NCBI RefSeq assembly: GCF_003336245.1
Contig: NZ_QPHM01000001.1
Location: 1,798,001 to 1,862,000, forward strand
DNA from: Haloplanus salinus
GTDB taxonomy: Archaea; Halobacteriota; Halobacteria; Halobacteriales; Haloferacaceae
DNA: 64,000 bases
Reading direction: 5' to 3'
A program made the translations under genes and the position numbers. Positions within the stretch are counted from its first letter, which is position 1, and every line of letters begins with the position of its first letter. Under the pieces are notes generated by a model that had not been told where the DNA came from, ran no database searches, and saw nothing but the letters and a program-made list of their open reading frames with translations. Positions 1 through 64,000 of the stretch are shown here, in pieces.

Positions 1-1139
1 GTACCTCCGCGTTCGGCCGCACCGACCTGACCGGGCGGGACCTCTTCAGCGCCGCCGTCGCCGAGGCGTTCGAAGACGGGCCCGACCCGGCGGACGTGGT
101 CGACGCCCTCTACGTCGGCAACCAGTCGGAGTCCTACGAACACCAGATCATGCACGGAACGCTGCTGGCGGAGTGGTGCGGGCTGCGCCACGTCTCCGCC
201 GAACGCGTCGAGGGGTGTGCCGCCGCCGGCGCCCTCGCCCTGCGTCACGCCGTCGAGGACGTGCGTTCCGGGCGGCGCGACGCCGTCCTGGCCTGCGGCG
301 TCGAGAAGATGACGGCTGGCGGCACCGCGGGTGCGACGAACGCGCTCTCGGCGGCGTTCGACCGCGCGCTCGAACAGCGGTCCGGCGTCACCGCACCGAG
401 CCAGTACGCCCTCCTCGCCCAGCGCTACCTCCACGACACCGACGCGACGGAGCGCGACCTGGCCCGCATCGCGGTGAAGAACCACGCGAACGGCGCCGCC
501 AACCCCCGGGCGCAGTTTCAGCGGGAGACGGACGTAGAGACGGTACTCGACTCCGACTACGTCGCGCCGCCGTTGAAACTGTTCGACTGCGCGCCGGTGA
601 CCGACGGCGCCGCCGTCGTCCTCGTCGCGAGCGAGGCGGTCGCACGGCGGTTCGGGACCGGCGACCCCACGGTTCGGGTCGGCGGCGTCGGCGCCGGCGC
701 GAACAACATCGGCGTCGCGGACCGCGACCTCACGTTCGTCGAGGGCGCCCACGAGGCGGCGACCGACGCGTACGACGAGGCCGGCGTCGTCCCCGCCGAT
801 ATCGACGTGGCCGAAGTTCACGACGCCTTCACGAGCTGCGAGGCGATGCTCGCCGAGGCCGCCGGGTTCGCACCCCGCGGCCGCGGCTACGAGAGCGCGC
901 TCCCGCCCGCCGAGCGCTCGGACGGGTGGACCGACACGCATCTGAGCACGAGCGGCGGCCTCAAGGCCCGCGGCCACCCCATCGGGGCCACCGGCATCGC
1001 CCAGGCAGTCGAAGTGTACGAACAACTGACCGGCACGGCGACGCCGGACCGGCAGGTCGACGGCGCGACGACCGGCCTGCTGATCAACGAGGGCGGCGTC
1101 GCCGACGCCGTCACCGTCGCCCACGTTCTCACGACATGA
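1..1139 (+). CDS. Thiolase family protein, 5' end outside the window
   Basis: Thiolase-fold enzyme that condenses or cleaves acyl-CoA; archaeal members of this type act in acetoacetyl-CoA formation or in lipid degradation. About 378 residues are visible and the frame is already open at base 3, so the N-terminus lies off the window. The nucleophile region reads VEGCAAAGALAL, a probable active-site His sits in AEVHDAFTSCEAM, and the C-terminal signature is GGLKARGHPIGATG. The second catalytic Cys of classical thiolases is not obvious; LLINEGG stands in its place, as in SCP2-type thiolases. The stop overlaps the start of the DUF35 gene (ATGA), so the two are translationally coupled. Known biology: archaeal thiolases form complexes with DUF35 proteins. 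The substrate cannot be read from the sequence. Confidence 0.9.
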   Translation, partial: TSAFGRTDLTGRDLFSAAVAEAFEDGPDPADVVDALYVGNQSESYEHQIMHGTLLAEWCGLRHVSAERVEGCAAAGALALRHAVEDVRSGRRDAVLACGVEKMTAGGTAGATNALSAAFDRALEQRSGVTAPSQYALLAQRYLHDTDATERDLARIAVKNHANGAANPRAQFQRETDVETVLDSDYVAPPLKLFDCAPVTDGAAVVLVASEAVARRFGTGDPTVRVGGVGAGANNIGVADRDLTFVEGAHEAATDAYDEAGVVPADIDVAEVHDAFTSCEAMLAEAAGFAPRGRGYESALPPAERSDGWTDTHLSTSGGLKARGHPIGATGIAQAVEVYEQLTGTATPDRQVDGATTGLLINEGGVADAVTVAHVLTT

Positions 1140-1600
1140 CCGATCACACCGACACCCCGACCGCACCGCTCGCCCGCGACGACGTGACCGCCGACAGCCC
1201 CTTCACCCTGCCCGGCTTCTTCGCCGCACTGGACGACGGCGACCTGCTCGCCGCCGTCTGCGAGGACTGCGGGAACCGACTCGTTCCGCCCCGGCCGGCG
1301 TGTTACGCCTGCGGCGGGCGGCACCTGCACGTCGAGGAACAGCCGCAGACGGGAACCGTCGTCTCCTACACCGAGGTTCGGACGCCGCCCTCCGCGCTCG
1401 CGGAACGGGCGCCCTACACCGTCGCCGTCGTCGAACTCGACTCGGGAGCGCGGCTGACCGGGCGCGTGACGGTTCCGTACGCCGAGACCGACATCGGGAT
1501 GCCCGTTCGGCTGACGACCCGGTCGCTCGCCGCCGACGAACTGGAGCTAGCGCTCGATCACGAAAAAGAGTGGCCGATCCACGAGTTCGAACCGGCCTGA
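1136..1600 (+). CDS. DUF35 Zn-ribbon OB-fold protein, thiolase partner
   Basis: Small accessory subunit of 154 aa. Residues about 41-61 form a rubredoxin-like zinc ribbon (CEDCG and CYACG), followed by an OB-fold half with EVRTPPSALAERAPYTVAVVELDSG. Family members bind the CoA moiety and channel intermediates between thiolase and HMG-CoA synthase-like partners. The gene starts inside the thiolase stop codon (ATGA overlap), which fits a 1:1 complex. The tail DHEKEWPIHEFEPA is polar. A decayed second copy of the C-terminal half lies at 3690-3816. Confidence 0.88.
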   Translation: MTDHTDTPTAPLARDDVTADSPFTLPGFFAALDDGDLLAAVCEDCGNRLVPPRPACYACGGRHLHVEEQPQTGTVVSYTEVRTPPSALAERAPYTVAVVELDSGARLTGRVTVPYAETDIGMPVRLTTRSLAADELELALDHEKEWPIHEFEPA

Positions 1601-1654
1601 GTGCACGGGTCGGGCGTCCCGTCGGTCGCACGCCCGAACGCGGCGCCGGTCCGC

Positions 1655-3070
1655 TCAGTCGACGTTCAGGATGCCCAGCTCGTCGGCCTCTTCCTTACCG
1701 GCCGACGCGAAGCCGTCCGGGCAGGGGTCGTTCGGGGACCGTCCGTCGGCGAACTGACCCGTCGTCTCCACGGTACCGCCGGCGAAGGACCCGTCCTCCC
1801 CGGTAACGGCCGTTCCGGACGTAACCGGTGAGTCGTAGTAGTACGTCGTGAAGTTCGTGCTGTACTTCGCGATGAAGACGTCGACCGGATCGTCGGTCTC
1901 CCACTCGACCGCCGTCGCGTCGCCGGAACCGTCGGTGTCGAGGACGTTCACGGTGATGTCCGTCGAGATAGGGGTGTCGCCCTCGACGCAGGCCGCGAGG
2001 AAGCTGATCGCCTGCGCGCCCTCGACGTCGCCGGTGTCGCCGTTGTCGTCGTCGCCGTTGTCGTCGTCGTCGCCGGTGTCGCCGTTCTCGTCGTCGTCGC
2101 CGCCGGGGTCACCGGTCGGTTCGTCGTTCATCCCGGAGCCGTCGTTGTGGCGACACTGCTCGGCGTAGAGGCCCAGATCGAACGTGGCCGAGTCGGACTG
2201 AATCTCGTTGCCGTGGTCGACCGGGACCCACCACGCGAACACGACGGAGTGTTCGGTTCCGCCAGAGAAGCAGTTCCGCGCGCCCGCGGCGCCGCCACCC
2301 TCCTCGGCGGGGATGTCACCGTTGAGCGCGGTCCCGAGGCTCCCCTCGCCGAGCATGCCGAGGACGTTACGGATCGATCCGACGGCGAGCGGCGACTCCG
2401 TCCCGTTCTGGTAGTTGTTGCCGTCGTCGATCCAGACCGCCGCCTGCACCACGTCGAGCAGTTCGACGACGCCCGCCTCCTCGTCGGGGTCGTCGGCCTC
2501 GGGTTCGGTCAGGCCGTTCTCGCTCGCGGCCCGGAGCGTGCCGTCAAGCCAGACGAAGCCCGGATTGTCACAGAGGATGAAATCGAACGTGACTTCGCCG
2601 AAGTCGCCCGGTTTCACGTCGTCGAGGTCGATCACGGGTCGGTCGATCCCGTCGGCCTGATCGCCCTCGTCGAGCGGACACGGCCCCAGGTCGCCGTCGT
2701 TGTACGAGTCGTACAGCGTGTTGCTCAGGAACTGTTCCGCGTCGGTCGTGCTCTCGACGGCGATCAGCCACGCGTCGTTCGCCGGGAGACCGACCTCGCC
2801 CGATTCGAGTTCGTCCGCCGTCCCGACTTGCCCGGCGGGCATGCGGATGTCTCCCGCCAGATTGTCGTCCTCGTCGGCGCTCCAGTTCGAGTAGTGCGCC
2901 GAATAGGCGACGCCCACGTCGAGCGTGCCAGCCACGAGCGAGTTGTTGTCGAACGTCTCCTGATCGGAGAAGTACGCACTCGTCCCGAGTCCTGCGCCGG
3001 CCGAGGCGACCCCGATGGTGCCGAGGGCTGCCAGCGCTTTCCGCCGTGAGATGTCGAATTGGTCGTCCAT
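1655..3070 (-). CDS. SipW/TasA-type secreted protein with acidic linker and C-terminal domain
   Basis: 471-aa exported protein. The N-terminus has a twin-arginine-like SRRKALAALG followed by a hydrophobic stretch and then AYFSDQETF, the pattern of SipW-processed camelysin/TasA-like signal peptides. The start at MDDQFD was chosen because the signal follows at once; an upstream in-frame Met would add 22 basic residues. Residues up to about 330 form a core shared with the protein at 3923-6373, ending in WWVPVDHGNEIQSDS and EQCRHNDG. Next comes a linker of about 30 residues made almost only of D, N, G and T. The C-terminal domain of about 110 residues ends in a proline/cysteine segment. No SipW peptidase gene lies nearby. 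A matrix or surface fibre role is an inference from the family. Confidence 0.8.
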   Translation of the reverse strand: MDDQFDISRRKALAALGTIGVASAGAGLGTSAYFSDQETFDNNSLVAGTLDVGVAYSAHYSNWSADEDDNLAGDIRMPAGQVGTADELESGEVGLPANDAWLIAVESTTDAEQFLSNTLYDSYNDGDLGPCPLDEGDQADGIDRPVIDLDDVKPGDFGEVTFDFILCDNPGFVWLDGTLRAASENGLTEPEADDPDEEAGVVELLDVVQAAVWIDDGNNYQNGTESPLAVGSIRNVLGMLGEGSLGTALNGDIPAEEGGGAAGARNCFSGGTEHSVVFAWWVPVDHGNEIQSDSATFDLGLYAEQCRHNDGSGMNDEPTGDPGGDDDENGDTGDDDDNGDDDNGDTGDVEGAQAISFLAACVEGDTPISTDITVNVLDTDGSGDATAVEWETDDPVDVFIAKYSTNFTTYYYDSPVTSGTAVTGEDGSFAGGTVETTGQFADGRSPNDPCPDGFASAGKEEADELGILNVD

Positions 3071-3265
3071 TGTGGTAGTCCTCACTGGGTTCGCCGAGGG
3101 CGAACACCTTGGAACAAATACATATCCGCGTTTCATAAGTAACTGCAGCCTTCGACGCCAAAACGGATCGTTATACAGTATATCGGGTCCCTAACGCCGG
3201 ATTCGATCGAGGGCGTATTCCGTCCTTTCAGCCGACTTAAACCCACGCACAGCGGGCTTACGCGT

Positions 3266-3669
3266 TTGCAGATTCTACTTCGTGGCGAACGCCCCGTTCT
3301 GAAGGCACTCTTCGACGGCGAGTACGTACTCGCGGCCGACGGGAAAGTCGCGCCAAACGAGGCCGGCAGCGGACTCCTCGTCACCGAGGACGTGCCTACC
3401 TCGAACGTGATCGCTCGCGACTGCGACCTCTTCGCCACTCTCACCGTCCGTGGCGAACTCGACGAACTCGCATCCAACATGGCACTGGCCGAAACCGCGC
3501 GGGCATCCACTACCGGAGCGACGGGATCGAGGGTCCCCGACTCGGCGAACGCGCGGCGATTCACTTCCCCGAGGATCGACTCTCCCTCCCACACCGCATC
3601 GGGCCCGTCCGCCTCGCCGTGGAGACGTTCGATGGGGGGCGCCGAACCGTCGAACCGACCGTCGAGTGA
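3266..3669 (+). pseudogene. Decayed C-terminal fragment of a vanadium-dependent haloperoxidase
   Basis: Two frames must be joined. The first reads VLKALFDGEYVLAADGKVAPN and later GELDELASNMAL. After a frameshift near 3475-3485 the second reads GRNRAGIHYRSDGIEG, LGERAAIHFPEDRL, and stops at 3667-3669. The order VLK-FFD, VPN-GS, LTVGGEL-LA-N, GRN-AGVH-RSD, LGE-AI-FLEDR is what I recall of the C-terminal third of haloarchaeal vanadium haloperoxidase/PAP2-fold proteins. The vanadate-site His (AGIH) is still readable. No intact N-terminal part is seen upstream, so the gene is both truncated and frameshifted. Confidence 0.7.
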
Positions 3670-3689
3670 TCTCGGACGGGTCGTCGCCG

Positions 3690-3816
3690 CTGGCTGACCG
3701 GACGCCGTACACGGTCGCCATCGTCGAACTCGACTCGGGGGCGCGGCTGACAGGACGGCTCACCTCACCCTTACACCGCAGTCGACATCGGGACCGCAGT
3801 GCGGCTGATCGTTCGC
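3690..3816 (+). pseudogene. Remnant of a second DUF35 gene
   Basis: The frame reads PLADRTPYTVAIVELDSG and then ARLTGR, closely matching ALAERAPYTVAVVELDSG and ARLTGR in the intact DUF35 gene at 1136-1600. DNA similarity continues after the frame is lost: CGACATCGGGA near 3784 and GCGGCTGA near 3800 match the intact gene downstream of that motif. No start codon, no zinc ribbon and no matching C-terminus remain. It is a dead fragment, probably from a duplicated thiolase-DUF35 pair. Confidence 0.8.
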
Positions 3817-3922
3817 CCCGCCGTTCCGGCATTAACGACGCACTAGTTAATACTAAAAGATAGCAACTATGTCGGGTCTCGATGTTGAAAAACGAATCAA
3901 ATAAGCGGAGGGGAGTGGCCGA

Positions 3923-6373
3923 ATGACTGACGAATTCGAGCTATCGCGACGACGGGCGCTCGCAGCCCTCGGGACGATCGGTGCGACGGGAGCCGGCGCC
4001 GGCGTCGGCACGTCGGCGTTTTTCGCCGATCAGGAATCGTTCGAGAACAACGCGCTGACCGCTGGTGAACTCGACCTCGGCGTGGGATACACCGTCCGCT
4101 ACTCGGACTGGTCGGCCGACGAGAACGAGGACGTGTCCGTGCGGATGTACGACGGACCGGCGGGGACGACCGGCGACGCGGCCGACCTCGCTTCCGGCGA
4201 GACGGGCCTACCGACCAAGGATACCTGGCTGGTCGCGGTCGACGACCCCGAGACGTTCCTCGCGAACACGGAGACGGGGTCGTTCCCGACGGCCGACAGC
4301 GCCGGCGACGATCCAGCGACGGTTTCGTGTGCCGATCTGCCACAGGCCGACGATGCCTCGCGGCCAGTCGTGGATCTCGAGGACGTCAAGCCGGGCGACT
4401 TCGGGACAGTCACGTTCGACTTCGCGCTCTGTGACAATCCGGGGTACGTTCGGTTGAACGGGACGCTCCGGGACGCGAGCGAGAACGGCACGACCGAACC
4501 CGAGGCCGACCACCCCGACGAGGTCGACGGCGCGGTCGAACTGCTCGACATCGTGCAGGCAGCCGTGTGGGTCGACGACGGCGATGGCGACGGCGACGGC
4601 GACGGCTACGTCGACGGGGAGACGACCACGATCAACGGCTCCCTCCGGGCGGTGCTCGACGAACTGGGGACGGATCCGGGCCTCCCCCTCGGCGGCGACG
4701 TCGACCAGGGGCTGGGCCGGAACTGTTTCTCGCACGACGGCGACGGGGACGGGTCGGTCGACGTCCACCACGTTTCGCTCGCGTGGTGGGTGCCGGTCGA
4801 CCACGGCAACGAGATTCAGTCAGACTCGGTGACCTTCGACCTGGGACTGTACACCGAGCAGTGCCGGCACAACGACGGCGGCGGCGTCGACTTGGCGTCG
4901 GTCGTCTCGACACCCGAGGTCCAGCAGTTGTTGACGGATCTGGGGCATCCGTCGCCCGCGGCGACAGACGCGGCCGACTTCGGGTCGCGGGGGCCGGTTC
5001 CTCTCGACTTCGACCAAGCCCGGACCCGACGGCTTCCCATCGAGGAGCAGTCGGACGGTGACGGGCTACCGACCCCTGTGCCCGATATCTACCGGACACA
5101 CGTCCCGTCACCCCTGGGTGGACTGGAGGTCGTCACGACCGCCCAGTCGGAGATCGTCGCAGCGGCGTTCAACTTCGATTCTGGGATTTCGACCCCGATC
5201 AAAAATCGACTCTCGCTCGCGGGCGCGGTCGGCTGGCCGGACGAGGTCCGGGCATCCGTGCTCGCCAACGGGGAAGAAACGCTCTTCGCCCGAGGGGCCT
5301 CCGACGGCGAACGCAGTTCGGTCGGCGGGAGCCTCGGTCTGGATCCCGATTCGATCCTCGCGTTCCGGGGGCCCGACGAATCCGCGTACATTGCGACGGC
5401 GACACCCCAGTCCTTGTCGACGCTCGAGCCGGATTCAATCGACACCGATTCCGATCGCCTCCTTCCGGACGGGGGCACGGTCGACTGTCGTGCCGCCCCG
5501 TCGTTCCTGTGTGACGCGTCAAATCCCGGTATCACGGCCACGCTCGCCCCCGATTTCGAGATCCGCGACGTTTCGACCGACGAGGATCTCGTTCGATCGC
5601 TGACCGGTTCCTCGTCAGTGGCCGGGCGATCCTCGACGCCGTCGAGAGTCAGCCAATCGACGTCCGACGATAGCTGTGGACAGGGTCCGCTCGTCTCCTG
5701 TCTGTACTCGGCGCTGAGCGACGTCGCCGCCTTCGCGCCGCCGTTCCTGGAGGCCTGCCTGCGGTCGGGCATCGAACTGTATGACCGGACCGAAGGGAAG
5801 ATTTCCTTGATCGGATCGTTCTACCTCGTCTTCTGCCCGATCATAGTCGGCGTGACCGTCCTCCTCACCGCACTCTCGTTCCCCATCTTCCGGTGCGTCG
5901 TGCCGCGGCTGGGCTGTTTCGCCCGAAACGAGGACGGGTCCACACCGTCGCCGGCCTTCGAGACGTCCACGACGGGGAACGCCGACGCGACCGTCGTCTC
6001 CGAGGATCTTTCGGGTGAGGGCGAACTCGACCTGCGGGTCTTCCGGTGTAACACCGCTCAGGCCGCCGTCGTCTACGGCGACCTCGATACGACGCTCACG
6101 ATCTCCTTCGGCTTCGAGATCCGTCGCACCGACGCCTTCGGCGAGGACGCCTACTTCCAGGTGTACGAGGACGGCAACGTCGTCGCCGAGACTGGCCGGA
6201 ACCTGAGCATCATCCAGCCTACCGCGGAGATAACGGGGCGAGTCACGAGAACGATCGACGTCGACGGCGACGTCTTCCTCAAGTTCGGCATCCGATCGTC
6301 CGATTTCTGTTCGAACTTCGACCACGATGACACCGTCTTCGAGGTGTCGAACCTGTCCGTACGGCTCGAGTGA
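3923..6373 (+). CDS. Large SipW/TasA-type protein with membrane segment and C-terminal beta domain
   Basis: 816 aa. The N-terminus (SRRRALAALG, then AFFADQESF) and the core to about residue 315 are paralogous to the protein at 1655-3070. Shared blocks include LDDVKPGDFG/LEDVKPGDFG, FDFxLCDNPG, GTLRxASENG and EQCRHNDG. After the core the two differ completely. Here follow about 300 residues with no recognised domain, then a hydrophobic stretch at about residues 620-660 (SLIGSFYLVFCPIIVGVTVL), then a Cys- and beta-rich domain of about 160 residues ending in SNLSVRLE. A Shine-Dalgarno-like GGAGGGG lies at 3908-3914. An AT-rich stretch near 3843-3860 may hold the promoter. Export is well supported; function is unknown. 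Confidence 0.78.
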   Translation: MTDEFELSRRRALAALGTIGATGAGAGVGTSAFFADQESFENNALTAGELDLGVGYTVRYSDWSADENEDVSVRMYDGPAGTTGDAADLASGETGLPTKDTWLVAVDDPETFLANTETGSFPTADSAGDDPATVSCADLPQADDASRPVVDLEDVKPGDFGTVTFDFALCDNPGYVRLNGTLRDASENGTTEPEADHPDEVDGAVELLDIVQAAVWVDDGDGDGDGDGYVDGETTTINGSLRAVLDELGTDPGLPLGGDVDQGLGRNCFSHDGDGDGSVDVHHVSLAWWVPVDHGNEIQSDSVTFDLGLYTEQCRHNDGGGVDLASVVSTPEVQQLLTDLGHPSPAATDAADFGSRGPVPLDFDQARTRRLPIEEQSDGDGLPTPVPDIYRTHVPSPLGGLEVVTTAQSEIVAAAFNFDSGISTPIKNRLSLAGAVGWPDEVRASVLANGEETLFARGASDGERSSVGGSLGLDPDSILAFRGPDESAYIATATPQSLSTLEPDSIDTDSDRLLPDGGTVDCRAAPSFLCDASNPGITATLAPDFEIRDVSTDEDLVRSLTGSSSVAGRSSTPSRVSQSTSDDSCGQGPLVSCLYSALSDVAAFAPPFLEACLRSGIELYDRTEGKISLIGSFYLVFCPIIVGVTVLLTALSFPIFRCVVPRLGCFARNEDGSTPSPAFETSTTGNADATVVSEDLSGEGELDLRVFRCNTAQAAVVYGDLDTTLTISFGFEIRRTDAFGEDAYFQVYEDGNVVAETGRNLSIIQPTAEITGRVTRTIDVDGDVFLKFGIRSSDFCSNFDHDDTVFEVSNLSVRLE

Positions 6374-6490
6374 GTTCCGGCGGCCGTCTCGACCGGTCGG
6401 TCCCGATGCCGACCGGGCTCTGTAGACCCTCGGTCCGTTCCGATCTTCCGTCGCCGTGCTCGACGGTCGGGGTTGGTCGTAGTAGGAACC

Positions 6491-6511
6491 GCCCGGACCG
6501 GGATTTGAACC
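6491..6511 (-). repeat. Degenerate copy 1 of tRNA-Asp 3' end (att-like)
   Basis: GCCCGGACCGGGATTTGAAC differs by one base from the complement of the T-arm and acceptor stem of the tRNA-Asp at 6785-6804. No D-arm or anticodon arm is attached, so it is only a tRNA tail, the kind of scar left by integrases that use tRNA 3' ends. Confidence 0.75.
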
Positions 6512-6560
6512 ACGGGAAGACGGTCGCCTCGCTCCGCTCGGCGCTGCGACTTCCCTGATT
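6498..6560 (+). repeat. 63-bp inverted repeat, arm A
   Basis: Read in reverse complement this segment is identical base for base to 27814-27876. It begins inside the tRNA-tail motif and ends at CCCTGATT. Internally it can fold into a hairpin (GGGAAG with CTTCCC). Relative to the neighbouring tRNA genes both arms lie in the same orientation, on the 3' side. Confidence 0.9.
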
Positions 6561-6576
6561 CAAACCCTCTCGCCGT

Positions 6577-6637
6577 CTTCCTGATTCCGTCACTCGCTCC
6601 TCGCTACGCTCGTCGCCCGTGAGTTGGAATCAGGAAG
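6577..6637. repeat. Hairpin-forming inverted repeat
   Basis: CTTCCTGATTCC at 6577-6588 is the exact complement of GGAATCAGGAAG at 6626-6637. The loop consists of CTCGCTCCTCGCTACGCTCG-like sequence. The first arm shares TTCC-CTGATTC with the end of the 63-bp repeat. Confidence 0.8.
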
Positions 6638-6640
6638 AAC

Positions 6641-6660
6641 GCCCGGAGCGGGATTTGAAC
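6641..6660 (-). repeat. Copy 2 of tRNA-Asp 3' end (att-like)
   Basis: GCCCGGAGCGGGATTTGAAC is identical to the complement of the last 20 paired bases of tRNA-Asp (6785-6804). The copies lie 150 and 144 bases apart, so the three form a spaced tandem array. Confidence 0.85.
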
Positions 6661-6722
6661 CCGGAGGACTTCGCTCGCGGTGCTCGCTCGTCCTCAGATT
6701 CAAATCGCCGCTGTGGCGTTTC

Positions 6723-6777
6723 GTTGCGACGGCGCCTCACTCGTCGCTACGCTCCTCGCTCGGCAGTTGGTCGCAAC
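6723..6777. repeat. Hairpin-forming inverted repeat next to tRNA-Asp
   Basis: GTTGCGAC at 6723-6730 pairs with GTCGCAAC at 6770-6777 around a loop of CTCGTCGCTACGCTCCTCGCT-like sequence. The build is the same as the hairpin at 6577-6637, suggesting each tRNA-tail copy came with its own hairpin unit. Confidence 0.7.
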
Positions 6778-6783
6778 AGAAAG

Positions 6784-6856
6784 CGCCCGGAGCGGGATTT
6801 GAACCCGCGTCACGACCGTGACAGGGTCGTATGATGGGCCACTACACCATCCGGGC
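6784..6856 (-). tRNA. tRNA-Asp (GTC)
   Basis: The reverse complement folds as a full cloverleaf. The acceptor GCCCGGA pairs with TCCGGGC, the discriminator is G73, the anticodon loop is CTGTCAC with anticodon GTC, and the T-loop is GTTCAAATC. No intron. Identity follows from the anticodon and G73. Its 3' flank is decorated with copies of its own tail. Confidence 0.95.
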
Positions 6857-6883
6857 TTTCGCATCTAATCCGAGCGGGGACTG

Positions 6884-6894
6884 GGAAATAAGAC
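6884..6894 (-). promoter_or_regulatory. Probable TATA box of tRNA-Asp
   Basis: On the minus strand the bases read GTCTTATTTC, an A/T-rich block about 30 bases upstream of the tRNA 5' end, where an archaeal TATA box is expected. Position and composition only. Confidence 0.45.
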
Positions 6895-7109
6895 TTGCCA
6901 TATGGAATCGCCGTGGGTCGCGGTATCGCGGCGCGTCGTCGAAACGGCTTTGTACCGGCAGAGCGCATGACAACGTGTACCGAGCCTCGCCCGCCGGCGC
7001 CCGCCGGTGGATCGATTAGCCTTGCTTCGCGCTTCTTTGGCAAGCGTTAAATGGATGGGTCGACAAGTTCGCCGTAGTATCTCGTGACAACTTCTCCACC
7101 CACTCACCC

Positions 7110-7340
7110 ATGGTAGACGTAAGCCAACACAAGCTGGTCCCGGAGCACACAGTCCTCGACGACCCCGACCGCGTCGACGAGGTACTCGCGGAGTACAACG
7201 TGAGCAAAACCAACCTGCCGAAAATAAAGACGAGCGATCCCGCGTTGCCCGACGAGGCCGAGGTCGGCGACGTGATCGAGATCGTCCGCGACTCTCGAAC
7301 CACTGATCAAGCGACCGTATACCGACTGGTGGTCGAATGA
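7110..7340 (+). CDS. rpoH: DNA-directed RNA polymerase subunit H (Rpb5-like)
   Basis: Archaeal RpoH of 76 aa, the usual full length of the archaeal subunit and equal to the C-terminal half of eukaryotic Rpb5. HKLVPEH near the start and [11 protein letters not shown] in the middle are diagnostic. It sits in the lower jaw of RNA polymerase, contacting downstream DNA. It is the first gene of the RNA polymerase operon; its stop overlaps the rpoB2 start (ATGA). An A/T-rich GCGTTAAATG block at 7042-7051 is a possible promoter element for the operon. Confidence 0.97.
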
Positions 7341-8896
7341 ACCGACAGAGCCGGCGCACGATTTCACGGGAGTACTTCTCACAGGAACGGCTCGCCGAAC
7401 ACCACTTCCGCTCGTTCAACGCCTTCCTAGACCGGGGGATGCAGGAAGTCGTCGACGAGAAAGAGCGCATCGAGACGGACATCGGCGACAAGGAAGGACA
7501 GGAGCCGGTCTTCGTCGAACTGGGCGACGTTCGCGTCGAGACGCCGCGAGTCCGGGAGGCCGACGGGAGCGAGGAACTCCTCTACCCACAGGAGGCCCGC
7601 CTGCGCAACATCACCTACGCCGCGCCGGTGTTCATGGAGATGGCCATCGTCCGTGGCGGCGAGGAAGAGGAGGAAGTCGTCGTCGACTCCACCGAGACGA
7701 AGGTGGGACGGATGCCGATCATGGTCGGCTCCCGCCGCTGCAACATCGCGGAGCTGACCCGCGAGGAACTGATCGACATCGGCGAGGACCCGGTCGATCC
7801 CGGCGGCTACTTCATCGTCAACGGCTCCGAACGGGTGCTGATGACGAGCGAAGACCTCGCGCCCAACAAGATCCTCGCCGAGTACGACACGAAGTACGGC
7901 GACGAGATTCAGGTCGCCAAGACGTTCAGCCAGCGCCGTGGCTACCGTGCGCTGGTGCTCTGTGAGCGCAACCGTGAGGGGATCCTCGAAGTCTCGTTCC
8001 CCTCCGTCTCGGGGAGCGTCAACTTCGTCACGCTGGTGCGCGCGCTCGGGCTGGAGTCGGACGAGGAGATCGTTCACCGCGTCAGCGACGACCCCGAGAT
8101 CGTGAAGTTCATGCTGGAGAACCTGGAGATGGCCGAAGTTCAAAGCGAGGAGGAGGCCATCGAAACGCTCGGCAAGCGCGTCGCCGGCGGCCAAGGGAAG
8201 AACTACCAGCTGAAACGCGCCAACTACGTCATCGACCGTTATCTGCTCCCACATCTCCACGAGGAGGGCGTCGACGAGGAGGAGGTCCGGATCAACAAGG
8301 CGTACTACCTCTGCCGGATGGCGGAGGCGTGTTTCGAACTCGCGCTGGAACGGCGCGAGGCCGACGACAAGGACCACTACGCGAACAAGCGCCTGAAGGT
8401 CAGCGGCGACCTGATGCGTGACCTGTTCCGGACGGCACTGAACAAGCTGGCCCGCGACGTGAAATACCAGCTCGAACGCGCGAACATGCGCAACCGGCAG
8501 TTGACGGTCAACACCGTCGTCCGCTCGGACGTGTTGACCGAGCGGCTGGAACACCCTATCGCCACGGGCAACTGGGTGGGCGGCCGCTCGGGCGTCTCCC
8601 AACTGGTCGACCGCACGGACTACATGGGCGTCCTGTCACACCTTCGTCGCCTGCGGAGCCCGCTCTCGCGCTCGCAACCCCACTTCGAGGCGCGTGACCT
8701 GCACGCGACCCAGTGGGGGCGCATCTGTCCCTCCGAGACGCCGGAGGGGCCGAACTGTGGGCTGGTGAAGAACTTCGCCCAGGCGATGGAGCTCTCCCAG
8801 AACGTGGAGGACGAACAGGAACTCAAACGCGAACTGGCGTCGATGGGGGTCGAGGGTATCCCCGGAATCGAAGGCGTCGACTCGATGGCGGATTAA
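7337..8896 (+). CDS. rpoB2: DNA-directed RNA polymerase subunit B''
   Basis: N-terminal part of the split beta-like subunit, 519 aa. It supplies the protrusion, lobe and the start of the fork region. Recognisable blocks are [22 protein letters not shown] near residue 155, [13 protein letters not shown], and near the C-terminus [19 protein letters not shown]. The natural split from B' follows that block and is normal in Halobacteria and some methanogens. The stop is followed by the rpoB1 start after a single base. Confidence 0.97.
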
Positions 8897-8897
8897 C

Positions 8898-10724
8898 ATG
8901 GCTCAAGCACGCGAGGCGAAAGTATACGTCAACGGCAGTCTGGTCGGGACCCATCCCGACCCCGAACAGCTCGCAGAACAGATCCGCGAAGCGCGCCGCC
9001 GCGGGGACGTCAGCGACATGGTCAACGTCTCGATCAAGGAGCGCACGCGCGAGGTCATCATCAACGCGGACGCGGGACGGGCGCGCCGTCCGCTGATCGT
9101 CGTCGAGGACGGCGACCCGCTCCTCACGGACCAGGAGATCGAGGCGGTCGAGAACGGCGAGTTGAGTTTCGAACAACTCGTCGAGCGCGGCTACATCGAG
9201 TTCATCGACGCCGAGGAGGAGGAGGACATCTACGTCGCCGTCGACGAGGACGAACTCAACGACCGACACACCCATCTCGAAATCGATCCCCAGCTCATCT
9301 TCGGCATCGGCGCCGGGATGATCCCCTACCCCGAACACAACGCCAGTCCCCGGATTACGATGGGTGCGGGGATGATGAAGCAGTCGCTCGGGCTGCCGGC
9401 GGCCAACTACCGGATCCGGCCCGACACGCGCCAGCACCTGATGCACTACCCGCAGCTGGCGATGGTCAAAACGCAGACCACGGAACAGATCGGGTTCGAC
9501 GAGCGGCCGGCGGCACAGAACTTCGTCGTCGCCGTCATGTCCTACGAGGGGTTCAATATCGAAGACGCGCTCGTCATGAACAAGGGATCGGTCGATCGCG
9601 CGCTCGCGCGCTCTCATTTCTTCAGAACCTACGAGGGCGAGGAGCGCCGGTATCCGGGCGGCCAGGAGGACCGCTTCGAGGTGCCGAGCCAGGACGTGCG
9701 CGGCGCCCGCGGTGAGGACGCCTACACGCATCTGGACGAGGACGGCCTCGTCAACCCAGAGACGCAGGTCGACGAAAACTCGGTCCTGCTGGGGAAGACG
9801 AGCCCCCCGCGCTTCCTGGAGGAACCGGACGACATGGGCGGGCTCAGTCCGCAAAAGCGCCGCGAGACGAGCGTCACGATGCGCTCCGGCGAGGACGGCG
9901 TCGTCGACACGGTCACGCTGATGGAGGGCGAGGACGGCTCGAAGCTCTCGAAGGTCTCGGTGCGCGACGAGCGCATCCCCGAACTCGGGGACAAGTTCGC
10001 GTCCCGCCACGGCCAGAAGGGCGTCGTCGGCCACCTCGCGCCCCAGGAGGACATGCCCTTCACGCAGGAGGGCGTCGTGCCGGACTTGGTGCTCAACCCG
10101 CACGCCCTGCCGTCGCGGATGACGGTCGGTCACGTGCTGGAGATGCTGGGCGGCAAGGTCGGCTCGCTCGAGGGCCGCCGTGTCGACGGCACGGCGTTCC
10201 AGGGCGAGGACGAGTCCGAACTCCGGGAAGCGCTGGAGGACCACGGGTTCGAGTCCTCCGGCAAGGAGGTCATGTACTCCGGCGTCACGGGGGAGAAAAT
10301 CGAGGCGGAAATCTTCGTCGGCACCATCTTCTATCACAAGCTGTACCACATGGTGAGCAACAAGCTCCACGCCCGTTCGCGCGGGCCGGTGCAGGTGCTC
10401 ACCCGCCAGCCCACCGAGGGGCGCGCCCGCGAGGGTGGTCTGCGCGTGGGCGAGATGGAACGTGAGGTGCTGATCGGTCACGGGGCCGCGATGGCGCTCA
10501 AGGAGCGCTTGCTCGACTCCTCGGACCGCGAGAACGTCTACATCAGCGCCGAGACGGGGATGGTCGCCGTCGAGGACGTGGAGCAGCGCCGGGTGTACGA
10601 CCCCGTCACCGGCGACGAGGACGACATCCACGAGATCGAGGTGAGCTACGCGTTCAAACTCCTTCTCGACGAGATGATCGCACTCGGTATTCGACCGCGG
10701 CTGGAACTTGAGGACGCAGTGTAA
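8898..10724 (+). CDS. rpoB1: DNA-directed RNA polymerase subunit B'
   Basis: C-terminal part of the split beta-like subunit, 608 aa. It forms the hybrid-binding domain, wall and clamp side. Diagnostic blocks are GYNIEDA-like [22 protein letters not shown] near residue 215, [12 protein letters not shown] near 370, and [22 protein letters not shown] near 400, followed by the clamp region. Two bases separate its stop from rpoA1. Confidence 0.97.
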
Positions 10725-10726
10725 CA

Positions 10727-13666
10727 ATGTCAATGCAGTCACCAAAAGAGATCGGCGGCATTCAGTTCGGGTTGATGGACCCGGAGACGTATCGCGATAT
10801 GTCCGCGACGAAGGTCATCACGGCGGACACCTACGACGACGACGGCTACCCCATCGATATGGGGCTGATGGACCCGCGCTTGGGCGTCATCGACCCGGGA
10901 CTCGAGTGTCGGACCTGTGGTCAGCACTCCGGGTCGTGTAACGGGCACTTCGGGCACATCGAACTCGCGGCGCCCGTCATCCACGTCGGGTTCACGAAGC
11001 TCATCCGACGACTCCTGCGCTCGACGTGTCGGGAGTGCGGCCGGCTGGCGCTCACCGAGGAGGAGCGCGAGGAGTACGAGGAGAACCTCGTGCGGGCCGA
11101 GGAGCTCGGCGAGGACCCCAACGACGTGTTGAAGTCGGCGGTCCGGCAGGCGCGCAAGCAGAGCTACTGCCCGTTCCCGGACTGCGACGGCGTGATGCAC
11201 GACATCAAACACGAGAAGCCGACCACCTACTACGAGGTGCAGGACGTGCTCGCCGGGGACTATTCGGAGCGCATCGCCGAGGCGATGCAGCCCGACCCCG
11301 ACGACGAAGACGACGAGGGGACGAACCCGCGTGAGCTCGCGGAGGCCCTCGGTATCGACCTGGAGCGCGTCAACGACATCATGGCCGGCGAGTTCCGGCC
11401 GAAAAGCGACACGCGGAAGAAGCTGGAGAAGGCCCTCGGCGTGGACCTGACCGAGGAGGACATGAACAAGCTGATGCCCTCCGACATCCGGGATTGGTTC
11501 GAGGACATCCCGGACGAGGATATCGAGGTGCTGGGCATCGACCCCAGCCGCTCGCGGCCGGAGTGGATGATCCTCACCGTCCTCCCGGTGCCGCCGGTGA
11601 CGGCCCGTCCGTCCATCACGCTGGACAACGGCCAGCGCTCCGAGGACGACCTGACCCACAAGCTGGTGGACATCATCCGCATCAACCAGCGGTTCATGGA
11701 GAACCGCGAGGCCGGCGCGCCGCAACTGATCATCGAGGACCTCTGGGAGCTGCTCCAGTACCACGTCACCACGTTCATCGACAACGAGATTTCGGGGACG
11801 CCGCCGGCTCGACACCGATCCGGCCGCCCGCTGAAGACGCTCTCCCAGCGCCTCAAGGGGAAGGAGGGTCGCTTCCGTGGCTCCCTCTCCGGCAAGCGCG
11901 TCAACTTCTCCGCACGGACGGTCATCAGTCCGGACCCCACCCTGTCGCTCAACGAGGTCGGCGTGCCCGAACGGGTCGCCACGGAGATGACCCAGACGCT
12001 GAACGTCACCGAGCGCAACGTCGACCAGGCGCGACAGTACGTCGCCAACGGCCCCGAGGGCCATCCGGGCGCCAACTACGTCCGTCGCCCGGACGGCAGG
12101 CGGCTGAAGGTGACCGAAAAGAACTGTGAGGAGCTCGCCACCAAGGTGGAGGAGGGGTGGGAGGTCAACCGCCACCTCGTCGACGGTGACATCGTGATCT
12201 TCAACCGCCAACCGTCGCTCCACCGGATGAGTATCATGGCCCACGAGGTGGTCGTGATGCCCTACAAGACGTTCCGGCTGAACACTACGGTCTGCCCGCC
12301 GTACAACGCCGACTTCGACGGCGACGAGATGAACATGCACGCCCTCCAGAACGAGGAGGCGCGGGCGGAGGCACGGGTGCTGATGCGCGTTCAGGAACAG
12401 ATCCTGTCGCCGCGATTCGGCGAGAACATCATCGGCGCGATTCAGGACCACATCAGCGGTACCTACCTGTTGACCCACGAGAACCCCCACTTCTCGGAGA
12501 CGCAGGCGCTCGACCTGCTACGGGCGACGAGCGTGGACGAACTCCCGCCGGCCGACGGCGAGGAGCACGGCGACCCGTACTGGACGGGCCGCACCGTCTT
12601 CTCCGAGCTCCTGCCGGACGACCTGAACCTCGAGTTCACGTCGTCGGCGGGCGATACGGTCGAAATCGCCGACGGCCAGCTCGTCTCGGGCACCATCGAC
12701 GAGGACGCGGTCGGCGCGTTCGGTGGCGAAATCGTCGACACGCTCACCAAGGTGTACTCCGAGACGCGCGCCCGCGTATTCATCAACGAGGTGGCCGCGC
12801 TGGCGATGCGGGCGATCATGCACTTCGGCTTCTCGCTGGGTATCGACGACGAGTCGATTCCGGAGGAGGCAAACGAGATGGTCGACGAGGCCATCGACAA
12901 CGCCTACGAGCGCATCGAGGACCTCATCGAGACGTACGAGGCGGGCGAACTCGAATCCCTGCCCGGCCGGACCATCGACGAGACGCTGGAGATGAAGGTG
13001 ATGCAGACGCTCGGCAAGGCCCGCGACAGCGCGGGCGAAATCGCCGAGAACCACTTCGACGAGGACAATCCGGCGGTCATCATGGCCCGGTCGGGTGCCC
13101 GTGGGTCGATGCTCAACCTCACCCAGATGGCCGGCTGCGTGGGCCAGCAGGCAGTCCGTGGCGAGCGGATCAACCGTGGCTACGAGGACCGCACGCTGAG
13201 CCACTACGAGCCGAACGACCTCTCCGCGGAGGCCCACGGCTTCGTCGAGAACTCCTACCGCGGCGGCCTCACCCCACGTGAGTTCTTCTTCCACGCGATG
13301 GGTGGGCGCGAGGGGCTGGTCGACACTGCCGTCCGGACGTCGAAGTCCGGCTACCTGCAGCGTCGCCTCATCAACGCCCTCTCGGAACTTGAGTCCCAGT
13401 ACGACGGCACCGTCCGCGACACCTCCGACACCATCGTCCAGTTCGAGTTCGGCGAGGACGGCACCAGTCCGGTGAAGGTGTCCTCCACCGACGAGAACCC
13501 CATCGACGTCGAGGGGATCGCGGACCGGATCGTCGAGGCGGAGTTCGACTCCGACGCGGAGAAAGAGCGGTTCCTCGGCGAGCGTGAGCCGCCGACGAAC
13601 CTCTCGGAGTACGCGGGTCCCGGTCTCAACAAGGCCCAGGGCATGGAGGTGGAGTCAGATGACTGA
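10727..13666 (+). CDS. rpoA1: DNA-directed RNA polymerase subunit A'
   Basis: N-terminal part of the split largest subunit, 979 aa. Clamp zinc site: [17 protein letters not shown] near residues 57-73, with further Cys pairs (CRECG and CPFPDCDG). The catalytic Mg2+ loop NADFDGDEM places the three aspartates at 529, 531 and 533. An acidic segment around residues 185-200 ([10 protein letters not shown]) is a halophilic insertion. Met-1 follows a Shine-Dalgarno-poor 2-base gap, so coupling to rpoB1 is likely. The 3' end overlaps rpoA2 by 8 bases. Confidence 0.97.
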
Positions 13667-16349
13667 CTACGAACACGTCACCGAGGACATCGAGGCGGTC
13701 GTCGAGGACACCGAGTTACCCCGACGGCTCAAGACCCAGATCTACGAGACGATCGAGGACCGCGGGACGGTCACGGTCGAGCAGGCCAACGAAATCGCGC
13801 AGGCGACCGAGTCGCGCTACGTCGATACGCGGGTCGATCCGCTCGACCCCGTCGGTACGGTGTCGGCACAGTCCATCGGCGAACCCGGAACGCAGATGTC
13901 GATCCCGGGTGACGAACGGGTGCTCGTCCGGCGGGACGGCGAGACCGACGTCGCGGAAATCGGGGCCGTCGTCGACGACCTTCTCGATACCCGCGAGTCA
14001 CGGACGATGGGTGATCACGAGGTGGCTCGCGCGCCCGAGGGTGTCGAGGTGCTCTCGCTCCGCGCCGACGAGCGAGTCGAGTGGAAGCCGCTGGCGGAGG
14101 TGAGCCGCCACGACGCACCCGACGAACTCCTGCGCTTCGACCTCGAATCCGGTCGGACGATCCGGGCGACGAGGGCTCACTCCTTCGTCACCCGCCGCGA
14201 CAACGAGGTCGTCCCCGTGGCTGGCGACGACTTGGACGAGGACGACTGGCTCCCGGTCGTTCGATCCTTCGACGGCGACGGGCCGGAGACGGTCGACCTT
14301 CGGGAGTACCTGCCGGCCGACGACTACTGGTTCACGTCCACGCTCGCCGACGGCGGCACCGCTACCGCGGCCGACCAGCCGGGTGGGACGGAGCAGATCC
14401 GGAACAAGCGCCGGGCACTCGACGAGGGAACGCTCGAGGACGGTGCCGCGTACCCGGTGCAGGGAACGACCGGTCTCCCGGAGCAGTTCCCGCTCGACGA
14501 GGAGACCGGATTCCTCGTCGGCGCCGTCCTCGCCGAGGGGAACGTCACGGACTACTACGTCTCGGTTTCGAACGCCGATCCGGCGTTCCGGGAGCGCGTC
14601 CGTGCCGTCGCCGCCCGCTTCGATCTCTCCACTAACGAGTACGAGAACGCCAGCGGATTCGCAACGGGGCACGACCTGCGGATCAACGGCAAGGTCCTCG
14701 CGGAGTTCATCGGCGAGGCCTGCTACGCGGACGGCGCGAAGGTCGTCCCGTCGTTCGCGTTCGGGGCGCCCCGGCCGTTCGTTCGTGGCCTCCTCGCGGG
14801 CTACGTCGGCGGCGACGGCAACGTCGCGGACCGCGCCATCCGGGCGAGTTCGCGCTCGGAACGGCTCGTCGAAGGGATCGCGCTTCTGCTCCCTCGGTTC
14901 GACGTGTACGCGACGCTCGGCGAGCAGGACGGGTCCCGAACGCTCCGGATTCCGGCCAAGTACGTCCCGCGGTTCCACGACCGGATCGGACTGGTCGGCG
15001 AACGCGGCGCCGACCTCGCCGCCGCGGCCGACGCCATCGACCCCGACGGCCCGGACGCGACGGACCAGATTCCGAACTTCGGGGACGCACTCGACGCCGT
15101 CGCGGCGGATGCCGGGATTCCCGCTCGGCAGACGAACAGCGCCAGCCGCCGGCAGCGGATCGGACGCAATCGGCTGGCGCGGGTCGTCGCCGAGGTGGCC
15201 GACCGAACCGAGGAGCGCTCGCCCGAACTCGACGCGCTCGACCGCGCGGTAAACGGCGACGTGGTCTGGGAGCGCATCGAATCCGTCGAGCGAATCGCCC
15301 CGCCCGACGAGTACGTCTACGACTTCTCCGTGCACGGACTGGAGACGTTCACAACCGCGCAGGGCGTCGTGACGCACAACACGATGAACACGTTCCACTA
15401 CGCGGGCGTCGCGGAGATCGACGTGACCCAGGGGCTCCCCCGCCTCATCGAACTCGTCGACGCGCGGAAGACCCCGGACACGCCGATGATGACGGTGTAT
15501 CTCGACGAGGAGTACGCGACCGACCGCGAACGCGCCCACGAGGTCGTGTGGTCGATCGAGTCGACCAAGATCCTCTCGCTGGGCGACGTGTCGACGAACG
15601 TCGCGGACATGCTGGTGCAGGTCGACCTCAACGACGAGACGCTGTTGGAGCGGTGGCCGACGGTCGGCGACACCGGCGAAATCGCGGCAGAGATCGCCGA
15701 AACTATCGAGGACGCACTCGGCGTCCAGACCCGCCGCTCGGGGACGCTCATCGAGTTCGGTCCCTCGGAGCCGAGCTACCGCGAACTCCTCCAACTGGTC
15801 GAGGAGCTGCGCGACGTGGTGTTCAAGGGGATCGAGGAGGTGTCCCGCGTCGTCATCCGCAAGGAGACCTTGGAGGACGGCGAGGAGTTCGTCCTCTACA
15901 CCGAAGGATCGGCCTTCGGCGACGTCATCGAGATCGAGGGCGTCGACGCCTCGCGGACGACGTGTAACAATATCCACGAAATCTACCGCCAACTCGGCGT
16001 CGAAGCGGCCCGTGAGGCCATCATCAACGAGACGATGGACACGCTCGAAGAGCAGGGCCTCGACGACGTGAACGTCCGTCATCTGATGCTCGTGGCCGAC
16101 ATCATGACCAACCGCGGTACCATCGAGTCCATCGGCCGCCACGGCATCTCGGGATCGAAGGAGTCGGTGCTCGCTCGCGCCGCGTTCGAGGTGACGGTCA
16201 ATCACCTGCTCGACGCGGCGATCCACGGCGAGCGCGACCGTCTCGACGGCGTCATCGAGAACGTCATCGTCGGCAAGCCGGTCGCCATCGGCACCGGCGA
16301 CGTGGACCTACGGATGGGGTCGTTCAGCGCGCAGCCCTCGGACGACTAA
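13659..16349 (+). CDS. rpoA2: DNA-directed RNA polymerase subunit A'', interrupted by an intein
   Basis: C-terminal part of the split largest subunit (bridge helix/trigger loop side, jaw). The precursor has 896 aa. Residues 81-574 are an intein, leaving a 402-aa mature subunit, the normal size for A''. The N-extein ends in IGEPGTQM and the C-extein resumes with [12 protein letters not shown], restoring the highly conserved [16 protein letters not shown] block. MTDYEHVT was taken as the start because it overlaps the rpoA1 stop by 8 bases and matches the usual N-terminus. Correct splicing is needed for an essential enzyme. Confidence 0.95.
13899..15380 (+). mobile_element. RpoA'' intein with LAGLIDADG homing endonuclease
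   Basis: 494 residues. The first residue is Ser ([12 protein letters not shown]). Block B reads IRATRAHSF with the splicing His. The C-terminal blocks are [14 protein letters not shown] and VVTHN, followed by Thr as the +1 nucleophile. Two LAGLIDADG helices are visible: [11 protein letters not shown] and [11 protein letters not shown], about 110 residues apart. Both keep an acidic residue, so the endonuclease may be active. The insertion lies at the catalytic bridge-helix region, a site recurrently invaded by archaeal RNA polymerase inteins. Codon use and acidity match the host, so it is well adapted. Confidence 0.93.
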
Positions 16350-16355
16350 CCGTCG

Positions 16356-16781
16356 ATGCGGGTCACCCTCTCGGATCGCGACCGTCGGTTCATCGCCCGG
16401 TTCGAGGACGAGACCGGTGCGACCGCCCGCGACTGCCTGATCTACGACGAACCGGACCGCGTCGTCTTCCTCGTCGCCGCCGGCGAGATGGCGCAGGCGG
16501 TCGGTCCCGGCGGACGGAACGTGCGACGCGCCGAGGAGACGCTCGGCCGGACGGTCGAACTCGTCGAGAACGCGGACACGCCGGAGGCGTTCGTCGCCAA
16601 CGCGTTGTCACCGGCGGCGGTGACCCACGTCACGATCAGCGAACAGGGCGATCGGATCGCGTACGCGGAGGTTCCGGACGCCGACCGCGGCGCTGCCATC
16701 GGCCGCAACGGGCGGAACATCGAGACGGCGCGTCAGCTAGCGCGTCGCCACTACGAGTTGGACGACGTGCAGTTGACGTGA
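16356..16781 (+). CDS. nusA: NusA-like transcription termination/antitermination factor
   Basis: Archaeal NusA of 141 aa, which has only the two KH domains of bacterial NusA. The GxxG loops are VGPGGRNV near residue 50 and IGRNGRNI near residue 113. The gene starts 6 bases after rpoA2 and precedes the ribosomal S12 gene, the canonical archaeal order. It probably binds nascent RNA. Confidence 0.93.
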   Translation: MRVTLSDRDRRFIARFEDETGATARDCLIYDEPDRVVFLVAAGEMAQAVGPGGRNVRRAEETLGRTVELVENADTPEAFVANALSPAAVTHVTISEQGDRIAYAEVPDADRGAAIGRNGRNIETARQLARRHYELDDVQLT

Positions 16782-17289
16782 CGATGCTCGAACGCGGCCA
16801 GCCGTCGACGACGGGCGATCCGGTCACGCCGCCAGGGAACAGACGCCCGCGTAACTTCGTTCTCGCGTCCCGACGCGCCAGCGCTCCGCCCCATCGGAAC
16901 GGGCGGGCGTAACCACGTCCCGGCTCCCTCGCGCCGACGAGGACGGCGTCGTCGGTCCGGACCGGTGCGGTCGGATCGGCGTCGAGGGCGGTCGTCCACC
17001 GTTCGCGGCCGTCTTCCAGCGGGCGCGACGCGACCCCCGTTTCGTCTGCGACGACGGGTCGGGCGGCGTCGTACCGACCCGGCGTGTGGCGTCACGCACC
17101 GGTCGGGTCCGCAGGGCGGTGACGGGAGGGTACCGGCGGTCCCGGCGTCGGCCCGACACTGGGAATCGATCCCGTCGCCGTCGGCGACTCGTCGGCGCCG
17201 AACTCACCGAACACACACCCGAACGGCCGGTGATCGCGGCACTTCCGAGGAGCGTGAAGGTCCGACGGCGGGAGCCAACGGCCGGGCAC
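16782..17289 (-). pseudogene. Possible decayed minus-strand gene in the nusA-rpsL gap
   Basis: The 720 bases between nusA and rpsL hold no intact gene. One minus-strand frame runs about 500 bases with one internal stop (17092-17094). It looks protein-like: PGRYDAARPVVADETGVA, ERWTTALDADPTAPVRTDD, and codons with G/C-ending third positions. No family is recognised and there is no clear start. The part nearest rpsL (17290-17460) shows nothing. Confidence 0.3.
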
Positions 17290-17466
17290 GCCGGCGACAC
17301 GGGGATAAACTGTCCGAACGCCGATGCGCCTCTCACGACTTCTCGGCGCTCTTTCGGCGCTCAGCGCCGCTCTCCGGACGCGGCTTCGTTTCAGAGGAGT
17401 CGCTCAGATCGGAGTAGCGGGTGCCCTAACGCGTTCTGAGCCGGTTTCGCCGGCCCGGAAAAGGGA

Positions 17467-17476
17467 GGCTTAAGTA
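17467..17476 (+). promoter_or_regulatory. Probable promoter element of the rpsL-rpsG operon
   Basis: AGGCTTAAGTAG is the only A/T-rich block close to the rpsL start and lies about 30 bases upstream of the ATG at 17502. That spacing would give a short or absent leader. Confidence 0.5.
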
Positions 17477-17501
17477 GCTCCGTCGGGAATTGAGTTGCAC
17501 T

Positions 17502-17930
17502 ATGGCGAACGGCAAGTACGCGGCCCGCAAACTCAAGAAGGACCGCCAGACGCGACGGTGGTCCGACTCGGAGTACGCGCGACGCGAGCGCGGTCTCCGG
17601 AAGAAATCGGACCCGCTCGAGGGCGCCCCCCAGGCCCGGGGTATCGTCCTCGAGAAGGTCGGCATCGAGGCGAAACAGCCCAACTCCGCGATCCGGAAGT
17701 GCGTCCGGGTTCAGCTCATCAAGAACGGGAAGCAGGTGACGGCCTTCTGCCCCGGCGACGGCGCCATCTCGTTCATCGACGAACACGACGAGGTCACCAT
17801 CGCCGGCATCGGCGGCGCGAAGGGTCGCGCGATGGGCGACCTCTCCGGCGTGAACTACAAAGTCGAGAAGGTCAACGGCGTGTCGATGATCGAACTCGTC
17901 CGCGGTAACGCGGAGAAGCCCGTCCGATAA
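17502..17930 (+). CDS. rpsL: 30S ribosomal protein S12
   Basis: 142 aa, the usual haloarchaeal length. Decoding-centre protein of the small subunit. [19 protein letters not shown] and the C-terminal VSMIELVRG blocks are typical. [15 protein letters not shown] is the conserved archaeal N-terminus, so the start is taken there rather than at a frame-matched codon four residues upstream. The stop overlaps the rpsG start by one base (TAATG). Confidence 0.97.
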
Positions 17931-18544
17931 TGTCCGAGAGCGACACCCCCGAGCCGGACGCCCCGGCCGGAAGCGAGGACCAGGAGACGGACGCGCTGTT
18001 GTTCGGCGTCTGGGAGACGGACGACATCGCGTACGTCGACCCCAGCACGCAGCGCTACATCAACGTGACCCCCATTGCGCACACGATGGGTCGCCACGCC
18101 TCCAAGCAGTTCCAGAAGAGCGAGATTTCGGTCGTCGAGCGGTTGATCAATCGCCTGATGCAGACCGAGGAGAACACGGGGAAAAAGCAGCAGGCGATGC
18201 GCATCGTCCGCGACGCCTTCGAAATCGTTCACGAGGACACGGAGGAGAACCCGGTGCAGGTGCTCGTTACGGCCGTCGAGAACGCCGCGCCGCGCGAGGA
18301 GACGGTTCGCCTGAAGTACGGTGGCATCTCCGTCCCACAGGCCGTCGACGTGGCCCCCCAGCGCCGGGTCGACCAGGCGCTGAAGTTCCTCGCGGAGGGC
18401 ACCTACCGCGGCTCCTACAAGACGCCGACGAGCGTCGCGCAGGCGCTTGCCACGCAGTTGACGGGCGCCGCCGACTACGACGTCGGCACCTACGCCATCA
18501 ACCAGAAAGAGGAAGCCGAGCGGGTCGCCGCCGCCGCGCGGTAA
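17930..18544 (+). CDS. rpsG: 30S ribosomal protein S7
   Basis: 204 aa. Primary 16S rRNA-binding protein of the small-subunit head. Conserved blocks are ERLINRLM and NPVQVLVTAVENAAPREE, followed by GGISVPQAVDVAPQRRVD. The first 25 residues are an acidic halophilic extension. It is coupled to rpsL by a one-base stop/start overlap. In many archaea EF-2 follows directly; here two unrelated genes intervene. Confidence 0.97.
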   Translation: MSESDTPEPDAPAGSEDQETDALLFGVWETDDIAYVDPSTQRYINVTPIAHTMGRHASKQFQKSEISVVERLINRLMQTEENTGKKQQAMRIVRDAFEIVHEDTEENPVQVLVTAVENAAPREETVRLKYGGISVPQAVDVAPQRRVDQALKFLAEGTYRGSYKTPTSVAQALATQLTGAADYDVGTYAINQKEEAERVAAAAR

Positions 18545-18618
18545 TCTACACCTTTTCTTCCGCGTCGACGACGGCCGACAGCCGACAGTATATGTAGCCC
18601 CCGGTCGACTGAACTGCC

Positions 18619-19809
18619 ATGTCAATGGGTTCGCTCACCGAATCCCACTCGATCCGGAGTCCCGACCACGTCGAGTACGGCGCGGGCGCCGTCGACGCCC
18701 TCGAGGCCTTCGCGACGGAGCGGGGACTCGACTCGGCGCTGATCGTCACCGACGAGTTCCTGGCCGACAGCGGCGTCATCGACGCACCGGTCGCCCGCCT
18801 CGACGCCGCGGGCGTCGACGTGGCGGTGTACGACGGCGTGGCGCCCGAACCGAAGCTATCGATGGTCGAGGCGGCGGCCGACCGCGTGGCTGACCGCGAC
18901 GTGGTCGTCGGCGTCGGCGGCGGGAGTTCGATGGACACCGCGAAGCTCGCGGCGGCGCTCGCCGAACACGGCGGCCCGGTCCGTGACATGCTCGGAATGG
19001 ACAACGTCCCGGGCGAGACGGGACCGCTGGCGCTCGTCCCGACGACGGCGGGGACGGGTAGCGAGGTGACCCACATCGGCGTCTTCGCCGACGAACGCGA
19101 GGGCGGCGTGAAGAAGGTGGTCTTCTCGCCACATCTGTTCGCGGACCTCGCGGCGGTCGATCCGGACCTGACGGCGACGTTGCCGCCGGGCGTCGCGGCG
19201 GCGACGGGACTCGACGCGCTCACGCACGCCGTAGAGAGCTACGTCACGCTTTTGCGGACGCCGTACACCGACACGCTGGCACGGCGGGCGGTCGAACTCG
19301 TCGCGGAGAACCTGCGGCCGGCGGTGACGCAGGGTCCCGAGAACGACGCGGCGCGGGCGAACATGAGCCTCGCCGCCACCCTGGCCGGACAGGCGTTCGT
19401 CAACTCCGGGCTGGGCGCCGTCCACGCCCTCACCTACCCGCTCGGGATGGAAGCCGAACTGGGACATGGGCTGGCGAACGGCGTCCTCCTCCCGCACGTG
19501 ATGCGGTACAACGTGCCCGCGGAGGTCGACCGGTTCGCGGACGTAGCCGAACTGCTCGGCGAGGAACGGCGACCCGGCGAGTCGGATCGGGCGTTCGCGG
19601 ACCGGAGCGTCGAGGCGGTCTTCGACCTGCTGGAGGACGTGGACGTGCCGACGAACGTCGCGGCGTACGGCGACTTCGATCGGGGGACGTTCGCGGAGTT
19701 CGCGGACGTGGCGTTCGAACACTCCGAGCACAACATCGAGCGCAACCCTCGGCATATGGACCGCGAGGACGTGATCGGGGTGTTCGAGGCGGCGGTCGAG
19801 GGGCGGTGA
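18619..19809 (+). CDS. Iron-containing alcohol dehydrogenase family protein
   Basis: 396 aa, group III alcohol dehydrogenase fold. The nucleotide-binding motif is GGGSSMDTAKLAA near residue 98, followed by PTTAGTGSEVTHIGVF. Metal ligands are visible: Asp and His in GLDALTHA, His in GAVHALTYP, and His in AELGHGLANG. All four are present, so the enzyme should be active. The substrate is unknown. The second Met, two codons in, is an equally possible start. A small gap from rpsG argues for its own promoter; GTATATGT at 18591-18598 is a good TATA candidate. Confidence 0.88.
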   Translation: MSMGSLTESHSIRSPDHVEYGAGAVDALEAFATERGLDSALIVTDEFLADSGVIDAPVARLDAAGVDVAVYDGVAPEPKLSMVEAAADRVADRDVVVGVGGGSSMDTAKLAAALAEHGGPVRDMLGMDNVPGETGPLALVPTTAGTGSEVTHIGVFADEREGGVKKVVFSPHLFADLAAVDPDLTATLPPGVAAATGLDALTHAVESYVTLLRTPYTDTLARRAVELVAENLRPAVTQGPENDAARANMSLAATLAGQAFVNSGLGAVHALTYPLGMEAELGHGLANGVLLPHVMRYNVPAEVDRFADVAELLGEERRPGESDRAFADRSVEAVFDLLEDVDVPTNVAAYGDFDRGTFAEFADVAFEHSEHNIERNPRHMDREDVIGVFEAAVEGR

Positions 19810-19812
19810 TGG

Positions 19813-20574
19813 TCAGTCCGCCGCCTGTCCCCCGTCGAGCGCGTACTCCTTGGTGACGGACACCAGGTCGCGCCGGAAGTCGCTCTCGGTGGGGTCGTCG
19901 ACGAGGCTCCGGAAGCGATGTTTGAAGCCGTCGACGCCGACGGCGGGGGCGTCGGCGGCGGCGGCGCGGGCGAGGTCGTAGAGGCGGTGGTCGGCGTCGA
20001 CGAGGCCGTGGCGCTCGACGAGGCCGAGCGCGAAGGCGGCGTTGACGGCGGTGATGTCCGGGTCGGCGCCGTCGCGGGCCGGTCCGGCGCCGGTCGGCCG
20101 CGTTTCGGTCGGGCCGGGGGCGTCGGCGACGGCGGCCGCGAGTTTGGATTCGAGGAACTGCACCAGCTTCGCCGCGGGCGCGACGTCGAGGGTGATGTCG
20201 TCGGCGTAGATGTCGCGCATGTGGTTGGCGATCTGATAGCAGTGGGCGAGCTTGCGCCGCTCGACGGTCCGCCCGGAGAGGGCGAGAAAGAGCGCTTCGT
20301 CGGTCGACTGCGTGTGGGAGGCGTGGCCCTGTTCGTGGCGGGCCATGTGTGCGAGTTCGTGGAGGGCGAGTTCGCGGGCCATCGCGCTCGTGGCGGCCTG
20401 TCGGGAGATGTTGAGGACGTGGTAGTCGTCGTAGTGTGCAGCCCAGGTTCGCTCGTCGGGGTCGTTTCGGACCCGCACGTGGACCGGGCGGTCGAGGTCG
20501 TGTTCCGTCGCCAGCAGATCGGCGGCACCGAGAAACGGATCCGGCGAGGCGCCACCCTGTACGCGTACGTCCAT
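19813..20574 (-). CDS. DUF5781-type protein with HELAH motif
   Basis: 253 aa with no signal peptide. The central motif LALHELAHMARHEQGHASH resembles a zincin HExxH helix but has Ala where the gluzincin second Glu would be (HELAH, with Glu as the second residue). Downstream are a helical region (KLAHCYQIANHMRDIYADD) and a C-terminal alpha-helical part. I recall this as the family annotated DUF5781 in haloarchaea, often next to EF-2. A protease activity is possible but not shown. It converges with the alcohol dehydrogenase gene with a 3-base gap. Confidence 0.75.
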   Translation of the reverse strand: MDVRVQGGASPDPFLGAADLLATEHDLDRPVHVRVRNDPDERTWAAHYDDYHVLNISRQAATSAMARELALHELAHMARHEQGHASHTQSTDEALFLALSGRTVERRKLAHCYQIANHMRDIYADDITLDVAPAAKLVQFLESKLAAAVADAPGPTETRPTGAGPARDGADPDITAVNAAFALGLVERHGLVDADHRLYDLARAAAADAPAVGVDGFKHRFRSLVDDPTESDFRRDLVSVTKEYALDGGQAAD

Positions 20575-20717
20575 GCCGGTTGGTATCAGGGATCAGAACG
20601 GTAAGACGATTGTGGTCCCCGCCCGTATCGTGGTATTTCGTAACACGCCCGATCAGCCGCCGGAAATCGGCCGTTTCGTTGCCGGCAAAACACTACCCTT
20701 TTGACCCTCCTGACGGT

Positions 20718-20729
20718 ATGGGCCTGTAA
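20718..20729 (+). promoter_or_regulatory. Three-codon mini-ORF overlapping the EF-2 start
   Basis: ATGGGCCTGTAATG encodes Met-Gly-Leu-stop, and the last A of its stop is the first base of the fusA start codon. No stronger start signal lies nearby. It could act as a termination-reinitiation site or be the first codons of a leaderless message. Confidence 0.45.
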
Positions 20730-22918
20730 TGGGCCGACGAAAGAAGATCGTACAAGAATGTGAACGGCTGATGGACAAACCGGAGAACATCCGGAACATC
20801 GCCATCGCCGCTCACGTCGATCACGGCAAGACGACGCTGACGGACAACCTGCTCGCCGGTGCGGGCATGATCTCGCAGGACACCGCGGGCCAGCAGCTCG
20901 CGATGGACACGGAGGAAGACGAGCAGGAACGCGGCATCACCATCGACGCCGCGAACGTCTCGATGACCCACGAGTACGAGGGTAAGAACCACCTCATCAA
21001 CCTGATCGACACGCCGGGCCACGTCGACTTCGGCGGCGACGTGACGCGGGCGATGCGCGCCGTCGACGGGGCTTTGGTGGTTGTCGACGCCGTCGAGGGC
21101 GCGATGCCCCAGACGGAGACGGTGCTCCGGCAGGCGCTCCGCGAGGGCGTCAAGCCGACGCTTTTCATCAACAAGGTCGACCGCCTCATCTCCGAGCTTC
21201 AAGAAGGTCCCCAGGAGATGCAGGAGCGACTCCTCTCGGTCATCCACGACGTGAACGAACTGATCCGCGGCATGACCGAGGAGATGGACGACATCGACGA
21301 CGACTGGACCGTCGGCGTCGAGGACGGTACCGTCGGCTTCGGCTCCGCGCTCTACAAGTGGGGCGTCTCGATGCCCTCGATGCAGCGGACCGGAATGGAC
21401 TTCGGCGACATCATCGAACTCGAACGCGCCGACAAGCGCCAGGAACTCCACGAGCGGACGCCGCTGTCCGACGTGGTACTCGACATGGTCTGTGAGCACT
21501 TCCCGAACCCGCTGGACGCCCAGCCCCGTCGTATCCCGCGCATCTGGCGGGGCGACGACTCCTCCGACATCGCGGAGTCGATGCGGCTGGTCGACGAGAA
21601 CGGTGACCTCGTACTCATGGTCACGGACATCGGCATCGACCCCCACGCGGGCGAAATCGCCGCGGGCCGCGTCTTCTCGGGCACCATCGAGAAGGGTCAG
21701 GAGCTGTACGTCTCCGGGACGGCGGGCAAGAACCGCGTCCAGAGCGTCGGCATCTACATGGGTGGCGAGCGCGAGGAGGTGGAGCACGTCCCCGCGGGCA
21801 ACATCGCCGCCGTCACGGGGCTCAAAGACGCCATCGCCGGCTCCACGGTGTCGAGCGTCGAGATGACGCCGTTCGAGTCCATCGAGCACATCAGCGAGCC
21901 GGTCATCACGAAAAGCGTCGAGGCGAGGAACATGGACGACCTGCCGAAGCTCATCGAGACGCTCCAGCAGGTCGCCAAGGAGGACCCGACGATCCAGATC
22001 GAGATCAACGAGGAGACGGGTGAACACCTCATCTCCGGGCAGGGCGAACTCCACCTCGAAGTCATCGGGCAGCGGATCGAGCGCAACCAAGGCATCCCGA
22101 TCAACACCGGCGAACCCATCGTCGTCTTCCGCGAGTCGCCCCAGGAGGCGTCCGGGGAAGTCGAGGGAGTCTCGCCCAACCGCCACAACAAGTTCTACAT
22201 CACGGTCGAACCCCTGAGCGACGACATCGTCGAGGAGATCCAACTGGGGAACGTCTCGATGGACATGCCCGAACTGGAGCGCCGGGAGGCGCTTCAGGAG
22301 GCCGGCATGGACAAGGACACCTCCCAGAACGTGGAGCACATCCACGGGACGAACATCCTCATCGACGACACGAAGGGGATTCAGCACCTCAACGAGACGA
22401 TGGAACTGGTAGTCGAGGGGCTCGAAGAGGCCCTCGACGACGGCCCGCTCGCGGCCGAACCCGTCTCCGGTGCGCTCGTCCGCTTGCACGACGCGAAGCT
22501 CCACGAGGACACCATCCACCGCGGCCCGGCGCAGGTCATTCCCGCCGTCCGCGAGGCGGTCCACCGCTCGCTGATCGACGGCGAGATTCGCCTCCTCGAA
22601 CCCATCCAGAACGTTCGGATCGACGTGCCGTCCGAACACATGGGGGCGGCCTCCGGCGAGATTCAGGGCCGACGTGGCCGCGTCGACGACATGTACCAGG
22701 AGGGTGACCTTATGGTCATCGAGGGCATCGCGCCCGTCGAGGAGATGATCGGCTTCTCCTCCGACATCCGCAGTGCCACCGAGGGCCGGGCGTCGTGGAA
22801 CACCGAGAACGCGGGCTTCCGCGTGCTCGCCGACAACCTGCAGACCGAGAAGATCACCGAGATCAGGGAGCGCAAGGGGATGAAGCTCGAACTCCCGCCG
22901 TCGGTCGACTACATCTAA
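20729..22918 (+). CDS. fusA: Translation elongation factor 2
   Basis: Archaeal EF-2 of 729 aa, the GTPase that drives ribosomal translocation. G1 [16 protein letters not shown] near residue 30, G3 [12 protein letters not shown] near 94, G4 FINKVDR near 148. Domain IV has [15 protein letters not shown] with His597 at the diphthamide position, so it should be a diphthamide substrate. Start [15 protein letters not shown] is the standard archaeal N-terminus. Confidence 0.97.
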
Positions 22919-22998
22919 CGATCCGGCTCGGCCCGTTTCTCTCACGTGCGATAACTCGACGGTTAGTTTCATCACTCCCGTTCGGCAACCTCCCGTCC

Positions 22999-24186
22999 AT
23001 GTCAGCCCCTCTCGCGCGGATCGATCGGGCGCTCGTCCGGATGTTCGAGGCTGGACCGACCGACGGGAGCCGTCGTCGGGAACGTCTCGCCAGGTTCGGC
23101 GCGTGCATCGCGATCAGTTCGACCGGCGTCTCCCTCGTGATCCCCAACGTGGCCCCGTATCTGGTGTCCGGCCAGCCGCCCGTCGCGCTTTGGCTGGCCG
23201 CGCTCGGGGTGGCCGTCTGTCTCGGCCTGGCCGCCGCCGGCGTCCGCCTGTATCGGAGCGGGTTCTCCACCCCGAACGCCGTGCGGATCGCCGTCTGGAA
23301 CTTCCTCGGCCTCGTCGTCCTCGGCGCCGTCCTCCTCTCTCACGGCGCCTACCGGGGTGCGCTCGGGACGGTGACGACGGCCGACGCGCTGGCGGCGGGG
23401 AACGTCCTCGCTATCAGCGCGGCCGCCCACGTCATCATCGGCGTCCACGACGCCCGGCGGGTGCGCGCGGAGCAACTGGCCCACGAGCGCGAGAAGTTCG
23501 CCGTGCTCAGTCGCGTCCTCAGACACAACCTCCGGAACGACGCGACGGTGTTGATCGGGCAGTCCGAACGGCTGGCGTCGGAACTCGACGACGACGACGC
23601 CGCGCTGGCGTCGTCGGCGGAACTCCTCTACGACCGGTCGCGGGACGTCGGCGACCTCGCGACCAAAACCAAGGCGATGGTCGAAGCGCTGGATCGGCGC
23701 TCGACGCCGAACGCCCGGCTGAACGTCCACGACGTCGTCGCCGACGCCGTCGACGGCGTTCGGGCGGACGCGGACGGCGTGGACGTCTCGGTCGACGTTC
23801 CACGGAACCTGTGGATCTGGGCGGACGATAGCATCGGGACGGCCCTGGCCGAACTGGTCGAGAACGCGGTCGAACACGGTGGCTCGGACATTCGCGTCGA
23901 GGCGACCGACGACGGCGGACGGGTCGACGTCCGCGTCGTGGACGACGGCCCGGGTATCCCGACCGACGAGCGGGCCATCCTCTCGGGCGACGAGGAGATA
24001 ACACAGCTTACACACGGTAGCGGCCTCGGGCTCTGGGTCGCACGCTCCGTCGCGGAGGCGGCGGACGGCGAGTTGACGTTCGACACCGACGGCGAGCGGA
24101 CGGTCGTCCGCCTCGCGCACGACCGGGCCGAGCCGCCGGTCGAGGCTTCGGGCGACACCCCCTCGGCAACCCCCACGGCGGCGTAG
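22999..24186 (+). CDS. Membrane sensor histidine kinase
   Basis: 395 aa. About four membrane helices fill residues 30-145 and no extracytoplasmic or PAS domain follows, so the membrane part itself is probably the sensor. The H-box is LSRVLRHNLRNDATV with phospho-acceptor His176. The HATPase domain has ELVENAVEHG (N box), VVDDGPGIP (G1) and GSGLGLWVARSVAEAADG (G2). No response regulator is next to it, so it is an orphan like many haloarchaeal kinases. Start chosen at MSAPLARID, shortly before the first helix. Confidence 0.9.
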   Translation: MSAPLARIDRALVRMFEAGPTDGSRRRERLARFGACIAISSTGVSLVIPNVAPYLVSGQPPVALWLAALGVAVCLGLAAAGVRLYRSGFSTPNAVRIAVWNFLGLVVLGAVLLSHGAYRGALGTVTTADALAAGNVLAISAAAHVIIGVHDARRVRAEQLAHEREKFAVLSRVLRHNLRNDATVLIGQSERLASELDDDDAALASSAELLYDRSRDVGDLATKTKAMVEALDRRSTPNARLNVHDVVADAVDGVRADADGVDVSVDVPRNLWIWADDSIGTALAELVENAVEHGGSDIRVEATDDGGRVDVRVVDDGPGIPTDERAILSGDEEITQLTHGSGLGLWVARSVAEAADGELTFDTDGERTVVRLAHDRAEPPVEASGDTPSATPTAA

Positions 24187-24202
24187 TCCGTGACCGATGC
24201 AA

Positions 24203-24209
24203 TCTTATA
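24203..24209 (+). promoter_or_regulatory. Probable TATA box of the leader-ACT-hom operon
   Basis: TCTTATACC at 24203-24211 is a good archaeal TATA match and sits about 25 bases before the ATG at 24232. The transcript would therefore begin at, or within a few bases of, the leader ORF, the leaderless arrangement common in haloarchaea. Confidence 0.6.
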
Positions 24210-24231
24210 CCCAACCGGCACAGTGTGTATC

Positions 24232-24351
24232 ATGCCCAGCGGCATGACTACCGGCAGTCGACGTGTCGGCACGGAGCTACCCCGCGGCCCCTCCCCGTCG
24301 CCGATTACAATTATTACGTCGGCGGGTCGTGCCGCGGGGGTGACGGCCTGA
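24232..24351 (+). CDS. Putative Ile/Thr-rich leader peptide
   Basis: A 39-codon frame (second Met at codon 5) ends with TGA directly before the ATG of the ACT-domain gene. Codons 25-29 are ATT ACA ATT ATT ACG (Ile-Thr-Ile-Ile-Thr). ATT and ACA are rare in this GC-rich genome, where ATC and ACG/ACC dominate. The promoter places the start codon at or near the transcript 5' end. The next genes encode an ACT sensor domain protein and homoserine dehydrogenase, which commits carbon to threonine and isoleucine. Known parallel: the bacterial thr operon leader peptide uses Thr/Ile codons for attenuation. No homologue search was possible. Confidence 0.55.
   Translation: MPSGMTTGSRRVGTELPRGPSPSPITIITSAGRAAGVTA
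24279..24341 (+). promoter_or_regulatory. Attenuator-like RNA fold over the leader peptide
   Basis: ACCCCGCGGC at 24279-24288 pairs with GCCGCGGGGGT at 24331-24341 (one bulged G). The loop holds the Ile/Thr codons. The 3' arm covers GGGGGTGA (24336-24343), a near-perfect Shine-Dalgarno sequence for the ATG at 24352. A competing small hairpin, CGGC 24320-24323 with GCCG 24331-24334, would exclude the long stem. Base pairing is seen directly; the regulatory role is inferred. Confidence 0.5.
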
Positions 24352-24948
24352 ATGAGCGACGAGGCCGTTTCCACCCCCGACGCCGACGCCGACGCCGACA
24401 CGGACGTGACCGATCCCGAAACCGACGGCGGCGAGCGTCCACAGACGCACACGATCCGGCTGGAACTCGTCGACAAGCCGGGCGAACTACTGTCTGCGCT
24501 TCGCCCCATCGCAGAGAACGGCGGCAACCTGCTCTCGATCTTCCACGAACGCGGCAACCTCACCCCGCGGGGGCACATCCCCGTCGAGGTGGACGTGGAG
24601 TGTCCACCGGACCGCTTCGAGACGATCGTCCAAGCGCTCCGCGACGAGGGTGTCAACGTCATTCAGGCGGGCGCGGAGCGTTACGGGGAGGAGTTGACCC
24701 TCCTGCTCGTCGGTGACATCGTCGACACCGACCTCTCCGATACGCTGCGACGGATCGAATCGAGCACGGACGCCACGCTCGCCGACCTGTCGCTCTCGGC
24801 GCCCGACGGCCGTGGGAGCGCGTCGAGCGCGCGCCTCCGCCTCGCGACCCGGACCGGCCGGACGGACCAGGTGTTCGACCACGTGCGGGCGATCGCGGAC
24901 GAGAAGGAACTGAACGTGATCGAGCCACTCGTGGAGGTGGCGGAATGA
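24352..24948 (+). CDS. ACT domain-containing amino-acid-binding protein
   Basis: 198 aa. After an acidic tail of about 28 residues, an ACT domain starts at THTIRLELVDKPGELLSALRPI and runs to about residue 105; a second, weaker ACT-like half follows. ACT domains bind amino acids and regulate metabolic enzymes. The gene overlaps the homoserine dehydrogenase start by 4 bases (ATGA), so the two proteins are probably made together, with this one as a separate allosteric subunit. Bacterial homoserine dehydrogenases often carry a fused ACT domain; here it is split off upstream. Confidence 0.88.
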   Translation: MSDEAVSTPDADADADTDVTDPETDGGERPQTHTIRLELVDKPGELLSALRPIAENGGNLLSIFHERGNLTPRGHIPVEVDVECPPDRFETIVQALRDEGVNVIQAGAERYGEELTLLLVGDIVDTDLSDTLRRIESSTDATLADLSLSAPDGRGSASSARLRLATRTGRTDQVFDHVRAIADEKELNVIEPLVEVAE

Positions 24949-25898
24949 GTCTCCGTCTCGCGGTCGTCGGCGTCGGCGCCGTCGGTCGGTCGGTCGTCGA
25001 ACTCGCGCCGGACTACGGTCACGTCGTGACCGCCGTCGCGGACTCGCGGTCGTCGGCCGTCGACCCGGACGGCATCGATGCGGACGCGACCTTCGAGCGC
25101 AAGGAGCGCGAGGGCGTCGTGGGGTCTGGCGACCCGGCGGACGCGCTCGCCGCCGAGTACGACGTTCTCGTCGAGGCGACACCGACGACGCTCGGCGACG
25201 CCGAACCCGGGTTTTCACACGTTCGCGCGGCCCTAGAGCGCGACCGGCACGTCGTGCTGGCGAACAAGGGACCGGTGGCGGAACGGTACGCCGACCTCCG
25301 CGCGCTCGAAGCCGAGAGCGACGGGACGGTGCAGTTCGAGGCCGCCGTCGGCGGCGCGATCCCCATCCTCTCGACCATCGCCGACTTCGGGCCGAACCAG
25401 ATCACTGCGGCCCGGGGTGTACTCAACGGGACCGCGAACTTCATCCTCTCGCGGATGGCCGCGGAGGGGCTGGGGTACGAACACGTCCTCGCGGAGGCAC
25501 AGGATCTCGGCGTCGCCGAGGCCGATCCCGCCTTCGACGTGGACGGGACGGACGCGGCGCTGAAGTTCGTCATCCTCGCGAACGTGTTGAGCGACGGCGC
25601 GGCCGTGTACTCCCTCGACGACGCCGAGGTGGAGGGCATCCGCTCCATTCCGGCGAGCGCCCTCGACTTGGCAGCGGAGGACGGCCGGACGGTCCGGCTG
25701 ATCGGCGAGGCGACGGCCGACGGCGTGCGCGTCGGCCCGCGACTCGTCCCCCAGCACGACGCGCTGACGGTGACGGGCACGCGTAACATCGTCCAGTTCG
25801 AGACGGTTCACGCGGGACAGCTCCACCTGAGCGGTCGCGGTGCCGGCGGCCCGGAGACGGCGACGGCGATTCTCTCCGACGTGAGCCGACTGGAGTGA
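24945..25898 (+). CDS. hom: Homoserine dehydrogenase
   Basis: 317 aa, short form without its own ACT domain. It reduces aspartate semialdehyde to homoserine, the branch to threonine, isoleucine and methionine. The N-terminal Rossmann motif is VVGVGAVGRSV. Signature blocks are LANKGPVA near residue 105, FEAAVGGAIPILSTI near 127, and GVLNGTANFILSRM near 158, with DVDGTDAALK further on. It is coupled to the ACT gene and, by inference, to the leader peptide upstream. Confidence 0.93.
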   Translation: MSLRLAVVGVGAVGRSVVELAPDYGHVVTAVADSRSSAVDPDGIDADATFERKEREGVVGSGDPADALAAEYDVLVEATPTTLGDAEPGFSHVRAALERDRHVVLANKGPVAERYADLRALEAESDGTVQFEAAVGGAIPILSTIADFGPNQITAARGVLNGTANFILSRMAAEGLGYEHVLAEAQDLGVAEADPAFDVDGTDAALKFVILANVLSDGAAVYSLDDAEVEGIRSIPASALDLAAEDGRTVRLIGEATADGVRVGPRLVPQHDALTVTGTRNIVQFETVHAGQLHLSGRGAGGPETATAILSDVSRLE

Positions 25899-26055
25899 CG
25901 GTGGCGACGCTCGTCCCGGAAACCCCGTGCCGGCGTGCGGTATGGCATCACAAACCGCAAGACGGCGCCGAGGGCTTCTGTGACGTGTATCGAAATGGTT
26001 TTAGGTGATTCGGGGCAAATAGTCGTCACCAAGCGCCTTAGCGCGTGATTCCACC

Positions 26056-27321
26056 ATGAGTGACAAACCGCACCAGAATCTGGCCATTATCGGCCACGTC
26101 GACCACGGCAAGAGCACGCTCGTCGGCCGACTCCTGTTCGAGACAGGGTCGGTCCCGGAGCACGTAATCGAGCAGTACCGCGAGGAAGCCGAGGAGAAGG
26201 GCAAAGGCGGCTTCGAGTTCGCCTACGTCATGGACAACCTCGCCGAAGAGCGCGAGCGAGGCGTCACCATCGACATCGCCCACCAGGAGTTCGACACCGA
26301 CGAGTACTTCTTCACCATCGTCGACTGCCCGGGCCACCGTGACTTCGTGAAGAACATGATCACGGGTGCCTCGCAGGCCGACAACGCGGTGCTCGTCGTC
26401 GCGGCCGACGACGGCGTCGCGCCCCAGACCCGCGAGCACGTCTTCCTCGCCCGCACGCTCGGGATCAACGAACTGATCATCGGCGTGAACAAGATGGACA
26501 TCGTCGACTACTCCGAGGACACCTTCAAGGAGGTCGTCGAGGAGGTCAAGCAGCTCCTCAAGCAGGTCCGCTTCGGCACGGAGGACGCCTCCTTCATCCC
26601 GATTTCGGCCTTCGAGGGCGACAACGTCGCCGAGAGGTCCGGGAACATGGACTGGTTCGACGGTCCGACCCTGCTCGAGGCCCTGAACGACCTGCCGGAG
26701 ACGGAGCCGCCGACGGACGCGCCGCTTCGCCTGCCGATCCAGGACGTCTACACCATCTCCGGTATCGGGACGGTCCCGGTCGGCCGCGTCGAGACCGGCA
26801 TCATGAACACCGGCGACAACGTCTCGTTCCAGCCCTCGGACGTCGGCGGCGAGGTCAAGACCATCGAGATGCACCACGAAGAGGTGCCCGAGGCCGGCCC
26901 CGGCGACAACGTCGGGTTCAACGTCCGCGGCATCGGCAAGGACGACATCCGCCGCGGTGACGTCTGTGGCCCGGCCGACGACCCGCCGTCGGTCGCCGAG
27001 ACGTTCCAGGCGCAGGTCGTCGTCATGCAGCACCCGTCGGTGATCACCGCTGGCTACACGCCGGTCTTCCACGCCCACACGGCACAGGTCGCGTGTACCA
27101 TCGAGTCCATCGACCAGAAACTCGACCCCGCGAGCGGCGAGGTGGCCGAGGAGAACCCGGACTTCATCAAGTCCGGCGACGCCGCGGTCGTCACCGTCCG
27201 CCCGCAGAAGCCTCTCAGCATCGAGCCGTCCTCGGAGATCCCCGAGCTCGGTAGCTTCGCCATCCGCGACATGGGTCAGACCATCGCGGCCGGCAAAGTG
27301 CTCTCGGTCGACGAGCGATAG
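26056..27321 (+). CDS. tuf: Translation elongation factor 1-alpha
   Basis: 421 aa. GTPase that brings aminoacyl-tRNA to the ribosome. G1 [17 protein letters not shown]3 [21 protein letters not shown]4 GVNKMDIV. It starts an operon with rpsJ, which begins at the next base. The 157 bases upstream hold no gene; an A/T-rich GGTTTTAGG near 25998-26006 is the most plausible promoter. Strong use of C/G-ending codons agrees with high expression. Confidence 0.97.
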
Positions 27322-27630
27322 ATGCAGCAGGCACGCGTTCGCCTGGCGGGTACGAGTCCCGAGGACCTCGACGGCATCTGCGACGAGGTTCGCGAGATCG
27401 CGAGCAAGACGGGCGTCAGCCTCAGCGGCCCGATCCCGCTGCCGACGAAGACGCTCGAAGTCCCGGCCCGGAAGTCCCCCGACGGTGAGGGGACTGCGAC
27501 CTGGGAGCACTGGGAGATGCGCGTCCACAAGCGTCTCATCGACATCGACGCGGACGAACGCGCGCTCCGCCAGCTCATGCGTATCCAGGTCCCGAACGAC
27601 GTCAGCATCGAGATCGTCCTCGAGGACTGA
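27322..27630 (+). CDS. rpsJ: 30S ribosomal protein S10
   Basis: 102 aa, standard archaeal S10 length. It begins with [11 protein letters not shown] and carries GPIPLPTK and [12 protein letters not shown]-like [18 protein letters not shown]. It follows tuf without a gap, as in other archaea. It binds 16S rRNA in the small-subunit head. Confidence 0.97.
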
Positions 27631-27660
27631 TCTCCCGCGCTAAGGCGTTTTCAAAACAGA

Positions 27661-27670
27661 CAAGTAGGCC
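27661..27670 (+). promoter_or_regulatory. Probable TATA box of tRNA-Ala
   Basis: ACAAGTAGGC lies 21-30 bases upstream of the tRNA start. A T-rich GTTTTCAAAA at 27648-27657 just before it could also end the tuf-rpsJ transcript. Evidence is position only. Confidence 0.35.
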
Positions 27671-27690
27671 CGACGGCTGTTTCACAGTGC

Positions 27691-27762
27691 GGGCTCGTAG
27701 ATCAGTGGCAGATCGCTTCCTTCGCAAGGAAGAGGCCCCGGGTTCAAATCCCGGCGAGTCCA
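27691..27762 (+). tRNA. tRNA-Ala (CGC)
   Basis: Complete cloverleaf of 72 bases. The acceptor GGGCTCG pairs with CGAGTCC, including the G3-U70 wobble that marks alanine tRNAs, and the discriminator is A73. The anticodon loop TTCGCAA gives CGC. T-loop GTTCAAATC. No CCA is encoded and there is no intron. Copies of its 3' end recur downstream. Confidence 0.95.
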
Positions 27763-27813
27763 TCGGAGCGACCGAGTTTTACGAGGGAGCGAGAATGGTC
27801 GAGACGGGATTTT

Positions 27814-27876
27814 AATCAGGGAAGTCGCAGCGCCGAGCGGAGCGAGGCGACCGTCTTCCCGTGGTTCAAATCCCGG
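27814..27876 (-). repeat. 63-bp inverted repeat, arm B
   Basis: Exact reverse complement of 6498-6560. It ends in GGTTCAAATCCCGG, so its last bases double as a tRNA T-arm. The sequence lies 52 bases after tRNA-Ala, whereas arm A lies on the 3' side of tRNA-Asp. Confidence 0.9.
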
Positions 27877-27884
27877 CGAGTCCA
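27863..27884 (+). repeat. Copy 2 of tRNA-Ala 3' end (att-like)
   Basis: 22 bases identical to 27741-27762, the T-arm and acceptor end of tRNA-Ala including A73. No tRNA body is attached. Confidence 0.85.
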
Positions 27885-27934
27885 CTCACGTCCGTTCGTT
27901 CCCTCGCCGACTTCCTGCTCACTCCGTTCGCGGG

Positions 27935-27955
27935 AATCCCGGCGAGTCCATCGGA
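27935..27955 (+). repeat. Copy 3 of tRNA-Ala 3' end (att-like)
   Basis: 21 bases identical to 27747-27767, which includes five bases of flank after the tRNA (TCGGA). This flank match makes it look like a direct duplicate of the integration core. It forms the left border of the HicAB segment. Confidence 0.85.
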
Positions 27956-28044
27956 TTTCTTATAATTCTCTGCGGGGGCCAACGGTAGCCGGAATCGAGA
28001 TCACGGATTCGAGTACCAGCGCGTCCGTGGTTATCGGTGCTGGC

Positions 28045-28296
28045 TCAGCGGTTCTCGTCGAGCCACCGACACCACGCGTGGAAGTCTTTCGCTCCGCACT
28101 GGTCGGCGATCGACTGGAGCGTCCCCGTAGGAATCAGATCTGCGGACTTCATCGGAACGGTGACCACCCGAACTTCGCCCGTGTCGGGGTGTTCGTATCG
28201 AAGTTTCAGGTGACTGCCAGTGCGGTCGACAGGATGGTAACCGTGGGAGGTAAGCACCGATGCGATCTCCTGCCCGGAAAAAGACGTCCGGACCAT
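28045..28296 (-). CDS. hicA: HicA-family mRNA interferase toxin
   Basis: 83 aa, a double-stranded-RNA-binding-like fold. The N-terminus TSFSGQEIASVLTSHGYHP has the HicA pattern; the usual catalytic His follows in RTGSHLKLRYEHPDTGEVRVV. The tail has IPTGTLQSIADQCG. HicA cleaves mRNA on ribosomes or free RNA. It lies 3 bases after the putative antitoxin in the same direction (order hicB-hicA on the minus strand). The pair sits between two copies of the tRNA-Ala 3' end. Confidence 0.88.
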   Translation of the reverse strand: MVRTSFSGQEIASVLTSHGYHPVDRTGSHLKLRYEHPDTGEVRVVTVPMKSADLIPTGTLQSIADQCGAKDFHAWCRWLDENR

Positions 28297-28299
28297 CCG

Positions 28300-28566
28300 T
28301 CACTGCATGAACTCGGGGAGTTCCTCGGTATCGAAGTCGTCGGGGTCGAGCCCCCATTCGCGGAGGTCCTCGTCCGTGACGGGCTCGCCGCCTCCCTCGT
28401 GGAGTTCGAGTGCTTCGGCGAGCATTCTGAGCGCTTCGGACTTGGTGTCACCGAACGAGGCGACACCGGTCTCGATATCCTTGGCCGTGATGCTCCCGTC
28501 CTCTTCGTGGATGAAGACGACACCCTCCGACCCGTCTCGGTCGCGGGTTGTGCTCGCCATTATCAT
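28300..28566 (-). CDS. hicB: HicB-family antitoxin
   Basis: 88 aa (start MIMASTT; a Met two codons in is equally possible). The N-terminal partial RNase H-like fold shows IHEEDGSITAKDIETGVAS and FGDTKSEALRMLAEALELH, the normal HicB pattern. No helix-turn-helix or ribbon-helix-helix domain is visible after it; the acidic tail DPDDFDTEELPEFMQ may lie over the toxin. Translated before HicA, as expected for an antitoxin. Confidence 0.87.
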   Translation of the reverse strand: MIMASTTRDRDGSEGVVFIHEEDGSITAKDIETGVASFGDTKSEALRMLAEALELHEGGGEPVTDEDLREWGLDPDDFDTEELPEFMQ

Positions 28567-29045
28567 ACACTACGGTCGACACCGAGGATAAGGATTCGCC
28601 CCGCACGAGGCGATACCAGCGCAGCGGAGAGGGCTCCCACCCGGCGAGTCCACTACACCCGTGCTTTCGCTCGAACTACCTCGACAAGCGACGGCGGTCT
28701 CACTCCTACGGCATCCTGCGCCGGGGACGATCCCGAAACTAATCGCCGTTCGAATCGAAGGACTCCCGACGCCGAATGGGTCCACGCCGTCCGCCGATGC
28801 CATCGAGGGAAATCGGGAGTAGGCGGCGTGACGGCGGACGCCGACTCCGGCGGCTCCGCGTACCGCCCGATCGACTTCGCGACGACCCCGCGACCCTCCT
28901 CCGGGAACAGTCCGGAGACGAGCGCCGAGCGCGGCGACGGTATCGACACCGCCGGTGGCATCCCGGTCGGAAACAGCATCGACCCGTTCGTGTGCCCTCG
29001 TGGGCATCACGCCGTCTCCGTTTCGGCCAATCGGTCCAGCCGTGA
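28567..29045. other. Vestigial stretch downstream of HicAB
   Basis: No convincing gene in 479 bases. Open frames exist on both strands but are short and change composition. The first part contains the fourth tRNA-Ala tail copy (28640-28652). An isolated protein-like phrase (DAEWVHAVRRCHRGKSG near 28770) suggests rubble of former genes. Confidence 0.55.
28640..28652 (+). repeat. Copy 4 of tRNA-Ala 3' end, partial
   Basis: CCCGGCGAGTCCA matches the last 13 bases of tRNA-Ala (27750-27762). It lies just upstream of the divergent end of the HicAB segment and with copy 3 frames it. Thirteen bases in GC-rich DNA could occur by chance, but the position argues otherwise. Confidence 0.6.
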
Positions 29046-29353
29046 GACCTGCCGTGCGAACGGTTTCGACCCGACTTCGGGGCGGAGACCGACCTCGTCG
29101 ACCTTCGCGAGGAGAGCCCGCCCTCGGCAGACGAGAGTGACGACAGCGAACTCGTCACCGACGGCAGGTCGATTCGTGGCTCCGAGGCCATCGGCGATAT
29201 CGAACGCCACCTACGGAGGGCACCCGACGAGACCCACGACCGCGGGACGAAGCCCGTCCGCGTCGACGCCGACGACCCGGAGAACACCCACGGCGCCGAC
29301 GTGGTCGTCCGTCCCGCCTGCCTCGAAATCGCCCGCAAGGAGGGGTCGGCGTG
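29046..29353 (+). pseudogene. 5'-truncated gene of unknown function
   Basis: From a stop at 29043 the frame reads about 100 residues of protein-like sequence: RPDFGAETDLVDLREESPP, then GSEAIGDIERHLRRAPDE, and VVVRPACLEIARKEGSA. Codon use is typical for the genome. There is no start codon before the conserved-looking part, so the 5' end was probably lost. The stop overlaps the next start (GTGA), which suggests it was once an operon partner of the following ORF. Family not recognised. Confidence 0.5.
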
Positions 29354-29674
29354 ATCGACACGGACGAACTCTCCGCCGAGGAGAGTCCCGCCGTCGTCGA
29401 CGCTCAGATGCTGCGGAAGGCGCTCGCCTACCGGCACCTCGCCGACGGGATCGAGGTCCTCGAGGACGAGGACTCGGTGTTCGAATCGCTCGTCAACTCG
29501 ATCACGAAGCAACACCCGTCGGCGACGACCGGACGGCACGCGCTCGGATCCGACACCGAACCCCACGAGGCGAGCGGCGGGCTGGCTCGTTCGCGGTACG
29601 GAAGGAGCGCCGAGGTGGGGTCGATGCATGGTCGATCCGACTCGGCGGCCCCACGGTGGGGCATCGACAACTGA
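29351..29674 (+). CDS. Hypothetical protein, probably damaged at the C-terminus
   Basis: 107 aa from a GTG start that overlaps the preceding stop. Residues 1-57 are ordinary acidic helical haloarchaeal protein (LSAEESPAVVDAQMLRKAL and HLADGIEVLEDEDSVFES). After KQHPS the sequence turns Arg/Ser/Gly-rich, as in an out-of-frame tail. It may therefore be a frameshifted remnant. No family recognised. Confidence 0.4.
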   Translation: MIDTDELSAEESPAVVDAQMLRKALAYRHLADGIEVLEDEDSVFESLVNSITKQHPSATTGRHALGSDTEPHEASGGLARSRYGRSAEVGSMHGRSDSAAPRWGIDN

Positions 29675-29806
29675 GTCGGGTTCCTATACAAACGTGCCGC
29701 CCCAATTCTCAACAGTTAAAACTGCAGCCGCTCGGAGGGAGTTTCGGGCGTCACCAGTCCTGCCCGGTCGATCCGGCGAACACCTCGGGACGGTCCCGGC
29801 ACCCTC

Positions 29807-31135
29807 TCAGTTCTCCTCGGGTGGCAGTCCCCCGTCGTCTATCACCGTGCCGTCCTCGTCGACGGTGACGACGCCGCGGTTGTTCACCGCGTACGGGTCG
29901 AGGCCAACCTCTTCCATGAACCCTTTGTAGAGGCGTTCGACCGTTTCGCCGTCTTTCTGTCGGTCGGAGGCCCGATCACAGAGTTCGATCAGATCCTCGG
30001 GAACGTCGTTCTCGTGGACGATCCAGTGGTTGATCAGATCGGAGAGCCGGCGGATGGGCGAAGTGAAGTGGCCGTAGATGTCGAAGTTGAGGGCGTGGTG
30101 ACCGCCGAAGGGGTCGTTCATGTACTTCGCACGGGGCATCACCTTCAGGACCGCCCGCTGGATCTTCGAGAGCATCCGGTCGGGCGCCGTCTCCAGCGCG
30201 CCGTTGACCGCCTTTCGGGGGTCGTCCCACTTGTCGGAGGGGATGGAGACGCCGTTCAGTTCCTGAATCTCGCGGAGCGCGTCGTTCCACTGGTCCGGGG
30301 TGGGCTGGGGGTGGACGCGGTACATCGCCTCGACGCCGCGGTTCCACATCAGTTCGTGGGTCACCGCCTTGTTCGCTTTCAGCATGCACTCCTCGATGAT
30401 GGTGTGGGCGCGGTCACGCCGCGGGTTGAGGACGAGCGATCCGTCCTCCTTGCGCTGTTCGTGCATCCGGTCGGCGAGTTCGAACGCGAGGGTGTTCTCC
30501 TCGTGGAGCGGGGCGTCGGGGTCCTCCAGCCGGTTCTCACACTGGCTGTAGGTGAGCCGTTCGTCGCTCCGGATGACGGATTTGTAGATGTCTAGCTCCT
30601 CGAAGGAGAGCGTCTCCTTGTCGAGTTCCATCTCGACGGTGTGAGCGAGGCGATCCTCGTCGGGGACGAGCGAACACACCGTCTCCGCGAGCGTCGGCGG
30701 GAGCATGTGGATCGTGTAGGCGGGAAGATAGACGGTGTTGCCCCGCTGGACGGCCTCCTCCCACATCGCCGAGTCGGGGTGGACGTAGTGAGTCACGTCC
30801 GCGATGTGGACCCACAGGCGGTAGGCGTCCGCTTCCTCACGGACGCTGATCGCGTCGTCGAAGTCCTGGGCGTCGATGGGGTCGGTCGTCCACGCCGTCA
30901 GGTCCCGGAGGTCCGTCCGGCGCTCCAGTTCGTCCTGAATCTCCCCTTGGACGCCCTCGGTCCGCTCGCGCGCCTCCCGGAGGACGTCGGGTGGGAAGCC
31001 GTCCCGAATCTCGAACTCCTCGAATAGTTCTTCGCGTTTCTCCTGTAACTGGCGGGCCTCGGCCGGGCTGATCTCGACCGGTCCCTGGCCCTCGGCCGTC
31101 CCGGCCTGGGCCTGCGCTTCGGAATCGCTCGTCAT
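29807..31135 (-). CDS. RNB-domain exoribonuclease (RNase R/II family)
   Basis: 442 aa. The catalytic RNB domain has TTDPIDAQDFDDAIS with the clustered Asp residues of the two-metal centre near residue 90, then LWVHIADVTHYV, GNTVYLP and, near the end, HFTSPIRRLSDLINHW. Cold-shock and S1 RNA-binding domains of bacterial RNase R are missing, as in other haloarchaeal members. A charged N-terminus of about 50 residues precedes RNB. Start MTSDSEAQAQ was chosen as the first Met with haloarchaeal composition. Known: the haloarchaeal enzyme is a 3'-5' exoribonuclease that replaces the exosome. Confidence 0.93.
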   Translation of the reverse strand: MTSDSEAQAQAGTAEGQGPVEISPAEARQLQEKREELFEEFEIRDGFPPDVLREARERTEGVQGEIQDELERRTDLRDLTAWTTDPIDAQDFDDAISVREEADAYRLWVHIADVTHYVHPDSAMWEEAVQRGNTVYLPAYTIHMLPPTLAETVCSLVPDEDRLAHTVEMELDKETLSFEELDIYKSVIRSDERLTYSQCENRLEDPDAPLHEENTLAFELADRMHEQRKEDGSLVLNPRRDRAHTIIEECMLKANKAVTHELMWNRGVEAMYRVHPQPTPDQWNDALREIQELNGVSIPSDKWDDPRKAVNGALETAPDRMLSKIQRAVLKVMPRAKYMNDPFGGHHALNFDIYGHFTSPIRRLSDLINHWIVHENDVPEDLIELCDRASDRQKDGETVERLYKGFMEEVGLDPYAVNNRGVVTVDEDGTVIDDGGLPPEEN

Positions 31136-31209
31136 GCCCCGGACTATACGTGACGGGTAGTTAGACGTGTCGGGCGTCCGATCGCGGCGTGGGACGGGAT
31201 CACATCCGC

Positions 31210-31521
31210 TCAGGACTCGGGCTCTTCCGCCGAGCCGTACCGCTCCTCGACGGTGCCGTAGTAGCGTTCGAGGAAGTCCGTCTGCGAGAGCGGCTCCCCA
31301 TCGCCGATCTCGACGAGCAACGCTTCGAGTTCGTCGCGGGGTTGGTGACAGAGGTTCCGGTAACACTCCTTACAGAGGTGTTCGAACTCCTTGCCGTGTC
31401 GGCTCCAACGGTCTCCCTCCTTGTCGTACTCGCGGGCCTCGGACCGGAGGAGGGACGAGCCACACGCGATGCAGACGACCGTCTTCCGATCCCGCCCCCC
31501 ATCCGATCCGGAGCGCCACAT
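31210..31521 (-). CDS. Small double-CxxC zinc-finger protein
   Basis: 103 aa. The first pair is CIACGSSLLRSEAREYDK, the second CKECYRNLCHQPRDELE. Between them is a charged segment (DRWSRHGKEFEHL). The C-terminus is acidic. This looks like a conserved haloarchaeal DUF protein; no enzymatic motif. It is transcribed in the same direction as the RNB gene downstream, with 74 bases between. Confidence 0.7.
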   Translation of the reverse strand: MWRSGSDGGRDRKTVVCIACGSSLLRSEAREYDKEGDRWSRHGKEFEHLCKECYRNLCHQPRDELEALLVEIGDGEPLSQTDFLERYYGTVEERYGSAEEPES

Positions 31522-31626
31522 GCGCGAAGTCAGGACCCACGCCCACTTAGCGTTTGTTACACGGCCGACGGGCGGCCGGCGGCGCGCGATAATCAGTATT
31601 ATCCGCCGAGCGACCCACCGTCACGT

Positions 31627-32106
31627 ATGGAAGTCAAATCCCGCCATCACCTGCGGAGCGACGAAATACGGGACTTGGAGACGACCCTCGACGACGCTCT
31701 CGGCGTCACCCTCGACGGCGACACCTACGAACGCGTCGACCTCGTCGGGACCGAGTTCGACCTCGTCCTCGTCGACGGCGAGCCATCGGTCTTCTACGTC
31801 GACGGCGACCCGTTCCTGACGGTCCGGGGTGCGAACGCCTACCCTCCAGAGCGTCGGGTCGTCACCGTCGATGCCGGCGCCGTCCAGTTCGTCAGCGACG
31901 GCGCCGACGTGATGCGCCCCGGCATCGTCGACGCCGACGAGGACATCGCTCCCGGCGACCTCGTCGCCATCGTCGAGGAGACCCACGGCAAGGCGCTGGC
32001 CGTCGGCCGCGCCCTCGACCCCGGCGCCGACCTCGTCGGTGACTCGGGGAAGGTGATCGAGTCCGTCCACCACGTCGGCGACGACCTCTACGAGTTCTCG
32101 GTGTAG
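31627..32106 (+). CDS. PUA domain RNA-binding protein
   Basis: 159 aa. The N-terminal half (MEVKSRHHLRSDEIRDLETTL) resembles the pre-PUA domain of archaeal MCT-1-like proteins. The PUA domain spans about 75-155 with RVVTVDAGAVQFVSDGADVMRPGI and GDLVAIVEETHGKALAVGRAL. Likely binds tRNA or rRNA. ATG at 31627 was chosen because the pre-PUA start is conserved there. A TATA-like TCAGTATTAT lies at 31593-31602. Confidence 0.88.
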   Translation: MEVKSRHHLRSDEIRDLETTLDDALGVTLDGDTYERVDLVGTEFDLVLVDGEPSVFYVDGDPFLTVRGANAYPPERRVVTVDAGAVQFVSDGADVMRPGIVDADEDIAPGDLVAIVEETHGKALAVGRALDPGADLVGDSGKVIESVHHVGDDLYEFSV

Positions 32107-32225
32107 CCGCCACCGGCCGCGGCGTGGTCACCACGTCGGTCGCGTCCGACGCCGAACCCTCCCGGCGTTTCCGAGCGTGAAACCCATCCCGGACCTATAG
32201 GCCTCTCGCCTCCGACCGTCGCGAC

Positions 32226-32411
32226 GTGTCCCAGCGATCCCCGCTCGCGAACCCCGTCGTGCGGCACGCCGTCGGCGCCACCGGCGCCATCGCCGTCGTG
32301 GCCGTCGCGTACCTCTTTCTCGACGGTACCGTTCAACTCGCCGCCTACGCCATCGCGGCTCTCGACCTCGTCGTCACGCCGCAGATACTGAAGCGAGCCG
32401 CGACCGGCTAG
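32226..32411 (+). CDS. Small membrane protein, two helices
   Basis: 61 aa from GTG. Residues 13-32 (VGATGAIAVVAVAYLFLDG) and 34-52 are hydrophobic. A basic end (LKRAATG) follows. No motif. Probably real, because codon composition is good and the gene fills an otherwise empty gap, but function is unknown. Confidence 0.55.
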   Translation: MSQRSPLANPVVRHAVGATGAIAVVAVAYLFLDGTVQLAAYAIAALDLVVTPQILKRAATG

Positions 32412-32453
32412 CCAGCGACGCGGCGGCTCGCGTTCCCCGTTGCGCGCACCGAC

Positions 32454-33095
32454 CTAGCCGTACCGCTCCACCGCCGCCTCGTAGCCCCGTTTCGCCAGCC
32501 GGTACGTCTCGCGCAGGTCGGCCACCGGCGTCTCGCTCGCGTCGACGCGCAGGTCGTGATACAACGGGGCGTCCCCGCTGGCGGTCCGCACGACCACCGC
32601 CGCGCTCCCGACCGGCAGGTCGCGCCCGTCGCCGCCCGCCCGCTCCGCCGCCGCGAGGGCAGTCAGTAGCCGACGGGCGAGGGGTGCGTCGCGTTCGTTC
32701 TCGGCGTACCCCTGCGCCAACGCGTCGAGCACCGCCTCGTCGGCCGTCGCGGTCCCCCCGACGGTGTAGCCGTCGCCGAGGCGGTCCGTCGCGACGGGCT
32801 GACAGCCCGCGCCAGTGTGGGCGCCGACCGACTCGGCGCCGACGCCGTGAATCTGGCGGTGGGGCGAGCCGTCGGCGGCGGCCGCGGATATCGCGTCTGC
32901 GACGCGGTGGCCGTCGGCGACGGCGTCGAGGATCCGCGTGCCCACGTCGGCGTCGACCATCCCGGCCACCGCGACGGCACCGGCGTCGCTCGCGTACGGG
33001 CAGACGCTCCCCACCGCCGGGACGCGGGCCGCGGCGGCGACGCCGAAGCGCAGTCCGTCCGGCCCCCGCTCCCGGACGCAGATGCTGTAGGTCAC
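32454..33095 (-). CDS. DUF1028 family protein
   Basis: 213 aa from a GTG start (VTYSICVRERG), an Ntn-hydrolase-like fold. The conserved order TYSI-AR, AVGSVCPYA, AVAVAGMVDADVGTRILDAVADG, and AHTGAGCQP, GYTVGGT is the DUF1028 pattern. Upstream codons would add about 40 unrelated residues. A biochemical role is not established. It diverges from sepF with an 80-base intergenic region that must serve both. Confidence 0.8.
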   Translation of the reverse strand: MTYSICVRERGPDGLRFGVAAAARVPAVGSVCPYASDAGAVAVAGMVDADVGTRILDAVADGHRVADAISAAAADGSPHRQIHGVGAESVGAHTGAGCQPVATDRLGDGYTVGGTATADEAVLDALAQGYAENERDAPLARRLLTALAAAERAGGDGRDLPVGSAAVVVRTASGDAPLYHDLRVDASETPVADLRETYRLAKRGYEAAVERYG

Positions 33096-33174
33096 GGTCG
33101 ATGCTGGGGTCGCGACGTGAAAAATCTCCGCGTCTGACGCAAGAACTATTGAGCCGGTGGTTCCTGTACCTACC

Positions 33175-33528
33175 ATGGGCATCATGAGCAAGATCCTCGG
33201 CGGCGGCGGGACCCACAGCACCGAGGACTACGTGGAACTGAGCCTCGACGACTTCGACACGGCGCGAGCCGAGGCGGGGATGAGCGTGCACATCGCGGAG
33301 ATCAGCGAGCAGCGAGACGCCATGGCGATCAAGGACGCCGTTTACGACGGTGACCTCGTCATCGCGGACATCACGCGGATGAGTCCGAGCGACAGCGTCG
33401 TCGACCGGATTCTGGAGGACCTCCGGCAGGTCGCCCGCGAAGTCGACGGCGACGTGGTCCAGAAAGGCGACGATCAGATCATCGTCGCGCCGACGGGCGT
33501 CGCGATCAGCCGCGAGAAGCTGTCCTGA
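33175..33528 (+). CDS. sepF: Cell division protein SepF
   Basis: 117 aa. Archaeal SepF is the FtsZ membrane anchor. MGIMSKILGGGG is the amphipathic membrane-targeting N-terminus; the core follows with VADITRM-like VIADITRMSPSD and DGDVVQKGDDQIIVAPTG. Start was taken at MGIMSK rather than six codons upstream because the amphipathic helix is the known N-terminus. Haloarchaeal FtsZ rings depend on it. Confidence 0.93.
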   Translation: MGIMSKILGGGGTHSTEDYVELSLDDFDTARAEAGMSVHIAEISEQRDAMAIKDAVYDGDLVIADITRMSPSDSVVDRILEDLRQVAREVDGDVVQKGDDQIIVAPTGVAISREKLS

Positions 33529-33591
33529 CCGGCGGCCGCGGTTGCCCGCGACCGACAGCGTTTCAGCGATCCGGCCCCCAGTCGGTCGTAG

Positions 33592-36582
33592 ATGAGCCAG
33601 GACTACATCGAGGTTCGCGGGGCCGAGGAACACAACCTCAAGGACCTCGACGTCCGCATCCCCCGCGAGGAGTTCAGCGTCGTCACCGGTCTATCGGGCT
33701 CGGGCAAGTCGTCGCTCGCCTTCGAGACGGTGTACGCCGAAGGCCAGCGACGCTACATCGAGTCCCTCTCGGCGTACGCCCGCAACTTCCTCGGGCAGAT
33801 GGACAAGCCACAGGTCGAAAGCGTCGAGGGCCTCTCGCCGGCCATCTCCATCGACCAGAAAAACGCCGCCAACAACCCCCGGTCGACGGTCGGCACCGTC
33901 ACCGAACTCCACGACTACCTCCGCTTGCTGTACGCCCGCATCGGTACTCCCCACTGCCCCGAGTGCGGGCGCGAGGTGGGCGAACAGAGCGCGAGTCAGA
34001 TGGTGAGTCGCCTCCTCGAACTGCCCCCGGGGACGAAGGCCAAACTCTGTGCGCCGGTCGTTCGCGACCAGAAGGGGGCGTTCGAGGATCGATTCGACGA
34101 CCTAGTGAGCGACGGGTACAGCCGCGTCGAAGTCGACGGCGAGTCGTACGACCTCACGATGGATCGCCCGGAGTTGGACGAGAACTACGACCACACGGTC
34201 GACGTGGTGGTCGACCGGGTGACGGTCGATCCCGAGGCCCGCTCGCGCATCACGGACTCGGTGGAGACGGCCCTGGCGGAGGCGGGCGGCGTCCTGAAGG
34301 TCGTCCTTCCCGACCCGCCTGAAGGCGTCGAACTCGGCGGGTCGGCGGCGCGGTCGACGGGTGACCTGGCTGCCGGCGTCGACCCCGCGGACGACGGGGA
34401 CGATGCCGACCCGGCTCCCGACCGCCTCGTCGTCGAGTTCTCCGAGGATCTGGCCTGTACCCACTGCGGCATCGACATCCCGGAAATCGAGACGCGGAGC
34501 TTCTCGTTTAACAGCCCACACGGCGCCTGCCCGGAGTGTGAAGGCATCGGCAACGCGAAGGAAGTCGACCCGGATCTGGTGGTGGAAGACGAGAGCAAGC
34601 CGCTGAAGCACGTCTTCGAGCCGTGGAGCTACAACCGCTCGTACTACCGTCGACAGCTCGACTCGGTGGCGAGACATTTCGGCGTCTCGGTCGACACGCC
34701 CTTCGCGGCACTGGACGACGAGGTACAGGACGCCTTCCTCTTCGGCACCGACGAGGACGTACTCTTCGAGTGGACGACGAAAAATGGCGTTCGCCGGAAG
34801 GAACAGCCGTTCGAGGGCGTGATCGGCAACCTCGAACGCCGGCACGTCGAGACGGACTCGGACAACACCCGCGACCACATCGAGGAGTTCATGGCCGTCA
34901 CCACCTGTCCGGAATGTGACGGCACGCGCCTCAAGCCCGCGTCACGGGCCGTCGTCGTCGACGGGACGGCCATCACCGACGTCAATCGGCTGTCCATCGC
35001 GGACGCCCTCGCCCACTTCGAGGGGCTGGAGTCCGCGCTCACCGAGCGCGAGCGAACCATCGCGGAGGAGATCCTGAAGGAGATCCGCGCCCGCCTCGGG
35101 TTCATGAAGGAGGTGGGGCTGGACTACCTCACGCTGGACCGCGAGGCGGCGACCCTCTCCGGTGGCGAGTCACAGCGCATCCGCCTGGCCACGCAGGTCG
35201 GGTCCGGACTGGTGGGCGTGCTCTACGTCCTCGACGAACCCTCCATCGGCCTCCACCAGCGGGACAACGACCGCCTGCTCGACACCCTAGAGGGCCTGCG
35301 CGACCTCGGCAACACCCTCCTCGTGGTCGAACACGACGAGGAGACGATGCGTCGCGCCGACAACGTCATCGACATGGGTCCCGGACCGGGACGGCGCGGC
35401 GGCGAGGTGGTCGTGCAGGGCGACTTCGACGAGGTGGTCAGCTGTGACGACTCGATCACCGGCGACTACCTCGCCGGCCGCCGTGAGATTCCGGTGCCGG
35501 AGGAGCGCCGCGACCCCGACGACGGCAACCTCACGGTCCGCGGCGCCCGCCAGCACAACCTCGCCGACGTGGACGTCTCCATCCCGCTGGGCCAGTTCGT
35601 CGCCATCACCGGCGTCTCCGGCTCCGGGAAGTCCACGCTCATGCACGACGTACTCTACAAGGGCCTCGCGCGGGAGATGAACGACAACACCTCCGTCGAC
35701 CCCGGCGAGCACGACGCCGTCGAGGGGTACGACGCCATCGAGACGGTTCGTCTCATCGACCAGTCGCCTATCGGCCGCACCCCGCGGTCGAACCCCGCCA
35801 CCTACACCGGCGTCTTCGATCACGTTCGCGAACTCTTCGCCGAGACCAAGCTCGCGAACCAGCGTGGCTACGAGAAGGGCCGTTTCTCGTTCAACGTCAA
35901 AGGCGGCCGCTGTGAGGAGTGTGGGGGGCAAGGCAACGTCAAAATCGAGATGAACTTCCTCTCCGACGTGTACGTCCCTTGCGAGGAGTGTGGCGGCGCC
36001 CGCTACAACGACGAGACGCTCGACGTGACCTACAAGGACGCGACCATCGCGGACGTGCTCGACATGGAGGTCGACGAAGCGCTCGACTTCTTCGAGGCCA
36101 ACACCGGCATCCGCCGGCGGCTCGAACTCCTCCAAGACGTGGGCCTCGGCTACATGCAGCTCGGCCAGCCCTCGACCACGCTCTCGGGCGGCGAAGCCCA
36201 GCGCGTCAAACTCGCGGAGGAGCTGGGCAAGAAAGACTCCGGCGAGACGTTGTACCTGCTCGACGAACCGACCACGGGCCTGCATCCCGAGGACGAGCGC
36301 AAACTGATCGAAGTCCTCCACCGCCTCGCGGATGCCGGTAACACGGTGGTGGTGATCGAACACGAACTCGACCTCGTCAAGAACGCCGACCACGTCATCG
36401 ACCTCGGCCCGGAGGGCGGCGAGGGCGGTGGCGATGTGGTGACGACGGGGACGCCCGAGGACGTGGCGCAGGTTGACGACTCCCACACCGGGCGGTATCT
36501 GCGCGACCTGCTCCCCGACGTGGACCTCACTGGCCCGCGCTCGGATCGCCGGAAGCCGGCGACGGCCGCGGGCGACGACTAA
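33592..36582 (+). CDS. uvrA: Excinuclease ABC subunit A
   Basis: 996 aa, damage-recognition ATPase of nucleotide excision repair. Two ABC modules: Walker [15 protein letters not shown] near residue 33 and [16 protein letters not shown] near 680. Signatures [10 protein letters not shown] and [13 protein letters not shown]. Zinc modules [18 protein letters not shown]...CPECEGIG, and [13 protein letters not shown]...CEECGG. An acidic insertion at about residue 262 ([14 protein letters not shown]) is a halophilic addition. uvrB and uvrC are not in the window. Its stop overlaps the converging zinc-ribbon gene by 4 bases. Confidence 0.96.
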
Positions 36583-36791
36583 CCCTCCCCCTCCCCGTCC
36601 GACCGATCGACGACGAACGATACCCCGGTACAGGCCGGGCATCTGATCGCGTCGGCGGTGTCGACGTCCGCCCGCTCGACGGTCGAATACACGAGTACGT
36701 GCTCGACCGGCGTCGCGATCTGTCGGCCACAGAGCGGGCACTCGACGACGCCCTCGCGGACGCGCTCACGGGGGACGACGTTTCCGGACAT
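36579..36791 (-). CDS. Small zinc-ribbon protein
   Basis: 70 aa. ECPLCGRQIATPVEHVLVY and RCPACTGVSFVVD give one two-pair zinc ribbon. Start MSGNVVPRERVREG was chosen; an upstream Met would add 37 basic residues with wrong composition. Type of protein often annotated only as DUF in haloarchaea. Function unknown. Confidence 0.65.
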   Translation of the reverse strand: MSGNVVPRERVREGVVECPLCGRQIATPVEHVLVYSTVERADVDTADAIRCPACTGVSFVVDRSDGEGEG

Positions 36792-36855
36792 CCGTCGGGA
36801 CGCCCTTGCACGCGACGGGGCGTAGTGGTGACGGTGTCGAACCCCCGGCGACCGC

Positions 36856-37992
36856 TCACGCCGACCCGCCGAACGCCCGTCGCACGGCGTCGGCCATCTC
36901 ACAGGCTCGCTGCGCGTGTTCCGTCTCCTCCCTGATGCCGTTGGTCACGTAAGCCATCGCCAGTCCGGACTCGGGGTCGCCCCAGCCGACGACGCTTCCC
37001 AGCCCGCCGTGGCCGAACGTCGTCCGCGGCGCGAGCGTCCCGTACTTGTCCCAGGCGGTGCCCGCGCGCTCGAAGCCGAGCGCGTACCGTCGTGGTACCT
37101 TCATCGTCGCGTCCCGTTCCACTTCGACCTGCACGCTCGTCGCCGTCTCGACCGTCTCGGAGGCGAGGAGCCGCGTTCCGCCGAACGTCCCGCCGTTTAC
37201 GAGGCAGGCGTAGAAGCGCGCCATGTCGCGGGCGGTGCCGACCCCCGTCGCCGCCGGGATCACTGCTCGACGGATCGGCTCCCGATTGAACAGTTCGGCC
37301 GCTTCGCCCTCCCGCCCGTCGAGACCGACGCCCGCGTCCCGACAGCGCTCGCCCGCCGCGAAGCCGGCGAGCGTCGCGGCGTCGTCCGGGTCGTCGTCCG
37401 GCAGCCCGATGGCCGTCTCCGTCATTCCCAACGGCTCGAAGACGTGTTCGCGGGCGTACTCGTCGACGGGCGTCCCGCTCACGCGGCGGACGAGTTCGCC
37501 GACGAGGAAGCCGTAGTTGAGCGCGTGGTACGCGGCGGTCGATCCGGGGCGAAACCGGGGGTCCAGCTCCTCCATCGCCGCCACGGCGGCGTCCCAGTCG
37601 GTCCACTGGTCGTACGCCTCGTCGAACGGGCCGTACGGCAGACCGGCCTGGTGGCTGAGGACGTGCCGGACCGTCGCCTCGGCCTTCTCGGTCCCCGGCG
37701 TGGCGAACTCGGGCCAGTGGTCGCACACCGGGTCGTCGTAGTCGAGGGCGCCACGCTCGACGAGGCGGTGCAGACAGACGCCGGCGTAGGGCTTGGTACA
37801 CGAGAAGAGGACGTGCCGGCGGTCGGGCGTCGTCTCCGGCCCGTCGGGACCGACGGTGCCCGTCGCCAGGTCGAGGACACGCTCCTCGCCGTCGTACACC
37901 GCCAACTGCGCGCCGTGGTGGAGGCCGACAGCCGCGTGGCGCTCGAACACCCGGCGGACGCGGGCGACCGGATCGGCGTCGAACGGACTCAT
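36856..37992 (-). CDS. Serine hydrolase, beta-lactamase/AmpC-EstB family
   Basis: 378 aa. The SxxK nucleophile motif reads VLFSCTKPYAG near residue 71. YxN is ALNYGFLVGELV near 166, and the third block is GHGGLGSVVGWG near 335. These are the three active-site motifs of class C beta-lactamase-like esterases. No signal peptide, so it is cytoplasmic and probably an esterase rather than an antibiotic enzyme. Start at MSPFDADP (a Met three codons upstream is possible). Confidence 0.9.
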   Translation of the reverse strand: MSPFDADPVARVRRVFERHAAVGLHHGAQLAVYDGEERVLDLATGTVGPDGPETTPDRRHVLFSCTKPYAGVCLHRLVERGALDYDDPVCDHWPEFATPGTEKAEATVRHVLSHQAGLPYGPFDEAYDQWTDWDAAVAAMEELDPRFRPGSTAAYHALNYGFLVGELVRRVSGTPVDEYAREHVFEPLGMTETAIGLPDDDPDDAATLAGFAAGERCRDAGVGLDGREGEAAELFNREPIRRAVIPAATGVGTARDMARFYACLVNGGTFGGTRLLASETVETATSVQVEVERDATMKVPRRYALGFERAGTAWDKYGTLAPRTTFGHGGLGSVVGWGDPESGLAMAYVTNGIREETEHAQRACEMADAVRRAFGGSA

Positions 37993-38049
37993 GACGATCA
38001 CATGGGCGCGGACGTGAGTAAGCCCACCGAAAACTCAACTCCGATTGCG

Positions 38050-38066
38050 TTAGGCAAACTTATTTT
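38050..38066 (+). promoter_or_regulatory. Promoter with possible iron-repressor half-site
   Basis: TTAGGCAAACTTATTTT lies 23-39 bases before the ATG at 38089. CTTATTTT is a good TATA position for a leaderless transcript. TTAGGC overlapping it resembles half of the TTAGG-spacer-CCTAA operators recalled for DtxR/Idr iron repressors in haloarchaea. The second half-site is poor. Confidence 0.45.
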
Positions 38067-38088
38067 GCTGAAACGGATTGGGGTGAAC

Positions 38089-39708
38089 ATGCATACGACA
38101 CGGTGGGTACTCGTCGCTCTCGTCCTCGTCGCGACGCTCGGATCGCCGGGCATCGGGACGGCCGCGGCCGACGGGGACTGTTCGTTCCCCGTCACGCGGA
38201 CGGACGCGACGGGGACCGACGTGACGATCTCCGAGGACCCAGACGAGGTAGTCACGCTGGGACCGAGTGCGGCACAGACGATGTACGAAATCGGTGCCTG
38301 GGACGACGTGATCGGCGTTTCGACGAACGCCGACTATCTCCCCGGGTTCGACGAGCGGACGACGGTCGGCTCCGGCTTCGGCGACGCGGCGGTCGAAAAC
38401 ACGATCGAACTCGACCCCGATCTGGTTCTGGTTCCGGACATCATCTCCGACGATACGGTCTCCGATCTCCGTGCCGCCGGGTTGACAGTGTACAACTTCG
38501 AGGCAGCGACGAGCCTCGACGACGTCGTCGCGAAGACGCGGCTGACGGGTGAGCTCGTGGGTGCGTGCGGGGACGCCGACGACCGTGCGGACACCATGGA
38601 TCGACGGCTCGGCATAATCGACGACGCCGTCGCCGACGTGGAGCGCCCCGGCGTGCTCTATACGTTCGCCGGCGGCTACACGGTCAACGAGAACACGTTC
38701 ATCCACGACGTGCTCGAAACGGCGGGCGGTGACAACGTCGCGGCCGATGCCGGCGACCCCGCGTACTACATCATCAGCAACGAGGTGGTGATAAACCGCG
38801 ATCCGAGTTGGATCGTGCTGAACAGTCGTGGCGCCGACGGCACGACTGTGCCGGCCCAGTACGAGGGGACGACCGCCTATCGGGAGGGGAATGCGGCCGT
38901 CCTCGACGTCGACGAACTCAACCAGCCCGCACCGCGCTCGGTCGATGCCGTTCTCGACCTCGTCCGTATTCTCCACCCGGGTGTCTACGAGAACGAAATC
39001 GCGGACCGTCTCGACGCCGGCGCACTCGGCAGCGAGCGCGGGACGGCGGTCGAGCGACTCCCGGACGGCACCACGAGCCTTCAGGCGTCCAACCTCGGTC
39101 GCACCCGTACGGTCGGGTTCGACCTCCCCGCACGCGAGAACGCGACGGCGCAAATGCGCCGGGTGAACGTCACGCTCTCGACGCTGAACCCGACGTTCGA
39201 ACTCCGTCTCCGTGAGGGGGACCGGTCGGCGCCGAACGGCACCCGCGCCCTTGAGTCGGTGCGCCTCTCCGGCAACGGCATCTTCGCCGCCGACGTCGAC
39301 TACCTGACGCTTCGACTGGCGGTGAACGGGAGCCGACTCGGGGACGCCGACCCCGACACGGTGACGCTCTACCGGGCAAACGCGACGGGGTGGACGCCGC
39401 TGCAGACGACGCGCGTCGCCGAGACGAACGGCACGCTGGTCTACGAGGCCCGGACGACCGGGTTCTCGGCGCTGACGCTCGCCGTCGACGAGCCACGGTC
39501 GGGCGAGTCGACGGATAACCTGACGGGGACGGCCACCGCGACGGCCACCGCGACGGCGACGGCCACCGCGACGGCGACGCCCGAGCCAACGCCAGCCGAG
39601 TCGACGACCCCGACGGGGACGCCGACGCCCGGCAGTGCACCCGGCTTCGGCCCGTTGATCGCGCTCGTGGCGATTCTCCTTACCATCGTCGCGGAGAGGC
39701 GACGATGA
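38089..39708 (+). CDS. PGF-CTERM-anchored ABC-type substrate-binding protein
   Basis: 539 aa. Sec signal peptide at residues 1-25 (VLVALVLVATLGSPG). The periplasmic-binding fold of the iron/cobalamin type follows: DPDEVVTLGPSAAQTMYEIG, DDVIGVSTNADYLPGFD, ELDPDLVLVPDI, then ETAGGDNVAADAG. A beta domain spans about 320-465, then a Thr/Ala-rich spacer (TATATATA) and the PGF-CTERM signal APGFGPLIALVAIL with a basic end. Such proteins are lipid-anchored by archaeosortase A. No permease or ATPase lies next to it. Iron-complex capture is inferred from fold and promoter. Confidence 0.88.
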   Translation: MHTTRWVLVALVLVATLGSPGIGTAAADGDCSFPVTRTDATGTDVTISEDPDEVVTLGPSAAQTMYEIGAWDDVIGVSTNADYLPGFDERTTVGSGFGDAAVENTIELDPDLVLVPDIISDDTVSDLRAAGLTVYNFEAATSLDDVVAKTRLTGELVGACGDADDRADTMDRRLGIIDDAVADVERPGVLYTFAGGYTVNENTFIHDVLETAGGDNVAADAGDPAYYIISNEVVINRDPSWIVLNSRGADGTTVPAQYEGTTAYREGNAAVLDVDELNQPAPRSVDAVLDLVRILHPGVYENEIADRLDAGALGSERGTAVERLPDGTTSLQASNLGRTRTVGFDLPARENATAQMRRVNVTLSTLNPTFELRLREGDRSAPNGTRALESVRLSGNGIFAADVDYLTLRLAVNGSRLGDADPDTVTLYRANATGWTPLQTTRVAETNGTLVYEARTTGFSALTLAVDEPRSGESTDNLTGTATATATATATATATATPEPTPAESTTPTGTPTPGSAPGFGPLIALVAILLTIVAERRR

Positions 39709-42386
39709 CGGGTGCTCGCGGGAGCGTCCTCGTCGCGGCCGTCCTCCTCTGTTGTCTCGTCGCGGCCCCCGTCGGCGGCGCCACCGTTGGCGTCGGCGAC
39801 GCGTCCGTCGCTCCGACGACCGTCTCGACCGGTGACACGACGACGCTCGACCTTTCGGTGAACGCGACGGGCGTGAACACCACCGACGGGACGGCGGGCG
39901 CGAACGTCACCGTCGCCGCCCCCGCCGCCCTCGACCTCTCTGGCGCCACCGTGACCGCCGAGGGCGTGACACCGAACGCGACGGCCGTCGGGGCCACCGT
40001 CGACGAGGCGGCTAACGCCGTCGTCGTCTCGTGGGACGACGACGCCGGTGCGGACGCGGAGACGGTGACGGTGACCGCCACCGTCTCGGGCGTCGCCGTC
40101 GACCGAACGGGCGCCCACGACCTCAGCGCGACGGTCGACGCCGACGGCGACGGCGCGACCGACGCGAGCAACGCCGTCGGGACCGTCACCGCCTCGCCGC
40201 CGGACAGCGACCGGAGCGTCACGGCCGCCGGCGCCTCCCTCTTTCTCGGCGAGGAGGACGTGGACCTGACGGGCCTCGACGGCGCCGCCGTCGCGGGCGA
40301 GCGTCAGCGTCTCTACGGCAACGGCGGCGATGCCGACGGCGACGTGGCGACCGTCGAGAACACGCTGACGGCCGACGTGAGCCTCGGCAACGGATTCACG
40401 CCCGGTACCTACGCCCTCACGCCCGGGGACGACGCGTCGACGCTCGTCGTCGAGCGTCCGGCCGTGCGTGACGTCGAACTCTACCCCGGCGACGCCGCTG
40501 CCGGCACCGAGGTGTCCGGCTCTTCCCTCCCGCCGAGCGTCGGGACACTCACCGTCGATCCGGCGTTCAACTTCGAGGCCGCCGACGACGCGACGGTGAT
40601 CGTCGAGAACCCCGACGGGCTGGAGATCACCGACGAACTCACCGCCGATCCGACGGTCGCGACCGAGGACGAGACGGTCCGGCTCAACGTGTCCGACCTC
40701 CCGGTCGGCAGCTACACCGTCCGCGTCGAGGGCGCCGACGACCTCGATCACGTCAACGGGACGGCGACGGTTCGGGTCCGCCCGGAGGCACGCACCGTCT
40801 CGCTGAGTCGCACCCGCGTCGCCAGCGGCGAGTCGGCGGTGGCGACGGTCAGCGGGCCGCCGGGCGCGCTTCGGTACGTCCGCCTCCCGGCCGACGCCCT
40901 CGCCGACGACGTGGCGGTGAGCAGTCCCACCGCCGAAGCCGTCTTCCCGAGCGGCGAGGGCCTCTCACTCGTCGGCGCCGACGTCGTCGCGGGCGTCGTC
41001 TACGCCGAGGTGTCGCTCGAATCCGACGGCTTCGCCCGCGTCGAAATCGACACCGAACGGTTGGCCACCGACACTCACGACGTGGCGGTGGCGCCGAACG
41101 TGGCGGGCGACGACGAGGCGAGCGTCCCCCTGACGGTCACCGGCCGTCACGTCTCGGTGACGCCCGCGCGGACGAGCCTGCCCGTCGGCGAGACGGTGGC
41201 CGTCTCGGGAACCGCCCGCGGCGCCGACGACGTGAAACTCTACGCTCGCGTCGGCGGCGAGTACGCCCCCCTGTACGAGGACGCGGATGCGAACGAACTC
41301 GCGGAGGCGAGGGTCGACGCCGACGGCTCCTGGGACGTGGACCTCGACACCCGCGCGGTGCTGACCGTGACCGACCGATACCGGATCGCGGCCGTCGCCG
41401 ACCCCGGCGACGACCGCCTCGGCTCGGCCGACCGGATCGCCGAGTCGACGCTCCGCGACTTCGACGCCGTCGGGCGGACGGCGCTCACGACGATCGATCC
41501 GTCGCCGTCGGCGTCGGTCTCACAGTCGGTCGTCGCGACCGGCGTCGGCGACGAGGCAACCGTAACTGGCCGCGCGCCGGGTCCCGGCGAGGCGGTCCGG
41601 GTGTACGTCGTCTCGCCCCGCGGCGCCGTCGGCGCCCGCGACGTAGCCGTCGACGACGACGACGACTTCGACGTCGACGTCGACGACTTCGAGACGCCCG
41701 GTCGCTACCGGATCCTCGTCGTGACCGCCGGCCGCGACGCGACGTTCGCCCTCGATCCGGACGCCGAGGCGATTCGGGACGAACTCTCGGGCACGGAGAC
41801 GCCCGCTCAGGCCGTGGCCACCGTCCGGGATGCCCACGGGGGCGCGGGCGTCGACGACCGGATCCTCGCACTGAACGTCACCGCGACCACCCCCCGCGTG
41901 ACCGTCGAGACGGCCCGCCCCGAGGACGGCGAACTCGTCGTCGCGGGGACGTCCAACCGCGAGAACGGGACGACGCTGGTCGTCGACCTCCGGCGCGGGA
42001 CGCGAACCGTCGCCGTCGGCGACGCCGAGGTGACCGCCTCGGGTCGGTGGCGGACGACGGTCGACGTGACGGGCGTCGCCGCCGGCGAGTACGCCCTCCG
42101 GGTCGAGACGGCCGACGCAATCGACGTGCGGACGGTTCGACTCGGCGGGGAAACGGCGTCACCGACGTCCGCGCCGGCGGCGACGCCGACCGAACACGCG
42201 GCGGGCACGTCCCGACCGGCGACCACATCCACCGACGGGACGGCTGCCGCCGCGGGCGGGACGCGATCCGGGACGGCCGCGGCGACGCGGACCGAGACGA
42301 CCGGCGACGGCTTCGGTCCCGGCCCCGCGCTCGTGGCGCTCCTGGCGCTCGTGGCGCTCGCCAACCGTCGGTCTTCGTCGAAGTGA
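39705..42386 (+). CDS. S-layer-like surface protein with PGF-CTERM-like anchor
   Basis: 893 aa. Signal peptide residues 1-26, then N-terminal beta domain (TTVSTGDTTTLDLSVNATG). From about residue 175 the protein resembles haloarchaeal S-layer glycoproteins: SLFLGEEDVDLTG with FTPGTYAL and further Ig-like repeats. Many N-x-T/S sites. The end has a Thr-rich spacer and GFGPGPALVALLALVAL, a variant of the PGF-CTERM signal with GFG in place of PGF. The start overlaps the substrate-binding gene stop (ATGA), so both are made together. Confidence 0.83.
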   Translation: MTGARGSVLVAAVLLCCLVAAPVGGATVGVGDASVAPTTVSTGDTTTLDLSVNATGVNTTDGTAGANVTVAAPAALDLSGATVTAEGVTPNATAVGATVDEAANAVVVSWDDDAGADAETVTVTATVSGVAVDRTGAHDLSATVDADGDGATDASNAVGTVTASPPDSDRSVTAAGASLFLGEEDVDLTGLDGAAVAGERQRLYGNGGDADGDVATVENTLTADVSLGNGFTPGTYALTPGDDASTLVVERPAVRDVELYPGDAAAGTEVSGSSLPPSVGTLTVDPAFNFEAADDATVIVENPDGLEITDELTADPTVATEDETVRLNVSDLPVGSYTVRVEGADDLDHVNGTATVRVRPEARTVSLSRTRVASGESAVATVSGPPGALRYVRLPADALADDVAVSSPTAEAVFPSGEGLSLVGADVVAGVVYAEVSLESDGFARVEIDTERLATDTHDVAVAPNVAGDDEASVPLTVTGRHVSVTPARTSLPVGETVAVSGTARGADDVKLYARVGGEYAPLYEDADANELAEARVDADGSWDVDLDTRAVLTVTDRYRIAAVADPGDDRLGSADRIAESTLRDFDAVGRTALTTIDPSPSASVSQSVVATGVGDEATVTGRAPGPGEAVRVYVVSPRGAVGARDVAVDDDDDFDVDVDDFETPGRYRILVVTAGRDATFALDPDAEAIRDELSGTETPAQAVATVRDAHGGAGVDDRILALNVTATTPRVTVETARPEDGELVVAGTSNRENGTTLVVDLRRGTRTVAVGDAEVTASGRWRTTVDVTGVAAGEYALRVETADAIDVRTVRLGGETASPTSAPAATPTEHAAGTSRPATTSTDGTAAAAGGTRSGTAAATRTETTGDGFGPGPALVALLALVALANRRSSSK

Positions 42387-42470
42387 AAACCCCTCCGCGC
42401 CAAGCGAGGGTGTGATGGACGACGAACCCCCTGCTCCGCGGTCCCCGACCGGGCACCGCGGCTGCCTCGC

Positions 42471-43865
42471 ATGAACGTCCGCGCTCGCGGCATCTACACG
42501 ACGGCGCTCACGCGCCGCTTCCTGGACGCCGGTCACGACGTGGTCGCCGCGTCCGACCCGATCCGCGAGCGTTTCGACGCGGCTTTCGGGACCGACCCCC
42601 ACGACGTGACCGTCGAGACGACCGACGACCGGCAGGGCGTCGGCGTGACCGGCGACCCCGACGCCGTGACTCGGACGGTCGACGCCCTCGACGTCACCCG
42701 TGACACCTTCGCGTGGGACTCCCCTGCCCCCCGCGACGCCGTCTTCGACGCCCGCGTGACCGAGACGCTCGGGAGCGGCGCGGTCTGTGACTTGGGCGAT
42801 GTGGAGGGCTTTCTCCCCTTCGGGAGCGTCGACGCCCACGTCGAGACCGGCGACGACGTGCGCGTCCAGGTCGTCGAGTCCGCGGCGCCGTGGGTCGACC
42901 GCCGACCCGTCCTCGACGGCTCGGTCCGAGCGCGCGCCGGCCCGGCGACGCTCGTTCGCGGCGGGTCGGGCGTCACCGTCGACACGCACGACGACGAGGC
43001 GGGGCGCGAACTCGCGGGCATGACCGACCTCCTCGGGATCGACCCGCCCGACGGCTGGGGGCTCGTCTGGAGCGATGCGGCGACCGAGGTCGACATGGGT
43101 GCCCTGGAGACGGCTCTGGAACGGGCGACCGAGCGCGCGGAGACGCTGGCGGCGGCGCTCGACGCGTCCGTCGCCCCGTCCCGCCGCCGCGTCGCTCCCG
43201 CCGCGACGATGTGGGTGTGGTTCGGTCGCGAGGCGCGGTTCGCGCTCGATTCGGACCGGCGGGCCGTGACCGCGACCATGCCCGGCCACCACCGGGTCAA
43301 GGCCGGCTCCGACGAGGCGAGCCGTGCCGTCGACTTCGTGGAGGCGCTCGGCTCTCACGACGGCGACGACTTCGACTTCCCGGCCGTCACCGACACCTTC
43401 GGTCCCAGCGCGGGCGACTCGGTCCGCCTCGACCACGGCAAGCCCGACGGCCGACGGATCGTCCTCGGGCGCGCCGAGGTAACCGACCGCGGCGCCGACG
43501 GCACGCTCACGCTCCGCCGCGAGATGACTGCGGGCGGCACCTACGACGCCCTCGGCGTCTCCCGCGCCGGCGGCGACGTGGCGATCACCAAGGTCCGCGA
43601 GGGTCGGTGGTGGTATCCGACCGTCTACCGCGACGCCGACGGCGAGCGAAAGGGGACCTACGTCAACGTCTGCACGCCCGTCGAGTGTTTCCCGGACGCC
43701 GTCCGCTACGTCGACCTCCACGTCGACGTGGTGAAAGGACCGGACGGCGAGGTGCGCCGCGTCGACGACGACGAACTCGACGCCGCCGTCGCCGCCGGGC
43801 AGGTGTCCGACGCCCTCGCGGGGAAGGCGCGGTCGGTCGCGACGAGTCTGGAGAACGCGCTCTAA
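42471..43865 (+). CDS. RNA-binding protein FAU-1 / RNase E/G-like with DUF402
   Basis: 464 aa. The N-terminal part is the S1-like/RNase E-G half (VCDLGDVEGFLPFG, VRVQVVESAAPW). The C-terminal DUF402 domain is marked by REGRWWYPTVYRDADGERKGTYVN and VRYVDLHVDVVKGPDGEVRRVDDDEL. Archaeal AU-1 proteins bind AU-rich RNA and have RNase activity on 5S rRNA precursor; this transfer by homology is inference. The gene overlaps the converging ROK gene by 4 bases. Confidence 0.85.
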   Translation: MNVRARGIYTTALTRRFLDAGHDVVAASDPIRERFDAAFGTDPHDVTVETTDDRQGVGVTGDPDAVTRTVDALDVTRDTFAWDSPAPRDAVFDARVTETLGSGAVCDLGDVEGFLPFGSVDAHVETGDDVRVQVVESAAPWVDRRPVLDGSVRARAGPATLVRGGSGVTVDTHDDEAGRELAGMTDLLGIDPPDGWGLVWSDAATEVDMGALETALERATERAETLAAALDASVAPSRRRVAPAATMWVWFGREARFALDSDRRAVTATMPGHHRVKAGSDEASRAVDFVEALGSHDGDDFDFPAVTDTFGPSAGDSVRLDHGKPDGRRIVLGRAEVTDRGADGTLTLRREMTAGGTYDALGVSRAGGDVAITKVREGRWWYPTVYRDADGERKGTYVNVCTPVECFPDAVRYVDLHVDVVKGPDGEVRRVDDDELDAAVAAGQVSDALAGKARSVATSLENAL

Positions 43866-44830
43866 CGGTCCGCTGGATCGCCCGTCCCGCCGGTTATCGC
43901 GCTCGCCAGCGCCCCCTTCACCACCGCGTCGCCGTCCTCGTCGGCGAGTCGAACCTCGGGCACCGTCGTCGCGACGTGTTCCGGCAGTCGCTCCCTGATC
44001 GGCCCGAGGACGCGCTCGGGGTTGTTGCGCGTGATCCCCCCGCCGACGGCGACGACCTGCGGCGCGAAAGCGTGGACGGCGGCCGCGACGCCGAGGGCGT
44101 TCCACCGGCCGAGTCGGTCGACCACCCGCGTCGCGAAGTCGTCGCCCGCGGCGTCCGCGTCGAACACGTCCGCGGCGTCGAGGCGGGCGTCCGCCTCCGC
44201 GACGGGGAGGGCGGTCGGTTCACCGTCGTACAGGTCACGGGCGTACCCCGGTACGTTCGCCCCGCCGCAGTAGGCCTCCCAGTGTCCCCGCCCGCCACAC
44301 CCACAGGCCCGCCCATCGCCCGGATCGACGGTCACGTGCCCGATTTCGGCGGCGTTGCCCTGCCAGCCGTCGAGCGCGTGGCCGTCGACGACGGCGCCGG
44401 CGCCGACGCCCGTCGAGAGCGTGAGGTAGACCAGATTCCCGGTGCTGTCGCCGAAGAATCGCTCGCCGATGGCGCCCGCCGTCGCGTCGTTGTGGAGCGT
44501 GATCCGGTCGGTCGAGAGGAGGGTCCGCAGCGGACCGACCAGCGGAACGCGGCCGACGCCAGCCGGGAGATTCGATGGATCGACCACGTCGCCCGCGTCG
44601 CGGTCGAGCGGGCCGATGGCGCCGACCCCCGCCCCGACGACGGCCGCGGGCGCGACGCCAGCGTCGGCACACGCCTCCCGGACGCCGTCGAGCACCGCCT
44701 CGGTGACCGCGACACCCGTCGGTCCCCGGGGCGTCCGGCTGCGGTGCGCACCGCTCACCCGCCCGGCGCGGTCGCCGACCGCCGCTCGGATCGTCGTCGC
44801 ACCGAGGTCGACGCCGAGATAGGCGGGCAT
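43862..44830 (-). CDS. ROK-family sugar kinase (glucokinase-like)
   Basis: 322 aa. Phosphate-1 motif LGVDLGATTIRAAVGD, catalytic Asp in TLHNDATAGAIGE, and HVTVDPGDGRACGCGGRGHWEAYCGG, the ROK zinc motif with His in place of the third Cys (CxCGxxGHWE), a form seen in archaeal members. Sugar specificity unknown, glucose most likely. It follows the USP gene on the same strand without a gap. Confidence 0.88.
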   Translation of the reverse strand: MPAYLGVDLGATTIRAAVGDRAGRVSGAHRSRTPRGPTGVAVTEAVLDGVREACADAGVAPAAVVGAGVGAIGPLDRDAGDVVDPSNLPAGVGRVPLVGPLRTLLSTDRITLHNDATAGAIGERFFGDSTGNLVYLTLSTGVGAGAVVDGHALDGWQGNAAEIGHVTVDPGDGRACGCGGRGHWEAYCGGANVPGYARDLYDGEPTALPVAEADARLDAADVFDADAAGDDFATRVVDRLGRWNALGVAAAVHAFAPQVVAVGGGITRNNPERVLGPIRERLPEHVATTVPEVRLADEDGDAVVKGALASAITGGTGDPADR

Positions 44831-45274
44831 CTATACCGTGCCGGTGCGGACGTAGCGGCCCGGACGCGACGCTTCGAGCATGATCGACTGAGCGACGCTC
44901 CCGAAGAGCGCTTTCCCGGCCGGCGAGCGCTCCTGGCCGCCGCCGACCACGTCGGCGCCCGTGTTCTCGGCCAGCTCGACCATCCGTTCCTTGGGGTCGC
45001 CGACCGTCCCCCTGATGGCGTAGCCGATGCCCGCCCGCTCCAGCACCGCCTCGAGGTCGCGGGTCGGCCCGTTGCGCTCCGCGACCCGATCCGGCGTCGC
45101 GTCGTCGAGATTGGGCCTCGAACGCGCCACTTCGTACTCATCCTCGGTGAACGCGTGGGCGAGCACCACCTCCGGACCCGTCGAGTCGGCGATTTCGACC
45201 GTCCCTTCGGTCAGCCGCCCGATGCGTTCGTGATCCGTCGGCCCGACCGCGACCGGAATCGTCCCCACACCCAT
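44831..45274 (-). CDS. Universal stress protein, UspA family
   Basis: 147 aa. PVAVGPTDHERIGRL at the N-terminus, VLAHAFTE in beta-2, and VVGGGQERSPAGKALFGSVAQSIM, a UspA-type ATP loop with the pattern G-2x-G-9x-G(S) changed only slightly. Start at MGVGTIP, because upstream codons are rich in Arg/Val without family match. Operon with the ROK kinase. Diverges from the SDR gene. Confidence 0.82.
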   Translation of the reverse strand: MGVGTIPVAVGPTDHERIGRLTEGTVEIADSTGPEVVLAHAFTEDEYEVARSRPNLDDATPDRVAERNGPTRDLEAVLERAGIGYAIRGTVGDPKERMVELAENTGADVVGGGQERSPAGKALFGSVAQSIMLEASRPGRYVRTGTV

Positions 45275-45347
45275 GCCGGAGCGATTCACAAGCCGGACAC
45301 AAACCGTTACCGCCGCCCGGAACCCCTTTGCAGCCACCCATCCATGC

Positions 45348-46091
45348 ATGCGTATGCTCACGACGGACCTCTCCGACCGGGTGGCGCTGGTGACGGGGAG
45401 CGCGAACGGCGTCGGCCGCGAGTTCGCCCTCTCGATGGCCGAGGCGGGGGCGTCGGTCGCGGTCCACTACCACACGAGCGACGCCGACGCACGCGCGACG
45501 GCCGCCGTCGCCCGCGAGGAGAGCGGCGCGGCGACGACGGTGCAGGGCGACGTGACCGACCCCGACGAGGTGGACGCGATGTTCGACGCCGTCGAGGCCG
45601 ACCTCGGCACCGTCGACGTCCTCGTCAACAACGTCGGCGACTTCGCGCCACGTCACTGGGAGGCGCTCTCCTTCGAGACGTGGAACCGCGTCATCGACAC
45701 GAACCTCACGGGAACGTACCTCTGCTCGAAGCGGGCGCTGCCCGCGATGCGAGACGCCGGGTTCGGCCGTATCGTCAACGTCGGCTACGCGGGCACGGAG
45801 AGAGCGCTCGTCTACCCGAAGAACTTCCCTTACCTCGTCGCGAAGACGGGCGTCATCATGTTCACGCGGATGCTCGCCAACGACACGAAGTCGAACGGCA
45901 TCACGGTCAACTGCATCTCCCCGTACGTCGTCGAGAACTCCGACGAGTTCCCGGACGAGGCGCCGCGGGGCCGGTGGGCCTCCTTTACCGACCTGCGGCA
46001 GGTGCTCTTTTTCTTCCTCGATTCGGACAGCGGCTACGTGAGCGGCGAGAACGTGGAAGTCGACGGTGGGTGGATCCCCGAGGCGCTGTAG
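45348..46091 (+). CDS. Short-chain dehydrogenase/reductase, altered active site
   Basis: 247 aa. Cofactor motif VTGSANGVGREF and LVNNVGDF (NNxG) are normal. The active-site Tyr and Lys are in FPYLVAKTG. The catalytic Ser, normally 13 residues before the Tyr, is Gly (NVGYAGTER). The C-terminal part ends GYVSGENVEVDGGW, typical for FabG-like enzymes. Two in-frame ATG codons (45348 and 45354) could start it. Substrate unknown. Confidence 0.85.
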   Translation: MRMLTTDLSDRVALVTGSANGVGREFALSMAEAGASVAVHYHTSDADARATAAVAREESGAATTVQGDVTDPDEVDAMFDAVEADLGTVDVLVNNVGDFAPRHWEALSFETWNRVIDTNLTGTYLCSKRALPAMRDAGFGRIVNVGYAGTERALVYPKNFPYLVAKTGVIMFTRMLANDTKSNGITVNCISPYVVENSDEFPDEAPRGRWASFTDLRQVLFFFLDSDSGYVSGENVEVDGGWIPEAL

Positions 46092-46113
46092 CCGTCGCCG
46101 CCCCCGACCGTGG

Positions 46114-46506
46114 CTACGCGTTCGGCACGTCGTCCGGGTCGTCCTCGACGGAGCGCTTCATCGAGTCGCGGCGGGACTTGGCGTCGCGCCCCGTCACTTC
46201 GAGCAGGAAGTCGTTTTTGACGCTGACGGCGTCCTCCGCGGCGTCGGCGTGCCCCTCCTCGATGACTTGTGCGGCGGGCTTTTCCTCGAAGTGGACGGCG
46301 AGTTTGTCCTTCTTCCCGCTGTACTCGACGGCGCCGGCGACGATGCGCTCGAAGACCGGATTGTCCGGCTCGCCGACGACGTAGAGGTCGCTCCCCTTGT
46401 ACTCCTCCGTCTCGGTGACGGGGCCGAAGTAGCCCTCGACCGTTCCTTTCAGGTCGGGAGCGTTCTCCGCTAACGTCTCCCCACGACGCATCTTGTACTC
46501 CTTCAT
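46114..46506 (-). CDS. DUF5611 family protein
   Basis: 130 aa, MKEYKMRRGETLAENAPDL. Conserved-looking middle KGSDLYVVGEPDNPVFERI. No membrane part and no known catalytic motif. I recall this family as haloarchaeal DUF5611. Acidic C-terminus (VEDDPDDVPNA). Confidence 0.7.
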   Translation of the reverse strand: MKEYKMRRGETLAENAPDLKGTVEGYFGPVTETEEYKGSDLYVVGEPDNPVFERIVAGAVEYSGKKDKLAVHFEEKPAAQVIEEGHADAAEDAVSVKNDFLLEVTGRDAKSRRDSMKRSVEDDPDDVPNA

Positions 46507-46566
46507 GAACTCCGGTTCGAAAGGCGGCGGTTTACCAGTTTCGTCCTTCGGGTCGGCCCCGGTGGC

Positions 46567-47439
46567 TCACTCCGTCCGGTCGCGCTCGGCGATGTACCCC
46601 TTGTGACAGTCGGGGCAGATGTCGCCGGCGCGCATCGACGACTCGCCGGCCGTACGAACGTAGCCACAGTTGGGGCAGAAAAACTCCGTGCGGCCGCTCG
46701 ACTCCTCGCTCACCGGCTTGACCTCCTCGGCGGCGACGAACTGCTTGCCCGTGGCCCCCCCACTCCCCGTCGTCGCCCGCGCCTGGCCGTTCGTCGCCGC
46801 GTCGCTCTCCGCCGGGGTCAATCCGCCGCTGAAGGACACGTCCGTCGGCGTCCCGTCGCTCGGCTCGGCGTCGAACCCCTCGTCCTCGCCGCCCGGGTCG
46901 GGCCACCCCTCGTCGGCGCTGACGACGGTCGTCCCGTCGTCGACCGGGTCGTCGGCGTCGGTCCCGGGCCACTCGCCGCGCGCGCGGCCGCCGTCGCCGT
47001 CGCCGCCGTCCGCGTCCCCGTCGTCGAGGATGACCGCGTCCTCCTCCGCGGGGTCAGGGGTCGAGTCCGGTTCGGGCTCGACGTCGCTCGCCGCCCCGTC
47101 GTCGTCCCCCGCCGACGCCGTTGCGGTCGGTGTCGATCCCGGGTCGGCCTCGGCTTCGCCGGCCGGTGCTTCGTCGTCCGTCGTCGGCGAGTCGCCGAGG
47201 TTGGTCGTGACGCCACCACCACCACCGCCACCGCCACCGAGGCCCGTCGCGACGTCGTCCTCGCGGGGGTCCCGAATCGGGCGGACCTCCTTGTTCTCGC
47301 TGACGACCCGGCGCTCGCCGCACCGATCACAGGTCTCGACCGTCCGGTACGTCACGACCACCTCGTCGCCGCGTTCCTCCCGCTCGCGCTCCACCTCGCG
47401 GTTCGCGTATTCGTGTCCCAGTAGGCACCTGAGTCCCAT
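46567..47439 (-). CDS. Two-zinc-ribbon protein with long acidic low-complexity middle
   Basis: 290 aa. The N-terminal ribbon MGLRCLLGHEYAN...CDRCGERRV and the C-terminal ribbon FFCPNCGYVRTAGESSMRAGD, CPDCHKGYI flank about 180 residues that are almost all D, E, G, A, T, P and S, including an eight-glycine run. The C-terminal ribbon is likely the functional end. Such proteins are annotated as DUF7093 in haloarchaea to my memory. Start chosen at MGLRCL. Confidence 0.7.
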   Translation of the reverse strand: MGLRCLLGHEYANREVEREREERGDEVVVTYRTVETCDRCGERRVVSENKEVRPIRDPREDDVATGLGGGGGGGGGVTTNLGDSPTTDDEAPAGEAEADPGSTPTATASAGDDDGAASDVEPEPDSTPDPAEEDAVILDDGDADGGDGDGGRARGEWPGTDADDPVDDGTTVVSADEGWPDPGGEDEGFDAEPSDGTPTDVSFSGGLTPAESDAATNGQARATTGSGGATGKQFVAAEEVKPVSEESSGRTEFFCPNCGYVRTAGESSMRAGDICPDCHKGYIAERDRTE

Positions 47440-47547
47440 CGTGTAGGGGTAGCGACGCCCGACACCAAAAGCGTCCGTCAGACGCGCGTCGGACTCGGCG
47501 GGTGACCGGCGGTACTGGTAAACCATCCGCGGCCGTTACGTCCGGAC

Positions 47548-47847
47548 ATGAAGGCCAAACGGGAGTTCCGCGACCGCGAGGAGGTCGAGGTGGCCGTTCT
47601 CGACGCGCTGGTCGACCGTGGGGGTGAGGGGATGACCGTGTTCGAACTCCGCGCGGCCGTCGACGTCGACATCGACACGCTCGAAACCGCCCTCTCGGCG
47701 CTGAAAGCGGACTCGCTCATCTCCGTCGAACACGACAACAACCGGACGGTGGTGCTTCCCGACGACCGCGTCGTGCCCGACCCGACCGAGACGCCGGCCG
47801 ACGACGAGAGCCTGTTCGACGCGATTCGGGACCGACTCGGCCTCTGA
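47548..47847 (+). CDS. Winged-helix protein, DUF6432 type
   Basis: 99 aa. Residues 8-65 form a winged helix: VEVAVLDALVDRGGEGMTVFELRAAV, then the recognition part DIDTLETALSALKADSLI. Probably DNA-binding. It lies upstream of ygfZ with 51 bases between. A tail of about 30 residues is acidic with an amphipathic end. Confidence 0.72.
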   Translation: MKAKREFRDREEVEVAVLDALVDRGGEGMTVFELRAAVDVDIDTLETALSALKADSLISVEHDNNRTVVLPDDRVVPDPTETPADDESLFDAIRDRLGL

Positions 47848-47898
47848 CCTCCCGCCGGACCGGGTCACTTTTTCCCTCGGCCCACCTACGAGCCGTCG

Positions 47899-48993
47899 AT
47901 GCAACGCGATGGGGAGCGTCACACCGGGTACGGCGCCGAGTTCGAGACGCGGGGTGGACGGACGGTCGTCGCCCACTACGGTCGCCCCGAGCGCACCCAC
48001 CTCGCCGTCCGCAACGGCGTGGGCGTCATCGAGATGGGATACGGCGTCGTCGTCGTCGAGGGGAGCGATGCCGTCGACTTCGTCGACAACGCCGTCTCCA
48101 ACCGCGTCCCCGCCGCCGACGGCGAGGGGTGTTACGCGCTCCTGTTGGACCCGCAGGGCGGCATCGAAACGGATCTGTACGTCTACGACGCGGACGAGCG
48201 TCTGCTCTGTTTCACGCCGCCCGACCGCGCCGCACCCCTCGCCGGCGACTGGGCCGAGAAGGTGTTCATCCAAGACGTCGCGGTCCGCGACGCCTCCGCG
48301 GAGTTCGCCGTCTTCGGCGTCCACGGTCCCACCTCGACGGAGACGATGGCGACGCTGCTCGCCGGCGCGAGCGTCCCGGAGGACCCCCTGACCTTCGTCC
48401 GCGGCTCCATCGCCGAGGCCGGCGTCACCGTCGTCTCGACGGACGACCCGACCGGCGAAACGGGGTACGAAGTGATCTGTCGCGCCGACGACGCCGACGA
48501 CGTGTGGGACTCCCTGCTCACCCGCGGCACCCCGACGACGCCCGTCGGCCACCGCACGTGGGATACCCTCACTCTGGAGGCGGGCACGCCGCTGTTCGAC
48601 ACCGAACTCGTCGGCCGCATCCCCAACGTTGCCGGCGTCCGCAACGGCCTGGACTTCGCGAAAGGGTGCTACGTCGGACAGGAAGTCGTCTCCCGCGTCG
48701 AGAACCGGGGTCGGCCGAGCAAACGGCTGGTCGGCCTCGAACTCGACGCCGTGCCCGAATCCGGGGCGGCCGTGTTCGACGGCGACGCGAGCGTCGGCGA
48801 CGTGACTCGTGGCGCGGAGAGCCCGTCGCTCGACCGACCCATCGCGCTCGCGTACGTCGACAGTAGCACGCTTGACGCCGACGACTTCACGCTCGCCGTC
48901 CGCGTCGACGGCGACGCGGTCGACGCCACGGTCACGTCGCTGCCGTTCGTCGACGGGAGCGGCCGGTCGGGCCGCTTGCCGCGTTACGACTGA
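47899..48993 (+). CDS. ygfZ: YgfZ/GcvT-like folate-binding protein
   Basis: 364 aa, aminomethyltransferase fold. The YgfZ signature FAKGCYVGQEVVSR (K-G-C-Y-x-G-Q-E) is complete near residue 254, which separates it from glycine-cleavage GcvT. YgfZ helps repair or assemble iron-sulfur clusters with folate. N-terminal half has DFVDNAVSNRVPAADG. No gcv genes nearby. It converges with the reductase gene, overlapping by 10 bases. Confidence 0.88.
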   Translation: MQRDGERHTGYGAEFETRGGRTVVAHYGRPERTHLAVRNGVGVIEMGYGVVVVEGSDAVDFVDNAVSNRVPAADGEGCYALLLDPQGGIETDLYVYDADERLLCFTPPDRAAPLAGDWAEKVFIQDVAVRDASAEFAVFGVHGPTSTETMATLLAGASVPEDPLTFVRGSIAEAGVTVVSTDDPTGETGYEVICRADDADDVWDSLLTRGTPTTPVGHRTWDTLTLEAGTPLFDTELVGRIPNVAGVRNGLDFAKGCYVGQEVVSRVENRGRPSKRLVGLELDAVPESGAAVFDGDASVGDVTRGAESPSLDRPIALAYVDSSTLDADDFTLAVRVDGDAVDATVTSLPFVDGSGRSGRLPRYD

Positions 48994-50108
48994 GAGCGCT
49001 CGTTCTCGCCCGCTGTCTCCGTGCCGCCACCACTCACGAGCGCCCGCAGATGCTCCGTCGAGAAGAAGGAGGTGGGTCGGTCCATGTGCACGCCGATCCG
49101 GCCGTCGAGCGCCCACAGCCCGAGCCGCTGGATCGGCGTCGGAAGCGAGTACGCCCGGCGAATCAGGCTCCCGAGCCGAATTTCGCGACGCAAGTCGTCG
49201 CGCCACGCGCGTTCGTAGGCGGCGAGCGTCGACGGCTCCTGCGGGTCGACCGTCTCGGCCGCGTGGTCCGCGGCGGTCATGCCGTAGAGGATGCCGCCGC
49301 CGGTGAACGGCTTGGTCTGTGCGGCGGCGTCGCCGACGAGGAAGGCCCGGTGACTCGTCACCGTCTCCGGCGGGCCGACGGGGATGGCGCCCGAACAGCG
49401 GTGGGTCGTCTCGGCGCCGTAGGCGTCGGTCAGGCGCTCGAACCGCTCGGTCACGTCGGTGCCCGGCGGCGCCGCGAGGCCGTACTCCACGCCGGCCGGC
49501 CCACGGGGGATGCGCCACGCGAAGAAGCGCGGCACCGTCAGGTGGACGTCCACGAAGTCGCCGTCGTCCGGCTGCTCGTCGAACGCGAGGACGCCGTGCA
49601 GGGTCTCGGCCGGGTCCGGCAAGTCGACTTCGCGACGCACCTTCGAGACGGGGCCGTCACAGCCGGCGACCAACCGCGTCTCGAACGTCAGTGTCTCGCC
49701 GTCGGCGCGGGCGGTCACCGTCACGCCGTCCGCGCGTTCGTCGACGCCGACGACGGCGTGGCCCTCGCGCACGTCGGCGCCCGCGTCCGCCGCCGCGTCG
49801 GCGAGCGTCCGGTCGAGTTCCACCCGGTCGACGACGTTCGACACCTCGGTCGACTTGTAGAAGGGGTAGGCGTCCGACCCCGGCCCGCCGAGCCGGAAGT
49901 TCGCGCCGTACACCCGGTTCTGGAGGAGGTCGGCTTTCGCGTCCGCGGGCACGTAGTCCCACACGTCCGTGCTGACGTGACCGGAGCAGGCGAGCGGCGT
50001 GCCGACCGTCCCCTTCTCCAGAGCGAGCACGTCGTACCCGGCCTCGGCGGCCCGGCGGGCGAGGCGGGCGCCCGCGGGGCCGACGCCGACCACGACGAAG
50101 TCGTACAT
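48984..50108 (-). CDS. Geranylgeranyl reductase family FAD protein
   Basis: 374 aa. FAD motif VVVGVGPAGARLARRAAEAGYD at the N-terminus, central LVAGCDGPVSKVRREVDLPDP, and FLVGDAAAQTKPFTGGGILYGM for the FAD-binding GD motif. These mark the geranylgeranyl reductase family that saturates archaeal lipids or related prenyl groups; substrate is not certain among paralogues. Start MYDFVVVG gives the FAD loop at once; upstream in-frame codons lie in a repeat region. Confidence 0.9.
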   Translation of the reverse strand: MYDFVVVGVGPAGARLARRAAEAGYDVLALEKGTVGTPLACSGHVSTDVWDYVPADAKADLLQNRVYGANFRLGGPGSDAYPFYKSTEVSNVVDRVELDRTLADAAADAGADVREGHAVVGVDERADGVTVTARADGETLTFETRLVAGCDGPVSKVRREVDLPDPAETLHGVLAFDEQPDDGDFVDVHLTVPRFFAWRIPRGPAGVEYGLAAPPGTDVTERFERLTDAYGAETTHRCSGAIPVGPPETVTSHRAFLVGDAAAQTKPFTGGGILYGMTAADHAAETVDPQEPSTLAAYERAWRDDLRREIRLGSLIRRAYSLPTPIQRLGLWALDGRIGVHMDRPTSFFSTEHLRALVSGGGTETAGENERSQS

Positions 50109-50142
50109 ACTCGTCGTTCGGGTGTGGTGAGACAAATAGGCG

Positions 50143-50203
50143 GTGGTCTCGCGAGCGAACCCCGTGAGCGAACGGGACCCCGAGCGAACCCCGTGGTCTC
50201 GCG
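50143..50203. repeat. Short composite direct repeat in a divergent intergenic region
   Basis: GTGGTCTCGCG occurs at 50143-50153 and 50193-50203. GAGCGAACCCCGTG occurs at 50153-50166 and 50182-50195. The two motifs are joined in the first copy (order X-Y) and reversed in the second (Y-X). The stretch lies between the divergent reductase and PrsW genes. Confidence 0.7.
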
Positions 50204-50251
50204 CCTTTCCACGGGCCAAGAACTTAACCGCTGGACGCCGAGGCGTGTGAT

Positions 50252-51265
50252 ATGTCGCGCCGACGGGACCCGGTGGAGGAACGCGCCGACGACTCCTTGG
50301 ACCTCTACGACGTCGCCACCTGGGAGCGACGCGGCCCGCTCGACGCCATCGCCGCGGGCATCTATCGACTGCTCGTCACCTCGACCCGGCTGTTCGTCGT
50401 CGGCGTCGCCCTCCTCATCCTCGTCGGCATCGGCGGCTTGAGCGCCCTGACCGACCCGCAGATCGGTATTTTGACGCTGCTCTCCGCCCTTCCGGCGCTC
50501 GCGCTCGCCGTCTACGTCCGGCGGACCGACGTCACCAGCGGCGAACCCCTCTCCGTGCTCGTCGCAACCTTCCTCCTGGGCGTCCTCACTGCCAACTTCG
50601 CGGCGGTGCTCAACTCCGTCACCCGCCCCGTCTTCTCCGGCCTCGGCCTCCTCGGCAACGCGCTCTTTTTCTTCCTGATCGTCGGTCCCATCGAGGAGAC
50701 GGTGAAGCTGCTGGCGGTCCGCCTGTACGCCTACGGCACCGACAACTTCGAGGCCGTCGTCGACGGCGCGGTGTACGGCGCCGTCGCCGGGCTCGGGTTC
50801 GCCACCATCGAGAACGCCCTCTACATCACGCAGAACCTCGACGCGCCGATGGCGACCGGCGTCGGCCTCGGCCTCATCGGCGCCGGGGGGAACATCACGG
50901 CCATCCGCGCCCTCGCCGGGCCCGGCCACGTCATCTACTCCGCCTTCGCCGGCTACTACCTCGGTCTCGCGAAGTTCAACCGCGAGAACCGCGGCCCGAT
51001 CGTCGTGAAGGGCCTGCTGGTCGCCGCGCTCATCCACGCCACCTACAACACCACCGTCGGCATCGGCTCCGGGCTCGTCGCCTTCGCCACCGGCCTCCCG
51101 CAGCTCCCCTCCTTCCTCGTCTACGTCCTGCTCTACGACGGGGTGTTCGGCCTCATCCTGTTCCGGAAGATCCGCCGTTACAGCCACACGTACAGCGAGG
51201 TCCACGAAGAGGAGGAAATCGAGGAGTCGGCACTAGAGCCCGAGATAACCGAGTTCGAGTCCTGA
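50252..51265 (+). CDS. PrsW-type intramembrane metalloprotease
   Basis: 337 aa, about eight membrane helices. Active-site motifs are IVGPIEETVKLLAVR (EExxK), VDGAVYGAVAGLGFATIEN, GPGHVIYSAFAGYYLG and ALIHATYNT. All conserved Glu, Asn and His are present. The soluble N-terminus (45 residues) is acidic. Known PrsW cleaves an anti-sigma factor in Bacillus; the archaeal target is unknown. Confidence 0.85.
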   Translation: MSRRRDPVEERADDSLDLYDVATWERRGPLDAIAAGIYRLLVTSTRLFVVGVALLILVGIGGLSALTDPQIGILTLLSALPALALAVYVRRTDVTSGEPLSVLVATFLLGVLTANFAAVLNSVTRPVFSGLGLLGNALFFFLIVGPIEETVKLLAVRLYAYGTDNFEAVVDGAVYGAVAGLGFATIENALYITQNLDAPMATGVGLGLIGAGGNITAIRALAGPGHVIYSAFAGYYLGLAKFNRENRGPIVVKGLLVAALIHATYNTTVGIGSGLVAFATGLPQLPSFLVYVLLYDGVFGLILFRKIRRYSHTYSEVHEEEEIEESALEPEITEFES

Positions 51266-51850
51266 TCAGTCGACCAACCGCTCGACGTACTTCGCGACCA
51301 CGTCCACCTCGACGTGGACCGGATCGCCCGGTTCCTTCGCCGACAGCGTCGTCAGGTCGTAGGTGGTCGGGATGACGGCGACCGAGACGGCGCCGGCCTC
51401 GTCGTCGAGTTCCGCGACGGTGAGGCTGATCCCGTCGAGCGCGATGGAGCCCTTCGAGACGACGTAGCGCCGCAAGTCGGCGGGAAGCGAGAAGGTGAAC
51501 CACCAGTCGTCGCCGACGCGGTCGACGCCCTCGACGGTCGCGACGCCGTCGACGTGTCCCTGAACGACGTGACCGTCGAAGCGGCCGTCCGCGGGCATGG
51601 CGCGTTCGAGATTGAGCTGGTCGCCCACCTCGACGGCGCCGAGATACGTTTTGGCGACCGTCTCCTCGGCCAGAAACACCTCGAACCAGTCGTCGCCGTA
51701 CTCCTCGACGGTGAGGCAGACCCCGCTGACGCCGATCGACTGCCCGTGATCGACCGCGTCGAACCCGTGACGGAGGCGGAGGCGACGGCCTTCCTCGGTC
51801 ACGTCGACGTCCACCACCTCGCCCGTCCCTTCGACGATGCCCGTGAACAT
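51266..51850 (-). CDS. ribE: Riboflavin synthase, alpha type
   Basis: 194 aa. Two lumazine-binding barrels: MFTGIVEGTGEVV with SIGVSGVCLTVEEY, then VVQGHVDGVATV with SIALDGISLTVAEL. The terminal helix WAKYVERL-like KYVERLVD suits trimer formation. Bacterial-type enzyme, which Halobacteria use instead of the archaeal RibC type. It converges with PrsW with no gap. MFTGIVEG is the invariant start. Confidence 0.95.
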   Translation of the reverse strand: MFTGIVEGTGEVVDVDVTEEGRRLRLRHGFDAVDHGQSIGVSGVCLTVEEYGDDWFEVFLAEETVAKTYLGAVEVGDQLNLERAMPADGRFDGHVVQGHVDGVATVEGVDRVGDDWWFTFSLPADLRRYVVSKGSIALDGISLTVAELDDEAGAVSVAVIPTTYDLTTLSAKEPGDPVHVEVDVVAKYVERLVD

Positions 51851-51925
51851 ACCCGTCGTTCGTCGGCGCCGGAGTAAGGGGTTGCGATCCGCCGACACCT
51901 ATGCCCTTGCCACTCCCCCTCCAGT

Positions 51926-52250
51926 ATGAGTTTCAGCGGTCGGCTCCGGACGAGTTTCGCCACCGGTCTCCTGCCGGTGACGCCGCTCGCGGTGACGCCC
52001 TTCGTCCCGCAGTTCGTCTTCGTCCGTACGGCCGGGCCGTTGAGCCACATCGTACGGGCCACGCGGCTGACGAACTACACCGGGAACGCCGAGGTGATCG
52101 CCCAGTCGCTCGCGGCCGTCTGCATCGCCGCGGGAATCACCCTCCTCGGTTACCTCGCCTCGCGAAGCGTCGGCAAGCGACTCCCCGGCGGCGTCGAGCG
52201 GGCGACTCGGCTCGTCCCGCTCGTCCGCACCGTCCATCGGAGCGGTCGTG
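51926..52250 (+). pseudogene. Truncated DUF502 membrane protein gene
   Basis: The first 108 residues read as a DUF502 protein: LLPVTPLAVTPFVPQFVFV, ATRLTNYTGNAEVIAQSL, a membrane helix (VCIAAGITLLGYLASRSVG) and RLVPLVRTVH. DUF502 normally continues for about another 100 residues with the second half of the fold. Here the sequence changes at about 52250 to Ser/Pro/Thr-rich junk (PTPTPTPTPTNVRS) in the same frame. The open frame does not stop before 53474, but everything after is composition shadow. The gene is most likely dead. Confidence 0.65.
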
Positions 52251-52251
52251 A

Positions 52252-52430
<179 letters not shown>

Positions 52431-52436
52431 CTGTCG

Positions 52437-52682
52437 ATGCGACTCGGCATTCTGGAGACCGTCGGCCTCGCGGCGTCGCTGATCTTCGCCATTCCGGTCG
52501 GCTTCTACGGCATCGAGACGTTTCTCGCCGGGAGCCGACCCCTCGGCGCCGGTCTCGTGATCGTCGCCGTCCTGATGGTCGTCCTCCCGCGCCGACTCAC
52601 GACGCCGGCCGACCTGCCCGGGGCAGTCCTCGAACGGCTCGTCGGGACGGCGGTGAAAGACCCCGACGACGACGATCAGTAG
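52437..52682 (+). CDS. Small membrane protein, DUF7533-like
   Basis: 81 aa. Two hydrophobic helices (LETVGLAASLIFAIPVGFYG and GAGLVIVAVLMVVLP) followed by PRRLTTPADLPGAVLERLVG and an acidic end. The order of two helices plus a soluble amphipathic tail is typical of a haloarchaeal family I recall as DUF7533. It overlaps the converging M24 gene by 7 bases. Confidence 0.65.
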   Translation: MRLGILETVGLAASLIFAIPVGFYGIETFLAGSRPLGAGLVIVAVLMVVLPRRLTTPADLPGAVLERLVGTAVKDPDDDDQ

Positions 52683-53308
52683 GCGTCCGGCGACAGCGAC
52701 GTCGGCAGGCCGCTCAGCGGTTGGCAGCCGGAGTCGGTGATCGTATACCAGCCGCCGACCCGAACGACCCCACGATCCGTCTCGGGGTCCGGATCGCGCG
52801 CCGTCGGGTCGAGCGCGAAGCGCTGCCCGGCCGACAGCGGTTCGTCGCTCCCGCCGTCCATCGGCGCGTCGAGGCCGTGGACGACTGCGCTCTCGCCCGC
52901 GGCGAGCCCGTACGCGCCCAGTTCGGCGATGGCTTCGTCGACGAGTCGCCGGGCGGGTACGCCCGGTTCGGCGACGCGACGGACGGCGTCGTGGGCCATC
53001 CCGACGGCGACGGCGGCGCGGCGCGTCCACCCGCCCGTCCCGTCGACGACGAACGTCCGCGCGAGGGGGGCAGCGCCGTCCGGCGTGACCGCCACGACGA
53101 CGGGGTCGTCCGGTCGGAGGCCGTCCCGGGTCTCGACGGTCACCGTCGCGTCGGCGGTGGCGTCGCTCCCGGCGCGTTCGAGCGCGGCCGTCGTGAGCGG
53201 GGCGCCGTCGCGGTGGAGTCGTCCGTCGACCGCCGTCGCCGCCGCCAGGTGGGTCGCGGCGGCGACGACCCCCGACTCGGCCGCCGACAGCGCCCTCTCG
53301 ACGCTCAC
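52676..53308 (-). CDS. M24-fold protein without metal ligands
   Basis: 210 aa. The pattern resembles the pita-bread (creatinase/aminopeptidase P) fold: VAVGMAHDAVRRVAEPGVPAR, LVDEAIAELGAYGLAAGE, SAVVHGLDAP, then GQRFALDPTARDP and GGWYTITDSGCQPL. The five metal ligands (two Asp, His, two Glu) of active M24 enzymes are not visible in place. It is therefore probably a pseudoenzyme. The start overlaps the stop of the helicase gene by 4 bases (ATGA), so it is translated with the helicase. Confidence 0.65.
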   Translation of the reverse strand: MSVERALSAAESGVVAAATHLAAATAVDGRLHRDGAPLTTAALERAGSDATADATVTVETRDGLRPDDPVVVAVTPDGAAPLARTFVVDGTGGWTRRAAVAVGMAHDAVRRVAEPGVPARRLVDEAIAELGAYGLAAGESAVVHGLDAPMDGGSDEPLSAGQRFALDPTARDPDPETDRGVVRVGGWYTITDSGCQPLSGLPTSLSPDAY

Positions 53309-55149
53309 GGCTCGGGTTCGGGTGCCCCGCTCGTCCGTGCCGCCTCCAGCATCTCGTCGACGTCCTCGTCGCGGAGTTCGTTGTGCAGGACGACGCTGAC
53401 GGGGAGGGTCGGCGCGCCGCCGATGAGGTTCTCCAAGAGGACGAGGCGCTCGCGCGCACGGCTCATCCCGACGTAGAAGACGCGGCGTTCGTTGTCGGTC
53501 AGCAGGGGGACCGGGCTGGTGTGGGCGGTGAACTCCTCGACGCCCGGCACGTCGGTCGGGTCGTCGACGCTCGCGGCCATCTGCTCGACCACCTTCTCGG
53601 TCAGGTCGGTGCAGACGAAGACGTGGTCGGCCTCCCGGCCCTTCGCGGAGTGGATGGTGCCGACGCGGACGCGACTCGGGTCCATGCCGCCGTAGTCGCC
53701 GCCGAAGTAGGCGTCGACGGAGTTGCGCTGGAAGTTCGTCACCTTCCGGAGCATATCACCGGCGGCGGCCGAATCGGGCATGAAGGGCACGTGGTCGGTC
53801 ACCACGTCGGGCGACACCTCGATTTCGGCGATATCCTCTACGTCCGCCTCCTCTTCCCGGTCGTCGAGGGTGTCGTAGAAGCCGTCGCGGTCGTTCGTTC
53901 CGAACGCCGAATCCTGCAGCATGTCGGCGAGACGCCGCGCCTCTAGCCCCGTGATCGGGTCGCCGGCGTCCAACTTCTCCACGGCGCGGACGTAGTCCGT
54001 GAGCCGATCGGTCCACATCCGCTGGTCGGTCATGACGGAGAACGGAATCCCCTTGGGGAGGAAGTCGTCGATGAACTGGAACATCTGGTAGCGCGCCCGG
54101 AAGAGGATCATGATGGTCTCGTCGGTGGTGTCGACGGTGTGCTGGACGTTCCGCACCACTTCGAACATCGAGGGGCTCCGGATCCCCTCGACGACGCCGC
54201 CCTCCTTGCGCGGGTTGAGGTCTTTCTCCTGTCGTACGTCGATGTGTCGGATCTCCCGGTTGACGACGTTCAGAATGCGAGACGGCAAGCGATAGGAGTT
54301 CGGGAGGACCACGTCCTCGTGGACTTCGGCGTCGAGCAGGATGTTCGGGTCGGCGCCCTGCCACGCGTAGACGACCTGGTCGTCGTCGCCGGCGATCAGA
54401 ACGCCCTCCATGTGGGGTTTCCACTCCTCGTACACCTCGTACTGGAGGGTGGTGATGTCCTGGAACTCGTCGATGACGAGGTAGTCGACGTGGGGGACGA
54501 GCGACCGCTGGGCCACCCGTTCGAGCATGTCGGCGAAGCCGACGAGTCCGTGCTCGCCCTTGTAGGAGCGCCACGCGCGGATGACTTCCGGCACGTCGAT
54601 CCGGTCGTCGTCGGTCGGCCACGTCGGCGTGTACTTGTTGCCCTCTTGAGCGTTGGGGTCGATGTCGGGCGGGAGTCGGACCGACTCCACGTCCCACTGG
54701 AAGGGCACGTCGTACCAGTCGGCCACGTCACGCTGGGTGCGCTGGAGCCACTGGCTGGTGGCGATGATCTTGTTGCCGAGCGTCGTCGACCGGGCGGTTC
54801 GGCGGCCGGCGCCACCGTACTCGTCCTCGTACTCGACACCGTACTCCTCGCAGAACTCCTCCTTGTCGGACTCGCCGACCACGTCGCCACGCGAGAGGTC
54901 GAGCAGTTCGTACGCCTTCGCGTGCATCGTACAGACGTTCCCCTGCAGCGCCCGTGGGGAGGTGTCGAGGCGTTCGGCGAGGCGTTCGCGAACTTCGGCG
55001 GCCGCAGCACGCGTGTAGGAGACGACGAGCACGTCGCGGATGCTCACGTCGTCGTCTTCCAGCAGCTCGTCGACGCGGTCGAGGAGGGCCGTCGTCTTCC
55101 CGCTCCCGGGTCCACCGAAGAGGCGGGTGACGGTAACGTCGTCGCTCAT
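53305..55149 (-). CDS. UvrD/Rep-family superfamily 1 DNA helicase
   Basis: 614 aa. Motif I LFGGPGSGKTTALLDR near residue 12; Ia VVSYTRAAAAEV; II YLVIDEFQDITTLQ near 235; III GDDDQVVYAWQGAD; IV region IMILFRARYQ; V VGTIHSAKGREADHVFV; VI RRVFYVGMSRARERLVLL. All helicase motifs are intact. Likely a 3'-5' DNA translocase in repair or replication restart. Followed in the same operon by an M24-like protein. Confidence 0.93.
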   Translation of the reverse strand: MSDDVTVTRLFGGPGSGKTTALLDRVDELLEDDDVSIRDVLVVSYTRAAAAEVRERLAERLDTSPRALQGNVCTMHAKAYELLDLSRGDVVGESDKEEFCEEYGVEYEDEYGGAGRRTARSTTLGNKIIATSQWLQRTQRDVADWYDVPFQWDVESVRLPPDIDPNAQEGNKYTPTWPTDDDRIDVPEVIRAWRSYKGEHGLVGFADMLERVAQRSLVPHVDYLVIDEFQDITTLQYEVYEEWKPHMEGVLIAGDDDQVVYAWQGADPNILLDAEVHEDVVLPNSYRLPSRILNVVNREIRHIDVRQEKDLNPRKEGGVVEGIRSPSMFEVVRNVQHTVDTTDETIMILFRARYQMFQFIDDFLPKGIPFSVMTDQRMWTDRLTDYVRAVEKLDAGDPITGLEARRLADMLQDSAFGTNDRDGFYDTLDDREEEADVEDIAEIEVSPDVVTDHVPFMPDSAAAGDMLRKVTNFQRNSVDAYFGGDYGGMDPSRVRVGTIHSAKGREADHVFVCTDLTEKVVEQMAASVDDPTDVPGVEEFTAHTSPVPLLTDNERRVFYVGMSRARERLVLLENLIGGAPTLPVSVVLHNELRDEDVDEMLEAARTSGAPEPEP

Positions 55150-55224
55150 TGTCCAGATACATGCCCCGAGGCGGTATAAACGGCGTGGCTCGGGGGGACG
55201 CGCACACCGCCGGTGCCGACCCGG

Positions 55225-55413
55225 CTACGCCGCCGGGTCCCAGCCACAGACCGAGCAGTCGGTCGCGGCCTCGTCGTGTAGCGCTCCACAGTCCGGGCAC
55301 TGCAGCTTGTTATAGGATCGTTCCCAGCGTACCGGTGTGGTCTCGTGGCCGTTGTCCGCGAGGAACTGGTCGAACAGTTCGTCGTCGTGTCGTTCGCTGG
55401 GTCCGGCTGCCAT
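55225..55413 (-). CDS. Small zinc-finger protein, HVO_0416-like
   Basis: 62 aa. N-terminal half DDELFDQFLADNGHETTP, then a zinc ribbon KLQCPDCGALHDEAATDCSVCGWDP. Both Cys pairs are intact. Resembles a small haloarchaeal family described for Haloferax HVO_0416 to my memory. Start at MAAGPSERH. Confidence 0.68.
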   Translation of the reverse strand: MAAGPSERHDDELFDQFLADNGHETTPVRWERSYNKLQCPDCGALHDEAATDCSVCGWDPAA

Positions 55414-55492
55414 ACAGGCCGTGGTACGACACACCATCACTTAGTCGTACTGGTATGGGTAACGTTGACACGGGGTACCGACGCCCGGACGG

Positions 55493-57004
55493 CTACAGGC
55501 CGTACAGCTCGCCGTACTTCGCCGTCGCGTAGTCGACGAAGGCGTCCGCAGTCACGTCCTCGCCGGTCGCCCGCCGGACCAGTTCGTTCGTCTCGTACCG
55601 CTTGCCGTGGCGGTGGACGTTGTCGGTCAGCCACTCGTGCAGGCGGTCGAACTCGGCCGCCCGGATCCGTCCCTCCAGTCCCTCGATATCCCGCTCCGCG
55701 GCGTCGTACAGCTGTGCCGCGACGACGCTCCCGAGCGAGTAGGTGGGGAAATACCCGAAGGCGCCGTGGGACCAGTGCACGTCCTGCAGGCATCCCTCGG
55801 CGTCCGTCTCGGGACGGATACCCAGATACGACTCCATCCTGTCGTTCCACACCTCGGGCACGTCCGCGACGGCCAGCTCACCCCGGATCAGGTCGCGCTC
55901 GATTTCGAACCGCAGGACGATGTGGAGGTGGTAGGTGAGTTCGTCGGCCTCCACGCGGATCAGGTTCGACGGATCGACGGCGTTCACCGCCTCGTAGGCC
56001 TCGCGGACGCTCACGTCCCCCACGTCGGGGAACGCCTCGACCACCGTCGGGAGGAACTGCTCCCAGAACGCCGTCGACCGCCCGACGTGGTTCTCCCAGA
56101 GCCGCGACTGTGACTCGTGGATCGAGAGGTCGCGCGCCTCGCCCAGCGGCGTCCCGTAAGCGTCGTCGGGAAGGCCGAGCGTGTAGGTGGCGTGACCGAA
56201 CTCGTGGATCGTCGAGAGCAGGCCGCCGATGGGCTCGCTCTCGTCGTACCGGGTGGTGATCCGGGCGTCGAACGCCGTCCCCGTCGAGAACGGGTGCGGG
56301 GCCTCGTCGAGGCGGCCTCGCTCCCACGGATAGCCGAGCAGGTCGAGCGCCTCGCGCATCAGCGACTCCTGCGCGTCGGCCGCGAAGGTCCCCGCGAAGG
56401 CGTCCGTCGCCAGGTCGGCGTCCGAGGCCCGAATCTCGTCGACCAGCGGCACCACCGCGTCCCGCAGGTCCGTCAGTACGTCCTCTGCGTGACCGAGCGG
56501 CAGGCAGGGTTCGTACTCCTCGAACAGCACCTCGTAGGGGTCCCGGTCCGGGTCGACGTGCTCGGCGTACCGCCGCTTCAGTTCGACCAGTTCTTCGAGG
56601 TGGGGCGCGAAGGCGTCGAAGTCGTCCGCCTCCCTGGCCTCGCGCCACGCCGTCAGCGCCTCGGAGGAGGCGGCTGAGATGCGTTCGACGAGGTCGGTCG
56701 GCACGCGGGCGGCGCGCTCCTGCTCCCGGCGCACCTCCCGGACGACGGCCCGCTGGTCGCCGTCGAGGTCCGCCCCCTCCAGCTCGCCGAGGAGGTGGTC
56801 GAGTTCGTCGGCGGTGAGCAGGTCGTGTTCGACCGCCGAGAGCGCCGATAGCTGCCGGGACCGGGCGGGCGTCCCCGCTTCGGGCATCGTCACCTGCTGA
56901 TCCCAAGAGAGGAGCTCCTTCGCGTGTGCGACGTTGCTGATCCGTCCGACGCGGTCGAGTAAGTCGTCGTAGGCGGCCGCCGTGGCCGCCGTCGTGTCGC
57001 TCAT
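55493..57004 (-). CDS. Carboxypeptidase M32 family (thermostable carboxypeptidase Taq-type)
   Basis: 503 aa, the normal length of the family. The zinc motif is STIHEFGHATYTLGLP with HEFGH near residue 258, and the third ligand follows in SIHESQSRLWENHVGRS (ESQSR). N-terminal part AHAKELLSWDQQVTMPEAG is the characteristic substrate-recognition start. A further C-terminal block has YFPTYSLGSVVAAQLY. Start MSDTTAATA follows a Ser/Thr-rich upstream frame and is the first plausible Met. Confidence 0.93.
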   Translation of the reverse strand: MSDTTAATAAAYDDLLDRVGRISNVAHAKELLSWDQQVTMPEAGTPARSRQLSALSAVEHDLLTADELDHLLGELEGADLDGDQRAVVREVRREQERAARVPTDLVERISAASSEALTAWREAREADDFDAFAPHLEELVELKRRYAEHVDPDRDPYEVLFEEYEPCLPLGHAEDVLTDLRDAVVPLVDEIRASDADLATDAFAGTFAADAQESLMREALDLLGYPWERGRLDEAPHPFSTGTAFDARITTRYDESEPIGGLLSTIHEFGHATYTLGLPDDAYGTPLGEARDLSIHESQSRLWENHVGRSTAFWEQFLPTVVEAFPDVGDVSVREAYEAVNAVDPSNLIRVEADELTYHLHIVLRFEIERDLIRGELAVADVPEVWNDRMESYLGIRPETDAEGCLQDVHWSHGAFGYFPTYSLGSVVAAQLYDAAERDIEGLEGRIRAAEFDRLHEWLTDNVHRHGKRYETNELVRRATGEDVTADAFVDYATAKYGELYGL

Positions 57005-57102
57005 GTCCGAACGTGGCGTCGAGTCGTAATCAACCCCGCGCCGCCACGGCTCGATAACACCGAGTGGTAACACCTATAGCCCCGAGGCGTCGACCGGGAG
57101 GC

Positions 57103-58431
57103 ATGGACACGAACGACGTGACCCGGACCGCGCCCGATCCGGGTCTCACCGCACGCATCGGGGCGTATCTCTCCGGGATGGGACCCTCGTGGGTCGCCGG
57201 CGCCATCGCCGCCGGGCCGGCGACCATCGCCAGCCTCGTCACCGCCGGCGCGCTCTTCGGCTACCAACTGCTCTGGGTCGTCGTCCTCTCGGCGGGGGCG
57301 GGGGCGCTCGCCCAGTATCTCGCCATGCGGCTCGGCCTCCTCACCGAGCGCGGCATCGTCGCCGTCGTCGAGGCCCACCTCGGCGAGTGGTGGGCGTGGC
57401 TGCTCGTCGCCGACGCGGTCATCGCCGCCGGCGTCGCCCAACTGGTGATCATGAAGACCGTCGCCACCGTCTCCGCCACCGTCACGGGCATCGACGCACG
57501 GATCTGGGGCGTCGTCTGGGCGCTCGTCCTCGCCGTCGGTCTCGCCGGCCGAGGGTATCGCTTCCTCGAAATCGCCGCGAAGGTCCTCGTCGCGGGCGTC
57601 GTCGTCGCCTTCGTCGCCAGCCTGTTCGTCGTGCCCGTCGACCCCGGCGCGGCCGTCGCGGGGCTGGTCCCCGCCGTTCCCACGGGCGGGGCGCTCGTCG
57701 CCGCGGGCATCCTCGGCGGCGCCGTCCACATCACGCTCATCACGATGCACTCCTACACGATGCGCTCGCGGGGGTGGACCCGCGAGGATTACGACCTCGC
57801 ATCCTTCGACGTGGGCGCCTCCATGCTCGTCGCCTTCGGCGTCTACAGCCTCGCCATCTTCCTCGTCACCGCGAGCGTCCTCACCTCCGCGGACCTCTCG
57901 ACCGTCGGCGCGGCGCAGGCGCTCGGCCCGCTAGTCGGCCCCAGCGCGAAGTGGCTGTTCCTGCTCGGCCTCTGGGGCGCCGCCGTCTCGACGCTCGGCG
58001 GCAACACCATCGTCCCCCCGTTCCTGCTCGCCGACAAACTCGGCTGGGGAACGACCATCGAGGACTCCCGCTACCGCTGGCTGCTGGTCGCCGCCGCGCT
58101 CCTCTCGGCGCCCGGCGCGTTCATCGGCGGCGCGGTGCTCGGCCAGCTCGTCCTCGTCCTCGCGCTCGGGACGGTGGGGACGCCGTTCGCCATCGCCATC
58201 GTCCTCTACCTCCTGAACACCGACGCAGTGCCGGATCGCAACTCTCCCCTCGCCAACGTCGGCGGCGTCGCGCTCCTGCTCGTCACTGGCGGGCTGGCCG
58301 CCAACTTCGTCCGCTCGCAGGCCGCCGGCGGCGTCGGGCCGCTGGCGGGGGTCGTCCTCGCGTTCGCCGTCGCCATCGCCCTCGCCATGGTCGGCCTCGG
58401 CGGCAAGTTCGCGCTCGAAGAAGTGGCGTAG
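57103..58431 (+). CDS. Nramp-related divalent metal transporter lacking the DPGN motif
   Basis: 442 aa with about 11 membrane helices. The overall layout follows Nramp: TM1 GPSWVAGAIAAGPATIAS, TM3 VVEAHLGEWWAW, TM6 GAVHITLITMHSYTMRSRGW and later LFLLGLWGAAVSTLGGN. In canonical Nramp, TM1 reads DPGN with metal-binding Asp and Asn; here the aligned residues are AGPA. The TM6 MPH is VHI. Metal selectivity is therefore probably changed, perhaps toward Mg2+ or another substrate. Diverges from the M32 gene. Confidence 0.85.
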   Translation: MDTNDVTRTAPDPGLTARIGAYLSGMGPSWVAGAIAAGPATIASLVTAGALFGYQLLWVVVLSAGAGALAQYLAMRLGLLTERGIVAVVEAHLGEWWAWLLVADAVIAAGVAQLVIMKTVATVSATVTGIDARIWGVVWALVLAVGLAGRGYRFLEIAAKVLVAGVVVAFVASLFVVPVDPGAAVAGLVPAVPTGGALVAAGILGGAVHITLITMHSYTMRSRGWTREDYDLASFDVGASMLVAFGVYSLAIFLVTASVLTSADLSTVGAAQALGPLVGPSAKWLFLLGLWGAAVSTLGGNTIVPPFLLADKLGWGTTIEDSRYRWLLVAAALLSAPGAFIGGAVLGQLVLVLALGTVGTPFAIAIVLYLLNTDAVPDRNSPLANVGGVALLLVTGGLAANFVRSQAAGGVGPLAGVVLAFAVAIALAMVGLGGKFALEEVA

Positions 58432-58435
58432 CCCC

Positions 58436-59002
58436 GTGACGAACGCCGACCCCCCGTTCCCCCTCACGGGGACGACCCTGATCGTCGGGCCGTCGAACGT
58501 CGGCAAGACGCGACTGACCGCCCGGGCGCTGACGGCGTGGCTGGAGCGTGACGGGGCAGAGGGCGTGGTCGTCCTGGATTTCGCCCCCGAAGTGGAGCGC
58601 GACGGCCGGATTCTGGGCGGTCGTCTCGACCGGTTCGTCACGCCCCCCGCCGACGCGTGGCGGGGCGTCCTCGACGCCCACGCGCCGCGGGCGACGGCCG
58701 ACTCCGACGACGGGGCCGCGTCCCTCGCCGCCGACAACGCCCGCCGCGCGGCGCCGATCCTCGACGGCGCGCCCGCCGATCCGCGGGCCGTCTTCGTCAA
58801 CGACGCCACCATCCCGTTTCAAACTCCCGACGCCGACCCGTCGCGACTGCTGGAGTACTGTGCCGGCGCCGAGGTGGCCGTCCTCAACGCCCTCGAAGCC
58901 GACGCCATCGTCGGCTCGGACCCCGTCTCCGAGGCCGAACGAGCGACGCTCGCGGCCTTCCGCGAGCGGGTCGACCGGGTGATTCGGCTCGACGGCGAGT
59001 GA
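58436..59002 (+). CDS. P-loop NTPase-like protein
   Basis: 188 aa from GTG. The Walker A motif TTLIVGPSNVGKTRLTARAL lies near residue 15; VVVLDFAPE is a possible Walker B-like strand. The middle part is helical and rich in Ala/Asp. No further family signature. It follows the Nramp-like gene after 4 bases, so the two may be co-transcribed. Confidence 0.7.
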   Translation: MTNADPPFPLTGTTLIVGPSNVGKTRLTARALTAWLERDGAEGVVVLDFAPEVERDGRILGGRLDRFVTPPADAWRGVLDAHAPRATADSDDGAASLAADNARRAAPILDGAPADPRAVFVNDATIPFQTPDADPSRLLEYCAGAEVAVLNALEADAIVGSDPVSEAERATLAAFRERVDRVIRLDGE

Positions 59003-59044
59003 GCGCGGGCGTCCTTCTATATCCCCGCCGACCGACGACCGTGT

Positions 59045-59227
59045 ATGGTCCCGCTCCAGCTTCCCGGCCTCCCCGAACTGTTGATCGCCGTCCTCGCCCT
59101 CGGACTCCAACTCGCTATCCCCGCGTTCGTCGCGCTCGTCGTCTACCAGTTCATGGACGGCCGCAACGCCTACGAGGAACGGATCGCGGCGCTCGAGGAC
59201 GAGGTGGCACGGCTTCGCGAGGATTAG
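59045..59227 (+). CDS. Small membrane protein with cytoplasmic coiled-coil tail
   Basis: 60 aa. One hydrophobic helix (ELLIAVLALGLQLAIPAFV) followed by YQFMDGRNAYEERIAALEDEVARL, a predicted coiled coil. The TATA-like TCTATATC at 59015-59022 lies about 25 bases upstream of the start. Overlaps the converging M20 gene by 4 bases. Confidence 0.65.
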   Translation: MVPLQLPGLPELLIAVLALGLQLAIPAFVALVVYQFMDGRNAYEERIAALEDEVARLRED

Positions 59228-60294
59228 ACCGACTCCGCGACGCCGCGATAGAGCCGCTCACACCGCTCCAGTACGTCGACGGCGACGCTCTCTTCGGCCG
59301 TATGCGCCTCCCCCGGTTCCGCGGCGCCACAGACGACGGTGGTCGTCCCCGCCGCGGCCAGCCACCCCGCGTCCGTCGCGTGGGGTTTGACGACGTGCCG
59401 GGGGTCGCCGTCCTGTGTCTCGCGGGCGGCGTCGAGAACCGTCTCGGCGAAGTCGGCGTCGTCGCAGGCCATCGGCGGGAGGTCCTGATCGACGGTCCAC
59501 TCGACGCCGGGTACCGACTCGACCCGGGCAAGAGCGGCCCGCCCGCCCGGCACCGTCCGCTCGTCCACCGTCACTGCACAGCGGTCGGGGATCACGTTCC
59601 ACCCCGATCCGCCGTCGACTTCGGTAACTACGACGCTCCCGGCCAGTTCCCGTCCGAGCACCGTCGTCGCGGGCGCGTCGAGGTCACGCACCACGTCCAC
59701 GGCGTCGCAGGCGCGGTAGATGGCGTTCTCGCCCGCCTCGGGTTCGCTGGCGTGGGCGCTCTCGCCGCGGGCGACGAGCGTGCTCCCTCGGCGGCCCATG
59801 TGCGCGACGGCGACGTCCGTGACGCCGGGCGCGGAGTAGCCCGTCGACCCCTCGCCGACGACGGCGTAGTCGGGGGCGAACCCGTCGTCGATGGCGGCGC
59901 GGGCGCCGACGCCTCCCCGTTCCTCGCCGGCGAAGGAGGCGAAGACGAGTTCCGTGGCGGGGTCGGCGTCGCGGAAGGCGACCATCGCCGCCGCGAGGCT
60001 CCCTTTCATGTCGGCCGTTCCGCGGCCGTGGAGGCGGCCGTCGCGTTCCTCGACGACGTAGCCCTCGTCGTCGGTCTGTTCGTCCGCGGGCGCCACCACG
60101 TCGTGGTGGCCGACGAGAGCGAGGGAGCGAGGGCCGTCGCCGCGCCGAGCGATCACGTTCCCGGCGTCGTCGCGCCGAACGGCGGCGTCCGTCTCCGCGC
60201 GGAGCCACGACGCCACGGCGTCGCCCGCCGCCCGTTCGTCCTCGTGGCTGGGAATCGAGACGAGTCGGCGCGTCAGGGCCAGCGTGTCGCTCAT
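59224..60294 (-). CDS. M20 family peptidase (ArgE/DapE/carboxypeptidase type)
   Basis: 356 aa. Metal-site motif SLALVGHHDVVAP near residue 58, RGTADMKGSLAA near 93, and catalytic Glu pair SFAGEERGG. The dimerisation domain spans about 165-280 with RGESAHASEPEAG. C-terminal His ligand region is GAAEPGEAHTAEESV. Likely deacylase; exact substrate (ornithine, succinyl-diaminopimelate or other) unknown. Confidence 0.9.
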   Translation of the reverse strand: MSDTLALTRRLVSIPSHEDERAAGDAVASWLRAETDAAVRRDDAGNVIARRGDGPRSLALVGHHDVVAPADEQTDDEGYVVEERDGRLHGRGTADMKGSLAAAMVAFRDADPATELVFASFAGEERGGVGARAAIDDGFAPDYAVVGEGSTGYSAPGVTDVAVAHMGRRGSTLVARGESAHASEPEAGENAIYRACDAVDVVRDLDAPATTVLGRELAGSVVVTEVDGGSGWNVIPDRCAVTVDERTVPGGRAALARVESVPGVEWTVDQDLPPMACDDADFAETVLDAARETQDGDPRHVVKPHATDAGWLAAAGTTTVVCGAAEPGEAHTAEESVAVDVLERCERLYRGVAESV

Positions 60295-60385
60295 GCGTCC
60301 GCCGAGGGCGGCCGACGGTTTAATGGGATCGCCCCGTCGGAGCGCGCTTGAATACCCTTATCAGTCTCGCGCGCCGATTTCGCTT

Positions 60386-62260
60386 ATGAACGTCGTACCG
60401 GACACGAGCGCGGTCATCGACGGCCGCGTGTCCGAACGCGTCGACGCCGGCAGCTACGAGGGGGCGACGATCACCGTCCCCGAGGCCGTCGTCGGGGAAC
60501 TCGAGTGGCAGGCCAACGAGGGCCACGACACCGGCTGGGAAGGCATCGAGGAACTGCAGCGGCTGGTGGATTTGGCCGCCGACGGGGCGATCACCGTCGA
60601 GTACCACGGCGAGCGTCCCAGCGCCGGCCAGATACACGGGTCCGACGAGGGCGACATCGACGCCATCGTCCGCGACGTGGCCGCCGACCTCGACGCGACG
60701 CTCCTCACGAGCGACGTGGTGCAGGCCGAAGTGAGCAGGGCGAAGGGACTCGACGTGGCGTACGTCGAACCCCGCGGGCGCGACGCCGAGGGGCTCGAAA
60801 TCGAGTCCTTCTTCGACGAGACGACGATGTCCGTCCACCTCCGTGCGGGGGCGAAGCCGAAGGCCAAACGCGGGGCGATTGGCGACATGCATTACCAGGT
60901 CATCGGCGACGACCCGACGACCGAGGCCGAGATGAAGGAGTTCGCCCACGACATCGCGGAGACGGCACGGGCGAGTCCGGACGGCTTCGTCGAACTCGAC
61001 GAACCGGGCATGACCATCGTCCAGTATCGCTCCTACCGCATCGCCGTCGCCCGCCCGCCGTTCGCGGACGGCTTCGAGATCACGGCCGTCCGGCCCATCG
61101 TCAAGACGGAACTGGAGGACTACGAGTTCGCCGACGACCTCAAGCAGCGCCTGCTGGAGCGCCAGCGGGGCGTCCTCATCTCCGGCGCGCCGGGCGCCGG
61201 GAAGTCGACGTTCGCCCAGGCCGTCGCGGAGTTCCTCGCGAGCCACGACAACGCGGTGAAGACCATGGAGAAACCCCGCGACCTGCAGGTCGGGCCCGAC
61301 ATCACCCAGTACACGGCGCTCGGAGGCGACATGGCGAAGACGGCCGATTCGCTTCTCCTCGTACGACCGGACTACACCATCTACGACGAGGTGCGCAAGA
61401 CCGACGACTTCGAGGTGTTCGCGGACATGCGCCTCGCGGGCGTCGGTATGGTGGGCGTCGTCCACGCCACCCGCGCCATCGACGCCCTCCAGCGGCTCGT
61501 CGGCCGGGTCGAACTCGGCATGATCCCGCAGGTGGTCGACACGGTGGTCTACATCGAGGCCGGCCGCGTCGACACCGTCTACGACGTGGAGACGGAGGTG
61601 AAGGTGCCCGAGGGCCTGACCGCCGAGGACCTCGCCCGCCCGGTCATCCAGATTTCGGACTTCGAGACGGGGAAACCGGCCTACGAAATCTACACCTTCA
61701 ACCGGCAGGTCGTGACCGTCCCCCTCGACGGGGACGAAGGAAGCGAGACGGGCGTCTCCCGGCTGGCGAAAAAGGAGGTCGAGCGCGAGATTCGTTCCAT
61801 CGCCCGCGGGCACGTCGAAGTCGAGCTGAAGGGGGGGAACGAGGCCGTCGTCTACGTCGAGGAGGACGACATCTCCTACGTCATCGGGAAAGGCGGCGGC
61901 CGGATCAGCGACGTGGAGAACCGCCTCGGTATCGACATCGACGTTCGAACGCTGAGCGAACGGCCGTCGAGCGGGAGCGGGAGCGGGAGTGGGGGCGGGG
62001 GCGGAGGCGGAGACGCCGGCGGCGCGCCCCGCGAGGGAACCGTCGTCACGCCCGAAGTCACGCCTCAGCACGTCATCGTCGACGCGAGCGGCGGCGCCGA
62101 GGTCGGTGAGACGGTCGAGGTGCGGGCCAACGACGAGTATCTGTTCACCGCGACGGTCGGCCGCGGCGGGGAAATTCAGGTGTCGCGCGGGAGCGCCATC
62201 GCGGACGAACTCGAGCGCGCCATCGACGAGAAACGGCGGATTACGGTGTCGCCGACGTAG
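60386..62260 (+). CDS. PINc/VapC-type nuclease fused to secretion-like ATPase and KH domain
   Basis: 624 aa. Order of domains: PIN nuclease (PDTSAVIDGR with catalytic Asp near 5, then DIDAIVRDVAADLDATLLTSD), residues 1-160; a TadA/VirB11-like ATPase with Walker A ISGAPGAGKSTFAQAV near 270 and a downstream YDEVRKTDDFEVF; a KH domain (VIGKGGGRISDVENRLGIDI) near 500; a Gly/Ser hinge (about 530-550); and a C-terminal beta domain. Widely conserved in archaea. An RNA-processing role is inferred from PIN and KH. No signal peptide. Confidence 0.9.
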   Translation: MNVVPDTSAVIDGRVSERVDAGSYEGATITVPEAVVGELEWQANEGHDTGWEGIEELQRLVDLAADGAITVEYHGERPSAGQIHGSDEGDIDAIVRDVAADLDATLLTSDVVQAEVSRAKGLDVAYVEPRGRDAEGLEIESFFDETTMSVHLRAGAKPKAKRGAIGDMHYQVIGDDPTTEAEMKEFAHDIAETARASPDGFVELDEPGMTIVQYRSYRIAVARPPFADGFEITAVRPIVKTELEDYEFADDLKQRLLERQRGVLISGAPGAGKSTFAQAVAEFLASHDNAVKTMEKPRDLQVGPDITQYTALGGDMAKTADSLLLVRPDYTIYDEVRKTDDFEVFADMRLAGVGMVGVVHATRAIDALQRLVGRVELGMIPQVVDTVVYIEAGRVDTVYDVETEVKVPEGLTAEDLARPVIQISDFETGKPAYEIYTFNRQVVTVPLDGDEGSETGVSRLAKKEVEREIRSIARGHVEVELKGGNEAVVYVEEDDISYVIGKGGGRISDVENRLGIDIDVRTLSERPSSGSGSGSGGGGGGGDAGGAPREGTVVTPEVTPQHVIVDASGGAEVGETVEVRANDEYLFTATVGRGGEIQVSRGSAIADELERAIDEKRRITVSPT

Positions 62261-62280
62261 CGTCGCGGCTCCCGTCGGCG

Positions 62281-62559
62281 TTAGTCACACTCGACACAGG
62301 GCGCCTCGGCGTCGCCATCGGCGAGTGCCGTCTCGTCGAGTTGGTAGAGGTTCTGTCGTGCGTCGGCGAAGTAGACGTCCTCGTCGACGACACCGATGTC
62401 TTCGAGCCGTTCGAGCGCGTAACGGACCGTCCGAGCCGACAGCATCGACTCCTCGACGATCCCCTTCTGGGTCAGCGACCCGTTGTATTCGAGGACTTTG
62501 AAAACCAGTTTCGCGCTCGGCGGAAGGTCGTCGAGACCCTCCTCGTCAGTTCCAGCCAT
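62281..62559 (-). CDS. Winged-helix transcriptional regulator
   Basis: 92 aa. Winged helix: PPSAKLVFKVLEYNGSLTQ, then EESMLSARTVRYALERLEDIGVV (recognition helix), a short wing and DARQNLYQLDE. A Cys pair at the C-terminus (CVECD) could bind metal or act as a redox switch. MarR/TrmB-like class. It diverges from the acyl-CoA synthetase gene. Confidence 0.82.
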   Translation of the reverse strand: MAGTDEEGLDDLPPSAKLVFKVLEYNGSLTQKGIVEESMLSARTVRYALERLEDIGVVDEDVYFADARQNLYQLDETALADGDAEAPCVECD

Positions 62560-62747
62560 CGTGTTATTCGAACGCGGCCACCGTCATAAAGGTTCACGAC
62601 CAGCCACCGCCCTCGCGACCGCTCGATACGCCGCGACGGCGCCGTTCGGCCGCGACGGCCGGCCGCGATATTTTCCTCGACCGACACTCCACGCCAATAG
62701 TGCCACGACAGTCATGATTAACCACTATTGGTCGCTGTCGTCTCAGT

Positions 62748-64000
62748 ATGAATACACGAGAACTCGATCCGTTGTTCGATCCGTCGTCGCTGGCCATCGT
62801 CGGCGCCAGTCCGGACTCGTGGTACTCGTCGCGGATCACGGAGCACCTCACCGACTACGGCTACGACGGTGATCTCTATCTGGTCAATCCGAACCGCGAG
62901 ACGGCGTGGGACCGGCGGTGTTACGACGCGATGTCCGAGCTACCCGAGACGGTCGACCTCGCCGTCGTGGTCGTGCCCCGCGAACACGTCGTCGACGTAG
63001 TACGTGAGGCGGGTGAGGTGGGCGTCCCCGCGGCGCTCGTCATCACGACCGGGTTCAGCGAGGCCGACGAGCGGGGCGCGGAGCTGGAGGCCGAACTCGA
63101 AGCCACCGCCGCGGAGTACGCGATCAGCGTCGCGGGGCCGAACTGCATCGGTATCGCGAACGCGCAGGCGGGGACGGTGTTGACCGGCCTCTGTTCCCGC
63201 GAGCCCGAACCGGGCCACATCGGCCTCGCCAGTCAGTCCGGCGCCCTCTCCTTTGCGACCTTCTTCGAGAACGCGGCGGACGAGGACACGCATTTCTCGC
63301 ACATCGTCTCGACGGGCAACGAGGTGGACCAGAGTCTCGCGGACTACGTGGAGTACATGGCCGCCGACCCCGACGTCGAGGTGATCTGTACGTACATCGA
63401 GGGCGTGACCGAGCCGCGACGGTTCATCGAGGTGGCGCGGGAGACGGTGGCGACGGGGACGCCGGTGCTCGCGGTGAAGGTCGGTAGCTCCGACGTGGCC
63501 CAGGCGGCCGCCGAGTCGCACACGGGGTCGCTCACCGGCAACGACGAGGCGTGGGACGCCGCCTTCGGCCAGGCGGGGATCGAACGCGTCCCAGACGTGC
63601 CGGATCTGACGAGTCGGGCACGGGCGCACGCGGCCTTCGATCCGCCGGACTCGAACCGCGTCTGCGTCGCCTCGACCAGCGGCGGCCTCGCGACCCTCCT
63701 CGCCGACCTCGCGGAGGAGCGCGGCCTCGACCTGCCACGACTGGCCGGCGGGACCGAAGAGGCGCTACTGGAGATGGACGACCTGCTCACCTTCGGCGAA
63801 CTCCACAACCCCGTCGACATCCGCGCCCAGGGGGCGGCGGTGCTCCCCGCCGTCGCCGAGGAACTGTTCACCGACGAGGCGTTCGACGCCTACGTCTTCG
63901 GCATCGGTCTCTCGGCGGTCGACGCGGACGCCGACGCCATCGCCGACCACCTCCTCGACGTCACCGAGATGACCGACGACCCCGTGATCTTCCTGTGGAC
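62748..64000 (+). CDS. ADP-forming acyl/acetyl-CoA synthetase, 3' end outside the window
   Basis: 417 codons are visible and the frame is open at the window end. CoA-binding domain at the N-terminus: LDPLFDPSSLAIVGASP, VVVVPREHVVDVVREAGEVG, then SVAGPNCIGI and IGLASQSGALSF. Catalytic phospho-His258 in AAESHTGSLTGND. This is the alpha-subunit-type half; archaeal enzymes of this class make ATP from acyl-CoA. Whether an ATP-grasp beta half is fused lies beyond the window. The start ATG follows TGATTAACC at 62714-62722, a TATA-like block about 26 bases upstream. Confidence 0.92.
   Translation, partial: MNTRELDPLFDPSSLAIVGASPDSWYSSRITEHLTDYGYDGDLYLVNPNRETAWDRRCYDAMSELPETVDLAVVVVPREHVVDVVREAGEVGVPAALVITTGFSEADERGAELEAELEATAAEYAISVAGPNCIGIANAQAGTVLTGLCSREPEPGHIGLASQSGALSFATFFENAADEDTHFSHIVSTGNEVDQSLADYVEYMAADPDVEVICTYIEGVTEPRRFIEVARETVATGTPVLAVKVGSSDVAQAAAESHTGSLTGNDEAWDAAFGQAGIERVPDVPDLTSRARAHAAFDPPDSNRVCVASTSGGLATLLADLAEERGLDLPRLAGGTEEALLEMDDLLTFGELHNPVDIRAQGAAVLPAVAEELFTDEAFDAYVFGIGLSAVDADADAIADHLLDVTEMTDDPVIFLW

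Follow-up and report, generated by a model that had tools for sequence, protein, structure and literature searches.

A probably leaderless leader frame with threonine and isoleucine codons upstream of the ACT and homoserine dehydrogenase genes of haloarchaea: a candidate for amino-acid sensing

Known leader systems and the locus in Haloplanus

The leader of the bacterial thr operon (thrL) is a short open reading frame (ORF) with clustered Thr and Ile codons, located before the genes of the homoserine/threonine branch. In translational attenuators of the ermC type, the leader ORF lies directly 5' of the gene. In Haloferax, a Shine-Dalgarno (SD) sequence does not support de novo initiation (PMC3986360, PMC6728339). 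The ACT-domain protein gene and the homoserine dehydrogenase gene (ACT/hom) of Haloferax volcanii, by its description one of the coupled pairs tested, are strictly coupled by termination-reinitiation, and a premature upstream stop was shown to abolish translation of the downstream gene of this pair (PMC6728339). Coupling requires spacings of -4, -1 or -8 or very short spacings (PMC10666635). A list of upstream ORFs (uORFs) in H. volcanii comprises 5'-UTRs of 150–250 nt with ORFs of 15–31 aa (PMC4983044, Table 2). In the open-access literature searched, we found no description of the leader upstream of ACT-hom and none of leader-peptide control of archaeal amino-acid genes.

The window, i.e. 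the whole stretch of DNA analysed, comprises 64,000 nt of the Haloplanus salinus genome. It contains an ACT-domain protein gene at 24352–24948 (+ strand; 198 aa; Pfam ACT match with an E value of 5e-6, slightly below the curated cut-off) and a homoserine dehydrogenase gene (hom) at 24945–25898 (+), which had NCBIfam and Pfam homoserine dehydrogenase matches. The two genes overlap by ATGA (hom start at 24945, ACT end at 24948). With the ACT protein as query, the ACT gene was found in 148 of 148 family genomes and in 145 of 145 class genomes, and hom was located downstream of it in all 154 loci checked. A second ACT homologue was present in several genomes (e.g. G079:C1:1247788-1248315 and G068:C11:517132-517641).

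A preceding sequence-only reading had placed a TATA-like block, an ATG at 24232, a 39-codon frame ending right at the ACT start and an SD upstream of the ACT gene. All four are in place, with the TATA block corrected from 24203–24209 to TTATA at 24205–24209 (+), which begins 27 nt 5' of the leader ATG. The leader uORF (MPSGMTTGSRRVGTELPRGPSPSPITIITSAGRAAGVTA; 39 codons plus TGA) spans 24232–24351 (+), and its stop TGA (24349–24351) abuts the ACT ATG at 24352. The SD-like sequence GGGGGTGA (24336–24343, +) lies inside the leader frame, 5' of the stop/start junction. The position of the TATA box predicts a transcription start at the leader ATG or a few nucleotides away from it.

The gene order between 20729 and 27630 was EF-2-like GTPase, HATPase-domain sensor kinase, leader-ACT-hom, EF-1A-like GTPase and a small ribosomal-protein-like gene, with the amino-acid operon surrounded by translation genes; the family search in this region covered the kinase, ACT and hom. 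A tRNA-Ala (CGC) lies at 27691–27762, and minus-strand ORFs reading MDSPGFEPG adjoin or overlap this region.

The haloarchaeal leader is like thrL and related attenuators in combining a Thr/Ile-codon ORF with RNA structure around the stall codons. Unlike thrL, it has no intrinsic terminator (no T run between 24232 and 24351 exceeds two) and no conserved antiterminator/terminator pair, and its start is probably leaderless, with an overlapping stop/start as the likely coupling to the gene. With ermC-type attenuators it shares a leader ORF adjoining the gene and the proposal that the fold of the RNA depends on where the ribosome stands. Unlike these, SD sequestration in the unstalled fold is seen in Haloplanus and is not conserved in the family, and Haloferax does not start translation de novo from an SD (PMC3986360). 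The ATGA/GTGA overlap and the SD are also found in the coupled pairs of H. volcanii (PMC6728339, PMC10666635); unlike there, a short leader peptide takes the upstream place here, and its rare Thr/Ile codons are positioned. The uORFs of PMC4983044 are alike as short ORFs upstream of haloarchaeal genes. The ACT leader, which has 34–35 codons in Haloferax relatives and is Arg-rich, is absent from Table 2 of that study.

Conservation of the leader frame and its Thr/Ile codons

DNA upstream of ACT was taken from 234 loci. Once identical sequences had been merged and five doubtful cases dropped, the set comprised 95 distinct leaders, from most Haloferacaceae genera and several genomes of Halobacteriaceae (family names were assigned from named matches). 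In all 95, an ATG leader frame of 34–65 codons occupied the equivalent position upstream of ACT-homoserine dehydrogenase, a presence that is partly circular, as leaders were selected for a TATA box followed by an ATG frame that stops close to the ACT start. The expectation that related genomes carry a short ORF with Thr/Ile codons here was borne out, and leaders of the same type occurred in all Haloferax genomes examined. One phase, which was not forced by the selection, was common to 72 of the 95 leaders despite their different lengths. The stop/start junction was ATGA/GTGA in 71 of 95 leaders and TGAATG/TAGATG in 18; the leader stop thus keeps its relation to the ACT start while the leader length varies. 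The distance from TATA box to ATG was 26–32 nt, with a mode of 30 nt (73 of 95 leaders), and the leader transcript is therefore probably leaderless.

Within Haloplanus, pN/pS was 0.59 in the leader frame compared to 1.27 and 1.17 in the other frames. The nucleotide divergence within this genus was 0.068 in the leader and 0.687 further upstream, the latter value being ungapped and hence inflated. A chance ORF was ruled out by the single phase over 34–65 codons, the TATA spacing and the codon placement (see below). Comparison gives good support both to translation of the leader and to the identity of its codons.

The leader peptides are Arg-rich, with few acidic residues. Such a composition is unusual among haloarchaeal soluble proteins and favours a role in regulation over one as a protein. 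The leaders do not resemble arrest peptides (TnaC, SecM, fungal AAP), as their C-terminal parts vary in sequence and length. Their N-terminal conservation falls in stem arms.

The Thr/Ile cluster of the window leader, ATT ACA ATT ATT ACG, occupies codons 25–29 (24304–24318, +). Its codons had been called rare. In 41 window coding sequences, this is correct for ACA, with a share of 2.3% among Thr codons, and for ATT, with 9.5% among Ile codons, and incorrect for ACG, which at 55% is the commonest Thr codon. The expectation for a run of five Thr/Ile codons in a leader of this length was 4e-4, and 16,540 window residues contained no such run. Across the leaders, Thr made up 15% of the residues. 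ACA accounted for 172 of 588 leader Thr codons (29%) compared to 26 of 1126 (2.3%) in the 41 window genes. It was essentially confined to codons 23–28, with 60% at codon 24, and was absent at codons 6–22. A/T-rich codons at positions 22–29 encoded Thr or Ile in 80% of cases; the share was 28% in the rest of the leaders and 19% in genes. A cluster at positions 22–29, with two or more Thr/Ile codons among three, was present in 39 of 48 non-redundant leaders (<80% identity), with 14.5 expected and a maximum of 25 in 1000 draws.

Thr and Ile interchange at the cluster (PTT, STT, PITII, PTII, PII). The leader had been read as an Ile/Thr leader; Thr is the conserved signal, and Ile merely replaces it in some lineages. 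Some leaders have few Thr codons (parts of the Halobellus group; L151, L157 and L158). The 53-codon leader upstream of ACT in Halospeciosus flavus (L236) has many alternating Thr codons (STPTCTRTRTRTPT) and is far richer in Thr than the others. The Thr codons at positions 5 and 13, usually ACG, sit in stem arms, and pairing is the better explanation for them. A demand for unpaired A/T-rich RNA alone is insufficient to account for the cluster, because its codons are restricted to Thr and Ile. The leader has the sequence features of an amino-acid leader peptide in the wide sense: a conserved short ORF, enriched in codons for the end product, before a biosynthetic gene.

A search at the thrC/ilvA-type, aspartate-kinase-type and leuA-type genes of three genomes yielded no leader with clustered cognate codons. 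A conserved ORF of 25–26 residues (MSEHTPTDEDRVSRREAAGCEILRVN / MSEDTTPTEDRVSRRETAGCEIRRF; L300, L301) precedes an HMGL-like (leuA-type) gene in two genera and is not rich in one amino acid. A search of the own genome for the promoter-plus-leader pattern gave no match elsewhere, which says little, as the pattern is not an exact fit to the genome's own leader.

RNA helices around the codon cluster

Individual folds suggested two nested helices. In the outer one, arm A (codons 3–8) pairs with arm D just past the ACA codons; in the inner one, arm B (about codons 10–15) pairs with arm C (about codons 17–22). In the window leader, arm A (GCGGCAUGAC) lies at 24239–24248 (+) and forms 10 bp, including one G.U, with arm D (GUCGUGCCGC) at 24326–24335 (+), which in Haloplanus is directly 5' of the SD. 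The hairpin is formed by arm B (GUCGGC ACGGAG; 24265–24276, +) and arm C (24291–24305, +), and is weak in Haloplanus and strong in the family. Arm C reaches as far as the opening codon of the Thr/Ile cluster in the window leader, and in the family it ends at the first Thr codon. The cluster is placed directly 3' of the conserved hairpin.

Helix energies were compared with dinucleotide shuffles, which preserve dinucleotides and not codons, in 44 leaders of <80% identity. The Stouffer z of the B:C hairpin was -9.6, with a value of about 0 for the window leader (L001) alone. For the A:D duplex, with D at 6–30 nt after ACA, it was -7.6 (control: -1.5), a somewhat favoured value, as the limit for D was chosen after a wider test had given -3.2. 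The alternative pairings B:D and A:C were rejected as a switch, being weak (-2.1 and +2.9). The fold of the window leader alone was unexceptional (z -0.96); the structural evidence is at the level of the family.

RNAalifold gave no consensus over all genera. In its place, the analysis relied on the comparison of energies with shuffles and on a structure set by hand. In a 20-sequence alignment, this structure paired 77% of cells compared to 32–45% when it was slid. Covarying stem bases, an earlier suggested check, were found to a modest degree only: six of sixteen pairs had double changes, slightly above the shuffle control. A covariance model of this alignment had matches in 74 of 242 class genomes, with a single match in each. 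The matches inspected sit immediately upstream of ACT, and all were confined to the two families except for a few weak ones (E value of 2e-4 or worse). Rfam covariance models gave no relevant match up to E = 1, and hence no T-box or other known RNA family. Taken together, conservation of the A:D and B:C helices is supported by comparison.

Ribosome entry, proposed sensing and alternatives

The spacings between leader and ACT are those required for coupling (PMC10666635). With a stop/start overlap or short spacing, and an upstream ORF that carries an SD at its end, leader and ACT have the geometry of a termination-reinitiation pair. We infer that the two are coupled. The Haloferax SD results and these spacings make it most likely that ribosomes reach ACT-hom by way of the leaderless start of the leader. 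Other haloarchaeal families have ATG uORFs of 9–18 codons with a leaderless-like placement and a stop/start overlap with ACT (L048-L116, L193-L242), among them MTTCGRPRHGGDGDG in Natrialbaceae, with an overlap of 8 nt, and MSRDTQEVSGR or MSGTTSQEVSGR in Haloarcula. Leaderless entry and coupling may thus be old, with the Thr/Ile element added in two families. Several of the short uORFs have Thr-Thr near the start (MTTCGRP..., MSGTTSQEVSGR).

With moderate confidence, we propose that the leaderless leader peptide senses Thr (Ile in some lineages) and sets the number of ribosomes reaching ACT-hom. That rare Thr/Ile codons keep a fixed position between two conserved helices speaks for sensing of the Thr (and Ile) supply, which we infer here. 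Transcription would begin at the leader ATG, and a ribosome would initiate without a 5'-UTR. It would melt the A:D / B:C fold and decode the rare ACA/ATT cluster at codons 23–28, where low Thr-tRNA (or Ile-tRNA) would slow it. The ribosome position would then decide whether the local fold re-forms. At the stop, the ribosome would reinitiate at the overlapping ACT start, helped by the SD, and again at hom.

On physiological grounds, starvation probably raises rather than lowers ACT-hom expression. Under strict leader-to-ACT coupling alone, a stalled ribosome would lower it, opposite to the favoured direction. Most likely, in our view, slow decoding would instead part C from D and leave the 5'-terminal start (arm A) open, so that expression would go up on starvation, as it does under bacterial thr attenuation. 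If the fold acts on the 5'-terminal start in this way, ACT-hom should increase on starvation, a prediction that simple simulation neither supports nor excludes; simulated stalling gave no family-wide opening of the 5' end. Our tentative and somewhat doubtful suggestion for the regulated site is the leaderless 5'-terminal start itself: slowed ribosomes would free arm A next to the 5' AUG and permit further initiation, and the effect would be passed to ACT and hom by successive termination-reinitiation.

The leader could also be a constitutive entry site, with a leaderless start and coupling, whose Thr/Ile codons and hairpins sense nothing. The 9–18-codon uORFs of the other families, which share the overlap and often lack clustered Thr, agree with this. 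However, it leaves the identity and position of the rare Thr/Ile codons unexplained, as well as the conserved helices, and we consider it unlikely.

Quite unlikely, in our view, is a structured RNA read by a ligand or protein, e.g. with the ACT protein binding the A:D/B:C helices and the ACA junction and repressing its own operon, while the frame serves ribosome entry only. The nested helices with their unpaired ACA junction are conserved, the leader divergence within Haloplanus is very low (see above), and the downstream gene encodes an amino-acid-binding domain. Nevertheless, the A/T-rich codons of the junction are those for Thr and Ile and not just any A/T-rich codons, and the RNA has no Rfam relative.

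The sequence-only reading had proposed a translational attenuator with a stem over the SD, in which ribosome stalling on Ile/Thr codons opens or closes access to ACT. In the version considered here, starvation opens the SD: the stem is broken by a stalled ribosome, and ACT is then started by a new one. The SD-covering stem exists, with 9 bp between 24280–24288 (+) and 24331–24339 (+), and competes with A:D. It is confined to Haloplanus and its nearest relative. The competing hairpin that was claimed at 24320–24334 is present with 4 bp only. In the window leader (L001), a simulated stall opened the SD from 0.01 to 0.52 unpaired, and leaders of a few other genera (L016, L021, L224) behaved alike. 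The other genera that were folded also had a recognisable SD of this type. In the family, as judged over 59 non-redundant leaders, the SD was more accessible than in shuffles (0.38 vs 0.29 unpaired), its opening by a simulated stall at the Thr codons was no greater than in shuffles, and D was far from the SD in long leaders. With SD sequestration unconserved, no stall gain beyond shuffles and an SD that has no role in de novo initiation in Haloferax (PMC3986360, PMC6728339), exposure of the SD by ribosome stalling fails as a general mechanism for ACT, and the attenuator is very unlikely.

In the preferred reading, in which the leader peptide senses Thr, the leader resembles the bacterial leader peptides that respond to a lack of amino acids and looks like their counterpart in archaea. 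It can be tested in Haloferax volcanii, where reporters, reinitiation assays and ribosome profiling are established. If the reading is true, archaea sense amino acids via the translation of a leader, and do so on mRNAs that probably have no 5'-UTR. The enzyme genes would be reached only by reinitiation, and hence the route of the signal would differ from that of bacterial attenuators.
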